A program made the position numbers and the translations under genes. A stretch of 64,000 nucleotides of DNA from Heterostelium album PN500 (Eukaryota > Evosea > Eumycetozoa > Acytosteliales > Acytosteliaceae): assembly GCF_000004825.1 (NCBI RefSeq), contig NW_008805075.1, forward strand, positions 931,788-995,787. Direction: 5' to 3'. Below the pieces are notes generated by a model, which was not told the DNA's origin, did not search any database, and worked only from the letters and a program-made list of their open reading frames with translations. This document shows, in pieces, positions 1 to 64,000 of the stretch; positions within the stretch are counted from its first letter, which is position 1; each line of letters opens with the position of its first letter.

Positions 1-26
1 ATTCTAGCACTGAAGTCTATCACTGA

Positions 27-131
27 GATAACTATATCGATCCGAAGAGGGAATCCTTTCAAAATAAAGATTCATCTGCTTTCATCTTGAAGACATTTAC
101 ATCCAATGAAGACCTCAAAGAATATGATGGC
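27..131 (+). CDS. Possible last exon of a gene entering from the left edge
   Basis: A reading frame opens after an in-frame TGA at 24-26 and stops at TAG 129-131, giving about 34 residues with mixed, charged composition (ending in EDLKEYDG). An AG dinucleotide at 26-27 could be a 3' splice site, so this could be a terminal exon of a gene whose earlier exons lie left of the window. I recognise no family. The use of TAG instead of the usual TAA and the short length keep confidence low; chance coding is possible. Confidence 0.25.
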
Positions 132-362
132 TAGTAATTAAATATTTTTTTTTCAAAAGTGTTTTTAAAGTATATTTTTTTTCATAGGTATTTGTTAGGT
201 ACCTAAAAAATCAAATCAATCAAAAAATTTTTTTTTTTATTTTTTGGTGGTTCATCCCTTTCCTTTTCCAAACAGTTCACACCCTGTCAAGGCGATTTAA
301 AAAAAATTAATTTCACTTTACATAGTTAAGAGTTAGAAATTTAAACGAAGAGTGAAGAGAAA

Positions 363-942
363 ATGAAGATAATCATTTCGTTGTTGGTTGCTTTGACTGT
401 TTTCATAGTTGCACACGCAGCTACTCAATGCTCATTTAGAAATGGACAAGATAAGTATGATTTTAGTGCATTAGCAAATCCAACAGGATATTCATTAAAA
501 TATTTTGTGGGCGTATGTTCTCTATTATTATTTCTTCTGATACTCAATCAATTGATCAATCAAACAATCAATTTATTTATATTGTTTTATTATTATTTTT
601 TAGTATTTTTATTATTGGAATATCTGTGAGACTAGCCCAGGTTGTTTGACCCTTTCCCCAAATGCAGTTAGTTGTGTCACATCGCAAATTTATGGTTACC
701 TCGATAACGTTACAATCACAGCTCTACCCGATCCAAATACACAGGGTGCTGTTATCACCTACCAAGGAGATTTATGTCCGCATGAAATAGTAAGAACAAC
801 AAGAATCTTACTCCAATGTTCGGATGGCGACACTCAATTTGTTTCCTTCCATGAGACAACAACCTGTGTCTATGAAATTGTTATGACCTCCAAGTATGCA
901 TGTCCAATTAATGGTAATAGTACAAGTACTGACGGAATGTAA
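363..942 (+). CDS. Small secreted MRH (mannose-6-phosphate receptor homology) domain protein
   Basis: Two exons, 363-512 and 604-942, phase 0, joined by a GTATGT...TTTTTTAG intron, encode 162 residues. Residues 1-20 are a signal peptide (KIIISLLVALTVFIVAHA core). The rest is a single MRH-type domain: a Cys-rich start (CSFRNGQDKYDFSAL), YYWNIC, YQGDLC, RTTRILLQC, HETTTCVYEI and a closing ACP. In this family four residues contact mannose-6-phosphate in the order Gln, Arg, Glu, Tyr. Here Q104, R114 (or R117), E134 and Y140 stand in those places, so sugar binding is plausible. No transmembrane segment or ER-retention signal is visible, so it should be lumenal or secreted. Splicing matters: read straight through, the first exon runs into intron stops. 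The role (lysosomal enzyme sorting or a secreted lectin) is inference. Confidence 0.75.
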
Positions 943-1355
943 AAAAAAAAAAAAAAAAATTGTTTTTTAATTTAAAAACTATCATTAAAACTCTGCACTA
1001 TAAGTTGGATAGATCCATAAATAAATGCTATTTTTTATTTAACTATTTAAAAGCTTTTAGTTATTCTATTAATTATTTTTATGGTGTTATTCAAAATAAA
1101 TCAAAATTCTACTGTTACTGTGTTTATATCAAATGAAAATGATGATTGTTTTAATGCAGCTTAATGATTGTTAATTTTAATGGCGCGCCTTTTTTTGAAG
1201 TTCAAAAAAATAAAAAATATATTTAATCAATTAAAACAAAACAAAGATTATCAGATTGTTTTTAATATAATTAGATTAGAATAGAAAATTTATAGGACGT
1301 ATCTATTTGTTACTTTATGAGATAGCTATCTTTATAAATTATAATCAATCAGATA
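943..1355. other. Intergenic region
   Basis: AT-rich spacer between two same-strand genes. It starts with an A17 run just after the MRH stop, in the usual position of 3'-end signals, and has T/A-rich promoter-like DNA before the NELF-C/D start. I see no gene or RNA in it. Confidence 0.6.
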
Positions 1356-3731
1356 ATGTCATCACCTGAGCACTATCAATATCATAGTCAATCACCAACA
1401 TCATCACCAACACTTTCACCGTTGTCACCCACCAGTTTACATTCGGCGGTCGGTACGACTTCAACTACTTCATCATCATCATCATCATCGAGTACATTGT
1501 CAAAGAAACAACAACAATTACAACAACAACAGATCAATGCAATCGATCCAACTACACCCGAGGGTATCAAACAAAAATGTGAATCAAACTTGCAACTACC
1601 AGATTCCATCATGTCGATCGATGTCGCACAGACAATGAAAGACTATATTACCAATGGTGGTTCTCCACCTGTAAGTTATAATGAATGATATTTAATATTT
1701 AATGTAGTTTTTACTTATATAATAGTATTATTGTTATTATTTATATTTTAGGATGTAATTAGATTATTAAGCGAAAACTATAGAGGATATGCTCAGATGT
1801 GTAATCTTTTGTGTGATTGGCTATCAGTGACCGGAATGAGTAAGGACGCAATACAATCTACATTCAAAAGTCATCTAAAAGATATTATCATGGAGAAGTT
1901 TGATCCAAAGAAAGCAGATACTATATTTTCATCAGTAAGTTTTAATATCTAATCATTATATATAATTTAATTTACATATGTGTTTATTAATTGTTTTGTT
2001 ATTTTATAAAACAACAGTCACCTCCACAATGGTTAGATGAAATGATAACAGACCCTGATTGGAGATCATTAATATATCAACTATCGGAAATACACAAGAA
2101 TTGTTTAATGTTAAACTTTGCAATTCAAGTAAGTAACAAAATCAGATATATAATGATAGAATAGAGTTATTAATCATTATTTAAATATTATATTTTAATA
2201 ATAGAAAATATCAGATGCAGGATATCAAAATGAAATAGCATCACTTAGTACTGCATCCACCTATTTTAGTGTATTTAATAAGGTTTTACTAGATTCGCTG
2301 ATACAATTGATTAAGTTAGATGAAATAGAATTACAAGAATCAATATCAGAGTTTAAAGTAACTATCATTAATAGCAATTTAATAATAATTATAGAAATCT
2401 AACTTAAAACTCGACTTTAATAATATTTATATAGAAAACATGTTGTAATAGTCAACATACATATTTATATGCACAGGCATTGATACATAATCTATCACAG
2501 ACCTATCCTAATCTCAAGAGAATCGCTCAAGAGTTGGAATTGGAGGTATTCGACAAGAGCAAAGTAGCAAGAAAGATATCATTAATGATGTCAAACATAT
2601 CATCCTATCCTGCAATCTATGAGAGTATCAGCTCAATACTATCTAGTAATACTGCATCTACTGGTGATATTATAAAGGTAAATAGATTAGACTATTGCTA
2701 TAGTAATATTCTAAATAATAACAATATAAATATATATTAACATTCAAACAAACAATCATCTTTTTAAAAGTTATATAATGAGTATAGTAAACCAAATGTA
2801 CCACCAGTTGAATTCCTTAGAATACCAGCATTGCTAGAGTTACTACTGAATGACTTGTTCAATCCAACCAAGAATCTACAACAGAATAAATCAAAGTGGA
2901 TCTATATCGTTGCATTCTGTGTGAGTGTACCCAACACGACAACATCACTCGACAGCATCAAAGAGGAACTTAACGAAACGATCAGAGCAATCGATAAAGT
3001 ACAATCGATTTGTCAATCAAATCCTTTAGGTTCTGAACTTCAAAACGTCGTACCAATATTAAAAGAATATTTAGAGTATGTATAGATTTAGATATCTTCA
3101 CAACACAATAATGTTAATCAATATTTATAAATTTAGATTACCAATTATATCAATGGGAATACTTCAATGGATACAATCAAATCTTATGAACAAAACAAAT
3201 ATTTCAAGTTACAATACATTATGTACACCTGTTTATTTTGAATTTTTAAGAGAAGTAAGTAAAGTACTCGTCAAAACTATGAATATTTACTAATAAAAAT
3301 TAAAAAAAAAGATATGTTTAAAACATCCATTACATAGACAGGTAATTCTAAGAATTTTAGTTAACTTTTTCGAATTGGAAACTGATTTGGATGCTTTAGC
3401 TGCTGTATGTATTTATTAGCATAAAGAAAAATTGAACCATTCAATATTAATTATTTTTTTTTATTAATAGCTTGAAATGAGAAAAACCATTATAGATAAT
3501 ATTGTATTTATTTTTTGTTGTGGATATGTCATTCCAGTGCTGAATGTAATCAGAGATTGGGCGCCAAAGATCGATCCTTCGCTTGTTCGATATTTTATCA
3601 ATCAAGTAATCGAAATGATAGAACCGCCCTATTCGAAATCCTTTATCAAGTCAATGACAAACATTATTGAAATTGTTAATCCACATCTATCGGACAACAA
3701 AGAAAATGTACAAACATTCTTGGATCAATAG
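1356..3731 (+). CDS. NELFCD: Negative elongation factor subunit C/D (TH1 family)
   Basis: Nine exons, all with clean GT-AG borders: 1356-1670, 1752-1934, 2018-2128, 2205-2357, 2435-2677, 2771-3075, 3137-3254, 3312-3404, 3471-3731. They join to 593 residues, close to the roughly 590 of animal NELF-C/D. A low-complexity Ser/Thr/Gln head of about 65 residues precedes an all-helical body. The C-terminal stretch with SLVRYFINQVIEMIEPPYS matches the TH1 signature near the end of the family. NELF-C/D is part of the NELF complex that, with DSIF, holds RNA polymerase II in promoter-proximal pausing in the nucleus. The eight short AT-rich introns are typical of the host. The only phase-2 junction is 3075/3137; the others are phase 0. 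Family assignment is strong; activity in this organism is inferred. Confidence 0.88.
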
Positions 3732-3827
3732 TAAAAATATTCAATCATAAATAAAAAAAATGAAATCAAATCTAAACCAACCTCCTTTAATTGATTAATT
3801 ATTTATTTGTATATTAATTATAATTTA

Positions 3828-4090
3828 TTACCAAGGAGTCCAATATATATATTTATACTCATCATGAGTGGGTTTGTAATATGAAAACATTTGCTTTTCG
3901 TCGACCAAAGGTGCAGGTGTCATTTTCACACTTTCTGATTTTTTGTTCTTTGGTCTTCTCTTGGAAATAGTTTTACTGCTTGGAAACAGTAGTTTACCTA
4001 TTTTATCTATTTCAATTTCCAATTTTTAAAATTAGAATAATTTTGTTGAACTTTTATTTAAAAATTAAGAGAATACCTACTTAATACCAT
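3828..4090 (-). CDS. Possible small two-exon gene, unknown product
   Basis: Reading the minus strand, a frame open to TAA at 3828-3830 encodes a basic segment (ISKRRPKNKKSE) followed by an aromatic tail ending YKYIYWTPW. Codon composition is less AT-rich than the flanks, which suggests real coding. No ATG precedes this frame without a stop. An ATG at 4090-4088 could be joined through a GTAGGT donor and an AG just upstream of about 4004, giving roughly 58-62 residues. I do not recognise the family; a small membrane-associated or organellar accessory subunit would fit the length and basic head but is speculation. It converges with NELF-C/D, about 100 bp away. Confidence 0.35.
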
Positions 4091-5101
4091 TTTTTTATTT
4101 TAAAAACTGAAAATAAAATAGAGTTATAAAAAATAAATAAAATATAAATAAACTTCTATTACCAATTAATTTGTTCAAATTTCTATTTATTTATTTTTTT
4201 GTTATAAAAAGAATTGAATTTAAACTGGATAAATTTAAGATGAAACTTGAGATTCTTTTATAGTATGAGATATCAATTTGCATGTTGAATACATTCAAAT
4301 CACTTTTACTTCCAATCCATTGTTTATCCTCTTGTCCACCCTAAAATTTTTTATTTACTTTGTAAATTTCTTATCCCACACTGATAATCCACAAAATCAA
4401 CTGTGTTTAAATTTTAATGATTCGTGTGTTGTATGTCTTGAATTTTTATAAATATTGTTATCTAAATCATAGCAAAATTTAAATATTTTGTGTTTTGAAT
4501 TGTGTTCGTTCTCAAACACAAACACACACACACAAAACTATCTATTTGATAATAAAACAATAGAAATTAATTTCTCAATACTTATAACCAACCAATCGTT
4601 TTTATTTTATTTTTATGTTTGTAACTTTTGTCTTTATATATAAATGGTAATTCCTTGGGAAAACCCATACGCAACACATATATTTGAACTAGTTCACACA
4701 CACATTGTCACCAGTAACACTTGATCGGCTCATTCAACAAGTTGTTACAATGAATGAATGACTTAACTATAGCTTTCTAATCTAATCTAATCTCTTTTCT
4801 TTTTTTTTTTTCAACACACACTCTACAACAATGATATGCTGGAGAACGACACACAACACACAAACAACAAGCACACAAAATACAACTGTGAGAAAATCAT
4901 TGTTGTTTAAATTCCATTGCTACATACATATAAAGATAATATGTACATATAAATATAAAATGTGTGTATCTTGTTTATTGTGTATATTAACAAAAAAAAT
5001 AGATTATTTGAGATTTTTGGAGATTGCTTGCTTGCTCTTGTTTGACATATGTCTTTTCCTAATTCGTACATACTTTATATATTTATTACTATTGATTTAT
5101 C
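4091..5101. other. Intergenic region about 1 kb
   Basis: AT-rich DNA between two minus-strand features, with CA/AC-rich stretches (about 4500-4540 and 4690-4710) and a TCTAA repeat around 4776-4795. Reading frames that stay open here have extreme composition and no recognisable protein. I see no supportable gene. Confidence 0.5.
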
Positions 5102-8100
5102 TTAAAAGGAACTATGTAATAGTATGTCGTTTCCAGATTTAAAAGTTGTAGCAGAGCTGATAATAGTTTTCCACGTCTCGTTTGAAACTAGAGCGGATTT
5201 CTTTCCAACAATGATAAAATGATTTTTCGCTCTTGTAATGGCTACATTCAATCTCTGGTGATTATCAATGAATCCACCAGCAGAGGTTGTTCTCGAGCAA
5301 CTTAGAATGATGATATCTCTTTCTGCACCTTGAAAAGCATCGACTGTACTTATCTTGATTTCATCATCTCTCTTTTTACCACCTGTACTATCTTCTTCCT
5401 CTGCCTCATCGTCGAGCTCGTTCTCCTCTGACAAGTCAAAGTCATTCTCCTCCAACCTCTCATTATCTCGATCCAGCATATCGAAATCATCAACAATTGG
5501 ATCATCATTTAATATTGATCTTTGTTTCTGTTGTTGTTGTGCTTTTTGTTGTTGTAACTTTTTCTTTGCCAATTGTTCTTTATATAATACTGTTATCTTT
5601 TCAGCTTGTGCTTTATCTATATTAATTGTTAATATATAGGCATTATGAATATACATCTTATAATTACTTACATAAACAAATAACACCTATTTGTCTCTCT
5701 TGTATACCTTCATTCCTAAGTATATCAATTATACGCATAACAATACTGATCTCCTTATCATTGTAATAACTACCAAAATTATTCAAAGCTTCTACACTTC
5801 CGTCGGATTCAATAAATACAATCGGTTTCAAACTTTTAACTAATGGTGGTCTGTGTTCTGCCAAAATACCATCTTGTAAATACCCTTTATAAAACAAATT
5901 GTTTGAAAGTTTACTTATATCTGGATGACACTATAGTTATATATTATAAACATAATATTGATAATCAATAATAGCTATTAAAATTATAGTTAAGTTTTTA
6001 CTTACTCTATATTGTATGCTTAATATAGTTGGTTTGACATAAGCAGATAATCTTACAAAGAGTGTTTTCTCAAGTCCACCACCTTCATCTACAAGTTTTC
6101 TTGACGCTTTCGCCTGAATGGTCGGTTCAAGTTGCATTGGATCACCGACAGCCAACAGTTTATGACATTTACTTCTGAAAATTGGTAATAGACTGAGTGG
6201 TTCTTGCATCTGACTACACTCATCAAGGAATAGAATTGGAAATTCACAATCATTTAAACTTGAAAATAATGATGAATTACATGTTACACCTATATAATAA
6301 TAATTAAGAGTAACAAATATTTGTTAATAAATATGAATTTAAAACAACAAAAAGAAATAAACAAAAGTTAAAGTTATATACTTACCAACAACTCTTGCTT
6401 TCTTTATATCTTCTTTCTTTGATGAACTACTATATGTACCGTTATCCATTTGCTTGATTGTGTCGTCGATGATGTCTCTTTCCTCTTTGGAGAGATTGGA
6501 AGTCTTTAGAAATGATTTCAAATCTTTGATTGCCTCTTCGTCGAGATCGATGGAACCACCAGGACCTCCACCACCACCACCGTTCGATCCAACCTTTCTA
6601 TTCTTCAATAGATAGAGTAGAATTGGTTTGGCAATCTTCTTGATACTACCGATTCGATTGAAGTTGTTATAACCGTATTGTATCAAACCCAGTAGTACAC
6701 GGTCAACTGCTACGTTGGTAAGCGAAGAAACCATGATACGAATGAGATCATTCTCACCGAGCTCACAGAGATGATCTATGAACAGGATGATCACCACCAA
6801 CAACGTTGATTTACCAGAGCCGAATATACCATGAACCAACAACACTGGTAGAGTAAAATTCTCCATCTCGGAATCTACAAAGTTAAACCACGCCAGACAG
6901 TCTAATAAGACACGCGACTGATGTTCATTCAACTGGTACTTGTCGATATACTCATTGGCAAGATCGGTTCCTTCTTTCATTGTCATATTAATAAAGAACT
7001 TGTCATAGGTATCTTGATTCGATGTCAACTCTAATTTCGGATCCATTAAATAACTACCAATTGGTAATGTATCGATTGGTGTTGATTTTATATTATCTTT
7101 TTTTATATAATAATAATAATAAACATATAAAGATATTATATATTATTAGTAGTCTTATCATTGATTCATACAATTATAATAATAAACATACCTATCATTG
7201 ATAATTCAGTTGATGCATTGATTGCACGTATTGCTATTACTTTCTTACTGGTCAGTGACATGTTGGATACATCGCTAATCGGTTTCAATTCGATCATTCC
7301 ACTTTGAGAAGGTCCATGTGATACACTTCTCATTAGAATAGCACTACTTGTAAAGTTATTTGTTGTACTAAGAATCCAAATATCATCTTTTGCATAATCT
7401 TCTTTTCTCTTTATAAACTTTAATAAATAAATCAACTTTGGTTCTCCTTGTTGTGTTTTTTGTTGACTATTATATTGACTATTGTTATTACTATGATATT
7501 GACTATTATTGTTATTATTATTATTATTATATTGACTACTATTATTATTATTATTATTATTGTTATTATTATTATTATTATTTATATCTCTTTCTTCTTT
7601 TATATATAAATTAGCTTCAGTATATAATGATATTCCTCTATATTGAAACATTTGTTCGGTTTCATACGTTAATTTATCAGATGGTATTGATACAGATCTA
7701 TTATCACTATAAACAACAATGATATGTTAATACAGATACTTTTTAATGAGTCTTTAAACATACATAATTGGTTGATTCTTTGTTTCAGCATCCTCAAGGA
7801 ACCTAAAGAATTTACAGTTGTCTCTCTTGGCAGCACACTTAAAGTATTCTTTTCCTTTGTTTGGTCCTTTCTTTGTAATCAATCTCACTGTTGGTCCATG
7901 TTTACATTTCGGATTACCTAATTATTGTAAACAATAATATTAGTTATTATAGATTGTTATCTTTTTAAATACGAGTGATAGTTTATGATAATTACTTGAT
8001 GAATCATTTAAATTAATACAAGATTGATATAGATTATTTGCAAGTTCCATTAGCTTGATGTTCAGATCCTCTTGAATTGCCTCGCAGAATATCAGTTGGT

Positions 8101-9666
8101 AGGACTCTGTTGTTTCGAATCGATAAGGTATCGATGTGAATCGCTCCATGATGTTGCTGTAGATAATCTCTGAGGTCTTTGCATCTGGAAATACAATATC
8201 GTTGTGTCTCCAACTGATTGATTTCTGTTGAGTAACACCACTACCAGGTGATGAGAATCTATTGTTCTTCAATGATTTACTTTTACTATCTACAGACATA
8301 CTATTATTATTATTATTGTTGTTGTTATTCAAATCTGGTTTATGTAGTGAATTCCATTTCTTTCTCTTTTCACTTAGTTTGTTTGTTTTTGTTGATATTG
8401 CTGCTGTTGTATTATTAACTATTGCTGTAGATTCTATATTGGTTGGTGATTGAAATGAAGTTGTTTTACTTATTGGTTTTAATTTATTGGTCTTATTTAT
8501 GCTATTATTAATGTTAGGAGTGTCGGTAATTTCAAATGAATCATTAGATTCATTATGTGATAAATGCTGTTCTATTTCTAATGCTGTGTTGTTTGTATTA
8601 TTATGATTATCATTAAAATCGAATTCAAAGTTATCATCTTGTATATCATTATTTACATTGTTGTTGTTGTTGTTGTTGTTTATATCTTCGCTAAAACTAT
8701 CTACATGGTTGTTGCTATTGTTGTTGTTATCTATTAAATACAAATCATCACTACTATTATTATCATTATTTACATTTTCATTTAACATACTAAGATCTTC
8801 ATCGTCATCAAATAGATAAGCATCATCGTCATCTCTAGACACTGAAGCAAGTATATTAAAAAAACTCTTCTTTTCTTGTTGTTTGATATTATTATTATTA
8901 TTATTATTAGTTTGTATTGATTTATTTGGTTGTTGTATTTGTTGTTTTACTTGTGATGACTGTGTCGGTGTTGGTTGTATTGGTTGTATTGGTCGTATTG
9001 TAGGTTTTATATGTTGTACTGGTGGTACTTGATGAATAATTGTCAGTTTTGGTTGTACTGACTGTTGTCTAGGTAATAATAGTGGTCGCGTGATTTCTGT
9101 TGTTTTTGTTTTTGTTGTTGCTGTTGCTGTTGCTGTTGCTGTTGTTGATTTTTTATTGGCTGTATTAAAGCCATTTTTGCCTGGGGTTGTTGATATGTAA
9201 ATACTTCTATAGCTTCATTCGAAGATGTGTCTGGTTCCTGATCATTGTTGTAATCACTATTGGCTGCTATAACTTCTTGAGTTGACTGAAGTTCTTGTGT
9301 TGGTGGTGCCTTTACTGGAACACTAAAAGATTTCTTCTTTACAATTGATGTTTTCTTATTTGTTATCTTATTATTACTTTTATTATTAATAATATTATTA
9401 TTATTATTACTATTAGTAGTAGTAGTGGTAGCACTATTATTAACGATCTCTGTTATTCTTATTAGAAAACCATCGGTTTCAAACTCTGCATCCTCTTCAA
9501 AGATCATTGAAGCCGATATAAACTTTGAATCTATATTCTTGTTGGTGTCCAACTCGCAGAGAATCACTTTTCTGCCATTGACTTTGATGTAACCATCACT
9601 CCATAGTTTCGCTTTCTTTTGTTTTTGATGTGTATACTGTACATTATATCTCTTTATCTCTTCCAT
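5102..9666 (-). CDS. ZGRF1: ZGRF1-type SF1 helicase (DUF2439 head, GRF zinc finger, helicase core) with a frame break
   Basis: Minus-strand exons: 9666-7996 (containing a frame break), 7917-7764, 7706-7192, 7096-6386, 6289-6006, 5930-5672, 5616-5102; about 1,369 codons. The N-terminus (YTHQKQKKAKLWSDGYIKV) is a DUF2439-type domain. A long Asn/Gln/Asp-rich linker follows. Exon 7917-7764 encodes a GRF zinc finger (CKHGPTVRLI...KEYFKCAAKRDNCKFFRF). The rest is an Upf1/SMUBP2-like SF1 core: Walker A HGIFGSGKST, Walker B FLDECSQMQEP, motif III GDPMQLEPT, motif IV QYRCHPDIS, and motifs V-VI DAFQGAERDIII and NVAITRAK. This domain order matches ZGRF1, which in animals acts in replication-coupled repair of crosslinks and D-loops in the nucleus. 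A shift of reading frame within or just after the polyQ tract near 9085-9140 is required and has no intron to explain it. Confidence 0.82.
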
Positions 9667-9885
9667 CTATAATAATATACAAAAATAATAAATAATTCAA
9701 ATTCAATTTCATCTTATGGAACACAACTGAAAAATAATTTAAAAAACTATCTAAATTCTGTTTTCTTAGAATTTGTTCACATATATTTTTATTTTATTTT
9801 ATTATTGAACTGAACAAATTAATGTTACAGTGGACAAGCTAATTTTCTAACGCAATTTTTTATTTATTTATTTGATTGAATTAAA

Positions 9886-11670
9886 TCATTCACAACCTAT
9901 TTTTTGAAAAGGCATAAAAGATGAGATAATACTTGCTCTGAATGTTGGATCACTACCAAAAACCAAAAAAGATGTTTCCGATATTCTTCTCAGTCTATAT
10001 TGAGATCTATCGATTGTTATCGAATTGATTGACTTTGGTAAAGATTTCAAAGTGTTGGAAGTAAAGAATGACGATGAAACGATAATAGACGTAACATTTG
10101 CTGGCCAGAGGTTATCCATTGCAGAGGAATAGGATCGAAAATCGATAGTTTCCACAGAATTGGGAATAGAGTCTTTTGTTAAATATACCCATTCACTGAG
10201 AACAATCGACTTGATTGTATCTGGTAGTCCAATAAGAGGTTGACTGAAATTCTCTCCTAACGACAAAAATTGCAAGCTAGCAGGTAGCACCAAGTTATCT
10301 CTGATAGATCGATTGAAATATCTTGGTAGATAAAGATTGATTAGACTCGATGGAAGTTCTCCAATTTCAAAATTGTCATAATCTTTGTCGTCATCATCGG
10401 CGGAATCATCATCACTGCTATCAGCTGTGAAGTAGCTGTTGGGTTGATAGTCGTCGTCGTCACTACTATCAATGTCATCCTCATCATCATTTAGCATCGA
10501 TAGATCCAATGTTTTCAATTGTTCAAATGCGGAGAAATTCATGTTTTTCAAACGATGTCGATGTTCTAGTTTAAGGTATTTGATACTCTTTGGAAGGTGG
10601 TCGGAAGAAATCGTTAGAGCTTCATCATATTCATTTCTGTGAAGAGTAAGGTGAGTGACACTCGCTGGGATATCGCCGGATTTCAATTTGAAGCCATCAT
10701 AGGTAATCAATTTCAGTGACTCTAACGATGCCAGATGTTTAATGTTCTGCAGCCAACTGTTTGAAATCGCAACGTCTCTCAATGTCGATGGTAGCTGTGT
10801 TTGATCCGATTGTACTTTATCGTTATAGATCACCAATTCCTCTAGATTAGGCGGGAAAGACGACATGTCGACGGAATCACCAACAAAGTAACAGTTGAGA
10901 TTAAGCGATATGAGAGTTCGCGGTAGTTTCGAAACATCGAGTGATATCGCGTATGTCTGCCAAAAGGGATCAAAAATGCCATCACTTGATCCGGTAAACT
11001 CTAGCCGCTCAAGTTCCAACGGTAACAGCGAATCTGCAACAGCCATGACACCAAATTTCTCCACAGCCAATCTGATTTCTTTAATAGTCGTCGGCAATCT
11101 TGAGTTGTTTGTAGTCAGCTTCTTGAATTCGATTGTATCGACATTCAGCTCGATAAGTTTATCATTGATTTGCTCATCAATTTCAAACGATCCATCAAAC
11201 AAAACTTTTTTAATCGACTTATCATATGTTTGATTGATAAAATGATCTTTTATTGATTATTTTAGAAAAATAGTTAGTTAATTTTAAATAAATAGTATTA
11301 ATTAACTTTATTTTAATAAATATCTATTATATTTACCTTTACTTGTGAAATCATCAAAGTAATAATTTTTGGAAGAAACATTCAAACTATCAACGAATCT
11401 TTGACTACAAACCAATAAACTGAAATCTTGTTTAGCATTTAATGATGTTAAAAATTGTTCGACGTATGACTTCAATGTAAATAGTTTATTCTTTTGATTG
11501 TCTAGTTGATCTTTATTAATATATAATAAAGTTTTGCAATTGAATGATAAGTAATTATCTCTTTGATAAAACAAACGTTTGCAAACCAAACTGAGACACA
11601 ATCTATCCAAGTCATCTTCCAACTCTCTAACTATCTTTTTTAATAATAAATTTGATAGTTCTAAAATCAT
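9886..11670 (-). CDS. F-box/FNIP-repeat protein, copy 1
   Basis: Two exons, 11670-11337 and 11246-9886, join in phase 1 to 564 residues. The N-terminus is F-box-like (LLLKKIVRELEDDLDRLCLSLVCKRLF). The body is a run of leucine-rich FNIP-type repeats (LPSSLINLYLPRYFNRSI, LPASLQFLSLGENFSQPL). An acidic insert of about 50 residues (around genomic 10385-10500) interrupts the repeats and is absent from the two relatives at 18.9-22.6 kb. F-box proteins link targets to SCF ubiquitin ligases, and FNIP/LRR repeats are presumed target-binding; dictyostelids carry very large families. The partner is unknown. It lies in the same orientation as its two relatives but is separated from them by the Sib gene. 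Confidence 0.8.
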
Positions 11671-12032
11671 TATTATAATAATGTTTCTGTGACCATTTTT
11701 AGGTTGTAAAAATTTTTCGCTTGAAAAACAAATAAAAACTTTCCATTAAATATCTAAATAATTTATTAATAATAAATATTTGAAATCGACATTTAATAAA
11801 ACAAAGATTTAATGATATCAGATTTATCAAATAATAATAATTTCTATTTTAATCTATTTAATTATTTAACCTATTTATAATTAACGTGAAGAATTAAGAA
11901 TTTAATCTAACATCGAATCTATTTGTATTCTTAACATGTTTTTATTATTTTGAAATAAAAGAATTCTTTGTTCGAAAATTTAGTATCAAATTGAAAACAT
12001 TTATTTTGTTTTTGTTTATGTTGAAAGTATTA
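11671..12032. other. Intergenic region
   Basis: AT-rich spacer of about 360 bp between two minus-strand genes: promoter side of the F-box/FNIP gene and 3' side of the Sib gene. No gene seen. Confidence 0.6.
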
Positions 12033-15000
12033 TTAGACATCAGCACCTTCATAGAGTGGATTGACACCAGTGTTTGCTGATTCCTGATAGAGTGGATTGC
12101 TGGATACAGTTCCTTCACTGAATGGTGAGTCACCAAAGAATGCGTCGGTTGGTGGTGCTCTGGTCTTCATTAATCTCCATACACCCAAAGAAATGATAGC
12201 TGCTGCAACAACGGCTGCGGCGATTGCGGCAGAAATGACAACAGTATTGTTCTTATTGGATCCGGTTGGTGATGCTCCAACAAGGATAGTAATATTCTTG
12301 GTGTCCGATAGATCGTTGTTTACACGATTGATTGCGTTGTAACCAAGATCGTTGACATAGACAATCAATTGGTAGGTACCGGTTTTGTTGAATGAGATTG
12401 TGATTGTATTGAGGAATCTATTGAGTGCATCGTTTCTATCCAAACATCTAACTTGATTGGATGTGGTGTTACAGGAATCCGATGATGCGAATGGAAGATT
12501 GATCAATCCATCCAAGGTAAGCTCGTTAGTAGTTGTTGAAATCAAGGAGAGAGTGAATGTAATATTGTTTTTATCGGTTGAATCTGGATCAAAGACACTG
12601 ATATTGTTGAATAGAACTGGAATGGTTAAACTGGTGTTGTATTGGAGTTGGTTGGCATTGACAACAGGTGGAACATTGACTCTGAGCACTGACATGAATA
12701 ATCTCTGAGAATCAGTCATATTCAATGGATCGGTACCAATCAAAGTGAATTGTGAAAGTCTCAAACCGGAACGACCTTTGTTTGGTACGTAGACAACTCT
12801 CCAAAGATTATCGGTTGCAGATCTCTTAATCTCAGAGTTGAATCTGAGAATCTCTCCAACAGCGTTTGATAGTTCATCGAATTGGTATGCTGCACCTCCT
12901 GTCATCAAACCACTTCCGAATGTTGATTTGAGTTCGGTCCATGGATGATCATCGGAAGTAACATTGAATGTAATGATAGTCGATGTATTTACGTATAGAT
13001 CGACATTGTCATTAACGATTGGGTGAGATGTTCCATTGATCATATAAGTTAATGGGACAACTTTTGGAGCAATAAAGACATGGGTTACATCGATATAGAT
13101 TGTATAGATTTCAGAGGAGTATCTTTGTTTGATTGCGAATTGGAAACTATCGATATTGACTCCATAGGTATCCTTTGGTGGCATGTAATAAAGAACATAA
13201 TTGGATTCAGTGAATACCAATCCATTCGAAGAAATATTAACTAGATCAACTCCGTTTTGGAAATAGTAGAGTTGTCCTCTTCCAGTGAAGCTGGTGATAT
13301 TCATTGTGTATCTATTACCCTCTGGTGCAGTTGCTTTGATTGGAATTGTGAGTTTAACATTTTCAAGGGTTGTAAGATTTCTCTCACCAACGAACATTGG
13401 AATTGGGTTGACTGTGATTTGAATTGGATAGGTGATGGAGCTGATCGAATGTTTGTTGATGACAAGATAGGAGAATGATTCAAGTGGTCCTTTACCTCCG
13501 ATGGAATTGAGATCCGATACATCTTTGTTTGGTGCATAGGTGAATGAGTTGGATGAGAATAATTGATCGGTTGAAGTGATTGGTGCTCCGTTCGAGTCTA
13601 ACAATTCACCGTGCATTGGGAGCGATGAGAATTGGTATTGGATCTTGGTTGAATCTTGACAATCGTTTCCGACAAGTGCGAATGAAACCTGTTGATTCTG
13701 GACGGTTACAAGCGATTTACCCTCTCCAGTTGGCTTCGATGGTACGCTTTCTGAGGAAATATTTGAGAAAGCACTTGAACATAACACTTCACATGCTTCA
13801 ACTTTGAAATAGGTTTCGAAACTATCATAGTTATTGATGCTTGGAAGATATTGGAGTGGCTTGGTGGTATCGAGTAAAGCTGGTGCAGTGATTGGTTTAC
13901 CGTCGGACAAGAGTGATCCAATGGCTGGAGAATTTAATAGATTAACTCTTAAATTGGTCATTGGATTGATATTTGTAATTGAAATCGAGATATCAATTGG
14001 CTGAGGAGTATTTGGACAAACATTTTGGATATTGATAATCGATGGAATGATGGTAATAACTGGTGCATAGTCAACTTTGGTGACGGTGATGGTAACTGTG
14101 ACTGGATCGGATGAAAGTCCCGAATCATCTGTAACATAGTAACTGAATTGCTCTGTTCCAAAGAATGTGGAATATGGTTTATAGATTGCTGAGAATGGTG
14201 CTTGAATAGTAGATGGTAGGGAATTTCCATTGGCAGTTAAAATTAATCCATGCTGTGGGTTGTTGAGGAAGAAAACTTTGAAACCACCTTGGTATCCAGG
14301 TTGATTTGTATGAACTCCATCTAAAGTAAATGAATTTGTCTGATTGTTTTGAGCAATGATGAAAGGACCAACGGGTTTGGCAAATGGTGGGTATTGTGAA
14401 ATACTTCCAGAGACATCGATGGTAACAGTGGATGATGAGGATAATCCAGTACTATCGGTGACAGTAATGACAAAGGAGGTGTCAGAATAAACTTCGTTTG
14501 TAGCTTGGTAGGAAATTGATGATGAAACGATACTGGAAGTTGTCAGTGGATATGTACCAAGTGTATAAGTTGTTCCGCTTATGGGGATGTTCTTGGTATC
14601 GTAGAGAGTTCCTCTAGTCTTGGTGATTGCACTTAAAGTGACTTTTAGAGTTTCGTTGGGATCTGGGTCGGATACAGTGAATTGAATTGTTAATTTGGAA
14701 TCTGGTGCCATTATTTGTGCTGGATTGATGTTCAAAGTCGGTGTTACAGCAACACGGTTGACGGTGATCGAAAGAGTACATTGAGCATTAAGTTTTGTAT
14801 CGGAAATAAATACGAGGACTTTGACAGTTGAAGCGGTGGCTGTAGAAATTGGAGTGAAAACAAAGTTGGAGTTACTTGGATATTGAGTACCTTCAGCGAT
14901 TGGAACGGAGGCGATAGAGATACTACCAAGGGAAAGAATATTCGCTAAACCTTGGAATGAAATGGTAACAACATCTTCAGGGTCAGCATCCGATGACTTA

Positions 15001-17745
15001 ATGGTAAATGGTGCAGGTGTGTTTTGGTCAGTGGTTACACCTACAGCATCACAAACTGGAGCATAATTTACATTCTTGATAGTAAAATCTACTTGACTGG
15101 CAGCACTTAAACAACCATCGTCAATAGTATATTTAACTTGATCGGTTCCATATTTGAATGGATTTGGAATATACTTGAAAAGATTGGCTTGGACAGAGGG
15201 AAGCTGGTAGGATTGACCAAGAACAACAGTTTGAGTATCGTTGAACTTTAATACACCGAGACTTGGAATCGAAGAGAATTGGATGTTGAGAATATTACCA
15301 TCGATGTCATTTGCCGGAATGTTAAAGATGGCATTGGAATTCTCAAACAGTGTAATACTGGTTGGAGAGGTAGTTGGTGCATGATTAATGTGAATTTGAA
15401 CAGTTTGTTTTCCGAATCCAACAACTCTGGTAGTAATCGATGGTTTCGAATTTATATTTGCGGGCTGAACATAAACATATTTAGTTTCAAATTCTTGTTT
15501 GGAAGCTGATAGTGTTGGACCACTTGAAATAAAAGATGTATCGCCTGATACCAATATTTGTGGTGAACTGATCATCGGTTGAATCAAATCATCAATTGCC
15601 AGTTGGTACCAATAATCTGAATTCAAACCATTTAAACTAATGAGTCCACCAATTTGTGGAGTAAGCCATGAATATGAATTGGTTTTATCTGAATAACAAA
15701 TTACACCTAAGAGAATGTTTTGTTTGGCTAGTTCATTTTGTAATGTAGTGATAAGAGTGTTGTCGGTTGGTGCAAGATTGTTGTCTGTGTATAAAATCAT
15801 CATTCTGATGGCTCCGTTTGCTGACCATTGAACTGTCGATGCTGCCAAGGTCAATGCTTGATATTGATAGTTTGGCTGAGGTGCTCCGTTCTTGAATGTT
15901 AAAGCTTCAACATCATCAACAATGGATTTCGAAAGTAACTTTTGAATTTGGAATGTATTTGGTTGGTTTTTGGTATCAGAGAAATATCCTAATCCAAAAT
16001 TGACATTTTCAATGTTTAATGAATTTTCAAATGATGCATAGTATTCCTGGAATTCATAATAGAATAACCTTTCGGATGAAACATCAACGATGAAATACAA
16101 GTCTAGTGCAGCCGGTGTTTCAATGGTTGATTTGATGGAAAGTGGTGTAGTTACATCTTTGTTCAAATAGATTTGAGCAGTAGTTGGGTTGATAATCATA
16201 TCTGAATTACTGATTTGATCTACGATGAAATTTGGTTTCTTTGGATCACATCTCTGAGTTAAACTAATACTACATTGGATACCATACCATCCTGGATCAC
16301 ATATACACTGACCATCTCCATTTATTCCAGAGTTAACGGTTCCATTGGCACACGGTGGATTCGGTAGGCAAAGTGGTCCATAAAATCCAGTGTCACATTC
16401 TGTACAATTCTTTCCACCCCATCCAGGTAAACAATTGCACAAACCAGTGGTTTGGTTTAGTGCTCCATTTCCACAAGGAGAAACAAGGACTCTGATATAG
16501 AATGAATGAACAGAGTAGGTCAATGTAATTCCTTGACTGTCGACCAATCCCAATGAAATTACATATGCTCCGATTTGGGTGGTGGTTGGTGACCAAGTAA
16601 GTTTGATTGTTCCATAGTTGGCAGGACCGTTGGTTTGTGGGCTAACGGTCATTCCTTGTGGAACATTTCCAATGGAGATCAATACACTTGATGTTGTTTG
16701 TGGTGACATACCAACAATGGTGACTGAATTGGCAATTGTGGAAGTGAAATTGACATATGTAGATCTAGCTGGTGTTGGATCAACAAAAACTGGTGGGTTC
16801 GGGATAACTACTGGTGCTTTGGTTACATTGATAAGGAAATCAATGATAATATAGGTGACGTAGGCATTTTGGACATATTTCTGTACTTTGATTTGAGCAC
16901 TCCACATTCCTGTTTGAGTGGCAGTATAGGAAACAAGACCACTCTCTGATACCTTCAAACCAGTTGGTTGAGTTCCTGGCATCTCAGTCTCATTTGACAT
17001 AGCGAATTTAAAGGTGGCTCCTGGAGTCATATCGGCAACTGGAACTTGCCATAATTTTTCGATACCATTGTAGGCATTCAAAACTGGTAGGACACCAGAT
17101 GCAGGTGAACTTCCACCAATACATCCCGGGAAATTCAATTCAGTTGCAACATTCCAATATTCTAATATTTATAATAAATCTATTAAACTATTTTTCTTAA
17201 TTTATTTTTTTACGGTAAAAATAACTTACTATTTGCATTATTGATAAGTGTATCCAAACGACCTGCTTCATAATAGTTAATGTAAGCGGTTCCGGTTGTC
17301 TGAGTGAATCGATATTGGAATTTCATCTCGGTGGTGAGCCAATCATTTACTTTGTCAACATGATTCACAACAAAAGCTGTTCTAATAGTTTTAATGTCAC
17401 AGTATTTACAATCACTGAATGTGTAAAAAGAACTGTATATTTTTACATCATGATGGTTGATTGTGTCATTTACAGCGTATTGAGTAAAATGATTTTCTAT
17501 GAAATATGAATTTCTGAAGGCAACCTTTAGTGAGAACTCAAACAGGGTTGGATCAGAAGGAGATGTAGTCCATGTTATTGTACCATATCTAAAATGAGTT
17601 CCTAAAAAAACAAATAATGAAATATTTTTTTAGAAAATAATAATAATAATTGTTAATAAATTAAAAAGAAAAATGCAAACAAATAAATACCATTAGAATA
17701 ATTAATAAATAATATTAATAATATACAAATAAAATTAAATTTCAA
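12033..17745 (-). CDS. Sib-type integrin-beta-like adhesion receptor
   Basis: Three exons, 17745-17691, 17601-17230 and 17161-12033, give about 1,851 residues. The first encodes a signal peptide (ICILLILFINYSNG) that splices in phase to THFRYGTITW. Then come two EGF-like units (CNCLPGWGGKNC; CICDPGWYGIQC, near residues 375-440) and a von Willebrand A-type domain (near 495-670). In its MIDAS loop the usual DxSxS reads DVSSE. A long series of cadherin/Ig-like beta repeats follows, then an Ala-rich transmembrane helix near 1785-1808 and a short tail with NPLY at 1831-1834 and 1843-1846. This is the architecture of Dictyostelium SibA-E, which bind talin through NPxY and mediate substrate adhesion and phagocytosis. 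Which Sib member it is cannot be told. Oddity: the signal-peptide frame has TTG at 17745-17743 where ATG is expected, with an in-frame TAG two codons upstream (sense codons TGG and AAT lie between), so the true first codon is uncertain. Confidence 0.85.
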
Positions 17746-18882
17746 ATTCCACTATTTTTTTTATTATTATGAATTCGAAATGGTGAAAAAAATATTACAA
17801 AAAGGTATTTACGAGGTGTTATATTTTTAATAAAAATAGATTTGTTTTTTTTTTATAATTTATAAAATCTTAATAAATCTAAAAGTGATCATAGAATTTT
17901 AATGAAAATACAACCCTTTGAACCCAATACCGAAGCTAATGAAAAAAAAAACCTTCTAAAATTGGTCAAAAATCAGTCTACACACACTGAGGGATTGCAA
18001 ACTATCATTCCCTCAGCCAATTACGATGAATAGGATGATTTTTTTGAAAGTGGAATAGAAAAATTTGTGTTGTTTTTTTATTTTATTCTGCAAAGACTCA
18101 TGTTGTTTCGAAACAATTGTCAAGCACAATTCATGAAAATTTAAGTTTTCTTAGTTTGCTAATTGTATCGAACCAAATCTACTATGAAAACAAAGTGTGT
18201 TTTTTTTTGTGTCATTGAAAACATCGATTTGAGATGGAGTTTTGAGGTTGAAACAACGCTTCGGTTTGCAAACTAAAAAATAAAAATAAAATCGGTGTTT
18301 CAAATCGCAAACGTTGCATCGAAAAGATTTTTTTACACTTTTCTCTGTTGATGATGAGGTGGTAGATGCCTCAGAATCCACCTTATGAAGGGGGAATCAG
18401 GTCACACCTTTTTCCCACTTGCATATTTAAATTACTTTTTTTTATGATGTTGTTGGGGCAAAATGATACAACAATGATGACACTTCATACATACTCGTTT
18501 GCAATATTTATTTTTGCTTTTGCTTTGTTTTTTTTTGTTGTTTTGCAATCTTGCAATGTGGCACCCCTCCAAGACTTTTCATTCGAAAAAAACAAGAACA
18601 ATTGATGTTTGGCAAAGAAAAATACTATTTGCAAATAAATATTTGTTTTGTTTTGTTTGTTGTCATAAAAAAATGATCATTTTTTTTCATTTTTTTTTAA
18701 AAAATAAAACAAATCGTTATGGCGGGAAAATCTGTGTTCACAAATATTTAATTTTATTTCTTATCATTTTATTGTTGCATTAAAATGAATAGGAATTAAA
18801 TAGAATAGAATCGATTCTATTCTATTTATAATAGTAGTTATTGAATGCGAAATAAACAAAGTTGATATTTTATGATTTTTTT
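17746..18882. other. Intergenic region with a hairpin
   Basis: About 1.1 kb upstream of the Sib gene and downstream of F-box/FNIP copy 2. It holds an inverted repeat at 17987-17994/18009-18016 (CTGAGGGA/TCCCTCAG) with an outer ATTGG/CCAAT pair at 17961-17965/18017-18021, and a coding-like scrap listed separately at 18151-18381. Otherwise it is T-rich with no supportable gene. Confidence 0.5.
18151..18381 (-). pseudogene. Coding-like fragment, possibly a decayed exon
   Basis: On the minus strand a frame stays open from a TGA just beyond 18390 down to a stop at 18151-18153. It encodes about 76 residues including KSFRCNVCDLKHRFYF and LVCKPKRCFNL. It has no ATG; an AG precedes the open stretch (just before 18381), so it might be an orphan exon. 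The Cys pairs and the LVCK motif loosely recall the F-box region of the neighbouring FNIP genes, but I would not assign it. It may be chance coding. Confidence 0.2.
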
Positions 18883-20620
18883 TTAAAATTGATTTTTATT
18901 TTTTATTATTTTTTTTACTCTTTGGTGACAAAGTTCTCTTGTTGGAATAATAGTAAATTGAAAAGAAAATTGATCGGCACTATATACTAAAAATGATTTG
19001 TCAGAGAGTCTTCTGAAATGTTTATCAGAATCCGAAATGGTTAAAGATGTTACTGAGAGAGGAAAAAAGTTTAAGTCATTCACCTCCATGAAAGAACTAG
19101 CTAACGTCAATGATCTCAATGAAGGAGGCCATTGATTAGGTTCTATTACTTTACTGTAGTTCCCAATATTGATTGACTCAATCGATTTGGGGAAGGAAGT
19201 TGGTGTTAACATTGAGGTTCCGCAGATACTAATCGACTTTAATGATGTCGGCAGTCCAACTACTTTGCCACTGAATACTTCACCTAAACTCAGATGTTGA
19301 AGGTTGACTGGAAGTGCCATACATCTCTTTATCGGTTGATTGAACTGTTTCGGTAAGTAAAGATTGATTAAACTATCTGGTAACTCTCCAATTTCAAGCG
19401 ATTCATTGTCTATAGCTAGTTCGGTAAGATCCAATGTTTCCAATTGTTCGAATGTTGAGAATACATCACTTTTAAAACAAATTTTATATTCTAATTTTAA
19501 ATATTTGATATTCTTGGGAATGAGCTCCTTTGTAATTGATTTCTCCATACCATGATTACATAAAGTGAGATGAGTGATATACGATGGAATATCATCTTGT
19601 CTTAGTGAAACACCATTCCGGTAGATCAATTTAAGTGTTTCAATTGATTTGAGATCACGAATGTTTTTCAACCAACTTGTTGATATCGAAAGGTGTTTCA
19701 AAGTCGATGGAAGTTGTGTGGTGTCATCAGATGGCTGGTCTTTCTCTGCGAACAAATGCAACTCTTCAAGATTCGGTGGAAAAGAGCCAATGTCAACTGC
19801 ATTAAAGTGGCTAAGTACACTTGTTTTGAATACTCTAAGTGTTCTTGGTAACTCTGATGTTTCGACAGTGACAACCACTCTGGTATTAGAAGGAATTGAT
19901 ACACTATATCTTTCAAGCTCAAGAGGTAACAACCATGATTCTGAAATATAGCATTTGGTTATGATTTCCTTGATATTTGATGGTAATCTTATTTTAGAGT
20001 CAGTGTAAAGAACATTTGAACAGAAATGAATAGAGCTTAAATTTGACTTGGCAAGCTTTGCAATCAAACGATCACCAAGTTCAATACTATTAGCAAATTT
20101 TATTCTGCTAAATGACGGTGGAATATCAGCATTTCCTATATATCATAGTATTAATAGAAACAGAGTTTGTAAGTATTATTATTAAAAGTAAATTTAATTA
20201 TTATTATCTTATAATACCTTGTAGAATTGAATCATTATATAAATTGGAAGTATGTACACCATATACTATAATGATTGAAGGATCGTTGGTATAAAATCTA
20301 ATGTTTAGTGTGCAATCTGATTTAAGATCTAGTGATCTCTTATATTGTTCTCTGTAGGAGTTCATAGTGAACTCTTTATTCTTCTTTTCATCGATAAGAT
20401 CATTATTTTGAGGTAAATCTCTACAATTGAACCAAAGATATTTATCTCTCTGATCGAACCATCGTTTACAAACCAAACTGAAGCACACTCTATCCAAGTC
20501 ATCATTCAACTCTCTTATTATTTTGCTTAACAAAAGAAATGGTAGATTTACAAAAATATCATTATTCTTTTGTTGATTAACTTGATTATCATTGTTTTTA
20601 ATCTTTTTATTTCTTGCCAT
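18883..20620 (-). CDS. F-box/FNIP-repeat protein, copy 2 (intact)
   Basis: Exons 20620-20218 and 20135-18883 join in phase 1 to 551 residues. After a short basic/Asn-Gln head comes the F-box-like segment (LLSKIIRELNDDLDRVCFSLVCKRWFDQRDKY). Leucine-rich FNIP-type repeats then fill most of the protein (LPDSLINLYLPKQFNQPI; LPVNLQHLSLGEVFSGKV). Its sequence from about 19,080 to 19,850 is almost identical to that at about 21,060-21,830 in copy 3, so the two come from a recent tandem duplication or are being homogenised. The start ATG at 20620 is supported by the alignment with copy 3. Presumed SCF adaptor; target unknown. Confidence 0.82.
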
Positions 20621-20845
20621 TTATATTATTAATAAAATACTTGATATAATTTAAAGAATAATAGATCAAATTATATAGATATAACCATCTTTATCTTTCG
20701 AAGAAAAGCAAAAAATAAACAAAAATCTCGAGATTAATATTTAAAAATAAATAAGAATTTTTCCCAACAAACATATTTTATTTCTAAAAAAATGTTTATT
20801 ATTCTGATTTTTTTAAATATAACAAAAAAGAATTTGTCGATGTTT

Positions 20846-22584
20846 TTATAAAATTTTCAAGGAATCTAAATGAGATATATTTGTTGGAATAATAGTAAGT
20901 TGAAAAGTAAATTGATTACCATACATTAAAAATGATTTTTCGGTGAGTCTTCTGAGCTGTTTGCCAGAATCAATAAGGGTAATCGATGTTACTGAGAGAG
21001 GCAATGTTGATAAATAATTAGGTCTCAAGAATTCTTTTTCGATTGTCAATGATTTCAATGAAGGTGGCCATTGATTAGGTGCGATCAATTTATAGTAATC
21101 TCTGAAATTGATTGATTCAATCGATTTGGGGAAGGAAGTTGGTGTTAACATTGAGGTTCCGCAGATACTAATCGACTTTAATGATTTCGGAAGTCCAACT
21201 ACTTTGCCACTGAACACTTCACCTAAACTCAGATGTTGAAGGTTGACTGGAAGTGCCATACATCTCTTTATCGGTTGATTGAACTGTTTCGGTAAGTAAA
21301 GATTGATTAAACTATCTGGTAACTCTCCAATTTCAAATGATTTGTTGTCTATAGCTTTAGCTATGGTGAGATCGGTAAGATCCAATGTTTCCAATGTTCG
21401 AAAGTTGAGAATACATCACTTTTAAAACAAAATATTATATTCCAATTTCAAATATTTGATATTCTTGGGAATGAGCTCCTTTGTAAATGATTTCTCCATA
21501 CCATGATTACATAAAGTGAGATGAGTGATATACGATGGAATGTCATCTTGTCTTAGTGAAACATCATTCCGGTAGATCAATTTAAGTGTTTCAATTGATT
21601 TGAGATCACAGATGTTTTTCAACCAACTTGTTGATATCGAAAGGTGTTTCAAAGTCGATGGAAGTTGTGTGGTGTCATCAGATGGCTGGTCTTTCTCTGC
21701 GAACAAATGCAACTCTTCAAGATTCGGCGGAAAAGAGCCAATGTCAACTGCATTAAAGTGTCTAAGTAAACTTGTTTTGAATACTCTAAGTGTTCTTGGT
21801 AACTCTGACGTTACGACACTAATAGAGAATTTGGTATACCAAGATATTAATTCGTATCTCTCGAGTTCAAGAGGAAACAATGATGGTTTTGGTAGATGAC
21901 AACTGCTAATGATTTCCTTGATATTTGATGGTAATCCCATTTCGGTGCGAGAGTGACCAACCCATGAGTTAATATGAATCGATCTTAAATTTGACTTTGC
22001 AAGCTTTTCAATCAACCAATCTTCAAGTTCAATACCTTCAACAAACTTTATTCTGCTAAATGACGGTGGAATATCATAAAGTTGAAAATTATCTATAGAT
22101 AAAAACAATTTGTTAGTATTTATACTTTATATAACATCATGTCATGTTTAACTGACTAACGAATTTATTATACCTATTAGAATAAAATCATCCCACATAT
22201 CGGAGGGTTTTGTAGTTTGATATAAATTGCTTATTGCATATATTGGATATGTGATGCGTAGTGTGCAATCTTGTTTAGCATCGAGAGATCTCTGAAATTG
22301 CTCTTTGTAGGAGTTCATAGTGTAAAGATTATTGCCCACTTTGAGCAAGAAACCATTAGTTTGTGTTATACCCTTACAATTGAACCAAAGATATTTGTCT
22401 CTCTGATCGAACCATCGTTTACAAACCAAACTGAAGCACATCCTATCCAAGTCATCATTCAACTCTCTTACTATTTTACTTAACAATAGAAATGGTAGAT
22501 TTACAAAAATATCATTATTCTTTTGTTGATTAACTTGATTATCATCATCATCCTTCTTAATTATTTTTCTTTATTTCTTTTCAT
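20846..22584 (-). pseudogene. F-box/FNIP-repeat protein, copy 3, with three frame breaks
   Basis: The structure matches copy 2: exon 1 from an ATG at 22584 to 22174, intron, exon 2 from 22092 to TAA at 20846. Three breaks are visible. First, from the ATG the frame reaches TAA after seven codons, and the F-box frame is shifted by one base near 22560-22575. Second, relative to copy 2 there is one extra base in an A/T run near 21428-21436, which brings an in-frame TAA at about 21420. Third, one base is missing near 21393-21396, which restores the frame for the last 180 codons. Apart from these the F-box (NDDLDRMCFSLVCKRWFDQ) and FNIP repeats are well conserved. Either a young pseudogene or a run of small sequence errors. 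Confidence 0.7.
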
Positions 22585-23047
22585 AATTTATAAAAAAAAA
22601 GTTTAACAACAAACAAACAAACAAACAAACACGTGGTTTTAAATAATGCCAAAGAGCTTTTGGAATTATTATTGGGAAATTAGCTCTCAAAAAAATCTTT
22701 AGTAAAAAACTAAAAAATAAAAAATCTGGTTAAAAAAATAAAATAGGTTTTTTTATTAGATTTAAAAACTGGTTAAAGATAGTAACTTAAAACAAATAAG
22801 AGAGAAATAAAAATGAAAATAAGCATAATGATCTTGGCAGAAAAAAAATAATATTTTATTATGTTGTGTAAAAAAAATAAAAAATAAAAATAAAAATAAA
22901 AATGAAGGTGAACTTAAGTTTTTTTCATTAATCCGAAAATCTTTAATTTTTTTTATTATTATTAATTTAAAACTTAAAACTTTAAAAATATATATTCACA
23001 AAGAGATTTAATAATAATAATAATAATAATAATTATATAGAAAAGAA
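22585..23047. other. Intergenic region between divergent genes
   Basis: About 460 bp between FNIP copy 3 (leftward) and taxilin (rightward), presumably holding both promoters. It contains a CAAA tetranucleotide repeat at about 22605-22630, several A/T homopolymers and an AAT repeat just before the taxilin start (about 23010-23031). No gene seen. Confidence 0.6.
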
Positions 23048-24953
23048 ATGAGTGAAAACGAACAAGTAGAAGAATCTACCAATGTTTTAGTGACTCCAGG
23101 TAGACAACAGCAACAGTCGTCTGCAACACCACCAGCGGCAACAACAACCACCACAAGTAATACAAATGTAGTACAACCAACTTTAAGTAGTAATGGTAGT
23201 GGTGATAACTATCTTGATGAAGCCACACTCCTAATTATCAAGAAACGATTGGAACAAATCGAAATTACGAAAAACGAAGAAAAGAAACTAGCGAAACAAG
23301 TACAGAAATCAATGAAAGATTTGAGTAGCTCTCTCGCAACATTGAAAGAAGATGAAAAGGTTAAGCTATTACTATCTAAATATCAACAAAATGTAAATAT
23401 TTACTTATTCATACAGAGGACTGACTATCGAAATGCTAACATACCTAAACCTTCTATTAAAACAACAAAAACAACAACAACAATTAGTTAACAGAGAGAT
23501 TTAAATATGATAAGAAATTAGCACAAAATGAAGAAGCTATGAGTGTTTTGAATAAAGATAATGGCAGATGTAAGATTAGATCGAGATTGTTTTGTTTGTT
23601 CCTCATACTTATCATTTCAAACACATTTATAATAATATTTTATAGTGGCAGCAGAATTGACCAAATCAAACGTTGTAAAGGTAAGACTGGAAACATTGTT
23701 CAAAGAGGTACAGAAAAGAAACGACGAAGTCATGGAGTACAGCAAGAAAACCGCCGTCGAGGAGGATCAAAAGCGTAGAGATCTATCGGATAAATTCAAT
23801 GCTACTCTCAAGGATGTCTCTAGCAAGCTGAACGATTTTAACGATCAAAACGAACGTCAAGCCAAATATATTGAAGAGTAATTAATTCAATCATATCATA
23901 TCATTTAGTTTCTTAATTCATATACTAATTTCTTTTAACAACAGATTACAAGATAGAATCAAGTCGTTCGAAGAGATCTCACAGAAATCCAATGTTAAGT
24001 TCGATTCCGTATTGAAGAAGACCGAAGCTGAAACCAGTATTTTAATCTTAAAGTTACATCAACAAATTGAAATGACAAACAGAGAGAATGCAAAGGTAAA
24101 TAGTTATAATTAATAATACTATTCTAATTAGAATAATAGAATTATTGACATTTTTATTTATACAATCTATCTATCTATCTGTTTATTTGTACCTATAGGC
24201 AATAAAGTTAAAGGAAGAATTAGATAGATTGACAGCAGAGAATTTAATTCAAAAAGAAAAAGTCAAGTATTACGAAGATAATTTCAGTCAGTTCCAAGAT
24301 ATCATTCAGAAATCCAATGAGAAATTCCTAAGCTTCAAGAACGACATGGAGAAAGTAACAAAAGCAAACAGATCATTGGAAAAAGATAATAAACAATTAC
24401 ATTCAAAGATTGAAGGAACCAACAAAGCTCTTATCAATACAATGACAGAGGTATGTTTATATAACATAGACTAGGCTGATGAAATTAGAATGAACATGTT
24501 ATTATTAAGATATTAACTAACTAACTAATTTAACTTTTTTTATTTAAACAGTTAACACAACAAAAGAAACAGAATGAAACTTTAAAGAATCTTTGCAAGA
24601 CCCTAACCACTGAACGAACTCAGATGCAAAATGAACTCAAAAAGTACACCACATCCAACAACAACACTACTTATTCAGATGACACTGCCAATGACGTTGA
24701 AAAAGAAGAAATCAATAATACTAATGACAGTAACAGTAACTCTACAGCTACTGTGGTTGATGACGATAGTAATAATAAAAATTTGAATGCCAATGTACAA
24801 TCGACAGCAACAAATGACAATAACAAAAACAATCCACAACAGACCACCGATAATCAAAACAATAGTAATAATAATAATAATAACAATGATAAACACTCTG
24901 AGAAAAGCGAAAAGATCATAAACACAACAACTAAACTGTCAGATGTCGATTAA
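23048..24953 (+). CDS. Taxilin family coiled-coil protein
   Basis: Six exons: 23048-23392, 23497-23569, 23646-23877, 23945-24095, 24199-24450, 24552-24953; 484 residues. A Thr/Gln/Ser-rich head of about 60 residues precedes a long continuous coiled coil. Strong family marks are LTAENLIQKEKVKYYEDNFS followed by QFQDIIQKSNEKFLSFK, and near the end KNLCKTLTTERTQMQNELKK. The last 110 residues are an Asn/Thr/Asp-rich tail not found in animal taxilins. Taxilins bind syntaxins and act in vesicle traffic in the cytosol. The second exon start (23497) was chosen among three AG options because it alone keeps phase 0 and gives RFKYDKKLAQ. Confidence 0.85.
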
Positions 24954-25805
24954 CATAAATAAAATAATGATTGTGTTTATAAAAAATTTTATTTTTTTGT
25001 ATTTTTTACAATGTAAGATTAGTATCTGTGACACATTCTGATTGCTACTTGCTTATGATTGATTCATAAAGGTGTTTTGATTCACAATCAAACTTACTCA
25101 TCCAATTATAATTTATGTTATTTTATTATCAACAAAAATCACAAGTTTGCATGAGTTAAATAAATATTCAGAAGTGTTTGAAACTCCCACGCAAAATGAA
25201 AAAAAGATTAATTTTTCCATTTGTACCTGAACATCCTGTTGATTATTTATTCAAAGGTACACAAAACAATTCATTGATGGTGTGTCAAAAAGTTTTTCAC
25301 CATTTTTGTTCATTCTTTGTTTTAGCAATAAAAACAATCAAAATTGTTTAAGATACCCCAAAAACCAATGAAAAATTAGATTTTGATTTTTTTTGGGTAA
25401 AAATGAAAGTGTGATTTTGTGTGATTCAACGCAAATCGCACACTTTGATAAAACCAGTACCCAAAGAAAGAGTGTTTCTTTTTTTTTGTTTTTTTTTGAT
25501 GTTGGATGAACATCAAACTTTTTGTAATTTCGCCAAGAGATATATTAAATTTGGGAACATCAAACTAGTTAGAAAATATAAAGGGTACACCTCTAGAGAA
25601 TGAGAGAGAGAGTGTGGGTGTTCAATGAATCATTAGTATCCACTAAGCCAAACAATGAAAAAGTAGAGGAAACTGAACAATGAATGTTTAAATTTAAACA
25701 CTTAAGCAAAGAATATCTTGTGTGTTTTGTGTATAACCATGACCAACTTACAAAAATTTAATTAAATTAAATTAAGCTTTGACAAGTTGATTCAAAAAAA
25801 AAAAG
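24954..25805. other. Intergenic region upstream of discoidin
   Basis: About 850 bp of AT-rich DNA, with more unique sequence than other spacers here. It should carry the regulatory DNA for the discoidin gene, which is developmentally controlled in D. discoideum. I see no gene and cannot assign individual sites. Confidence 0.5.
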
Positions 25806-25812
25806 TATAAAA
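25806..25812 (+). promoter_or_regulatory. TATA box of the discoidin gene
   Basis: TATAAAA preceded by an A-run, 106 bp upstream of the discoidin ATG. The position and the strong codon bias of the gene fit a TATA-driven, highly expressed promoter. Confidence 0.5.
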
Positions 25813-25917
25813 CGGAATAACTTCTGGATATTAAATCATCAAATCTCAAAGCAACAAATAACAACATCAACAAATTATCTCTTTCTTGTTTAGTAACTTT
25901 AATATTAATCATATAAA

Positions 25918-26688
25918 ATGTGCACCCCAACTCCAGTCATCTCAGGTCTCATCCCAGGTAATGCCTATGGTACCTTGAGCCTTCGTTCATCATCCAACTG
26001 GTCACCAGACTGCTCCGTTGTCTACTCGCAAATCAACTACAAGAAGGGTAATGTTACTTCTGCCAACGCTTCATCCTCATGGCACGCTCTCACCGCCGAC
26101 GACAAGCAATGGGTCACTTTGAGTTCACCAGTTCCAGTCGAGTTTGTTCAAATCCAAACTCAAGGTAGAGGAGATGACGATCTTTCACAATGGGTCACCT
26201 CATACAGAGTCCGTTACACTGAGGACGGTGTCAACTGGGTTGATGGTCCCACCTTCAATGCCAACACCGATCGTCACACCGTCGTCACCAACACCCTCCC
26301 AACCCCAATCATTGCCCGTTCCATTGCTCTCCACCCACTTACCTGGCAAGGATTTGTTACCATGAGATTCGATGCCCTCTACCGTCCAATCAAGCACACC
26401 ATTACCGAGACCGGTCTCGTCATCGACGAAACCCAAAAGTTCAACTCTGGATTGCCAGTTGGTGACAAGTTCTCTGAGCACGTCGTCAAGTTCGACAGAG
26501 CTTTCCCAAGAATCCCAACCATCGTCTGTGGTTTGACCCAAATCGACTGTGGTGAAGACAAGAACTTGCGTATCCGTGTCTTTGCCAAGGACATCACCAA
26601 GGAAGGTTTCACCTTTGTCTTCATGACCTGGTACGACACCAAGTTATACGGATTGAGAGGTTCATACGTTGCCACCTTGGACATCTAA
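25918..26688 (+). CDS. Discoidin lectin
   Basis: Single exon, 256 residues, near the 253-257 of D. discoideum discoidins I and II. The N-terminal half is an F5/8-type C (discoidin) domain starting at MCTPTPVISGLIPG and running to about residue 155. The C-terminal H-type lectin domain covers about 185-254 (FPRIPTIVCGLTQID, FVFMTWYDTKLYG). Discoidins are secreted, Gal/GalNAc-binding trimers tied to cell-substrate contact and early development. An RGD is present at residues 84-86 (QGRGDDDLS), near where discoidin I carries its RGD. There is no signal peptide, as in the family. Codons are strongly biased to C-ending forms, unlike the neighbours, which indicates very high expression. Confidence 0.95.
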   Translation: MCTPTPVISGLIPGNAYGTLSLRSSSNWSPDCSVVYSQINYKKGNVTSANASSSWHALTADDKQWVTLSSPVPVEFVQIQTQGRGDDDLSQWVTSYRVRYTEDGVNWVDGPTFNANTDRHTVVTNTLPTPIIARSIALHPLTWQGFVTMRFDALYRPIKHTITETGLVIDETQKFNSGLPVGDKFSEHVVKFDRAFPRIPTIVCGLTQIDCGEDKNLRIRVFAKDITKEGFTFVFMTWYDTKLYGLRGSYVATLDI

Positions 26689-26898
26689 ATAATTTAATTT
26701 ATTCACTTTTTTAAAAACAAAAAAAAAAAAAAAAAAAACTAATACTTAATAAAAATATGATTTTTTTTGTTTTAATAAATATAAATTGATTAAACAAACA
26801 TTTATTTTAAAAATAAATAGAATAAGAAGAATAATAAATATATAATTGCAAGTTATCTATTTTTAAAATTTTAAAAAATTAAATTAATTAAAAAAAAA

Positions 26899-26961
26899 AT
26901 GAAACGAAAAGTAAACAATGAAAAAAACGAAAAAAAATCATTTAAACCATTGTTCATATAA
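26899..26961 (+). other. Short upstream ORF before the ankyrin gene
   Basis: An ATG at 26899 opens a 20-residue basic frame (MKRKVNNEKNEKKSFKPLFI) that stops 7 bp before the main ATG at 26969. It could lower translation of the downstream protein, or be a chance ATG in the 5' leader. No splice joins it to the main frame cleanly. Confidence 0.3.
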
Positions 26962-26968
26962 ATATTAG

Positions 26969-29008
26969 ATGAATAATTTATTTTTAAAGATATTAAATAA
27001 TAAAGTTTTAAGTACAAACATTTTCAAACATGTTTATTATATAAATAGCAGATTAAATCAATGGGAAATTGATCAAATAGATAAAAATTCAGTGGAATCA
27101 ATCAGGATTCATGGAGAAATTGATATTTCGGTTTTGATTCCAAATATTGAAAATCTAAAGAGCTATTCATGGTCACAAATGTTAGAGGAACCTTTTGTTT
27201 TAGCTGGTAACGGCTATTATGAGCTTCTTAAACAATATTATCAACGTTTAATTAATAGTAATAATAATAGTAATATAGATATCAACTCAATAGTAAAATA
27301 TCAAACCATTATAAATGCAATTAGATTCGGTAGTTTAGAGATTGTTAAATACTTTATGGAGGAATTAGATGTAAATCTAAATAGATTGGAAGCAATTCAA
27401 AATAATGAATCATATATGGAGGACGACGGCGATGAAGATGAAGATGAAGTTCAAGGTGTTACTTACTACACTCCACAAAACTTTTTGAACTACGCCGCTA
27501 GACATTCTCGTTTGGATATAGTCGAATACTTGATTACTTATGATAATAGAGTGCCGAGGAACAAGAAAAACAGTGATATTGGTTATCAGTGGGATTATTA
27601 TACTGCAATGGTTGGTGCGATCATATCTGGTAATTTTGAATTGGTTCAACTCTTTCATAAACAGCTGTCATTGGAATCAATTATAAACCCACAATATATT
27701 TTTGACAACAGTGATATGGTAAAGTTATCTACTTTCAATGCAGCCGCACTCTTTGGTCGCATCGAATTCATTGAATGGCTGAAACAGAACCGATCCTCAG
27801 ATAGAATTCACAACAGAATGTACTATTATGCAATCAAAGGTGGACATACCAGAGTTCTCGAATATCTCCTCAAAGAGAATCATATTAACGATCGTTCCGA
27901 GAGGTCAAGCAGTAGTAAATCAGAGATATATGGATTTCCATTGGATCATGCAGCTTCTTTTGACAGATTCGATATGATGAAGATTTTATTTGATAATGGC
28001 GATAAGAAAACAACTAAAAAGGCAATGGATTCGGCGGCTTTAAATGGAAATCTAGATATGTTGGTTTTTTTACATGAAAATACAACAAGTGGATGTTCAA
28101 CAGATGCCTTGGATCAAGCTTCACAGCGCGGCCACTTCAGCGTGGTCAAATGGCTTCATCACAATAGAAATGAAGGAGGAACTACTTGGGCGATTGCTTT
28201 AGCTGCTGCCAGTGGACATTTGGAGATTTTGAAATTTTTGCACCAGAATCGTACAGAAGGCGCAACTACGGATGCCATGGACTGGACTGCATCAACAGAT
28301 AAATTTGAAGTAATGAAATGGTTGAATGAGAATAGGAGTGAAGGTTGTACAACTATGGCATTTGACTATGCTGTTAATAGCAACAACATGGAAATGGTTA
28401 AGTGGCTAAATGCAAATAGAACAGAAGGTTGTAGTGCACAATCAATTATCAATGCAGTTAGAAACGAAAATATAGAGATGGTAAAGTGGTTGCACGCCAA
28501 TCGGACAGAGGAAACGACATCAGAGGCAATGGACTTGGCTGCTGGAAACGGTAATTTGGAGATAATTAAATTCTTACATGAGAATAGGAGTGAAGGTTGC
28601 GAAGATGCATTGATGAGGGCATGCGAAAGTGGAAAGTTTGAAGTGGTTAAATGGTTGGCTGAGAATCGTACGGAACCAGTTTATTGGAAAGTCATGTTTG
28701 CAGTTTCTGAACAAAAAGGTTTAGAGATCTTCGATTGGCTCCATCGTAATGTCGAGAGTTGCGCTATCAAACATTTGGACCAGTATATCAGTCTATTGCG
28801 TCGAGCTTTCGCTTATGGCTCTTTAACCTTAATGCAATGGCTGTGCGATAACTGTGAGTTGCCAAACTACGTCATCGATAGAATGAAGGAATTCATCAAA
28901 CCAAAGGATAAAGTACATGCTCAACTTTTAAATATATTTGCAAATAGAAATAAGAGGAGCTACGATATAGATGAAGGTGAAAAGATATCAAAGAAATCAA
29001 AAATATAA
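26969..29008 (+). CDS. Dictyostelid ankyrin-repeat protein, 679 residues
   Basis: Single exon. The first 60 residues form a family-typical head (NNLFLKILNNKVLSTNIF). From about residue 80 on there are irregular ankyrin-type repeats of about 32 residues with the recurring pattern AAxxGHLEILKFLHQNRTEG and EMVKWLNANRTEG, at least a dozen in all. The C-terminus is basic (KRSYDIDEGEKISKKSKI) and could be a nuclear signal. Such proteins are very numerous in dictyostelids and their roles are mostly unknown; protein binding is the family expectation. A shorter, frameshifted relative lies at 33133-34127. The start is the first ATG in frame; a short upstream frame sits just before it. Confidence 0.85.
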   Translation: MNNLFLKILNNKVLSTNIFKHVYYINSRLNQWEIDQIDKNSVESIRIHGEIDISVLIPNIENLKSYSWSQMLEEPFVLAGNGYYELLKQYYQRLINSNNNSNIDINSIVKYQTIINAIRFGSLEIVKYFMEELDVNLNRLEAIQNNESYMEDDGDEDEDEVQGVTYYTPQNFLNYAARHSRLDIVEYLITYDNRVPRNKKNSDIGYQWDYYTAMVGAIISGNFELVQLFHKQLSLESIINPQYIFDNSDMVKLSTFNAAALFGRIEFIEWLKQNRSSDRIHNRMYYYAIKGGHTRVLEYLLKENHINDRSERSSSSKSEIYGFPLDHAASFDRFDMMKILFDNGDKKTTKKAMDSAALNGNLDMLVFLHENTTSGCSTDALDQASQRGHFSVVKWLHHNRNEGGTTWAIALAAASGHLEILKFLHQNRTEGATTDAMDWTASTDKFEVMKWLNENRSEGCTTMAFDYAVNSNNMEMVKWLNANRTEGCSAQSIINAVRNENIEMVKWLHANRTEETTSEAMDLAAGNGNLEIIKFLHENRSEGCEDALMRACESGKFEVVKWLAENRTEPVYWKVMFAVSEQKGLEIFDWLHRNVESCAIKHLDQYISLLRRAFAYGSLTLMQWLCDNCELPNYVIDRMKEFIKPKDKVHAQLLNIFANRNKRSYDIDEGEKISKKSKI

Positions 29009-29023
29009 ATAAACACATTTTAG

Positions 29024-29521
29024 GTTATGAATTACCAAATGGAACTGCTGACATTCTTGAGTGGAGCAAACGAAGTGTGTTTTGATAAATATATACTATT
29101 AATGATCGAGTTTATGTAAAATTACAGTATCCACAAATAGAGAGCTATATGAATTTTAGTTTTAAGGGAGTTATATTCATTATCTAGATTTTTTTAAAAA
29201 AAAAATTCAATAAAATGCTTACCTAGAACACCACATTAACTTAGTGGTGATAGGTTTACTGTTGTACCAGAGTTTGTTGAAGTTGTCGATGATTTGTTTA
29301 ATATTCTGTTAGTATTTGAGTGCCAACTCTGAGTTGTTTTTGTCTTTCTCTAACTGCCAGATCCATGTCAAGAGTACTCACGCAAGACTAAAGCCGAAGA
29401 TGTTTGGAAGTCTGACATATCCAAAAGACAGATTGTGATGCCTAGAAGCCCTCGACAGCAACACAGAACTTCTAACTACAGTCGCAAGAGTTCGGGAGTA
29501 TCCACATCAACTAAAGACTAA
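29024..29521 (+). pseudogene. Decayed coding fragments of unknown origin
   Basis: Three coding-like stretches with normal amino-acid balance lie here, interrupted by stops. At 29024-29118 a frame includes MNYQMELLTFLSGANEV. At 29240-29332 it reads LSGDRFTVVPEFVEVVDDLF before a TGA. At 29354-29521, in the same frame as the second, it reads SRKTKAEDVWKSDISKRQ and ends TAA. The composition is less AT-rich than the spacer. I do not recognise the parent protein; since the region adjoins transposon debris it may be a retroelement or a host gene remnant. Confidence 0.35.
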
Positions 29522-29644
29522 CATAAATTTTTAAAAAAAATCCGGCTGGCAATCTGATTGAATACTAAAGGAAATAAAATAATCTGGAATCACCTTTGAT
29601 GTATATTTCTAAAATAGATATTTGGAAGATTATTTACATGTAAA

Positions 29645-29718
29645 GTCAGGATGGTGTAGTTGGTTATCACAAAACCTTAACACGGTTTGGGTCATGGGTT
29701 CGATTCCCATTCTTGATA
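29645..29718 (+). tRNA. tRNA-Val (anticodon AAC)
   Basis: A 74-nt cloverleaf can be drawn by hand. Acceptor 29645-29651 pairs with 29711-29717 over 7 bp including two G-U pairs, and A29718 is the discriminator. The D arm is 29654-29670 with GG in the loop. The anticodon stem 29672-29676/29684-29688 has 5 perfect pairs. The loop TTAACAC gives anticodon AAC. The variable loop is GGGTC. The T arm ATGGG/CCCAT has loop TTCGATT. There is no intron. The internal B box (GGTTCGATTCC) is intact, so RNA polymerase III transcription is expected. Confidence 0.93.
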
Positions 29719-29729
29719 CAAATTTTACA

Positions 29730-29767
29730 AATTAAAACCCGTAATGCGCGCATTATAGGTTTTAATT
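29730..29767. repeat. 38-nt near-perfect loopless palindrome
   Basis: The outer arms 29730-29739 and 29758-29767 (AATTAAAACC/GGTTTTAATT) and inner arms 29742-29748/29749-29755 (TAATGCG/CGCATTA) pair perfectly, with only a 2x2 mismatch (CG opposite TA) between them. It lies 12 nt past the tRNA-Val gene. Its GCGCGC core is highly unusual in such AT-rich DNA. It could extrude as a cruciform. Confidence 0.8.
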
Positions 29768-29799
29768 TTTTGCGAACAAAAAAAAAAAAAAAATTGCAA

Positions 29800-30282
29800 C
29801 GAAATTATTATTATACCAGTTGGCTATCTCAAATCTATATTGTAGTCTCACAGCAGTTCCTTTCCTTTATCAAACGTATATACCACAAGTACTGTAACTA
29901 CAGACTTCGTAATTGGAAGCACTCGTGCATCAAGTTTGACGGTCCTATTTGTACTACTGTCCACTTCACCCACCTTACTGCTGCCATCGTACATTCGTTA
30001 TGGCAGGCGCTGTCCTGTGAAATGTTTGGTGATGGTACCCATTACAAGCTGGAAAATACCGTCAAGAGAGCAGTCACCCATTACACCAAATTAATCGATG
30101 CCAATTACCACAAGCTTAACTTCACGATCGCTAATTCAATCTCCCAAGGAGTTACTGTCGATTGCTCTGCATTAACGCGTAAATTTAAATCTGATTGGAA
30201 TCTTAATCCTTCCAACTACGTACCACCACTTTATACTGTTGTTCATCAACACGCAACTACTGTTAGATCTATTCTATCCTAA
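29800..30282 (+). mobile_element. Retroelement-like coding fragment A
   Basis: Open frame of about 160 residues with clearly higher C content than the surroundings, containing FLSFIKRIYHKYCNYRLR and TVHFTHLTAAIVHSLWQAL. It has no supported start and begins about 80 bp past a tRNA gene. Composition and codon use resemble fragment B downstream, which has a retroelement-type zinc finger. I infer both derive from non-LTR retroelement ORF2, but fragment A has no diagnostic motif by itself. It ends at TAA 30280-30282. Confidence 0.4.
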
Positions 30283-30309
30283 TACTACTCAACTTATTAA
30301 TTAATAATT

Positions 30310-30310
<1 letters not shown>

Positions 30311-30374
<64 letters not shown>
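30311..30374. repeat. AAT microsatellite
   Basis: About 20 units of AAT/ATA with one break, lying between retroelement fragment A and repeat copy A. Such triplet runs are common in dictyostelid DNA. Confidence 0.85.
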
Positions 30375-30376
<2 letters not shown>

Positions 30377-30383
30377 TTTTATT

Positions 30384-30500
30384 GGCTATATTTCTCACGG
30401 CCTGTGTGAGAATGTAAATATAATATAAAACACGAACTAGCAGGTTAATATCAATACCTGCAATTTGTTGACTGATCATGAGTCAACAAATCTTTTTTGC
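30384..30500 (+). repeat. 117-bp structured repeat, copy A
   Basis: It begins GGCTATATTTCTCACGGCC, ends CTTTTTTGC and is followed directly by about 24 A. It can fold into three consecutive hairpins: TTCTCAC/GTGAGAA, GCAGGT/ACCTGC, and an 11-bp stem ATTTGTTGACT/AGTCAACAAAT with loop GATCATG. Copy B at 31582-31698 matches it with about 7 differences. It looks like a small structured RNA or a SINE-like unit; which, I cannot tell. Confidence 0.75.
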
Positions 30501-30526
30501 AAAAAAAAAAAAAAAAAAAAAAAAAT

Positions 30527-31443
30527 CAAATCTATTGCAGATCTATCACCTCGCCATATCTCAATCTATGCTACACTCTGTGGCACCAATTGGCAGTTCA
30601 TCTCAAACATCTGGACAACAAGATCAAATCTGCTAAACCAATTCTGATTGATGGTCTACCACCCACTCTAAAGCAAATCTACGACCACCTATTGTTCGTC
30701 AAACATGGCATTCCACCACTAACTGATGGTCAGTTCCAACTATCGCTACCACCAACCAAATTCGACTACACATCTTACGACTGTATCTTCACCTATATTT
30801 CGCTCATCAAACACCAGCGTGGACGAAACACTGTCTTCCGGTTCTTCTCTCGTTCACTTCCTGGATTAGCTTACAACAAAAACAAAGAATGTGAACTGTG
30901 CTTCACATACTGCTCTGACCCATATTTCCATACATTCTTTAATTGTCGAGCAGTTATGCACAGATTCAACCTTAACACCATTCTTGACTCCTTACAGCTT
31001 TCAGGTGGTCAACGATTCGATTGGACTATGGAAGACGCGTATCAGTTGGTTAGAAGAAAGGACAACATCACTACTCTCGTTTCACTTGTCTTTCATCAAA
31101 TCTGGAAATTCTATTGTAAATCCTATTTTGGCGGTACTCCTCTCCACGATAACAACCTACTATCTAATGAATCTATCATTAATGAATATATACAGCACTT
31201 ATCAGTAATGAAATTAATTATAAATAACAGTATCAGTAACTTACAATCCAAACTTAAATAACCAATAACCAATCAAATGTCAGCCAACTATTATTTCCTC
31301 TTCTTCATTTCTTCATTTTCAAATTAACCAATTCAATCATCAGTATTCTCATCAGCTTAACAATCTATTAATATCAATAACTAAAATAATTATAATAACA
31401 ATCAAAATAGCAATCAATTGCAGAATTATGAAAAAGTAAAAAC

Positions 31444-31469
<26 letters not shown>
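30527..31469 (+). mobile_element. 5'-truncated non-LTR retroelement, fragment B (ORF2 C-terminus plus tail)
   Basis: An open frame of about 245 residues ends at TAA 31259-31261. It contains a C-x2-C-x8-H-x4-C finger at about 30890-30955 (ECELCFTYCSDPYFHTFFNC), the kind of CCHC knuckle found at the C-terminus of L1/TRE-type ORF2. About 180 bp of 3' untranslated-like DNA and an A-run of over 20 (about 31447-31469) follow, as expected for a target-primed insertion. No reverse transcriptase or endonuclease domain is present, so the copy is 5' truncated and dead. The part upstream is a separate 117-bp unit with its own A-run. Confidence 0.6.
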
Positions 31470-31475
<6 letters not shown>

Positions 31476-31510
31476 TTCGATGGTTTACACCATCCCCAAT
31501 ATATTACTTA

Positions 31511-31560
31511 ATAAATCATTTTTTACTTCTTAAAAAAAAAAAAAAAAAAAAATGATTTAT
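31511..31560. repeat. Inverted repeat with 14-bp arms
   Basis: ATAAATCATTTTTT at 31511-31524 is the reverse complement of 31547-31560. The loop is mainly an A-run. It sits between the tail of fragment B and repeat copy B. It may be a T-run-primed or foldback product, or AT-rich chance. Confidence 0.6.
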
Positions 31561-31581
31561 GTATGGCCATATTTTTTAATA

Positions 31582-31698
31582 GGCTATATTTCTCACGGCC
31601 GATGTGAGAATGTAATATAATATAAAACACGAACTAGCAGGTTAATATCAATACCTTCAATTTGTTGAATTATCATGAGTCAACAAATCTTTTTTTGC
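31582..31698 (+). repeat. 117-bp structured repeat, copy B
   Basis: Second copy of the unit at 30384-30500, same orientation and same ends, again followed by an A-rich tract (A7TA4). The first and third hairpins remain, with one weakened stem in the middle. Downstream lies a scrap of the same retroelement ORF (31712-31742). Confidence 0.75.
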
Positions 31699-31711
31699 AA
31701 AAAAATAAAAA

Positions 31712-31742
31712 CTTCACATACAAGTACTGCTCTGACCCATAT
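31712..31742 (+). mobile_element. Scrap of the retroelement zinc-finger region
   Basis: CTTCACATAC and TGCTCTGACCCATAT here match the zinc-finger coding part of fragment B at 30901-30925, with six extra bases between them. It shows a second, much shorter copy of the same element. Confidence 0.6.
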
Positions 31743-32123
31743 GGCAACTCATTTGGTTACTTCAAAACTTGGTCATTGTTGTCCTTCTAAGGATAATAAG
31801 GTAGCCACCAAGGCAATGCTGGCACCCATCGAATAACATCAACAACATAAACACATACCATTTGAAATAGTCCATTAAAATCAATTAAATTTATTATTTC
31901 AACTAAATAAGTAAGAATAGTTGAAACAACAGATCCAAATAATAATTAACGCGACGTAAAAGAAGTCAATTAGATTATTCAGATTTTTCAATTATTATAA
32001 AAGATATTAAATTTATTAAAATTAAGATAAGAAAAGAAAGATTAAATAAAAGTTAAATTTAAAATCATAAAAAAAGGTTATTAGAAACATTTTTATTATT
32101 TTTAATCATAAAACATATGAGAG

Positions 32124-32619
32124 ATGGCAGATCCAAACGCGCATTCAACCGATGCAACAACAACTAATGAATCAACAGCATCTACGGATCCAACAACCAC
32201 CACAAACGATCTAAGAATGAGTGATCTTGAAAATAATTATAATAATAATAATCAACCTCAATCAAATACCACTTTGTTTTCTGATGTCACTCCTGCCAGT
32301 GCTCGTCCAGATCCACCCCCATCGGGATCTATTCAAATCTAGCCTGACAACATCTAAGCTCCCGATCTCCTTAACCATCACTACAGGTCAACCGGATAAT
32401 AAACAGTCATCCATGCTTAATTGTGCCAAAAAATTTACTAACCCAACTTCTTCACCATCCTTAAAACTGTTCCATTAGTCTTTGAAGGATTATAGAAACA
32501 ATCACTTCTCCAGAGTCATACCAAGCAATCCCATCCTTGTTGATGATAGTCTCTTTACTCAGAAAGAAATCTATTATGTCTTATTCAACCACAAGTTCAG
32601 GATATCAATTCATTGTTAA
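32124..32619 (+). pseudogene. Decayed ORF1-like coding sequence
   Basis: An ATG at 32124 opens a Thr/Asn/Ser-rich frame (MADPNAHSTDATTTNES) that stops at 32340-32342. Coding resumes one frame over near 32330 (LTTSKLPISLTITTGQPD), meets a TAG at 32476-32478 and continues in that frame to TAA at 32617-32619 (NHFSRVIPSNPILVDDSLF). So one frameshift and one stop interrupt an original protein of about 165 residues. The C-rich codons and position among retroelement debris suggest an ORF1 (gag-like) relic, but I see no diagnostic motif. Confidence 0.45.
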
Positions 32620-33132
32620 AATTATAAATCAATACCATTATTAGAAGAATAATAAAGAAGTAAGGAATTACTTCAGATATAATACAAAAAAAAACTTTTT
32701 AGACTCTTATTCATATTCAAAACTTCAAGGTTTTTAACTGATTTTACAAAACAAAAAAGTTATTGATTTTTTAAAATAGTAATTTATCAGATGAAATGAA
32801 AATAAAAGAAGGAGAGTATAGTAGTGGTAGATTCAAATTCAATCTTTACTCTCATTAATTTAATATTGAACTGGATACTTAGAAATACTATCTACAGCTC
32901 TAGATTCTCAGATTTTTTGGAAATTTTAGAGAATGATATAGATCGACTTATAAATAATTTGTTTTAGTATATTCCACAACTGTACAAGACATCTCACTTG
33001 TCATCAATATACTCCAGCCAACATATAGTAATAGTCAATTATAATTAATTAAATTTGCTACTTTTTTTTTTTAGATTATTTTAATTTTCTCAAGATTTCT
33101 TATCTTTTGATTAAAATTAATAGAGTTGTTAT
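32620..33132. other. Intergenic DNA with a short coding-like scrap
   Basis: AT-rich DNA between the ORF1-like relic and the second ankyrin gene. Around 32870-32967 there is a short frame (SSRFSDFLEILENDIDRL) before a TAG, possibly more transposon debris. Nothing else seen. Confidence 0.35.
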
Positions 33133-34127
33133 TTGATGAACATCAATCGATTATTTATAAAGATTTTTAATAATAGTTTGTTAGCAAGATTAATAATTCA
33201 ATATGTAAAATATATTCACCAAACAATAAAACCAAAGAGTTTTGGAGGAAAAAATGAAGAGAATAAACCCATTCAAGTTTATTCATACAATGAAATGATG
33301 GAATCTCCTTTTATCATGACCGGTAATGGTTATTTAGAACTACTAAAAGAATATTTGTATCGATTAGAATATCCAATGAGTATTGACAATATCTACAATA
33401 TGACCATCTGTGCAATCAAATGCGGTTCCATCAACATACTAAAATTTATTCAGGAATCGATTGGGATGAGATGGCCAAACTCGAAGAAATCATTTGACTT
33501 CCTATATTATTCTCTTAGATATGGTAAAGTTGAAATAGCCAACCATCTAATGGATTGTCCAATTGAATGGGATTACCAGACTGCACTGATATTCTCACCG
33601 TTGGCCGGCGACCTGGATCTCTTGAAACGAATATCTCAAATAGCTGGAAATAGTGTTACAACAAGACTTGGTCAAACTGTTTTCGGTTGCGCAGCACTGG
33701 TAGGTCGCGTAGATCTGTTGGAATGGCTACAAGAGAATCGACCACAAGATAGAAAGTGGGCAACACTCTATCATTGTGCAATCATAGGTAATCATCTTCA
33801 TGTCATGGAATACGTATCAAAGTTGGATCTAAAAGAAGATGACATTTCCCTTGATTTCGATACATATTTTGACCTGATAGACTTTGATGTGCTGCAATAG
33901 ATAATAGAAATTTAAATATTATGAAATGGTTATATGAAAATCGAAGCATTTGTTGCAATGAAAAGAAAATACTAATTAAAGCTGCATTCAATGATCAACT
34001 CGAGATAGCACAGTGGTTAGTTGAAACCTACACTGAATCACTAAACAAAGGTGTATTAGAAAAGATCATTGAATTTGATCAAAATAAAACAATCGAATGG
34101 ATAAAAGAAAACAAGATTAGAGAATAG
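33133..34127 (+). pseudogene. Ankyrin-repeat protein with a single frameshift
   Basis: Frame 1 (33133-33900, 255 residues) has the same head as the larger ankyrin gene (NINRLFIKIFNNSLLARL; MESPFIMTGNGYLELLKEYL) and ankyrin-type repeats (AALVGRVDLLEWLQENRPQD). It stops at a TAG. Coding goes on in another frame from about 33891 (AAIDNRNLNIMKWLYENRS) to TAG at 34125-34127. Adding one base near 33889-33891 restores a continuous protein of about 331 residues. Whether this is a real frameshift or a sequence error is open. It is much shorter than its 679-residue relative. Confidence 0.7.
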
Positions 34128-34242
34128 AAAAAAAAAAAACAAAAAATAAAATAAAATTTTAAAAAAAAAAAAGATTTAAAAAGAAAAAAATTAGGTTCAT
34201 TTTATTTAAATAAAAACTCTTTAAATACAATATTTAGTAAGA

Positions 34243-34374
34243 ATGAAGGAAATAGATACATTATCATATATATTAGGATCATTAGTAATGATTTTAGGTG
34301 TTGTTATACCACTGTCATACATGATTTATAAGAACAAAAAGGTTTTCTCTACAATAAAATCTTCAAAACAATAA
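34243..34374 (+). CDS. Tiny single-pass membrane protein, 43 residues
   Basis: An ATG preceded by an A/T-rich leader opens a 43-codon frame: a short charged head (MKEIDTL), a 20-odd residue hydrophobic helix (SYILGSLVMILGVVIPLSYM) and a basic tail (YKNKKVFSTIKSSKQ). This is a clear type of small integral membrane protein, with positive-inside topology putting the C-terminus in the cytosol or matrix. I do not recognise the family. Its size is below usual gene-calling limits. Confidence 0.5.
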   Translation: MKEIDTLSYILGSLVMILGVVIPLSYMIYKNKKVFSTIKSSKQ

Positions 34375-35006
34375 TATTGTGTATAATTATATAATTTGAA
34401 TAGAGATAATGTATTTATTAGTATTAGTATAAATATAGATATATAATAGAGTAGATGATATGTAAATAAATAAGATATAGTAAAAAGAAAGAAATAAGAA
34501 TAGAAAGAAGCATAAACTTGGCAACCACAACCTAAATAGAACAAAAATAGAAAAAAAAAAAAAAAAAAAAAAGAATCATTTAGCTTTTAATGTACAGAAT
34601 TAATTAGTTCACTCCAACAACCGACAAATTGGCTCAATCACGACATACTATAAAGAAACCAATGGTCAGACAGAAGCTTTGGTCAAACAATAAATGTCTT
34701 TTCCCATAATTTAATAACCATATTTATACCAACCATTTTTAAAAGACCATGTCTTTTTTTTGAACTTTTTTTTTCATTTTTTCATTTATTTTTCAGTGAG
34801 TTTACTGTTTTCAGTAGTACTCGCTCAGTTGAAACTATGAGATTGGGAGATATCTAGCAAACCTCTTGACATAGAACGGTTTAGGAATTCATATAGAACC
34901 CAACTAACTTTTTTTTTTGTTCTTTTAAGGACATACTAATAAACTTTGCTTTGTTTAGATTTTACTTTTTTTTTTTTTTTCCTAAGTTTATGAATGCTAT
35001 TTACTA
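34375..35006. other. Intergenic region with integrase scrap
   Basis: AT-rich DNA downstream of both flanking genes. Apart from the integrase-like scrap at 34607-34693 it holds long A and T runs only. Confidence 0.55.
34607..34693 (+). mobile_element. Relic of a Ty3/gypsy-type integrase
   Basis: A 28-codon open frame ends at TAA and reads ITTYYKETNGQTEALVKQ. It resembles the conserved YHPqTnGQTErvNQ segment of the integrase catalytic core in Ty3/gypsy elements. No other part of an element or LTR is visible nearby. Assignment rests on this one motif. Confidence 0.45.
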
Positions 35007-36286
35007 TTACAACTGACTACTATTAATTGGTTTATATGATTTACAAATGGATTGATCCAAAACTTGATCGATATGAGATTTCAAATTGTTTTCCTAAAAC
35101 ATTGTTAATTAAATGTTTGGTTGATTAGTCAAAATTAATTGAATATTTCGGTATTAGATGAAAAACTTACATAATGATATACCCAACTTATTGGATCAGA
35201 GATATCACCTGTTTTACTTTGAATGTTGATACGATGTTTCTGGTCTTGACTGCCTGGCTGTGAGGTGTTGAGTGGATCGTTGTTGAGTGCATGGGTGACG
35301 TTGGCGAGTTTCAATGTCTTGCCACCATTGTAACTAGCAAGTTGTTTCTGGTTGATGTTACTCTTAACGAAAGTTGGTGAGTACACTGTATTGAGTTGAT
35401 GACGTACCGCCGACTCTGCCATCAGCTCTTCCAACGTGTGGAATCTCGACATCTGTAACATTGTCAACCACTGTGGTGGAGGCAAGAATATCGTACCTCG
35501 ATCGTGCTCCTCGAGTGCCTCCTCCGGTGAAAACCAATCTAAATGTGTATTCTCAGTACCATCCACAACAGCTGAATATGGATATCCATAAATTGGTGCT
35601 AAATAGAAATACTACAATATATATATAATATATTTAATAATTAGTGTTATTTAAATTCACCACCATAATGATATTATATAATATACTGAAACACAATACT
35701 TACAGTGTCAAATCTATGTTTAAGATGTTCGGGTGTGATCCATCTTGACCACTCATTGATATTATCTATTCTTGGTTTAACATTACACATCTTTAGGAAA
35801 TCTAGCATATTGATTCCATCTTTCTGTGGAAAGGTCAAGCGTGTGTGTAAATAGAAAAAGAAGATCTAAAGTTGAACGAGTTAGCATTCAAAAACTTACT
35901 AATACCATGTTACGAGCACTCTGAACGGTATCGACTGATTGCGATTCAAATATGGTATCGTTGACACCACCGATAAAGAAATTTGTCTCTTCGAATACCT
36001 CACGCATTGCGGTGATACGTAGACCTAGGTCAATGTTTGCAGTACCCAAGTACTGTGTCCAGAGGTGACTTGCGTCGGACTTGTCGAATGCACCACCCGG
36101 GAATACATGTGCCTGTGGGAATGATCGCAAGTCTGGTGATCTCTTCACCATCATAATACGATAATCAAAGTTCTTTGGTGGTTTAACCTTGTCGACAACA
36201 GAGAATGGTGGTGGTTTGCTAAACTCCCATTTCAAAGCAACGATTGCACTTGCTGCTTTTCTAAATGATTGTTGACTACTACTCAT
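35007..36286 (-). CDS. NUDT19: NUDT19-type Nudix hydrolase with peroxisomal C-terminus
   Basis: Four exons, all phase 0: 36286-35900, 35823-35704, 35611-35171, 35093-35007; 344 residues (human NUDT19 is about 375). The N-terminus has RIMMVKRSPDLRSFPQAHVF, then PGGAFDKSD. The Nudix helix is split by an insert before MREVFEETNFFIGG, as in NUDT19/RP2p. WITPEHLKHRFDTYFYLAPI is also family-typical. The last residues are SSQL, a type-1 peroxisomal signal variant. NUDT19 hydrolyses CoA and acyl-CoA in peroxisomes. The final exon is short (28 codons) and easily missed, but it carries the targeting tripeptide. It shares a 181-bp divergent promoter region with the acetyltransferase gene. Confidence 0.85.
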
Positions 36287-36288
36287 TC

Positions 36289-36333
36289 TCTATCTATCTA
36301 TCTATCTATTGTTAAATATATATATATATATAT
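36289..36333. repeat. TATC and AT simple repeats in a divergent promoter
   Basis: TATC tetranucleotides (36289-36309) and an AT dinucleotide run (about 36316-36333) between two divergent starts. Likely just nucleosome-poor promoter DNA. Confidence 0.8.
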
Positions 36334-36467
36334 GTCAAACAAGTTTATATTAATATTACAAGTTATTAATTAATTTAAATAATGACAAATTTGTTTTTTT
36401 TACAAAAATCAATCTTAAAGCATGATGATTAATTTCGTGCAATGTGGTTTAATATAAATATAAAGAT

Positions 36468-37201
36468 ATGTCAAATGAATTATTTCAATATATTAGTATT
36501 CATGATCATCAAGATAGAATAGATGATCTAATAGAATTACTAAACACACAATGGAATAGATCTGAATCATCAAGGAGAGTAATGATTGAAAAGTCATCTG
36601 AAGACCTACCTTACTATCTGTTAATGTTGGATAAAAGCAATGACAATAAATTGATAGCAAGTTGTTCAATGTCTAAAGTAATTGATTGTGCGGATGATAT
36701 CACTACCATTACAAATCAAAAAAGTGAATCGATATTAATAGAAAATGGTAAATGAATTTAATAAAAATAGCTATTATAAATATATTAATGAGAGAGAGTT
36801 TGATATGATTTAGTTTTAGTTAAAAAAGAATATAGAAGAAAAGGTTATGGAAAGTTAATATTAAATGAATTAGAAAGAATTGCAATATCGTAAGTCATTT
36901 ATAATTATTATTTAAATATAGATCTAAAAAACAATGTAATAACCTTTAAATTAAATTATTCAATATTATTATTTATAGAAAAGGATATAAAACATTTTAT
37001 TTATCTACACTTGATCAAAAAGAGTTTTATCTAAGTAATGGATATCAATTATGTGAACCTTTGGCAGCTTCAAAGTTTACATCTTCATTTATAAATGAAG
37101 AAGGTCTAGATAAGAGAAGTTCACTCATGAGAATATTCGGTGGTGCTGGTAATCAAAAGAAAGATTCTGAAACTGTATACTGGTTAAGTAAAAATGTATA
37201 A
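36468..37201 (+). CDS. NAA80: GNAT acetyltransferase, NAA80-like
   Basis: Three exons, 36468-36747, 36814-36889 and 36979-37201, give 192 residues. The order of motifs fits NAA80 (NAT6): LLNTQWNRSESSRRVMIEKS at the start; ESILIENVLVKKEYRRKGYG with the acetyl-CoA loop RRKGYG; then LSTLDQKEFYLSNGYQLCEP. NAA80 acetylates the N-terminus of mature actin in the cytosol. The short middle exon (76 nt) carries the CoA loop. Substrate here is inferred from the family. Confidence 0.75.
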
Positions 37202-37278
37202 TTTAAATAAATAACTTAAATTTATTTCTTTTTTTTTTCTTTTTTTTTTGATAAATAAATAATGTTTGCTTTGTTATG

Positions 37279-39533
37279 TTATTTCTTTCCCCATACTCTT
37301 GTAGATCTTGGAATAGAAGAAGTAGATGACATTGTTGGTGTTGAATGGTGCGACGATAAATTGTTTGTTGACGATGAAGAGTGGTGTTGTTGGTAGTTGT
37401 TATTGCTGTTGTTATTAAATTGATTGTTTCCTGTGAGTGCTTGCATGTCGGGTTGGTAGAATAATACATTTGGTAAATCTATATATTTCGATTGGTACAT
37501 TATTTCTATGGTGTGGAATCCTTGTTGTGACGAAGGTGGTGCTATGAATGATATACTCTTTCGCTGACTGCCAATCTCAATGTTGACAGGTATGCTACCT
37601 ACTGTGACGAGGGGAATGGCACCAGCAACCAACGGATACTTCAAGTGCATCGTAATCTTGCCACCGGTGCATGGTGTAACCACCGGTGTAATCATTTGTA
37701 TCACCAGATCGTCGAAGCTATTGCCAGTGGCTGCAATCGAATCAGACTGGCTGGTGGCGTTGTCCTGCTGCAGCATGTTCTGCTCGATATTTCCAACGAT
37801 CTCTGCCAATATCTTATTCTCATTGTTCTTTTCATCCTCTTCATCCGAGTCATTAAAGTAAGAGTACTGATGTGATCCAAGTGTTGGCGACGAAGTAAAG
37901 ATTGGACTTGACGACTGTGAATATTCATTGCCTGTCATACCAGACTTATTAAAGTGATCGAGCGCATAGCGATTTGAATCTTCAATGTCTTTTTCAGTTT
38001 GGAAACAAGAGTTTGTGTAGAACAATGCTTGTCTCGATAGGAGATGTTCGCCGTCTTTGATGACCAGGTCGTATTCGCCCTCTATGTTTCTAGCGGGACT
38101 GGCTATCAGCAATGCATAGCTCTTCTTTTGCAAAACCTTGACTTGATAGCCATCGATTGTAATCTGTATTGAATGTTTATCGAGATTCTCACCTTGGATT
38201 GCAATGCAACCACCTGCCAGCGGACACACTGCCGGCACCACAGAGAGAATGGTAGATTTGTCGGGTAGATCCTCGTAGGCAGGTCGATTGTAACCACCGC
38301 CGCTGCTGCTGTTATTAGATCCTGTTCTACGATGTCCATTGGGTGTGTTTGATTCGCCAAGATTAAAGACACTCGAGAAGAAAGTCGACAGACGACTGCT
38401 ACTGCCGTTGCTGCCACCAGGCGATATTCCAGTGGAGCCTGGACTCTGTGAGATAGGTGAAGTGCTATCGCCAGTACTACTGGAAGTTGTGTTTTTAAGT
38501 GTATTTACAGGTGATTTGATTGTAGTAGGACTGGAGCCAGGTGGAATCTTCATCTTTGATGCCAACTCTGTAGAGTAGAGTTTGAAATCTGGTAGCACTG
38601 CATTCAAGTGTGTCAGGAATGCATGATGTACATGTAAGATTACTTGACTCTGTTTTTGTGTTGGCATTTTCAATTCCTTTAATTTAGCAACTCCCGTTTT
38701 CAATTCATTTATCATAATAGATATAGAATTCTCTAATTCTTTTGCTCTCTAAATTTTATTTGAAACAAGTAAATGTACAAATTAAATATTAATATTAATA
38801 TTACAAACTAACCAACATAGTTGAATTTTAAACTAAACTATTTTACTTACCTTAATTTGAGGTGAGCCTGAATCAGTTATTGTATTAACAAGCTGTTTAT
38901 AGTTTGTAATGCTTCGCCGTAGATCTAACGTATTCAAATGCATCTTCTCATAAAACTCTACAAAGACACTGGTTGAACCTTTCTCTCTCAGTGCTTGATG
39001 TTCTTTTCTCTGTAAAACAACATTTAATGTCTTGAAGCATAATGTACATACATTTACATCTGTTTAAATTGTTTTAAAAATTAATAATAAACTTTTGTTA
39101 AATATTTGTTTTGATTTGATTTGATTAATTTTGTTAACAACATACTTTGAATAGGTTTACCATTGTTATTTTGATATTTAATTTTATCGAAACTGTTGAT
39201 TGGCATTGGATTGTTGTTACAGTTGGAGCAAACAAAGAAACCACATACCAGACATTTCTGTTTCTTTGAGAAGATCTTTCCAAAGAGAGTTCCGCATACA
39301 CAACAGTTTCTGACTAGTTTATCTTCGATATCGACATTCGACAGCAGTGTCGATACATTAAGATTGATCTGCTTGAACTTCAACACCAGATTATCTAGAT
39401 CCTGATTGATACGCGAGATATACTTTTTCCTTAGATTCCTAAACTCCAATGTTCTATCATTGGTAACAACAATCATTGAATCTAAATCTTTTCGCTCCAC
39501 ATGATTACTTGTTATTATAGTATCACTTTGCAT
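37279..39533 (-). CDS. FYVE-like zinc finger plus two IPT/TIG domains
   Basis: Three exons, 39533-39146, 39059-38851, 38748-37279; 688 residues. The zinc finger has four Cys pairs at C77/C80, C94/C97, C102/C105 and C134/C137, the spacing of a FYVE finger, with the last pair provided by exon 2. The lipid-binding R+HHCR is replaced by SKKQKCLVCG, so phosphatidylinositol-3-phosphate binding is doubtful. A helical stretch follows (RAKELENSISIMINELKTG), a Ser/Thr/Pro-rich linker, and two IPT/TIG-type beta domains (SVVPAVCPLAGGCIAIQGEN; ITPVVTPCTGGKITMHLK). The tail is Asn/Ser-rich. I know no named homologue. A cytosolic, membrane-linked scaffold would fit; this is inference. Confidence 0.72.
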
Positions 39534-40574
39534 TCTATACTAAGTGTTTTTTGTTTATAATTATAACAACTACTGCTACTACTATATTCTTTTTTTCCTC
39601 TTTCCTCTTTCTTCTTTCTTCTTTTTATTAATATTTACAAATATGTATATGTTTAAATTATATATCTTTTTTATTTTTTTGTATTGTTTTAAATTATAAA
39701 TCAAAAATTATCTTTAATTTTAATAAAATAAAATAAAGCAAGAAGTAAAAAATTTTGTGCGAATCGGGGGTAATATAATTGTTCTACCATTACATAAAAA
39801 ATACAATAAAATTTATCCTTAAAAAGAGAGAGTTTTTAATTAATTACTGTTTTTAGAAATTTTTTAACTTTATTTTTCAATTTTTGTAAATTTCCTCCGA
39901 CTTCTTTGGAAGTTTACTTAAGTAAAATAATAATAAAAGAATTAAAATATTATTTGTTAAAAAAAATTAAAAAATAAAAAGAAAATAATAATTTGAAAAT
40001 CTTTATTAGAATTAAAATTACTTATAAAAATTCTCAAAAGTAATATTGGCACATTACCCGCTCATAGGTAATAATCTTTAAAATTGAAAAAATAGATAAA
40101 ATATAGATGCGAAAAAATATATTTAACAATATTTAAACAACCAGAGAGTTAATATGTATCTATTTAAGTTTATCTAAACTATTCAAATGTTGCTGATTGT
40201 TGTTGTTCACAACCATTACAGTTTATATGTAGTTTAAAAAAACAGATGGTGTTTGTATGTTTTGGTTAATTGAAAAACAAAAAAAAATACAGTATCACCA
40301 ATTTTAGATCAAAGTGTGTAAACATCAAATTCGAATTCCAAATATTTTTATTTATTATGTATATTATTTATAAGTTTTGCTTTTCATGGTAATATATAAT
40401 TAGAGAAGGGGTTTACCATATACTCCTACTCAATCGATTATTTTATTTGATTTAGTTCTTGGTAAAAGGGGAATCAATATGATAAGTTCACTTTAGAAAG
40501 AGCATAAAAAATATTTATTTGTTTTATTAAATGTTATTATTATTTAAAAAATAAAAACAAATATATTAAACAAA
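39534..40574. other. Intergenic region between divergent genes
   Basis: About 1 kb of strongly AT-rich DNA holding both promoters. A pyrimidine tract with CTTT/CTTC repeats (about 39591-39627) lies next to the FYVE/IPT start. No gene seen. Confidence 0.6.
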
Positions 40575-41268
40575 ATGAATCCTAAAGAACCATTAACAAT
40601 CCTATTAATCTTATTAATAAACTCTGTTATTTTGTTAATATTAAATATAGTTGCAATTGCAACAGATTGGTATTATATTAAAGATGAAGCTATTCTGGCT
40701 TACTATAGTCCTTCAGGAATAATACCAGCTACATTTATTTCATATCATTACAGCTTATATGGTGTCAGAAAAGATATTGTAAGAATTTATTTATTAATTA
40801 AAACAAAAAAAATTACCTACTTATTAATTACCTTTTGTTTATTAGGAGTCTCCTGAATATACAATAAATACTGAATATAGTAAATACACTGATTTTAATA
40901 ACCGTCCACCATATATTCAACATTTTATGGCAATTGGAGTATTTCAATACTTTTCACTTTTCTTTGTAGTTGCCCTCATCGGATCACTTGTCTTATCACA
41001 TAAAGCTCCGAAATCTTTGGCACCATCAGTCTCTGTAATTTGTATGGTATTAATAACATCATTCCAAATAATTTCATTCTTCTTAGAAGTTAGTCTACCA
41101 ATAGCTTTTCGAAAAGAAAATAATTGTTTCTTATATTGGTGCAGTAAACTTGCTAGTACTGATGAAAGATCCCAATGGGGACCTAGAGCTGGATTCTTTG
41201 CCTGTGTTGTTCTTTTATTCTTTTGTATAATCGGTGTCATTCTTGTATCAAAAAGATATAAACAGTGA
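40575..41268 (+). CDS. Four-transmembrane protein, ending at an unusual TGA
   Basis: Exons 40575-40778 and 40846-41268 give 208 residues with four hydrophobic helices. TM1 is LTILLILLINSVILLILNIV; TM2 is near IGVFQYFSLFFVVALIGSLV; TM3 is near VSVICMVLITSFQIISFF; TM4 is near CVVLLFFCIIGVIL. The extracellular loop 1 holds TDWYY, loosely claudin/PMP22-like, but I do not claim that family. The stop is TGA, rare here, and the same reading frame continues through an extra 142 codons (41269-41694) to a TAA. The two may be one gene. Confidence 0.7.
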
Positions 41269-41274
41269 AAGGAA

Positions 41275-41694
41275 ATGAAAGAGAAACCACCTGTCATACC
41301 AATGGTAAACATTCCACAAGTTAACTACCAGCCATGTGAACCAATCCAACCACCATTGTTGTTCCCTGCAGATTTGGATTTGGATCCAAGAGCTTTGTAT
41401 GTAGTGGTACCTATTACATCACCTGTAGTTGGCTCCAATGGTGATGTTACTCAATATATTCAACAAAATATATTCCAAAAATATGATCCATCAAACCCAG
41501 ATAGACAGGTAGTTTTAACAGGTGCTCAACAAACTCCCCCCTCTGGCCTAATAATACCAACAAATATTGAAATTAATCCAAAACTTTGGTATCAAATGGC
41601 ACAAAATCAAATTCCAGTAATTGATCCAAGTGGTATTCCAACTCACTTTGTAACTCAATTTGTTTTACAAGTGACCAATGTACCATCTAAATAA
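41275..41694 (+). CDS. Pro-rich continuation of the four-TM protein, or separate gene
   Basis: An ATG nine bases past the start of the TGA, in the same frame, opens 139 residues rich in Pro, Gln and Val (EPIQPPLLFPADLDLDPRAL; GLIIPTNIEINPKLWYQM). Nothing hydrophobic is visible, so it looks like a cytosolic tail. Six bases between stop and ATG leave no room for a promoter or a 3' end, so the region must be expressed with the four-TM gene if at all, by readthrough, reinitiation, or because the TGA is an error. Confidence 0.55.
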   Translation: MKEKPPVIPMVNIPQVNYQPCEPIQPPLLFPADLDLDPRALYVVVPITSPVVGSNGDVTQYIQQNIFQKYDPSNPDRQVVLTGAQQTPPSGLIIPTNIEINPKLWYQMAQNQIPVIDPSGIPTHFVTQFVLQVTNVPSK

Positions 41695-41745
41695 TAAAAA
41701 GAAAATAAAAAAAATAAAACTAAAAATATTAGAAATCCTTTAAAT

Positions 41746-42799
41746 CTAAACTTCTGGATTCAGAGACTTTAATTTTATATCTTCATTTTTAACAACAATA
41801 TTCTTTTTAAGATGATCATTATCTATTTTCTTTGTGTCATCATGAGAATTGATATTTAATTTGGTTGTAGAACTGGTTTTGGAGGTTGTTGAATCCATTG
41901 CATTGAAACTAAGGAATGCTACACAGTATAATAACAAAGTGACTCTGCTAAAATATAACCATACTACGTTCTGAGTATCACTATTTGGTGTCCAAAATGT
42001 CAATATCAACAAGGTTATAGCGAATAGGGCACCTGTGAACACAATTGAAGCTCCATAATGCATAACTTTGTTTATTGAATTATTAATGTTTGGGGCTGGA
42101 CTATGAGCTGATTGAATAGTAGGTGACTCTTTTTTGATTTGTCTTGACCTCATATATAGTAGAACTAATAGGTATAGATAAGATATACTTGATGTTATAC
42201 CATATATAACCATCAACAAATTAGTTGCAACATAGGGCCACCACAATGCAAATCCGATAAATAATAATAAAAATAATAATACATTAATTGCAATTAATAA
42301 CCAACGTAAAATTCGTACTACTTTTAAATGTATGGATTCTTTTGGTAGAATTATAATTAAAGCTCTACACCAATATAATTGAATCCAATTGAATGAACTA
42401 TAAATAATTGTACCTCCTAATTATTGTATTTTTAAAAACAAGCTATTTAATAAAAGAATTTTAAACATTTCATAATGGTTTGCTCTTACCAAATATAAGT
42501 AGGATAGCAAGTGAATAAACTTCTCTTACTTCAATAATTAACATTAAATGTCTTATTGTTATCATTGAATTTCCAATTATTTGAATAAAATATGAAATAA
42601 ATAGAGTTTTTGAATTTCTATGTGAAACAGATCTATATACAGAGCCTACTGTGGCAAATAAAAAGAAGAAAAAGAAAAGATAGGCAAAAGATTTACAACC
42701 ATAATAACTACAATCATATCCGAATGGTACTGTCGGGTCACAATAGCAATTTTTAGTTGACAAAGAAGAAGAAGAGGATGAAGTAATATTGTTTGACAT
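41746..42799 (-). CDS. Seven-transmembrane protein, TOM1/THH1-like
   Basis: Exons 42799-42490 and 42416-41746 join in phase 1 to 326 residues. A Ser-rich, Cys-containing outer N-terminus (NCYCDPTVPFGYDCSYYGCK) precedes about seven hydrophobic segments, with RALIIILPKES in a loop after the third. The tail is hydrophilic and Ser/Lys-rich. The layout resembles THH1/TOM1/TOM3-domain or GPCR-like proteins; the match is by pattern only. It converges with the four-TM gene, 51 bp apart. Confidence 0.6.
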
Positions 42800-43366
42800 A
42801 ATACAATGATTAAACTTTTATAAATACAATAATAATAATACCAACTAATAGAGTTAAGATAAACTTAAATAAACCATTTCTACAAGATAAAACTTTTTGA
42901 TAGGAGGTTAAGAAACTTTGAGATCATTAATGATTGAGTTCTATAAAATAGAGATAATTGGATTCCTTTCAAAGTAAAAAAAAACAAGTAAAATAAAAAA
43001 AAAAGGTTAGACTTCAAGAAGAATGGAATAGAGGATAAAAGAACAAAGGGTGTGACACGTGAGATTTATAAGATCTTTGATATCTTCAGACAAGCGTGTG
43101 ATTTTGTTTTTTACTTATTTTTAGAAAAACTTTTTTTCTTTACCACTCTGACTATGATCACAGTTTATTAAAATTTATTTTAACCATCTATTAGTCTATT
43201 TTTAGTCGAAGTATCCAAATAACTTAGATTATACTTTTGAAAATTCCCAAAAAAAGTAAAGAAAGAAAAAAAAGATAGATAATTAATTTCTTTGATTAAT
43301 TTTCAAATAATAACGACAATGTTGTTTTTGTTTTTGTTTTGAAATATATATAAAGTTTTATTTTAT
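42800..43366. other. Intergenic region
   Basis: 567 bp of AT-rich spacer between two minus-strand genes. No gene, repeat or RNA recognised. Confidence 0.6.
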
Positions 43367-44981
43367 TCAATGAACTAACTCTTCGTCGGACTCTACCTTT
43401 TTATTTTTTGAAAAGAGTCTTTTAATGGAGTTCTTTGCTCTTATGAACAAATTCTTGATATCATTCAGTGAATAGAATCCGCCAAACATCAGACAGATGA
43501 AAGCGACTGGAATGGCAGCGAGGAAATCGACCAAGTAGTGATAACGTAGGTACATTGTTGCAATGGTAATTAAAAATGCAGCAAATGCAGAGATATATCC
43601 GTAGAGTGGTACAATCTTGTAGGATGCGAATGCTACTGCCCAACTGGTGGCGATGTGACCACTGGGGAAAGAACCAAAGCTACCCTTGGCTGCGCTCTCG
43701 ATCTTGTTTCTGATGAATCCAGCCAAACCGAATCCATTCAAAGCGTTGGTGTATTTATCGTTGATGAATACTCTTGGACTTTCAGCTGGGAAAATCAAAT
43801 TGATCGAAAATACAACGAAATATGTGCTGATCCATGAACAAATGAACATCTTTAACAATTGATCCCAAATTGGCATTTCTTTATTCTTCTCTGGATCCTT
43901 GGACAAATACGATTGCCACAACTTGAAAAGAACATAAACCTCCATGAAATATCCCCAGATATAATAACTAATATATGAAAGTTGGAAGATCTCTGTTGAG
44001 AGCTTTCCTACAAATGAATCTGGACCAATGGATGAACTCTTATCTATGAAAAGACCTAATTGTCCAAAAGGGAATAACCAACCTAAAATTGAACTATTTG
44101 ATGTAAAAATATTATAAGTAAAATTGTTTGAGCTGAATAATAATTAGATTGTAAATACGACTTACCTATCTCCATATAATAATTGAGCATCCCATGTTGC
44201 ACTAGATCTACCAGTTCCCAAAACAACTTTACCAGTTGCTTCAAAAAAGGAAGGAATTGTTAAACCAAGGCCAACCGCGCAGAATGTCATTGAAATTAAA
44301 TAGGCTTTGTTGGTTTTTGCCAGACAAAGGAATGTATATGAAATAAATATTAATATCGATACAAGAAAAGCAAATACAATTTTCTAAAAGTCATGATAAT
44401 AATATTTTAATAATAATAATGTTAATATAAATTGTTTGTTTGTTTAGCGTAAAATATTTTGTTTTTATTTTGAAGAAACAAATTCAAAATCATTTGATTA
44501 CTTACCCATGGAAGAACTAAAAATGAATAAATGATAGAAAAAATACAGACAACCACTACCTGTATTGTAAAAGTTGTATCTGAGTATATTGGTGAATAGG
44601 GATATATAGTAGAGTCAAAAGGTTTTTGTATTGTTTTTGCGTGGAGCTTTCTTCTGGTCGTAGATCAGAGGGAAGATATGAAATGTCAATCTTGAATTCT
44701 TTTTCGGCTGCAATGTCTTCGTCGCTTTGCTCGCTGAATGAATAGTGTGGATATTCGCTTGACTGGAACGAACGGTTGTCCATCAATGTTGGTTCATTGG
44801 GTAGATCTTTCTTATACTTGAGATAAGTGAGAATATTCAGCAATGACAACTTTGGAACACCATCGTCCTTGAGCGGTGTGATTGAATCTTCAAGTGTGTT
44901 TGGCTCCTGCTGTTTCAAATAGAAATACTTGAAATCTCCAGCAGTCTGTGATTGTAATTCGATTGGTTGTGGAACTCCCAT
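43367..44981 (-). CDS. PAP2-superfamily membrane protein with a one-base frame break
   Basis: Exons 44981-44506, 44383-44166 and 44093-43367 give about 473 residues if one base is added in exon 1. An acidic, hydrophilic head of about 120 residues is followed by several membrane helices. The PAP2 motifs are FPAESPRVFINDKY (C1 region), SFGSFPSGHIATSW (C2, PSGH) and MYLRYHYLVDFLAA (C3, with His and Asp). PAP2 enzymes remove phosphate from lipid substrates or transfer phospho-headgroups, as in inositol-phosphorylceramide synthases; the substrate is unknown. The break lies in the T5 run at 44623-44627 (plus strand). Before it the frame reads STQKQYKN; one more base would give QYKKPFDSTIYPYSPIYSD and run cleanly on into TM1. 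Confidence 0.7.
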
Positions 44982-47900
44982 CTTTTTTTCATTGAAAAAC
45001 CTTCTATTGTAATACTAAATTTATACAACTGACTGACTGACTATATAAATATATATAAATAAATATAAAATAAATAAATATAAAAAAATCTATAGTGATT
45101 TACTGGTTATACTACTATATTGATATAATAAAAACAATCACTTTTACTCCACTATTACTATAAAATATATATCGAGAATTTATCTATTTATCTTTCTTTT
45201 GACCACTGTTGTCGTTGCTATTATTGTTATTGTTGCTTATTACTAGAATTAATTAATCAAATTTTCATATTAGCAATCATTGTAAAAAGAACAAAAAAAC
45301 CAACAACTAACTAAAAAAGGTCAAAAGTTTTTTATAAAAAAAATTACTTTTTGTGTTTTTAGATATACTATTATTATTATATTATTACTTGAAACCTTAA
45401 TATTAAAACTGTAAAATTTCAATATTATTGATAAATTTCAATTGGTATTATTCTATTATTATTATTATTATTTAAACTATTATAGATTGGATCTAATAAA
45501 GTAAAAACACAATGATATTTTATAAAATAATAATATTTTAAAAAAAAATAAATAAAACAAGTTTAACAACGTTTGGTTTGTTGAAGGCTGGCTTATTCGT
45601 TTTGGTAATGTCCAATATGCCCACAACACAACAACAAACAACAAATAAAAAATTGTTTAAAAAAAAACAAAAAACAACAAACTAGATAATGATAATTGAC
45701 AAGAAAGTGAAATATTATTGTTTTTAGAGGTGTTAAATTAAAAACATTAACAAAAATAGGTAACATATACAGCAAATATATATTTATATTAATTTGCTTA
45801 CTAATTTTTTTATTGTTGTTGTCATTGTTTGACCCTGCTGCTTCTTTATAATAAAGATGTTGTTTTTGTTTTTTTTTTTTTTAAAAAAATAAAAATAAAA
45901 AAGAATTTAATAGTATATTTGCTACTTTCTTCACTATCTATATATCCAGTCGTAGCTACTATCTGTAAAGACTTATAACAATACACAAAATAATAAAAAA
46001 ACACAGACAAAAACGTATTTCATTGTGTGTGTGTGGGTGTGGGTGAGCGATGATTTATATTTTTTGTTTGTTGATGAAAGACAGAGTTTTGATAGTATAT
46101 AAATCCACTATTGGAGGGGTATTTGTTTGTTTTGTGGTAAATAATATTGGTTGACACTATAGGTAGGTTTTGTCTGTTGATAAAACTGTTGTGTGTTAAA
46201 GAAATGCGGTGGTGTGATAATAGCGATTCATACAACATTTTTTTATCTTTTTGGTAACCAGGAAATAATTAATTATATAACTAAATAAATAACATAATTA
46301 TAATATCAAAACAAAATAAAAATAAAAAGAATAAAAAGACGATATATATTTACTTTTTTTTTTTTAATAAAAAAAAATTGAGATTTTACTACTTTACTAT
46401 TGATATTAATACTATTGTTATAATTTAAAGATATATATTTATATGTACAAATAAATAAAATAGTTTTATGAAAAAAAAAATTAAAATTAAAGTAAATTAA
46501 AATGAGTAGTTGCAAAGATGGCTGGGGTTATAATTATTTTTGTGTAAATTGACTGAAATTTAAGGTTTTGCATTGCACCAAATTTTTTTTAAAAATCCAA
46601 AAAAAATAAAGTAATATATGTCTTGACTTATCGAGACAAATACTTTTTTTTTTTTTTTCATTGACAGCAACATTAATGTGTTGAAGTTGTCGTTGCTTAA
46701 AGTGTTTTTCACCATAACAATGTCAAACAAACACAATGGCCAACCATTTTTAAAAAAACTATTATTTATTTTTTTGTTATTGTCATATTTTATGACATCT
46801 AAGCAAAAACTATTTATTTTTTTTTTGTAGTGGTGGTATGTCATTCATATTTGACCCATTGTTGTACGAAAAAACAAAGTTTTGGTAGATCTATGAACTC
46901 TGCAATCTAACACCGACCAACAACCATATATTTTTAAACTTTTGACCTTTAACTAAAATATTGATGTTCCAACACCTCTAATTAGATAATAATTGGATAA
47001 TTACTTACATTTAAACAATTATTATTTGATAAAGTCTTTTACTATCTAATGACGTTCTCTGAAACTGAATGAACTAAACTGTTTAAAGATCTTAAATAGA
47101 ATAGTGTTGAAAATTGATTGTTTTTTGTAATGTTATAAATGACTGTAATACTAAAAGAATGTAATATTTTAAGAAAATATTGTTATTTTTTTTTAATGTA
47201 GCAATTACTAAATTAATTAATTAATTATCAGTGAATGAAGGTATAAAAAATAAAGTAGTAGTATAACTTTTTTAAAAGAAAACAAAAACAAATATGTAAT
47301 TTGTTTGATTGCTTGGTGACCAAAACAAAAACAGAATTACAGGATTTAGATGTGTTTTTGAAGCTTCAAAAACTGATTCTTAAACATCCACTTTCAAATA
47401 AAAAAAATAAATAGGTGGGGTGCACAACTTTATTGACAATCCAATTTAAATTAAAAAAAAAAAAAAAAAATGAAAAAAATGATAGAACGCTTCACCAACA
47501 CTCTCACTCACACGCGCTACCTAATGTCATTTACATTACGTTTTTTTTTTTTTTTTGCAATTACATAGTTTTAGTTATTTTGGATTTTTCGTGATAAAGT
47601 GTCATCCACAAAGTTTGGGAGCCCAGTGAAATGCGCCCAAATTTCGAAATTAAAGCACATTACAGATTTGTTTTTAAAAAAAATTAAAATCAACACATTT
47701 TTTTGGTTTTTAAAATTGTTCACCTTAAAAACACCATCTGTCGTCAAGTCCACCAACCTAACTTTTTTAATCTATAAAGTTGTTTGTTGGTTAAGTGTCG
47801 ACAAGATGATGATAGTGACCACAATAATTGGATTGTTTTATTTTTTTTATTTTATTTTTTTTCCAAATGCTCTCAAAACATGCATTTTTTTTGCAATCAT

Positions 47901-49032
47901 ACAAGGATAAATCGCGAAACAAGTTTTTACGCAATAATAGAAGAAGTTTTTTTGGGTGGAGTAAATAAAGTTGATTTTTGTCAAACACCATATTAATGTC
48001 GAATGATGCTCAATGTTGTTATTTAATTAAAAAAAAAAACAATAAATAAAAAAATCACTAAAAATGCCAATTTGATGTTGCTTTTGATAAGAATTGATGG
48101 TGTTCAGTTCAATAAAAGGATATTATCAGTCATCAAAAAAAAAAAAGGGGGTTGAACAAATCGGTTTTACTCATATAACCACACAATCATTGTCATAAAG
48201 TGGAATTAATTATAATAAATTAAATTATGCTGAAAAATGAAATGATGATCATGAAATGCAATGATAAATGATGAAATATATATCTTTAGATAAATTGGCG
48301 TCTCTTATTGATATTCTATAAAAGGCTGTTGTCTTGATGACATCTGACAACAACAACAATAGTTAACTTCACCAATAAAGTGTCTTTTGCTAAATTTAAT
48401 AAAGTTCATGTTCAAGATTTAAAACTATTCAAGTTGATTTTTTTAAAATATTAATTTAAAAGTTGTAACCCTCAAAATAAATAGATCTTTCACTTCTTGT
48501 GTACTATTTTAATTAATAGCTTAATAATTATTACTACTACTTCAGTAGTAATTAGTTTTTTTAAGTTATAGGTTTTTATTCTATTGATTTTTGAACAAAA
48601 CAAACATTAATGTTTACTTTAAAAATTAATATTATTTCTGATTAACATGGGAACACGAATCAGTGTTGACAATAAAAAGTGAAAGAAATCTCCAAACCCA
48701 GTAGTTTTAATATAAAAAAACTTAATTAATTAAAATTCTTTTGTTCTCAAGAACTTGAAATCCCAAAGTTTAAATATAAAAACGATCTTTCAAAAAAAAA
48801 AAAAAAAGAAAAAAAAAGAATAAAAAAATTAAATTAAAGAGATTGTAATAAAATCTAAACATCGATATATATTTTGATACATTTTTTAAATACTACTTCA
48901 TAATAATATTATTCAAAACATACACCCTACAAAAATAAATAGTTTGTTTTTTTTTTTTTTTCTCAGAGTTAGTTAATTATTATTTTTTATATTTAGTCAG
49001 TATTAAATCATATATTTAGTTATATTTTATAA
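44982..49032. other. Gene-poor region of about 4 kb
   Basis: Very AT-rich DNA between divergent genes, far longer than other spacers here. I see A and T homopolymers up to 18, a G/T-rich G-box-like tract at 46023-46050, a GC-richer stretch near 47500-47660 with a TTTGGG/CCCAAA hairpin at about 47615-47642, and no open frame with protein-like composition. It may be a large regulatory region for the lipase or PAP2 gene, or hold untranslated RNA genes I cannot recognise. Confidence 0.45.
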
Positions 49033-51428
49033 ATGGATGAGATAGTCCAGTCAAATACTGTTGTAACAACAAACAACGAAGAGAATGATGGTGCTACAAC
49101 TATTACTACCACTACTGTGACATCTTCATCTGTCAGTGACTCTCAGAGTAACAACAATGGTAGTGACAACACCAACCAAGTAGTTAAATCTATTTCTGTA
49201 ATAGAGGAAACAAGATCAAATGTTGTTGATAATCTTAATCAACAACTTGTTATAGATAGTAGTAGTAGCAGTGGTGATACTAGTAGTAATATAGTGGTGG
49301 TTAATAATGATAAAGTAGAGGAAAAGATCTATCATAAAGAAGAGGAGATAATGTATAATAATAATAATAACAATAATGATAGTAATATGGAGATTGGTAA
49401 TAATATAAACTTGGGTATACCACTTGAGATTGGACCAATCATTATGGAGACAACCGTAGAGGAAAAGAAAAAAGGTGATACTGTAGTCACCAATACAACA
49501 ACAACAACTGCAGAGCACACCGCAAACGGCACAGTCATCAAACAGAAAGAACAGACCTCTTGGTTTTCATCAATTTCAAACTCTGTCAAGGGTTTCAACA
49601 CAAAGATAAAACAACTATTCATTTCACCTGAAACGTATGTTAAATATTTAATATCATAATATATTACACCTTTTACCTTAGTACTAATAACCAATTTATA
49701 TCTATATACATACACATATGTTATGAAATAAAGTGAAGAGGCATTGGGACATATAAATACATTGTTTACAACATTCTTCAAAGATGTAAAATATTCAAAG
49801 TTTGAAATGTTAACTGGATTATTATTGTTGGACAGTAAGTTAATCTTTAAACTTTAAGTTTGAATATAAACATATACTGTTATGTGTTGTTTTGCTAATC
49901 ATCTTCATGAATGAACGAACGAATGAATAGGTTATTATAAAAATGCACATATACCATCTGGAGAGATGCAGGAAGATAAGACATTCATTAGATCAGCACA
50001 ACACTATATGAAGTTTGCAGCGGCAAGTCTTGGATCGAAATATGTATATTGCTATATGATGAAGAAGAATGTAGGCGATTTCATTCAGGGTGTGACAGGA
50101 ACAGATAATATCAATATTAAAGTGTTGTGTGAGTACACCGGTGTCTCGAAAGAGGATGTCATTTCCTACCGATTCACCAGTACCAACTTTGATCCGGCAC
50201 ACTTTATCTCTGTCGACCACAGCACAGAATCAATAGTAATGTCCATCCGTGGAACATTCCATGCCCGCGATGTACTCACCGACTTGGTTGCCACCAACAC
50301 CCCATTCCTCGATGGTTACGCACACACCGGTATACTTCGATCCGCTCAGAACAAGTTCAATGAACTATCACCATTATTACTTGAGCAATTAAAAGTAAGA
50401 TTCAAATCAATCAATCAATCAATCAATCTCTTAGTACTATCAAAACTGATTAACTAACAACAACACAACAAATTACAATAGAAACATAAAGGATATAAAC
50501 TTATTGTTACAGGACATAGTTTGGGTGCTGGAACAGCAGCATTGTTCACACTGTTGTTCAATTCAAAGTATCCAGAGATTCCTATTCACTGTTATGCATT
50601 CGCACCACCCTGTGTTACGTCATTGGAGATTGCACTCTCAAAGAACTGTAGTAATTTAATCACTAGTTTTGTACTAAATAACGATATCATTCCAAGACTG
50701 AGTTATCAATCGTTGGAGCATCTGAAGCAATTGGTTTGTTCGATTCTCGAGAACAACTCGAGTAGAGTATTCCAAATTCTTACCGCCGGAAATGCACTCG
50801 GCGAAGATCTAACAAACAAAATATCAAACTTTTTTAATGTATGTAATAATAATATTATCAATTAACACGATTAATCATTAGTGAATGAATATACTTACTT
50901 AATTACTTGTGATCTCATTAATAATATCAAATATATATATAGTTGACAAGAGAAGTTAAAATTGATTTTAAGAATAAGTTTTCGTTGAGTGAAACGACAA
51001 TGTTACCACCAGGTGACATCTATAGAATCTACAAGATCACATCATTCGATAAAAACTATATTATGGAACGATCAAATCCATCTCTCTTTGGCGAAATCAT
51101 TATATCTGGTAGTTTGTTGACCGATCATCTCCCAGACAACTATGAGAATTCACTCACCTCCTGTTTACAACTTTTAAATGATTTAACACCAGAGTCTGAT
51201 GCTCGTATTACCGATGAATTTATATTAATAGATAATTATGAACAAAATAATATTAACAATAGTAATAACAACAACAACAACAACAATAGAAATAGTAATA
51301 GTAACAACAACAATCATAGATATAATAATAATTTTGAAAGTATAAATAATATTAATAATAATAGTAATAATGATGATGATGGTGGTGAATATTCATATAA
51401 TAAGCTGAAGTTAGAAATTGATGAATAA
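49033..51428 (+). CDS. Diacylglycerol-lipase-like class 3 lipase
   Basis: Five exons, 49033-49634, 49734-49834, 49931-50394, 50482-50838, 50943-51428; 669 residues. The first 190 residues are a Ser/Thr/Asn-rich head without membrane helices. The catalytic domain has the nucleophile elbow VTGHSLGAG with S402, an Asp in NNDIIPRLS (D457) and His in TDHLPDNYENSL (H570), placed as in sn-1-specific diacylglycerol lipases. An Asn-rich tail ends the protein. It lacks the N-terminal TM bundle of animal DAGL-alpha, so it should be soluble or peripherally bound. Substrate (DAG or other acylglycerol) is inferred. Confidence 0.82.
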
Positions 51429-51502
51429 ATAAACAGCGCTCTATGAAAATGTTATTGTTAATTTAAGATTTTTATTTTATTTTATTTTTATTTTATTTCT
51501 AT

Positions 51503-52346
51503 TTATATCTTTTTAATTAATAAATAGATACGTGCATCCAATTCTAAACCTGGGAGATAACGTGGATCACCTTGTAACAACATGAGAAGACCACCAAACG
51601 AAGCGAAAATCGAAACTTTAGAGGAGGAGTTATCCTTTTGATATTTAAAAATCTTGCCAAACATAACATAGTCAAACTTGTCTGCCAACGATGGTTTATT
51701 GCTGTCGAAACTGATATCCATTGTACCGTCCAGGCTAAGTGATGATGCCAACACCAATTTAAATTTCTCGTGTTCCATCGGATAGATATGAGTTGCTATA
51801 TCGATATGTAAATCCATTTCATAACTCTCTCCATAACAGATGAATCTAGAAACTAAAATGATAATATAATATTATATTTGTTTGTTTGTTAGTATATTGA
51901 ACTAATTCTATCTTTTATTATTTCAAATCGCAAAACTATTAGATTATTAAAGATATGTGTGTTTTGTGTGTGTGTATTTGATGAATGTTTTTTGAAACCT
52001 ATCAAATTTAAATTGATCTTTCAATCTTGTTGACATCAATCTAATAATCTATACAATAAATTCCTATCAATCTTTATATTCTAATATGAAATGAATGGAA
52101 ACATTCTTTCAATAGTAAATCTTCCGAATCAATCAATTGTCTTTATATTCATTGATTAGAAGAACTTGGTTGGCTAACCAATAGTTGATTGGTTGATGAC
52201 TAGTCTTAAAGCTGTTAATGTTGATAGTGATGTTTGTTTGTTTGTTGGTGTTTATTTAGAAAAGATAATCTACCTCTATCGAATTTCTTTCCATCTGGAT
52301 CGATTTCTTTGACTTCAAAAGTATCTTCAAATAGAATTGCTGACAT
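51503..52346 (-). CDS. polr2h: RNA polymerase I/II/III common subunit RPB8
   Basis: Exons 52346-52274 and 51852-51503 join in phase 1 to 140 residues (human RPB8 is 150). The N-terminus MSAILFEDTFEVKEIDPDGK and the C-terminal block FASFGGLLMLLQGDPRYLPG are unmistakable for this family. It is a small OB-like subunit shared by all three nuclear RNA polymerases. The first exon has only 24 codons and the intron is 421 bp, the longest in this window. Confidence 0.93.
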
Positions 52347-52889
52347 TTTGATATATATATATAGATTATATTAAAAAAAATAAAGAAAAAAAAAGGATAA
52401 TTATTAGTTTTATTACAACAACTTAATAACTATGATTTAATTTCGTCGTTATTTTTTTTTATTTAAAATTTTAAAAAAAAAATACAAAGAAATGAAAAAA
52501 AAATTACAAAAAAAAATAAAGAAAAAAATTTTTGTTATTACAATTTATAATGGCGAATCATTCGACAATGAATGAATGCTATTAACAGATATCAAATGAT
52601 TCATTATGATATATTTTGAGATTGTATTAGACTATTTGTTTTTGTTTTGTTTTTAAAAGTATGTTAAATTAAAGTTTATTATAATAACAAAGTGATGTTT
52701 GTTGAGCTTTTATTGGTGGTGATGTGATGATGATTGATTTTAGTTTGAGTTGTTTTGTTTTAGGTTGAGCTAATTGAACATAGAATTTCTTTTCTTTATT
52801 TTCATTTCTTTTATCTTTTTTTTTTTTTTACTTTTTGGTTGTTGTTTTTATTTTGATTGTCATAAGTCGTCGTTATGTTTTTTATATAT
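52347..52889. other. Intergenic region
   Basis: AT-rich spacer of 540 bp between two minus-strand genes, with T and A homopolymers. No gene seen. Confidence 0.6.
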
Positions 52890-54164
52890 TTAAAAGTATT
52901 CACCCTTGAAACCTACTTCGATACCTTGATTCTCGGCATCGACGTATGCACTGGATGGATTGTGTAAACCTAAGTCTTGGTGATGACTTTGAGAGTATTT
53001 GTGATATTGTGCAGCTTGATTGTGAATATCGATCATCTCCTCATCTGTTAATTTACGAACAAACTTGGCTGGTCTACCTGCCCACAACTAAATATGAACA
53101 AATTAAATTAAAAATGCAAAGCAAATAGTTAGTTATTTACTTAATAACACCACCATCACCATCACCACCAATATCATTATTCAACTTACCTCACCAGTTG
53201 GTACTCTAGCACCCTTTGGCAACAATGAGTTTGCACCCAAAATAGAGTTTGTCTCTACGTATGATCCTGCTTCCAAAACAGATCCCATACCGATCAAACA
53301 GTTCTCTTCAACAGTGCAAGCTTCGAGTACACAGTTGTGACCTAATAAATTTATTATTTGTTAACAAAAACTATAGAATAATAATGTTATATTATATTTT
53401 AAAAACAAACATACCAATTGTACAATAATGACCAATGATAGTTGAACCGTCGTGATCCAATGATAATGGTCTGGCAGCTTCTCTTATGACAGTACCATCT
53501 TGAATATTGGTAAAGTTTCCAATATGAATTAAGTTTACATCGGCTAAATTAAAAATAAAATAAAAAAAGGTTAGTAGTTAATTTGTTAAGCTACTATCGC
53601 AGTAAATTTGATTGATTATATCTATACCTTTAATCACAGAGTTGTACCATACAGAGGAACCATAACAAAGAACAACGTTACCAATGACACTAGCAGATGG
53701 TGCAACAAAAGTACCAAGTGGAGTTCTTGGGTACAATCCAAAAACTGTTGGTAATGCTATACTGTGCTTATTATAAAATGGCATTAAAGTTTGATGTTTA
53801 TTATCTATTTTAAAAAAAAAAGTATTAGTATTATTATTATTATTAATAATATAGTCATAGCAGCATAGTCATTCATTTAATTATCATATCATTGATTATA
53901 GATATATGATATAGTAATGTAATGAATGTATGAGTATGCATTTATTCTATACAACAACAACAACAACAGCAACAACATACATTTATCTAAATATTTCTCG
54001 ACTTGATTTTCGTTTTCACTGTATTTCTTTAACTCTGAGATGTCGTAGTGTTGTTGATTGTCTTTAGAGTTGTAGTAGGTACAGAAGTTACGACGATTAC
54101 TAACGGTCGATGATCTGCTGACCATCAAGATCTCTCTGTTCTTATTCAAAAATTGCTTGATCAT
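52890..54164 (-). CDS. Mitochondrial gamma-type carbonic anhydrase-like protein
   Basis: Five exons, 54164-53981, 53804-53628, 53543-53415, 53341-53190, 53087-52890; 279 residues. The N-terminus (MIKQFLNKNREILMVSRSST...RRNFC) is a mitochondrial presequence type. The middle is a left-handed beta-helix of hexapeptide repeats (PSASVIGNVVLCYGSSVWYN, IGNFTNIQDGTVI). The zinc His candidates lie in SLDHDGSTIIGHYCTIGHNC, in the order seen in active gamma-CAs. The C-terminus continues LWAGRPAKFVRKLTDEE. Gamma-CA subunits form part of complex I in plants and protists. Membership here is an inference from family. Confidence 0.9.
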
Positions 54165-55574
54165 TTTTGCTTGTGTGATGTAGTAATATACGAATGTCTA
54201 ACAATGATTATGATAATTCCTCTTATCGATTTTTTTGATCTGAAACAGAAATGTGTGATTTTCTTGTTGGTTTCTAGATATATCTCTTCTTTGCACTGTT
54301 TTATCCTGTTACTGTGATAATACGGTTTAGTCTATCTACCAAAAATGCTAATATTAATGATTACTACAAGTAATTTATTAATATTAATTAATAAAAAAAA
54401 GAAAATAAATAAATATAAAGCTAAATCGAGTGTAGATAATGATCAATCATAAATTTTATCTATTCAGAGTGATTGTGTGTGTTGAGCCACCAAAAATTTT
54501 TTTTCAATCATCTGAACTACGAAAAATCAAAAAAAAAAAAAAAAAGCAATTAAAAAAAAAAATTGTTTGATCAAAATTATTTCTCAAAGAACCTGATATT
54601 GCATTAAAATTACAAGCATTTTGCAACATTATTGACACAATATGTCATTCAAAATAAAGTTTCATATGTCAACAGATAAAAAATATTAGGAACCCTAACA
54701 TAACATAATTAGTTTATTAACTAGATTATAGTTTATTTATTGTTTTGTATAAAATAAATAAATAATTCAAAATAAATTAATTTATAATATTATAAAATTA
54801 AAAGACAGAATAATATATGTGATATTTTTTTATTTAAATCGTATTTGTGTGAAATCAAATCACCCAAAAATAGAATAAAAATGTGTGGTTTTATCATTTT
54901 TTTTTAGTTTACAGAATAGATATGAAAAAAATGATAATTATTGGGTAATATAAATATTTTACTATTAGTACAAACAACAGCAGGACAATGATACAATTTA
55001 ATTAATACAAAAAAAAAAGCAAACAAAAACGGTCATTTTATTTTTGGTTTATTGAGTAACATGGGATACAGTTTTATTAAAATTTTTTTATGAATGCAAA
55101 TCCGAATATTAATACATAAATAACGAACGATACCATCTTGATATCACTCCATTTATTAATTTGTATTATTAAAGTTGTTAATTCGATTAAATAATTTCGT
55201 ATCTGAAACTTAAATTGGTTGTCGATTTAAAAAATTATATTTATAGATACTACCTATTATGTATTGAAAAATAAAATCGAAAGATTATTGTGTATTATAC
55301 TAAAAAAACTGAATAAATAAATACGTTTGACTAATCCGAAATTAAATAAATGGTCAACCGATAATCTGATTTCAATTTCAAAATTAAAGATCACAAATTA
55401 TTAAATATTGTCAACAACATAAAGTAATATTATTATTTTTATTATTTTCCAAATAAGAAACTATATAACAAAATAAATATTATATATAAATTATTTAATT
55501 AAGAAAAAGAACAAAAGAAAAAAAAAAAAAGTTATAATAACTATTAAAGAAAAAAAAAATAATAATCAAAAAAA
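54165..55574. other. Intergenic region
   Basis: About 1.4 kb of AT-rich DNA between a leftward gene and a possible small rightward gene. No gene or RNA seen. Confidence 0.5.
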
Positions 55575-55863
55575 ATGTTAATTGGTACAATAGAAATCTA
55601 AATTCTAAAGCTATACTACTACTATTACTCTCTATCCTTGCTTTTATTCAATGAAAACTGTTCTATCTTACTAACACTGGTTTTAAATTTACTTTTCTTT
55701 TTTTTGTGTAGATTCCATCAAAAAATTAAGTTTGAAATCATCGACCTTAAATAATAGCAATAATGTAAAAGCTGTATCAATAAATAATATGACAATTCAA
55801 ACTATAACAATTGTTGCTGCAACTCAACAACCTTTTACATCTCCCTTTTGGTGTTTCTGGTAA
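55575..55863 (+). CDS. Possible tiny two-exon gene, 53 residues
   Basis: An ATG at 55575 gives MLI before a possible GT donor at 55585. A T-rich tract and a clear 3' splice site (TTTTTTTTGTGTAG) end at 55711. The second exon 55712-55863 continues in phase (SIKKLSLKSSTLNNSNNVKA) and ends at TAA with SPFWCFW before it. A first exon of only a few codons and the Ser/Lys/Asn start recall the small hssA/sigN-like peptides of dictyostelids, but the donor (GTACAA) is poor and I cannot confirm the family. The rest up to 56488 is empty spacer. Confidence 0.3.
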
Positions 55864-56488
55864 ATTATAATCTAAAAAAAAATAAAATAAAATAAATTAA
55901 AAATTTTAAAATAATCAGACGTCTATAGAACTAGGAATAGTTACAATAATGGTATTCCTATTATTTTGATTCTTGGAACATAAAATGATTAATAACTAAA
56001 AATCTTGAACATTTATTCGTTCTTATTATTTATAGTGAATAACTAAAAATTAATCATTCGTTCTTAGTTCTCATACTAAAATCATAAAAATAAAGAATTT
56101 GAAGATCGGACACCGCAAAACATAGAATTTTCTCAAGAGAAAAAAACAAAAATCTAATCTTTACAAAAATTCGAATAATAGTGTAAAAGTGATTTATTCT
56201 CTTGAAACAGAAAAAAAAGTTAATTTTGTGCTTTCATTTTTTTTTAAACATTAATACATATCTTTTTTTAGGTTTGTAAATAGTTTTTTTCTCTCGTGTG
56301 GCTACCATGGTCCAAAAAAGAGAGGTTGGAAAGTTTTTTGATTTTTTTGATTTTGATTTTTTTTTGTCATCTAGATTTGTCAAACGGAGAAAATAAAAAT
56401 TGTTTACATAAAGCTCATCATCTATTATCAATAAATATATTTTTATATCTAAGTAGATAAATATATTAGCAGAAAAAACAAAACCGAA

Positions 56489-59400
56489 ATGAGATTTCCA
56501 AGATTATCTTGTGATTTCGCTGTTTTGTTGGTTGTTTTCGTAATTTTTTCGGTGTCTTTGGGTGTAGTTGCTGTCACAAAAGAAATATCGGACCCAAATT
56601 TACCCGGTGCTCCTAATATTACTCCCACAATGTCGAGTCTGAGTGTTACACTTGCAACAACTACAAAGGTAACTTTTGTTTATGAATCAACTCCTCCCAG
56701 CACCTTAACAAAATACAACATCGTAGTGAATGGAGTATCCGTCACAAATGACTCGTGTGTAACTGGTAATAGCTGCACAGTGACTCCTTCAAGTCCTTCC
56801 TATAGTATTTCGGTATCGGCCACCAGCGATACCTCGACATCCACACCGTTATCAGTAACCGGAGTGCTTCCACCGGTGATTAGCGTCCCAACTCTTTCAT
56901 TGTCAACAACACCAACATCAATCCTTGCAACCTATTCATCTACAGGTGGTTTTGGAGCAATTCTCTATACAATTAGTTTGGGATCATCTGTTATTCCATC
57001 GTGCAATGGAATCCAAGCGACCACTTGTAATATCACTGGATTGATGACACTCTCACTCTATACAGTCATAGTGTCCGCCAGTAATGATGGAACTATGAGA
57101 AATGCTGCTTCATCCACCAAGCTTTGGGATTATATTCAGAATCCATCTGTTTCCTTTTCCAACATTAGAACAAAATCGATGGTCGTTTCTTTTAGTGCCG
57201 GAGGAGGTAATCCGATATTGACCAGGTACTCAGTGGTTGTCAATCAAACGAATATAGATGCTATTTTCTATGCTTGCCAGGATATTACTGCAACTAATTG
57301 TACCATTCCCAATTTAATTGAAAATACACTCTACGCGGTAACTGTTTTGGCAACCAACAATGGTATTACGAGAAATGTTATTGCTTATGGTCAAACATAT
57401 CCAACGATTTCACCATTGCAAGTGACTGCCATCATTCAGATTACAACAATGACAATTTCCTATCAAACACAGGGTGGTGTTCCAGGTGAAACAAAATATT
57501 CGGTTACTCTCAATGGTAACCCAGTTCAAGGATGTCAGCAAACAACAACAACTTCTTGTTCGCTCACAGGATTAGCTCCTGGAACCAACCAAAGTATCGG
57601 TGTATCCGCAATCAATGATGGAAGTACAACTACCGCAACTTCAATTTTTAAAACTTGCGACCGTCCAACAATGTCATTTCTTGATATTATATCACTGACT
57701 ACCCAAACAGTTTCATTCACCTATTCTAGCGCAGGTGGTGTTCCAGGTTCAACAACCTATAGTATCACTGTCAACGGCAACTCCTTAGGCAACACTGGAT
57801 GTGAAAAAGTATCCCAATGTACTGTATCGAATTTGGTACCTGGTTCCGTTGTTTCTGTACAAGTAATAGCCAACAACTATGGTTTTAACTCACCATCTTT
57901 GAGCGCTATTGGAACTCTTTATTCTTTAGTGAGTGTTCCAACTGCAACATTTGTGACTACAGCCAATTCAATCACAGCAACCTATTCCACAACAGGAGGA
58001 GTACCAAATCTAACAACTTATATCGTACGGAAAGATGGTTTGGCATTCTGCACTTCAGCAAGACAATGTATTATCTCAGGATTGAATGAGAACCAAGGTT
58101 ATAACATTACAATCGAAGCAACCAACGATGGAACTACAACTTCCAAATCTTCGATTGTTTACGCTTACGCTCCACTTGCAAACCCAGTTATCAATGCAAT
58201 TGTAAGAACTAAATCGGTGAACCTCACATACTCTGCATCAGGAGGAAATCCAGATCTTACCTTTTACACTGTCAGTATCAATGGAACTGTATCGGATACT
58301 TGCCAAAATACTCGTACCAAGTATTGCTTAATAAACGTGCTTCCAGATACCACTTCTGTTTTCATAGTTACTGCAACCAATAATGGATCTTCCACAAATT
58401 CGCAAAAATCAGTAATATCCTATAAATGTATGTATTTCAATATCAATATTTACTTATTTATTCATTAACTGACTCTATTTATTATTATTTTTTAGCAATC
58501 AATTCACCATCAATTCAAACATCCAATGTTGCAATGAATTCAGTTGTTGTACAATATTCAGTTTCTGATGGTGTTCCAGGTGAAACTCTATATAGTGTCA
58601 GTTTCAATGGTACTGCTTATCCAAGTTGTCAGAATATTCAAAGTAATTCATGTCAATTGGATAATCTCAATTCAGGTACCACCTATATTATCAAAGTGAC
58701 CATGACCAACGATAATGATGTTCAAAGCACTGAAATTTCAGTAAACACTTTGGCATATCCAGATCTCTCAGTTCCTACGGTCACATACATCCAAGATAGA
58801 AATAATCTTGTTTTCAGTTTCAATAGCACTGGTGGTGCACCTAATCTATCAGTTTATGAGATCATTGTAAACGGAACAATCATTTGTTCAAATACAAATT
58901 ATCAATGTGATTTATCGGTTTCATTGACAGAACCACAATTATATAATCTCGAAGTGACAGTCAGAAACAGTGGAAAATCAGCAACCAACAAACTTTCAAT
59001 CACACTATACCCAAATCCAACATCAATACAAATATCAGCCGTAACAAATACCACAAGTGTCTATGTCGAATGGAGTCAAAGTTCAGGTGGAGAGCCAGAT
59101 AAAACTATTTACAACGCATCAATCTCATATAATGGAATCGATTGGGTATCGAAATGCAGTGGTAAACAATTAAATTGCACTTTTGATAATTTGGCCTCGA
59201 GTACACCTTATCATTTCCAAGTTTTAGTGATCAACTCTTATTTCAAACCTATCCCAACACAAGCCAGTACAACAACTCAATCATTACCATCTACAAACTC
59301 AACTTGCGCAATGAACAGAGGTGAACCATCTTGTTCAAACAATGGAAATTGTTTATCAGGTGTTTGTTCTTGCAATCAAGGCTGGACTGGTATTTTCTGT

Positions 59401-60309
59401 GAGAAACAATATACTCACACCGAAGTAACTCCAAATCCAACGACACCATCATACGACACAGCCATTCAAGGAGTTACATATTCATTCTCACTCAACAAAA
59501 TCACCGAAAAAGACAATGTTGGAACCACTGTCAAAGTATTTGATCTATCGACATTGAAATGGACAATGATATCCTCCACAAATATCACAGTTAATAATAC
59601 GGCCACCGGAAAAGAAGTCAGAGAATTGAAATGGGTATATTCAGCAATCAATCAAGCAGGACTCGATGGTGCTGAAATTACGATTCGATTCTCACAATAC
59701 TTAAAGTTGGATAATGACAGCAGTACAACATCATTCCCAGTGGAATTTGCAGGAAAAGACATTCCAGTTCAATTGGGATCAATGAAATATTATATGAGCA
59801 TCAAGAATTGGAATTTCGCAAGCAAATTAAATTACTTGGAGATTGCAAGTGTCACCACTCGACCAAAGGATGCATCATCATGCAGTTCAACAGAGAATCT
59901 TTCACAAATTGATTTCTCCAAAGATACAGATTTCACAGTTTACACAGTTGGAGATGGTGCTGGAAATTATGTTGTTGGAAGACTTGTCAATCTCGTTTTG
60001 TTGGATACGATCCCAACATTAGTTTCACACAGTTATTCGTTGAACTCAAGCAATGGAGATGTAAATATCGTTTCAAACGTTCCATATTTCTCACAACAAG
60101 TCGATGTTGATCCAGAACTTGATATGCTCGTTTCACCAACTCGTTCAAATGATAGTTGCAAGAAAGACGATAACAAATGGAAGATTATTACTGGTGCTGT
60201 CGTTGGAAGTGTTGTATTTGCTTCCGTCGTTGTTGTCTCTGCAGTTTTATTGGCAAAGAAATTTAAATATCATAGAATCTTTAGAAAGATTTCACTTTTG
60301 AATAAATAA
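56489..60309 (+). CDS. FN3-like/EGF/ComC-supersandwich surface protein, copy 1
   Basis: Exons 56489-58427 and 58496-60309 join in phase 1 to 1,250 residues. A signal anchor (FAVLLVVFVIFSVSLGVVA) opens the protein. About ten beta-sandwich repeats of about 90 residues follow, each with TYSxxGGxPxxTxYxVxxNG, a Cys pair and a VxATNxG ending. An EGF-like unit (CSNNGNCLSGVCSCNQGWTG, genomic about 59308-59408) comes next, and then a region typical of the ComC supersandwich domain (QGVTYSFSLNKITEKDNVGT; MKYYMSIKNWNF). A membrane helix near residues 1208-1230 and a short basic tail end it. Many N-glycosylation sites. A cell-surface adhesion or signalling role is expected, as for ComC/tiger-like proteins. 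The tandem copy starts 343 bp downstream. Confidence 0.82.
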
Positions 60310-60652
60310 TAAATAATTGTATAATAAGAAATAATATCAAATGAGATAATAAAAAAAAATGATTTTCAATACCTCTCTTTCTTCTTTTGGCATTTCGCTG
60401 AAATTTAAACAAGGTGATGTTTAAAATAATATCTTTTTTTTTTTGCGAAATTCTTCGATTAGAAAAAAAATACAAAAAAAAACCATAGCAACAAAAAAAA
60501 AAGGATTTTTTGATCAAAAAATCTAATTCTAAAAATTAGGGGTTTCTGATCTAAAAAAACCAACAAAAGTTTTAAAACAATTATCGTAAATCATATCTCA
60601 TAAACCATTTATTTATATCTTTACAAGATATATTATTTGAAAATAAACAAAA
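60310..60652. other. Spacer between tandem paralogues
   Basis: 343 bp of AT-rich DNA: 3' end of copy 1 and promoter of copy 2. No gene seen. Confidence 0.6.
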
Positions 60653-63600
60653 ATGAGACTTCCAAGTATTTATGGAAACTCCATAGATTTGTTGGTTGTT
60701 TTAGTAATTTTTTCATTATCCTTGGGTGTTATTGCTGCCTCAAAAGAATGGAATCCAAATATTGATTTTTTAATTGCCACGAGTGCCACTAGTGGTCCTG
60801 GTGGCGGTGGTTTGGCATCTGTCACCATGACAAGTCTAGATATTACAGTTACAACAACGCAGCAAGTAACTTTTACCTACAGTTCATCTCCTGCCAGCGC
60901 TGGAACTACAACCACATACTCAATCACAGTTAATGGCGCGGTCGTCTCAACACCTTCATGTGTTAGTGGAAATACGTGCACAGTGTCCCCAGAGCAATCC
61001 TTTACAATCACAGTGGCTGCTGTTAACAATGGCATAACATCTAATTCAAAGTCAGAGTCTGGACATCTTTTACCCGTGATTGGTGCCCCAACTCTTTCAT
61101 TGACATCAACCCCAACAACGATCCTGGCAAGTTTTTCAGCATCAGGTGGTTATGGAGTTATTCTCTATACTGTTCTATTGAATGGCGCTAACTATCAATC
61201 ATGCGTAGGAATCCAAGCCAACAGCTGTAATATGACTGGATTGACTACTTTGGCAACCTATACAATTAATGTTAAGGCGATCAATGATGGAACCACTCAA
61301 AATAGCCAAGTATCATCCACCAAGCTTTGGGATTACATTCATAATCCAGTTATTTCCCTTTCCAGCATTAAAACTACATCTTTTATTGCTTCCTTCAGCA
61401 TTCAAGGAGGAGATCCGACATTGACCAGGTACACCGTACAAGTAAATTCTGTGAATGTAGCTGATTGTACCTATACTACTTCAACGACTTGCGTGATTTC
61501 CAATTTAATTGGGAATACAGCTTACTCTGTGGATCTGTTGGCCATGAATGATGGTGTTTCAATAGTTAAGTCGGTCTCCACTATGACATATCCAACGATT
61601 TCACAATTACAAGTGACCGCCAGCATTCAGATTACAACAATGAAAATTACCTATCAAACCCAGGGTGGTGTTCCAGGTGGAACATTATATTCGGTTACTC
61701 TCAATGGTAACCCAGTTCCAGGATGTCAGCAAACAACAACAAATTATTGTTCTCTCTCAGGATTATCTGCTGGAACCAACCAAAGTATCAGTGTAGTTGC
61801 AACTAATGATGGAGGTTCAGTTTCCCAAGCCCCATTTTTCAAAACTTGCGACCTTCCAACAATGTCATCTCTTGATATTATATCACTGACTACCAAAACA
61901 GTTTCATTCATTTATTCTAGCGCAGGTGGTGTTCCAGATACACCGACAACATATAGTATCACTGTCAACGGTAGCCCCTTAGGCAACACTGGATGTGATA
62001 AAGTATCTCAATGCATGGTATCAGGTTTGGCACCTGGCTCCACAGTTTCTGTACAAGTACTAGCCAACAACTATGGTTTTAACTCAGCACCTAAGGTTGT
62101 TACTGCCATACTTTTTTCTTTAGTGAGTGTTCCAACTGCCACATTTGTGACGACAGCCAATTCAATCACAGCAATCTATTCCACAACAGGAGGTGTACCA
62201 AATCTAACAACTTATACAGTATCGAAAGATGGTGTGGCATCATGCACTTCAATAAATTCAACACAATGTGTTATTTCAGGATTGAATGAGAACCAAGGTT
62301 ATAACATTACAATCGAAGCAACCAACGATGGAACTACAACTTCCAAATCTTCGATTGTTTACGCTTACGCTCCACTTGCAAACCCAGTTATCAATGCAAT
62401 TGTAAGAACTAAATCAGTGAACCTCACATACTCTGCATCAGGAGGAAATCCAGATCTTACCTTTTACACTGTCAGTATCAATGGAACTGTATCGGATACT
62501 TGCCAAAATACTCGTACCAAGTATTGCTTAATAAACGTGCTTCCAGATACCACTTCTGTTTTCATAGTTACTGCAACCAATAATGGATCTTCCACAAATT
62601 CGCAAAAATCAGTAACATCCTATAAATGTATGTATTTCAATATCAATATTTACTTTTTTATTCATTAACTGACTCTATTTATTATTATTATTTAGCAATC
62701 AATTCACCATCAATTCAAGCTTCAGCTATTACAATGAATTCCGTTGTTGTACAATATTCAGTTTCTGATGGTGTTCCAGGTGAAACTCTATATAGTGTCA
62801 GTTTCAATGGTACTGCTTATCCAGGTTGTCAGAATATTCAAAGTAATTCATGTCAATTGGATAATCTCAATTCTGGTACCACCTATATTATCAAAGTGAC
62901 CATGACCAACGATAATGATGTTCAAAGTGATGAAATTTCAATAGGCACATCATATCCAGATCTCTCAGTTCCTACGGTCACATACATCCAAGATAGAAAT
63001 AATCTTGTTTTCCATCTCAGCAGCACTGGTGGTGCACCTAATCTATCAGTTTACGATGTATTTGTAAACGGAACAATCATTTGTTCAAATGCCAATTCCC
63101 AATGTGATTTATCGGTTTCATTGACAGAACCACAATTATATAATCTCGAAGTCACAGTCAGAAACAGTGGAAAATCAGCAACCAACAAACTTTCAATCAC
63201 ACTATACCCAAATCCAACATCAATACAAATATCAGCCGTAACAAATACCACAAGTGTCTATGTTGAATGGAGTCAAAGTTCAGGTGGAGAACCAGATAAA
63301 ACTATTTACAATGCATCAATCTCATATAATGGAATCGATTGGGTATCGAAATGCAGTGGTAAGCAATTAAATTGCACTTTTGATAATTTGGCCTCGAGTA
63401 CACCTTATCATTTCCAAGTTTTAGTGATCAACTCTTATTTCAAACCTATCCCAACACAAGCCAGTACAACAACTCAATCATTACCATCTACAAACTCAAC
63501 TTGTGCAATGAACAGAGGTGAACCATCTTGTTCAAACAATGGAAATTGTTTATCAGGTGTTTGTTCTTGCAATCAAGGTTGGACTGGTATTTTCTGTGAG

Positions 63601-64000
63601 AAACAATATACTCACACCGAAGTAACTCCAAATCCAACGACACCATCATACGACACAGCCATTCAAGGAGTTACATATTCATTCTCACTCAACAAAATCA
63701 CCGAAAAAGACAATGTTGGAACCACTGTCAAAGTATTTGATCTATCGACATTGAAATGGACAATGGTATCCTCCACAAATATCACAGTTAATAATACGGC
63801 CACCGGAAAAGAAGTCAGAGAATTGAAATGGGTATATTCAGCAATCAATCAAGCAGGACTCGATGGTGCTGAAATTACGATTCGATTCTCACAATACTTA
63901 AAGTTGGATAATGACAGCAGTACAACATCATTCCCAGTGGAATTTGCAGGAAAAGACATTCCAGTTCAATTGGGATCAATGAAATATTATATGAGCATCA
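60653..64000 (+). CDS. FN3-like/EGF/ComC-supersandwich surface protein, copy 2 (cut by window end)
   Basis: Exon 1 60653-62627 and exon 2 from 62696, running off the right edge. The order of parts equals copy 1: signal segment (SIDLLVVLVIFSLSLGVIAA), beta-sandwich repeats, EGF-like unit (about 63505-63605) and the beginning of the supersandwich domain. The first half has diverged from copy 1. From about 62280 onward, including the intron, it is almost identical. The C-terminal membrane segment lies outside the window. Confidence 0.82.

Follow-up and report, generated by a model that had tools for sequence, protein, structure and literature searches.

A 3' tail with three hairpins in a TRE3-like LINE and its counterpart in a SINE-like repeat of Heterostelium album

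The sharing of a 3' tail between a SINE and a LINE is in itself already known, and EhSINE and EhLINE of Entamoeba form such a pair with a common 3' end. U6-L1 chimeras, by their makeup, place a small structured unit beside LINE sequence. The zebrafish elements ZfL2-1 and ZfL2-2 are stringent LINEs, in which ORF2 recognizes a 3' stem-loop, reading the stem generally and the loop specifically (PMC4176376, in excerpt). TRE3 elements insert 40-150 bp downstream of tRNA genes and in the same orientation (PMC5911963, in excerpt), TRE3-like sequences have been recorded in P. pallidum (PMC5006619, in excerpt) and the untranslated regions of TRE5-A are mentioned seven times in PMC5391098. Among the matches listed in searches of open-licence papers, the titles and the starts of the abstracts name no dictyostelid SINE and point to no paper on a TRE tail with three hairpins.

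The window analyzed here is the whole 64,000-nucleotide stretch of Heterostelium album DNA, and all coordinates are given relative to its first letter. It contains two copies, A and B, of a 117-bp hairpin-rich unit, which the earlier note on this DNA had read as possibly a small RNA or SINE, fused to two different points of one retroelement ORF by template switching. A joint reading is considered likely in its place: the unit forms the 3' end of a LINE (family 1), with copy A inserted inside another element and copy B consisting of the tail only, the tail most likely acts as the signal for the reverse transcriptase (RT), and a SINE-like partner (family 4) probably depends on the same enzyme.

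Copy A and the LINE that ends in the unit

Units A (30384-30500) and B (31582-31698) are 94.8% identical across 115 nt of alignment, and an A-rich tract lies 3' of each. Three hairpins are predicted for unit A (-32.0 kcal/mol, z -4.28), with none of 200 shuffles folding as well; unit B has a similar, more decayed layout (-19.9, z -1.13) that is matched by 26 of 200 shuffles and is not distinct from them. BLAST finds no third copy of comparable quality in the window, where a later covariance model gives E values below 0.1 for A and B only. An Rfam scan of the whole window at the gathering threshold reports tRNA and no other RNA family. The earlier description of two real copies with common ends, hairpins and an A-rich tract is therefore borne out, with a fold of B that does not rise above shuffles. 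Its account of the right-hand neighbors also holds: an ORF that begins upstream of a zinc-finger-like motif follows A, and 31 nt of that motif region (31712-31742, identified by eye and through repeat D11) follow B. What it missed is the left side of A, which is the body of the element that owns the unit. The features around copy A are as follows.

29645..29719, +: tRNA-Val(AAC) gene (ARAGORN, Rfam), upstream of the nested cluster and on the same strand
29805..29838, +: left fragment of a family-2 element, 85 bp after the tRNA gene (alignment to the uninterrupted copy in locus L034)
29829-29838, +: first copy of the target duplication, TCAAATCTAT, the last 10 bp of the family-2 left fragment
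29839..30525, +: 5'-truncated family-1 LINE copy with ORF2 end, 3'UTR with TAA repeats, unit A and poly(A) (target duplication, empty site)
30384..30500, +: unit A, the three-hairpin 3' tail of family 1 (homology searches, fold, tail alignment)
30501..30525, +: poly(A) of the family-1 copy
30526..31552, +: continuation of the family-2 element with ORF C-terminus, zinc-finger-like motif and its own 3' module (L034 homology)
30526-30535, +: second copy of the target duplication, TCAAATCTAT, 10 bp

When the flanks of A are joined with one TCAAATCTAT kept, they align without a break to the uninterrupted family-2 copy in L034, to which 30526-31447 is 99.9% identical over 922 nt. Because of this uninterrupted copy and the 10-bp duplication, A is a 5'-truncated family-1 copy sitting inside a family-2 element and no chimera, which refutes the proposed template-switching fusion for A. 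The inserted sequence to the left of the unit (29839-30383) is 99.1% identical to a long family-1 copy in locus L043. The 3' module of family 2 (31476-31552) differs from the unit and occurs elsewhere in the genome too. Family 2, for which Pfam returned nothing above its cut-off, is called a LINE on the basis of its zinc-finger-like motif, poly(A) and position. The Pfam scan of the window covered the ORF pieces 29713-30282 and 30533-31261, neither of which gave a match above that level.

The ownership of the unit was established from its copies across the 32.9-Mb, 39-contig genome. A search with unit A gives at least 45 matches, with 40 of 106 candidates scored, and a pattern for the linker and second loop, allowing up to three mismatches, occurs at 85 places as against one for the reversed control. 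Pattern searches with the left and right ends of the unit yielded 92 kept places (both ends at 51, the right end alone at 27 and the left end alone at 14), which were copied by hand from the matches listed (100 of 258 in one search), leaving out higher-mismatch rows that looked like chance. Seventy-five of these were taken further, the places left out being 13 with both ends and 4 with the left end only. The copy set examined consists of 56 unit alignments in 42 loci, 50 of them with an intact left end.

The same 3'UTR, composed of TAA repeats and then TTTTATT or a close variant, lies upstream of 47 of the 50 left-end copies when scored with a lenient pattern; the three copies without it are L007, L029 and B. 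A script detected poly(A) after 43 of the 50, and the next 12-mers are all different (43 of 43). Because the upstream 3'UTR is constant and the sequence after poly(A) differs, the unit is the 3' end of an element, namely the 3' tail of the TRE3-like LINE family 1, and the earlier note had joined it to the wrong neighbor. The genome-wide search that the note had proposed, for the unit and what follows it, places the constant junction upstream and the variable side downstream. The outcome it had named as speaking against its own idea, with the copies forming a fixed element end at a constant junction, is largely what these 47 of 50 copies present. In one of the three exceptions, L029 (C7:1187414), a tandem repeat of the unit's first hairpin with AACT joints precedes the unit, with no TAA tract upstream.

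The long copy in L043 comprises ORF1, Exo_endo_phos (3.7e-07), RVT_1 (3.1e-20), a zinc finger identified by its motif as read by eye, the 3'UTR, the unit and poly(A), the endonuclease part lying in one open stretch and the RT part in another. Its ORF1 and its ORF2 with endonuclease, RT and zinc finger thus stand in the order of a TRE3-like element. No tRNA gene was found in the 7.5-kb L043 locus. In the 42 loci with a unit, all 31 tRNA genes found are upstream of it and share its strand, although 20 of these loci span 6 kb upstream and 1.5 kb downstream, which favors upstream finds; in loci with equal flanks alone the number is 15 of 15. Distances were measured to element starts set by script at the ends of homology, so that the 119 bp obtained for A takes in the family-2 piece. 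On this measure, 21 of the 56 unit rows (20 distinct loci) begin 32-124 bp after a tRNA gene, the nearest upstream tRNA is 169-1328 bp away in 16 and there is none within 1500 bp in 19. This position relative to tRNA genes matches that of TRE3 in orientation (31 of 31) and, for those 21 rows, closely in distance, and family 1 is termed TRE3-like.

Short GC-rich palindromes (such as ATGCGCGCAT or CCGCATGCGG) recur in the window at 29729-29768 and in L084, L093, L095, L096, L097 and L037. In the window, L037, L093, L096 and L097 they stand shortly downstream of a called tRNA gene. They may be a signal connected with Pol III or may belong to the target.

Copy B and the starts of tail-only copies

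Copy B lies to the right of the family-2 element, in a mosaic composed of the following features.

31553..31581, +: 29 bp 5' of unit B, hardly covered by other genome-search matches
31582..31698, +: unit B, a more diverged tail-only family-1 copy (homology, fold, covariance model)
31699..31711, +: A-rich tract after unit B
31712..31742, +: family-2 scrap of 31 nt from the zinc-finger region, with 6 extra nt (by eye; repeat D11)
31744..31776, +: left part of a family-1 ORF2 scrap, 33 of 33 nt identical to L043
31777..32405, +: solo LTR (TG...CA) splitting the family-1 scrap, with the 5-bp duplication GTCAT at 31772-31776 and 32406-32410
32406..32596, +: right part of the family-1 ORF2 scrap, 89.7% identical to L043

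Copy B starts at or near unit position 1. The search for target-site duplications called for by the earlier note, which succeeded for the family-1 copy of A, found none for B, the right flank of which is a mosaic. B was rejected as a clean insertion, since the strongest candidate for a duplication, CTTCACATAC, is the homologous stretch of family 2, which lies 671 bp upstream and away from the left edge of B. Most simply, B is a tail-only copy among old, rearranged remnants, and template switching may have occurred at B.

Solo LTRs, about 630-720 bp long and bounded by TG...CA, are dispersed, as represented by 31777-32405 in the window and by copies in L052, L053, L054 and L056. Their 5-bp duplications, read by eye, are GTCAT in the window and ACAAT, AATTT, CTTCA and CATAC in the other four. 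Further along the window, 56489-62668 holds three successive long ORFs (659, 627 and 671 aa), the first and third seeming, by eye, to be closely related.

Tail-only copies also exist elsewhere in the genome, including L007, which has an 8-bp duplication, GTAGTTAG, and 3 extra nt. A table compiled by hand holds 18 starts inside the unit.

At or next to unit position 1: L007, L068, L072, L082, B
Position 23: L080
Position 49: L079
Position 53: C4:966532
Position 55: L071, L075
Position 58: L074
Position 59: L062, L065, C15:368553
Position 61: L067
Position 64: L062
Position 70: L064
Position 82: L076

The table leaves out L012 (N upstream), C16:449792, C13:908618 (a family-4 match), L029 and a second partial match in L061, as well as L063, L066, L070, L078 and L081 (LINE sequence upstream, or changes within the unit); for L069, L073 and L077 no alignment longer than 30 nt was obtained. 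At L072 the left flank measures only 18 nt, and both this copy and L082 are interrupted further right. Nine of the 18 starts fall at positions 53-64, on the 5' side of hairpin 2, and five at position 1, before hairpin 1. If starts were uniform, a 12-nt cluster of nine would have P of about 0.002, with the cluster window picked after seeing the data, and five starts at one position P of about 7e-05. When L072 and B are set aside, leaving 16 starts, P for the largest 12-nt cluster is about 0.0007, again under uniform starts. These clusters would reflect reverse transcription ending at hairpin edges, and such stops would give the unit its discrete look.

Two other origins of the unit were weighed against these data. 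The first is that an RT copied LINE RNA and then jumped to an independent small RNA, as in chimeras of the U6-L1 kind. The existence of tail-only copies such as L007 and B and the position of B beside short pieces of two families fit such a jump; it is nonetheless extremely improbable, given that a target duplication flanks A and an uninterrupted copy is available for reference, that the constant side is upstream, as in a 3' end, in 47 of 50 copies, and that starts inside the unit occur at other points as well. The second origin is a mobile SINE consisting of the unit itself, with a transcript of its own from unit position 1. The five tail-only copies that begin at or next to that position would suit this idea, but the larger cluster at 53-64 is better suited to stops at hairpin edges than to one promoter, no A or B boxes were seen by eye inside the unit, and LINE sequence precedes 47 of the 50 copies, which together make it very unlikely. 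The preferred reading is that tail-only units stem from family-1 reverse transcription that stopped at hairpin edges.

A SINE-like repeat with a related tail

Family 4 is a repeat of about 400-415 bp; six copies measured between CCAAG and the conserved tail's end span 398-412 nt. Its head-bearing copies have a common start point, unrelated flanks and poly(A), and target duplications were seen by eye in five of the six that were tabulated (L083, L084, L086, L087 and L088), with no clear one for the sixth, L037. Heads occur 12 times genome-wide as against 0 in the control, and there are at least 43 matches to the body, with 40 of 41 candidates scored. By eye, motifs resembling an A-box and a B-box can be seen in the head when it is compared to the consensus, and neither ARAGORN nor Rfam calls a tRNA in it. 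For 15 loci with family-4 or unit sequence, Rfam returned three tRNAs and one chance-level match only. A called tRNA gene is present in 4 of the 17 family-4 loci scanned (L037, L093, L096 and L097), each time upstream and on the strand of the family-4 copy; most of the others have short flanks. On its sequence features, family 4 looks like a SINE using the tail of the LINE.

Family-4 copies follow directly after family-1 poly(A) in L019, L027 and L039, and the copy in L020 lies about 70 nt beyond one; this hints that a single site beside a tRNA gene has been used more than once. A LINE bearing the family-4 tail was sought through hairpin 3 of that tail: 31 of 34 places with it overlap the family-4 list, a part of these 31 having been looked at. 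The places outside that list are C25:153830 (partly in L082), C27:1010289 (in L028) and C5:750246. The partner of family 4 may be a LINE other than family 1.

The tails were compared in an alignment (A1) of 14 chosen family-1 copies and the 10 family-4 tails that could be delimited, 6 having been skipped. Both families share the linker AAACACGAACT, apart from one letter in one row, together with most of the first loop and the TAATATCAA in the second. The three hairpins are in register between the families, and the letters of their stems differ. When the 24 rows are folded singly, most of hairpin 1 pairs in the same columns in 22 rows, hairpin 2 in 20-21 and the outer part of hairpin 3 in 21-23.

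Seven of 18 stem pairs are changed on both sides between the families, as against 0-2 in slid controls, and 98.1% of cells pair as against 31-51%; the structure was derived from these same tails, so that the comparison favors this register over slid versions. No shuffle among 500 matches the paired fraction or the covariation score. The shuffle control is uninformative for the number of changed pairs, which was matched in 337 of 500 shuffles, and for further pair types, matched in 500 of 500. With near-uniform tails inside each family and a structure drawn from the same sequences, the paired changes count as a single comparison of two groups. As in SINE/LINE pairs, family 4 has its 3' tail in common with a probable partner LINE, here in structure, loops and linker. 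The earlier suggestion of a small structured RNA or SINE thus stands in part: the unit looks like a conserved RNA structure, which a SINE-like family carries, and the unit itself is the 3' end of a LINE.

The three-hairpin tail would be the signal that the family-1 RT recognizes to begin target-primed reverse transcription, a handle by which the LINE enzyme selects its RNA. In family 4 the stems are exchanged and the loops kept, as would be the case for a SINE using the family-1 handle, and the family probably relies on the same enzyme. Both the RT recognition of the tail and the LINE-SINE partnership are inferred from sequence comparison. The hairpins could instead serve transcription termination, 3'-end formation or RNA stability. 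Such a role is unlikely: it would suit a tail that lies immediately 5' of poly(A) and ends in a T run, whereas family 4, which has an unrelated head, keeps both structure and loops, as expected if the LINE machinery must recognize the tail, and the tRNAs found near family 1 or family 4 are upstream on the same strand.

Recognition by the RT, as the preferred function, can be extended to a fuller account that is judged somewhat more probable than its negation. A dictyostelid SINE with a tRNA-like head would exploit a TRE3-like LINE through a tail that imitates the LINE's own in shape, recognition would be based on loops and shape, the SINE would inherit targeting downstream of tRNA genes and abortive copying at hairpin edges would leave tail-only units.

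Comparison with known systems

Taken alone, the unit is an ordinary 3' end, and the element to which it belongs is of a known kind. A tail common to a tRNA-gene-targeting LINE and a SINE-like element, with loops kept and stems exchanged, is a natural experiment on what the RT reads, and it occurs in dictyostelids, a group with well-studied tRNA-targeting elements. For TRE3, the excerpted texts of PMC5006619 and PMC5911963 describe short UTRs and poly(A), and within those excerpts no conserved three-hairpin 3' tail or SINE partner is described.

The likeness to U6-L1 chimeras is superficial: here the unit forms the 3' end of the LINE itself, and A arose by nested insertion. No junction of two RNAs lies inside one target duplication, the duplication of A flanking the family-1 copy alone.

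Family 1 resembles ZfL2-1 and ZfL2-2, as portrayed in the excerpts of PMC4176376, in having a structured 3' tail, and the kept loops on varied stems fit the loop-specific reading described for those elements. It differs from them in belonging to another clade and in having three hairpins, as predicted from the sequence, and poly(A). Like the Drosophila suffix and F element, as presented in excerpts of PMC1868783, families 4 and 1 are a short element and a LINE with like ends. Unlike that pair, to the extent of the same excerpts, and unlike EhSINE and EhLINE, the stems of families 1 and 4 differ by two-sided changes, while the loops and the linker are kept.
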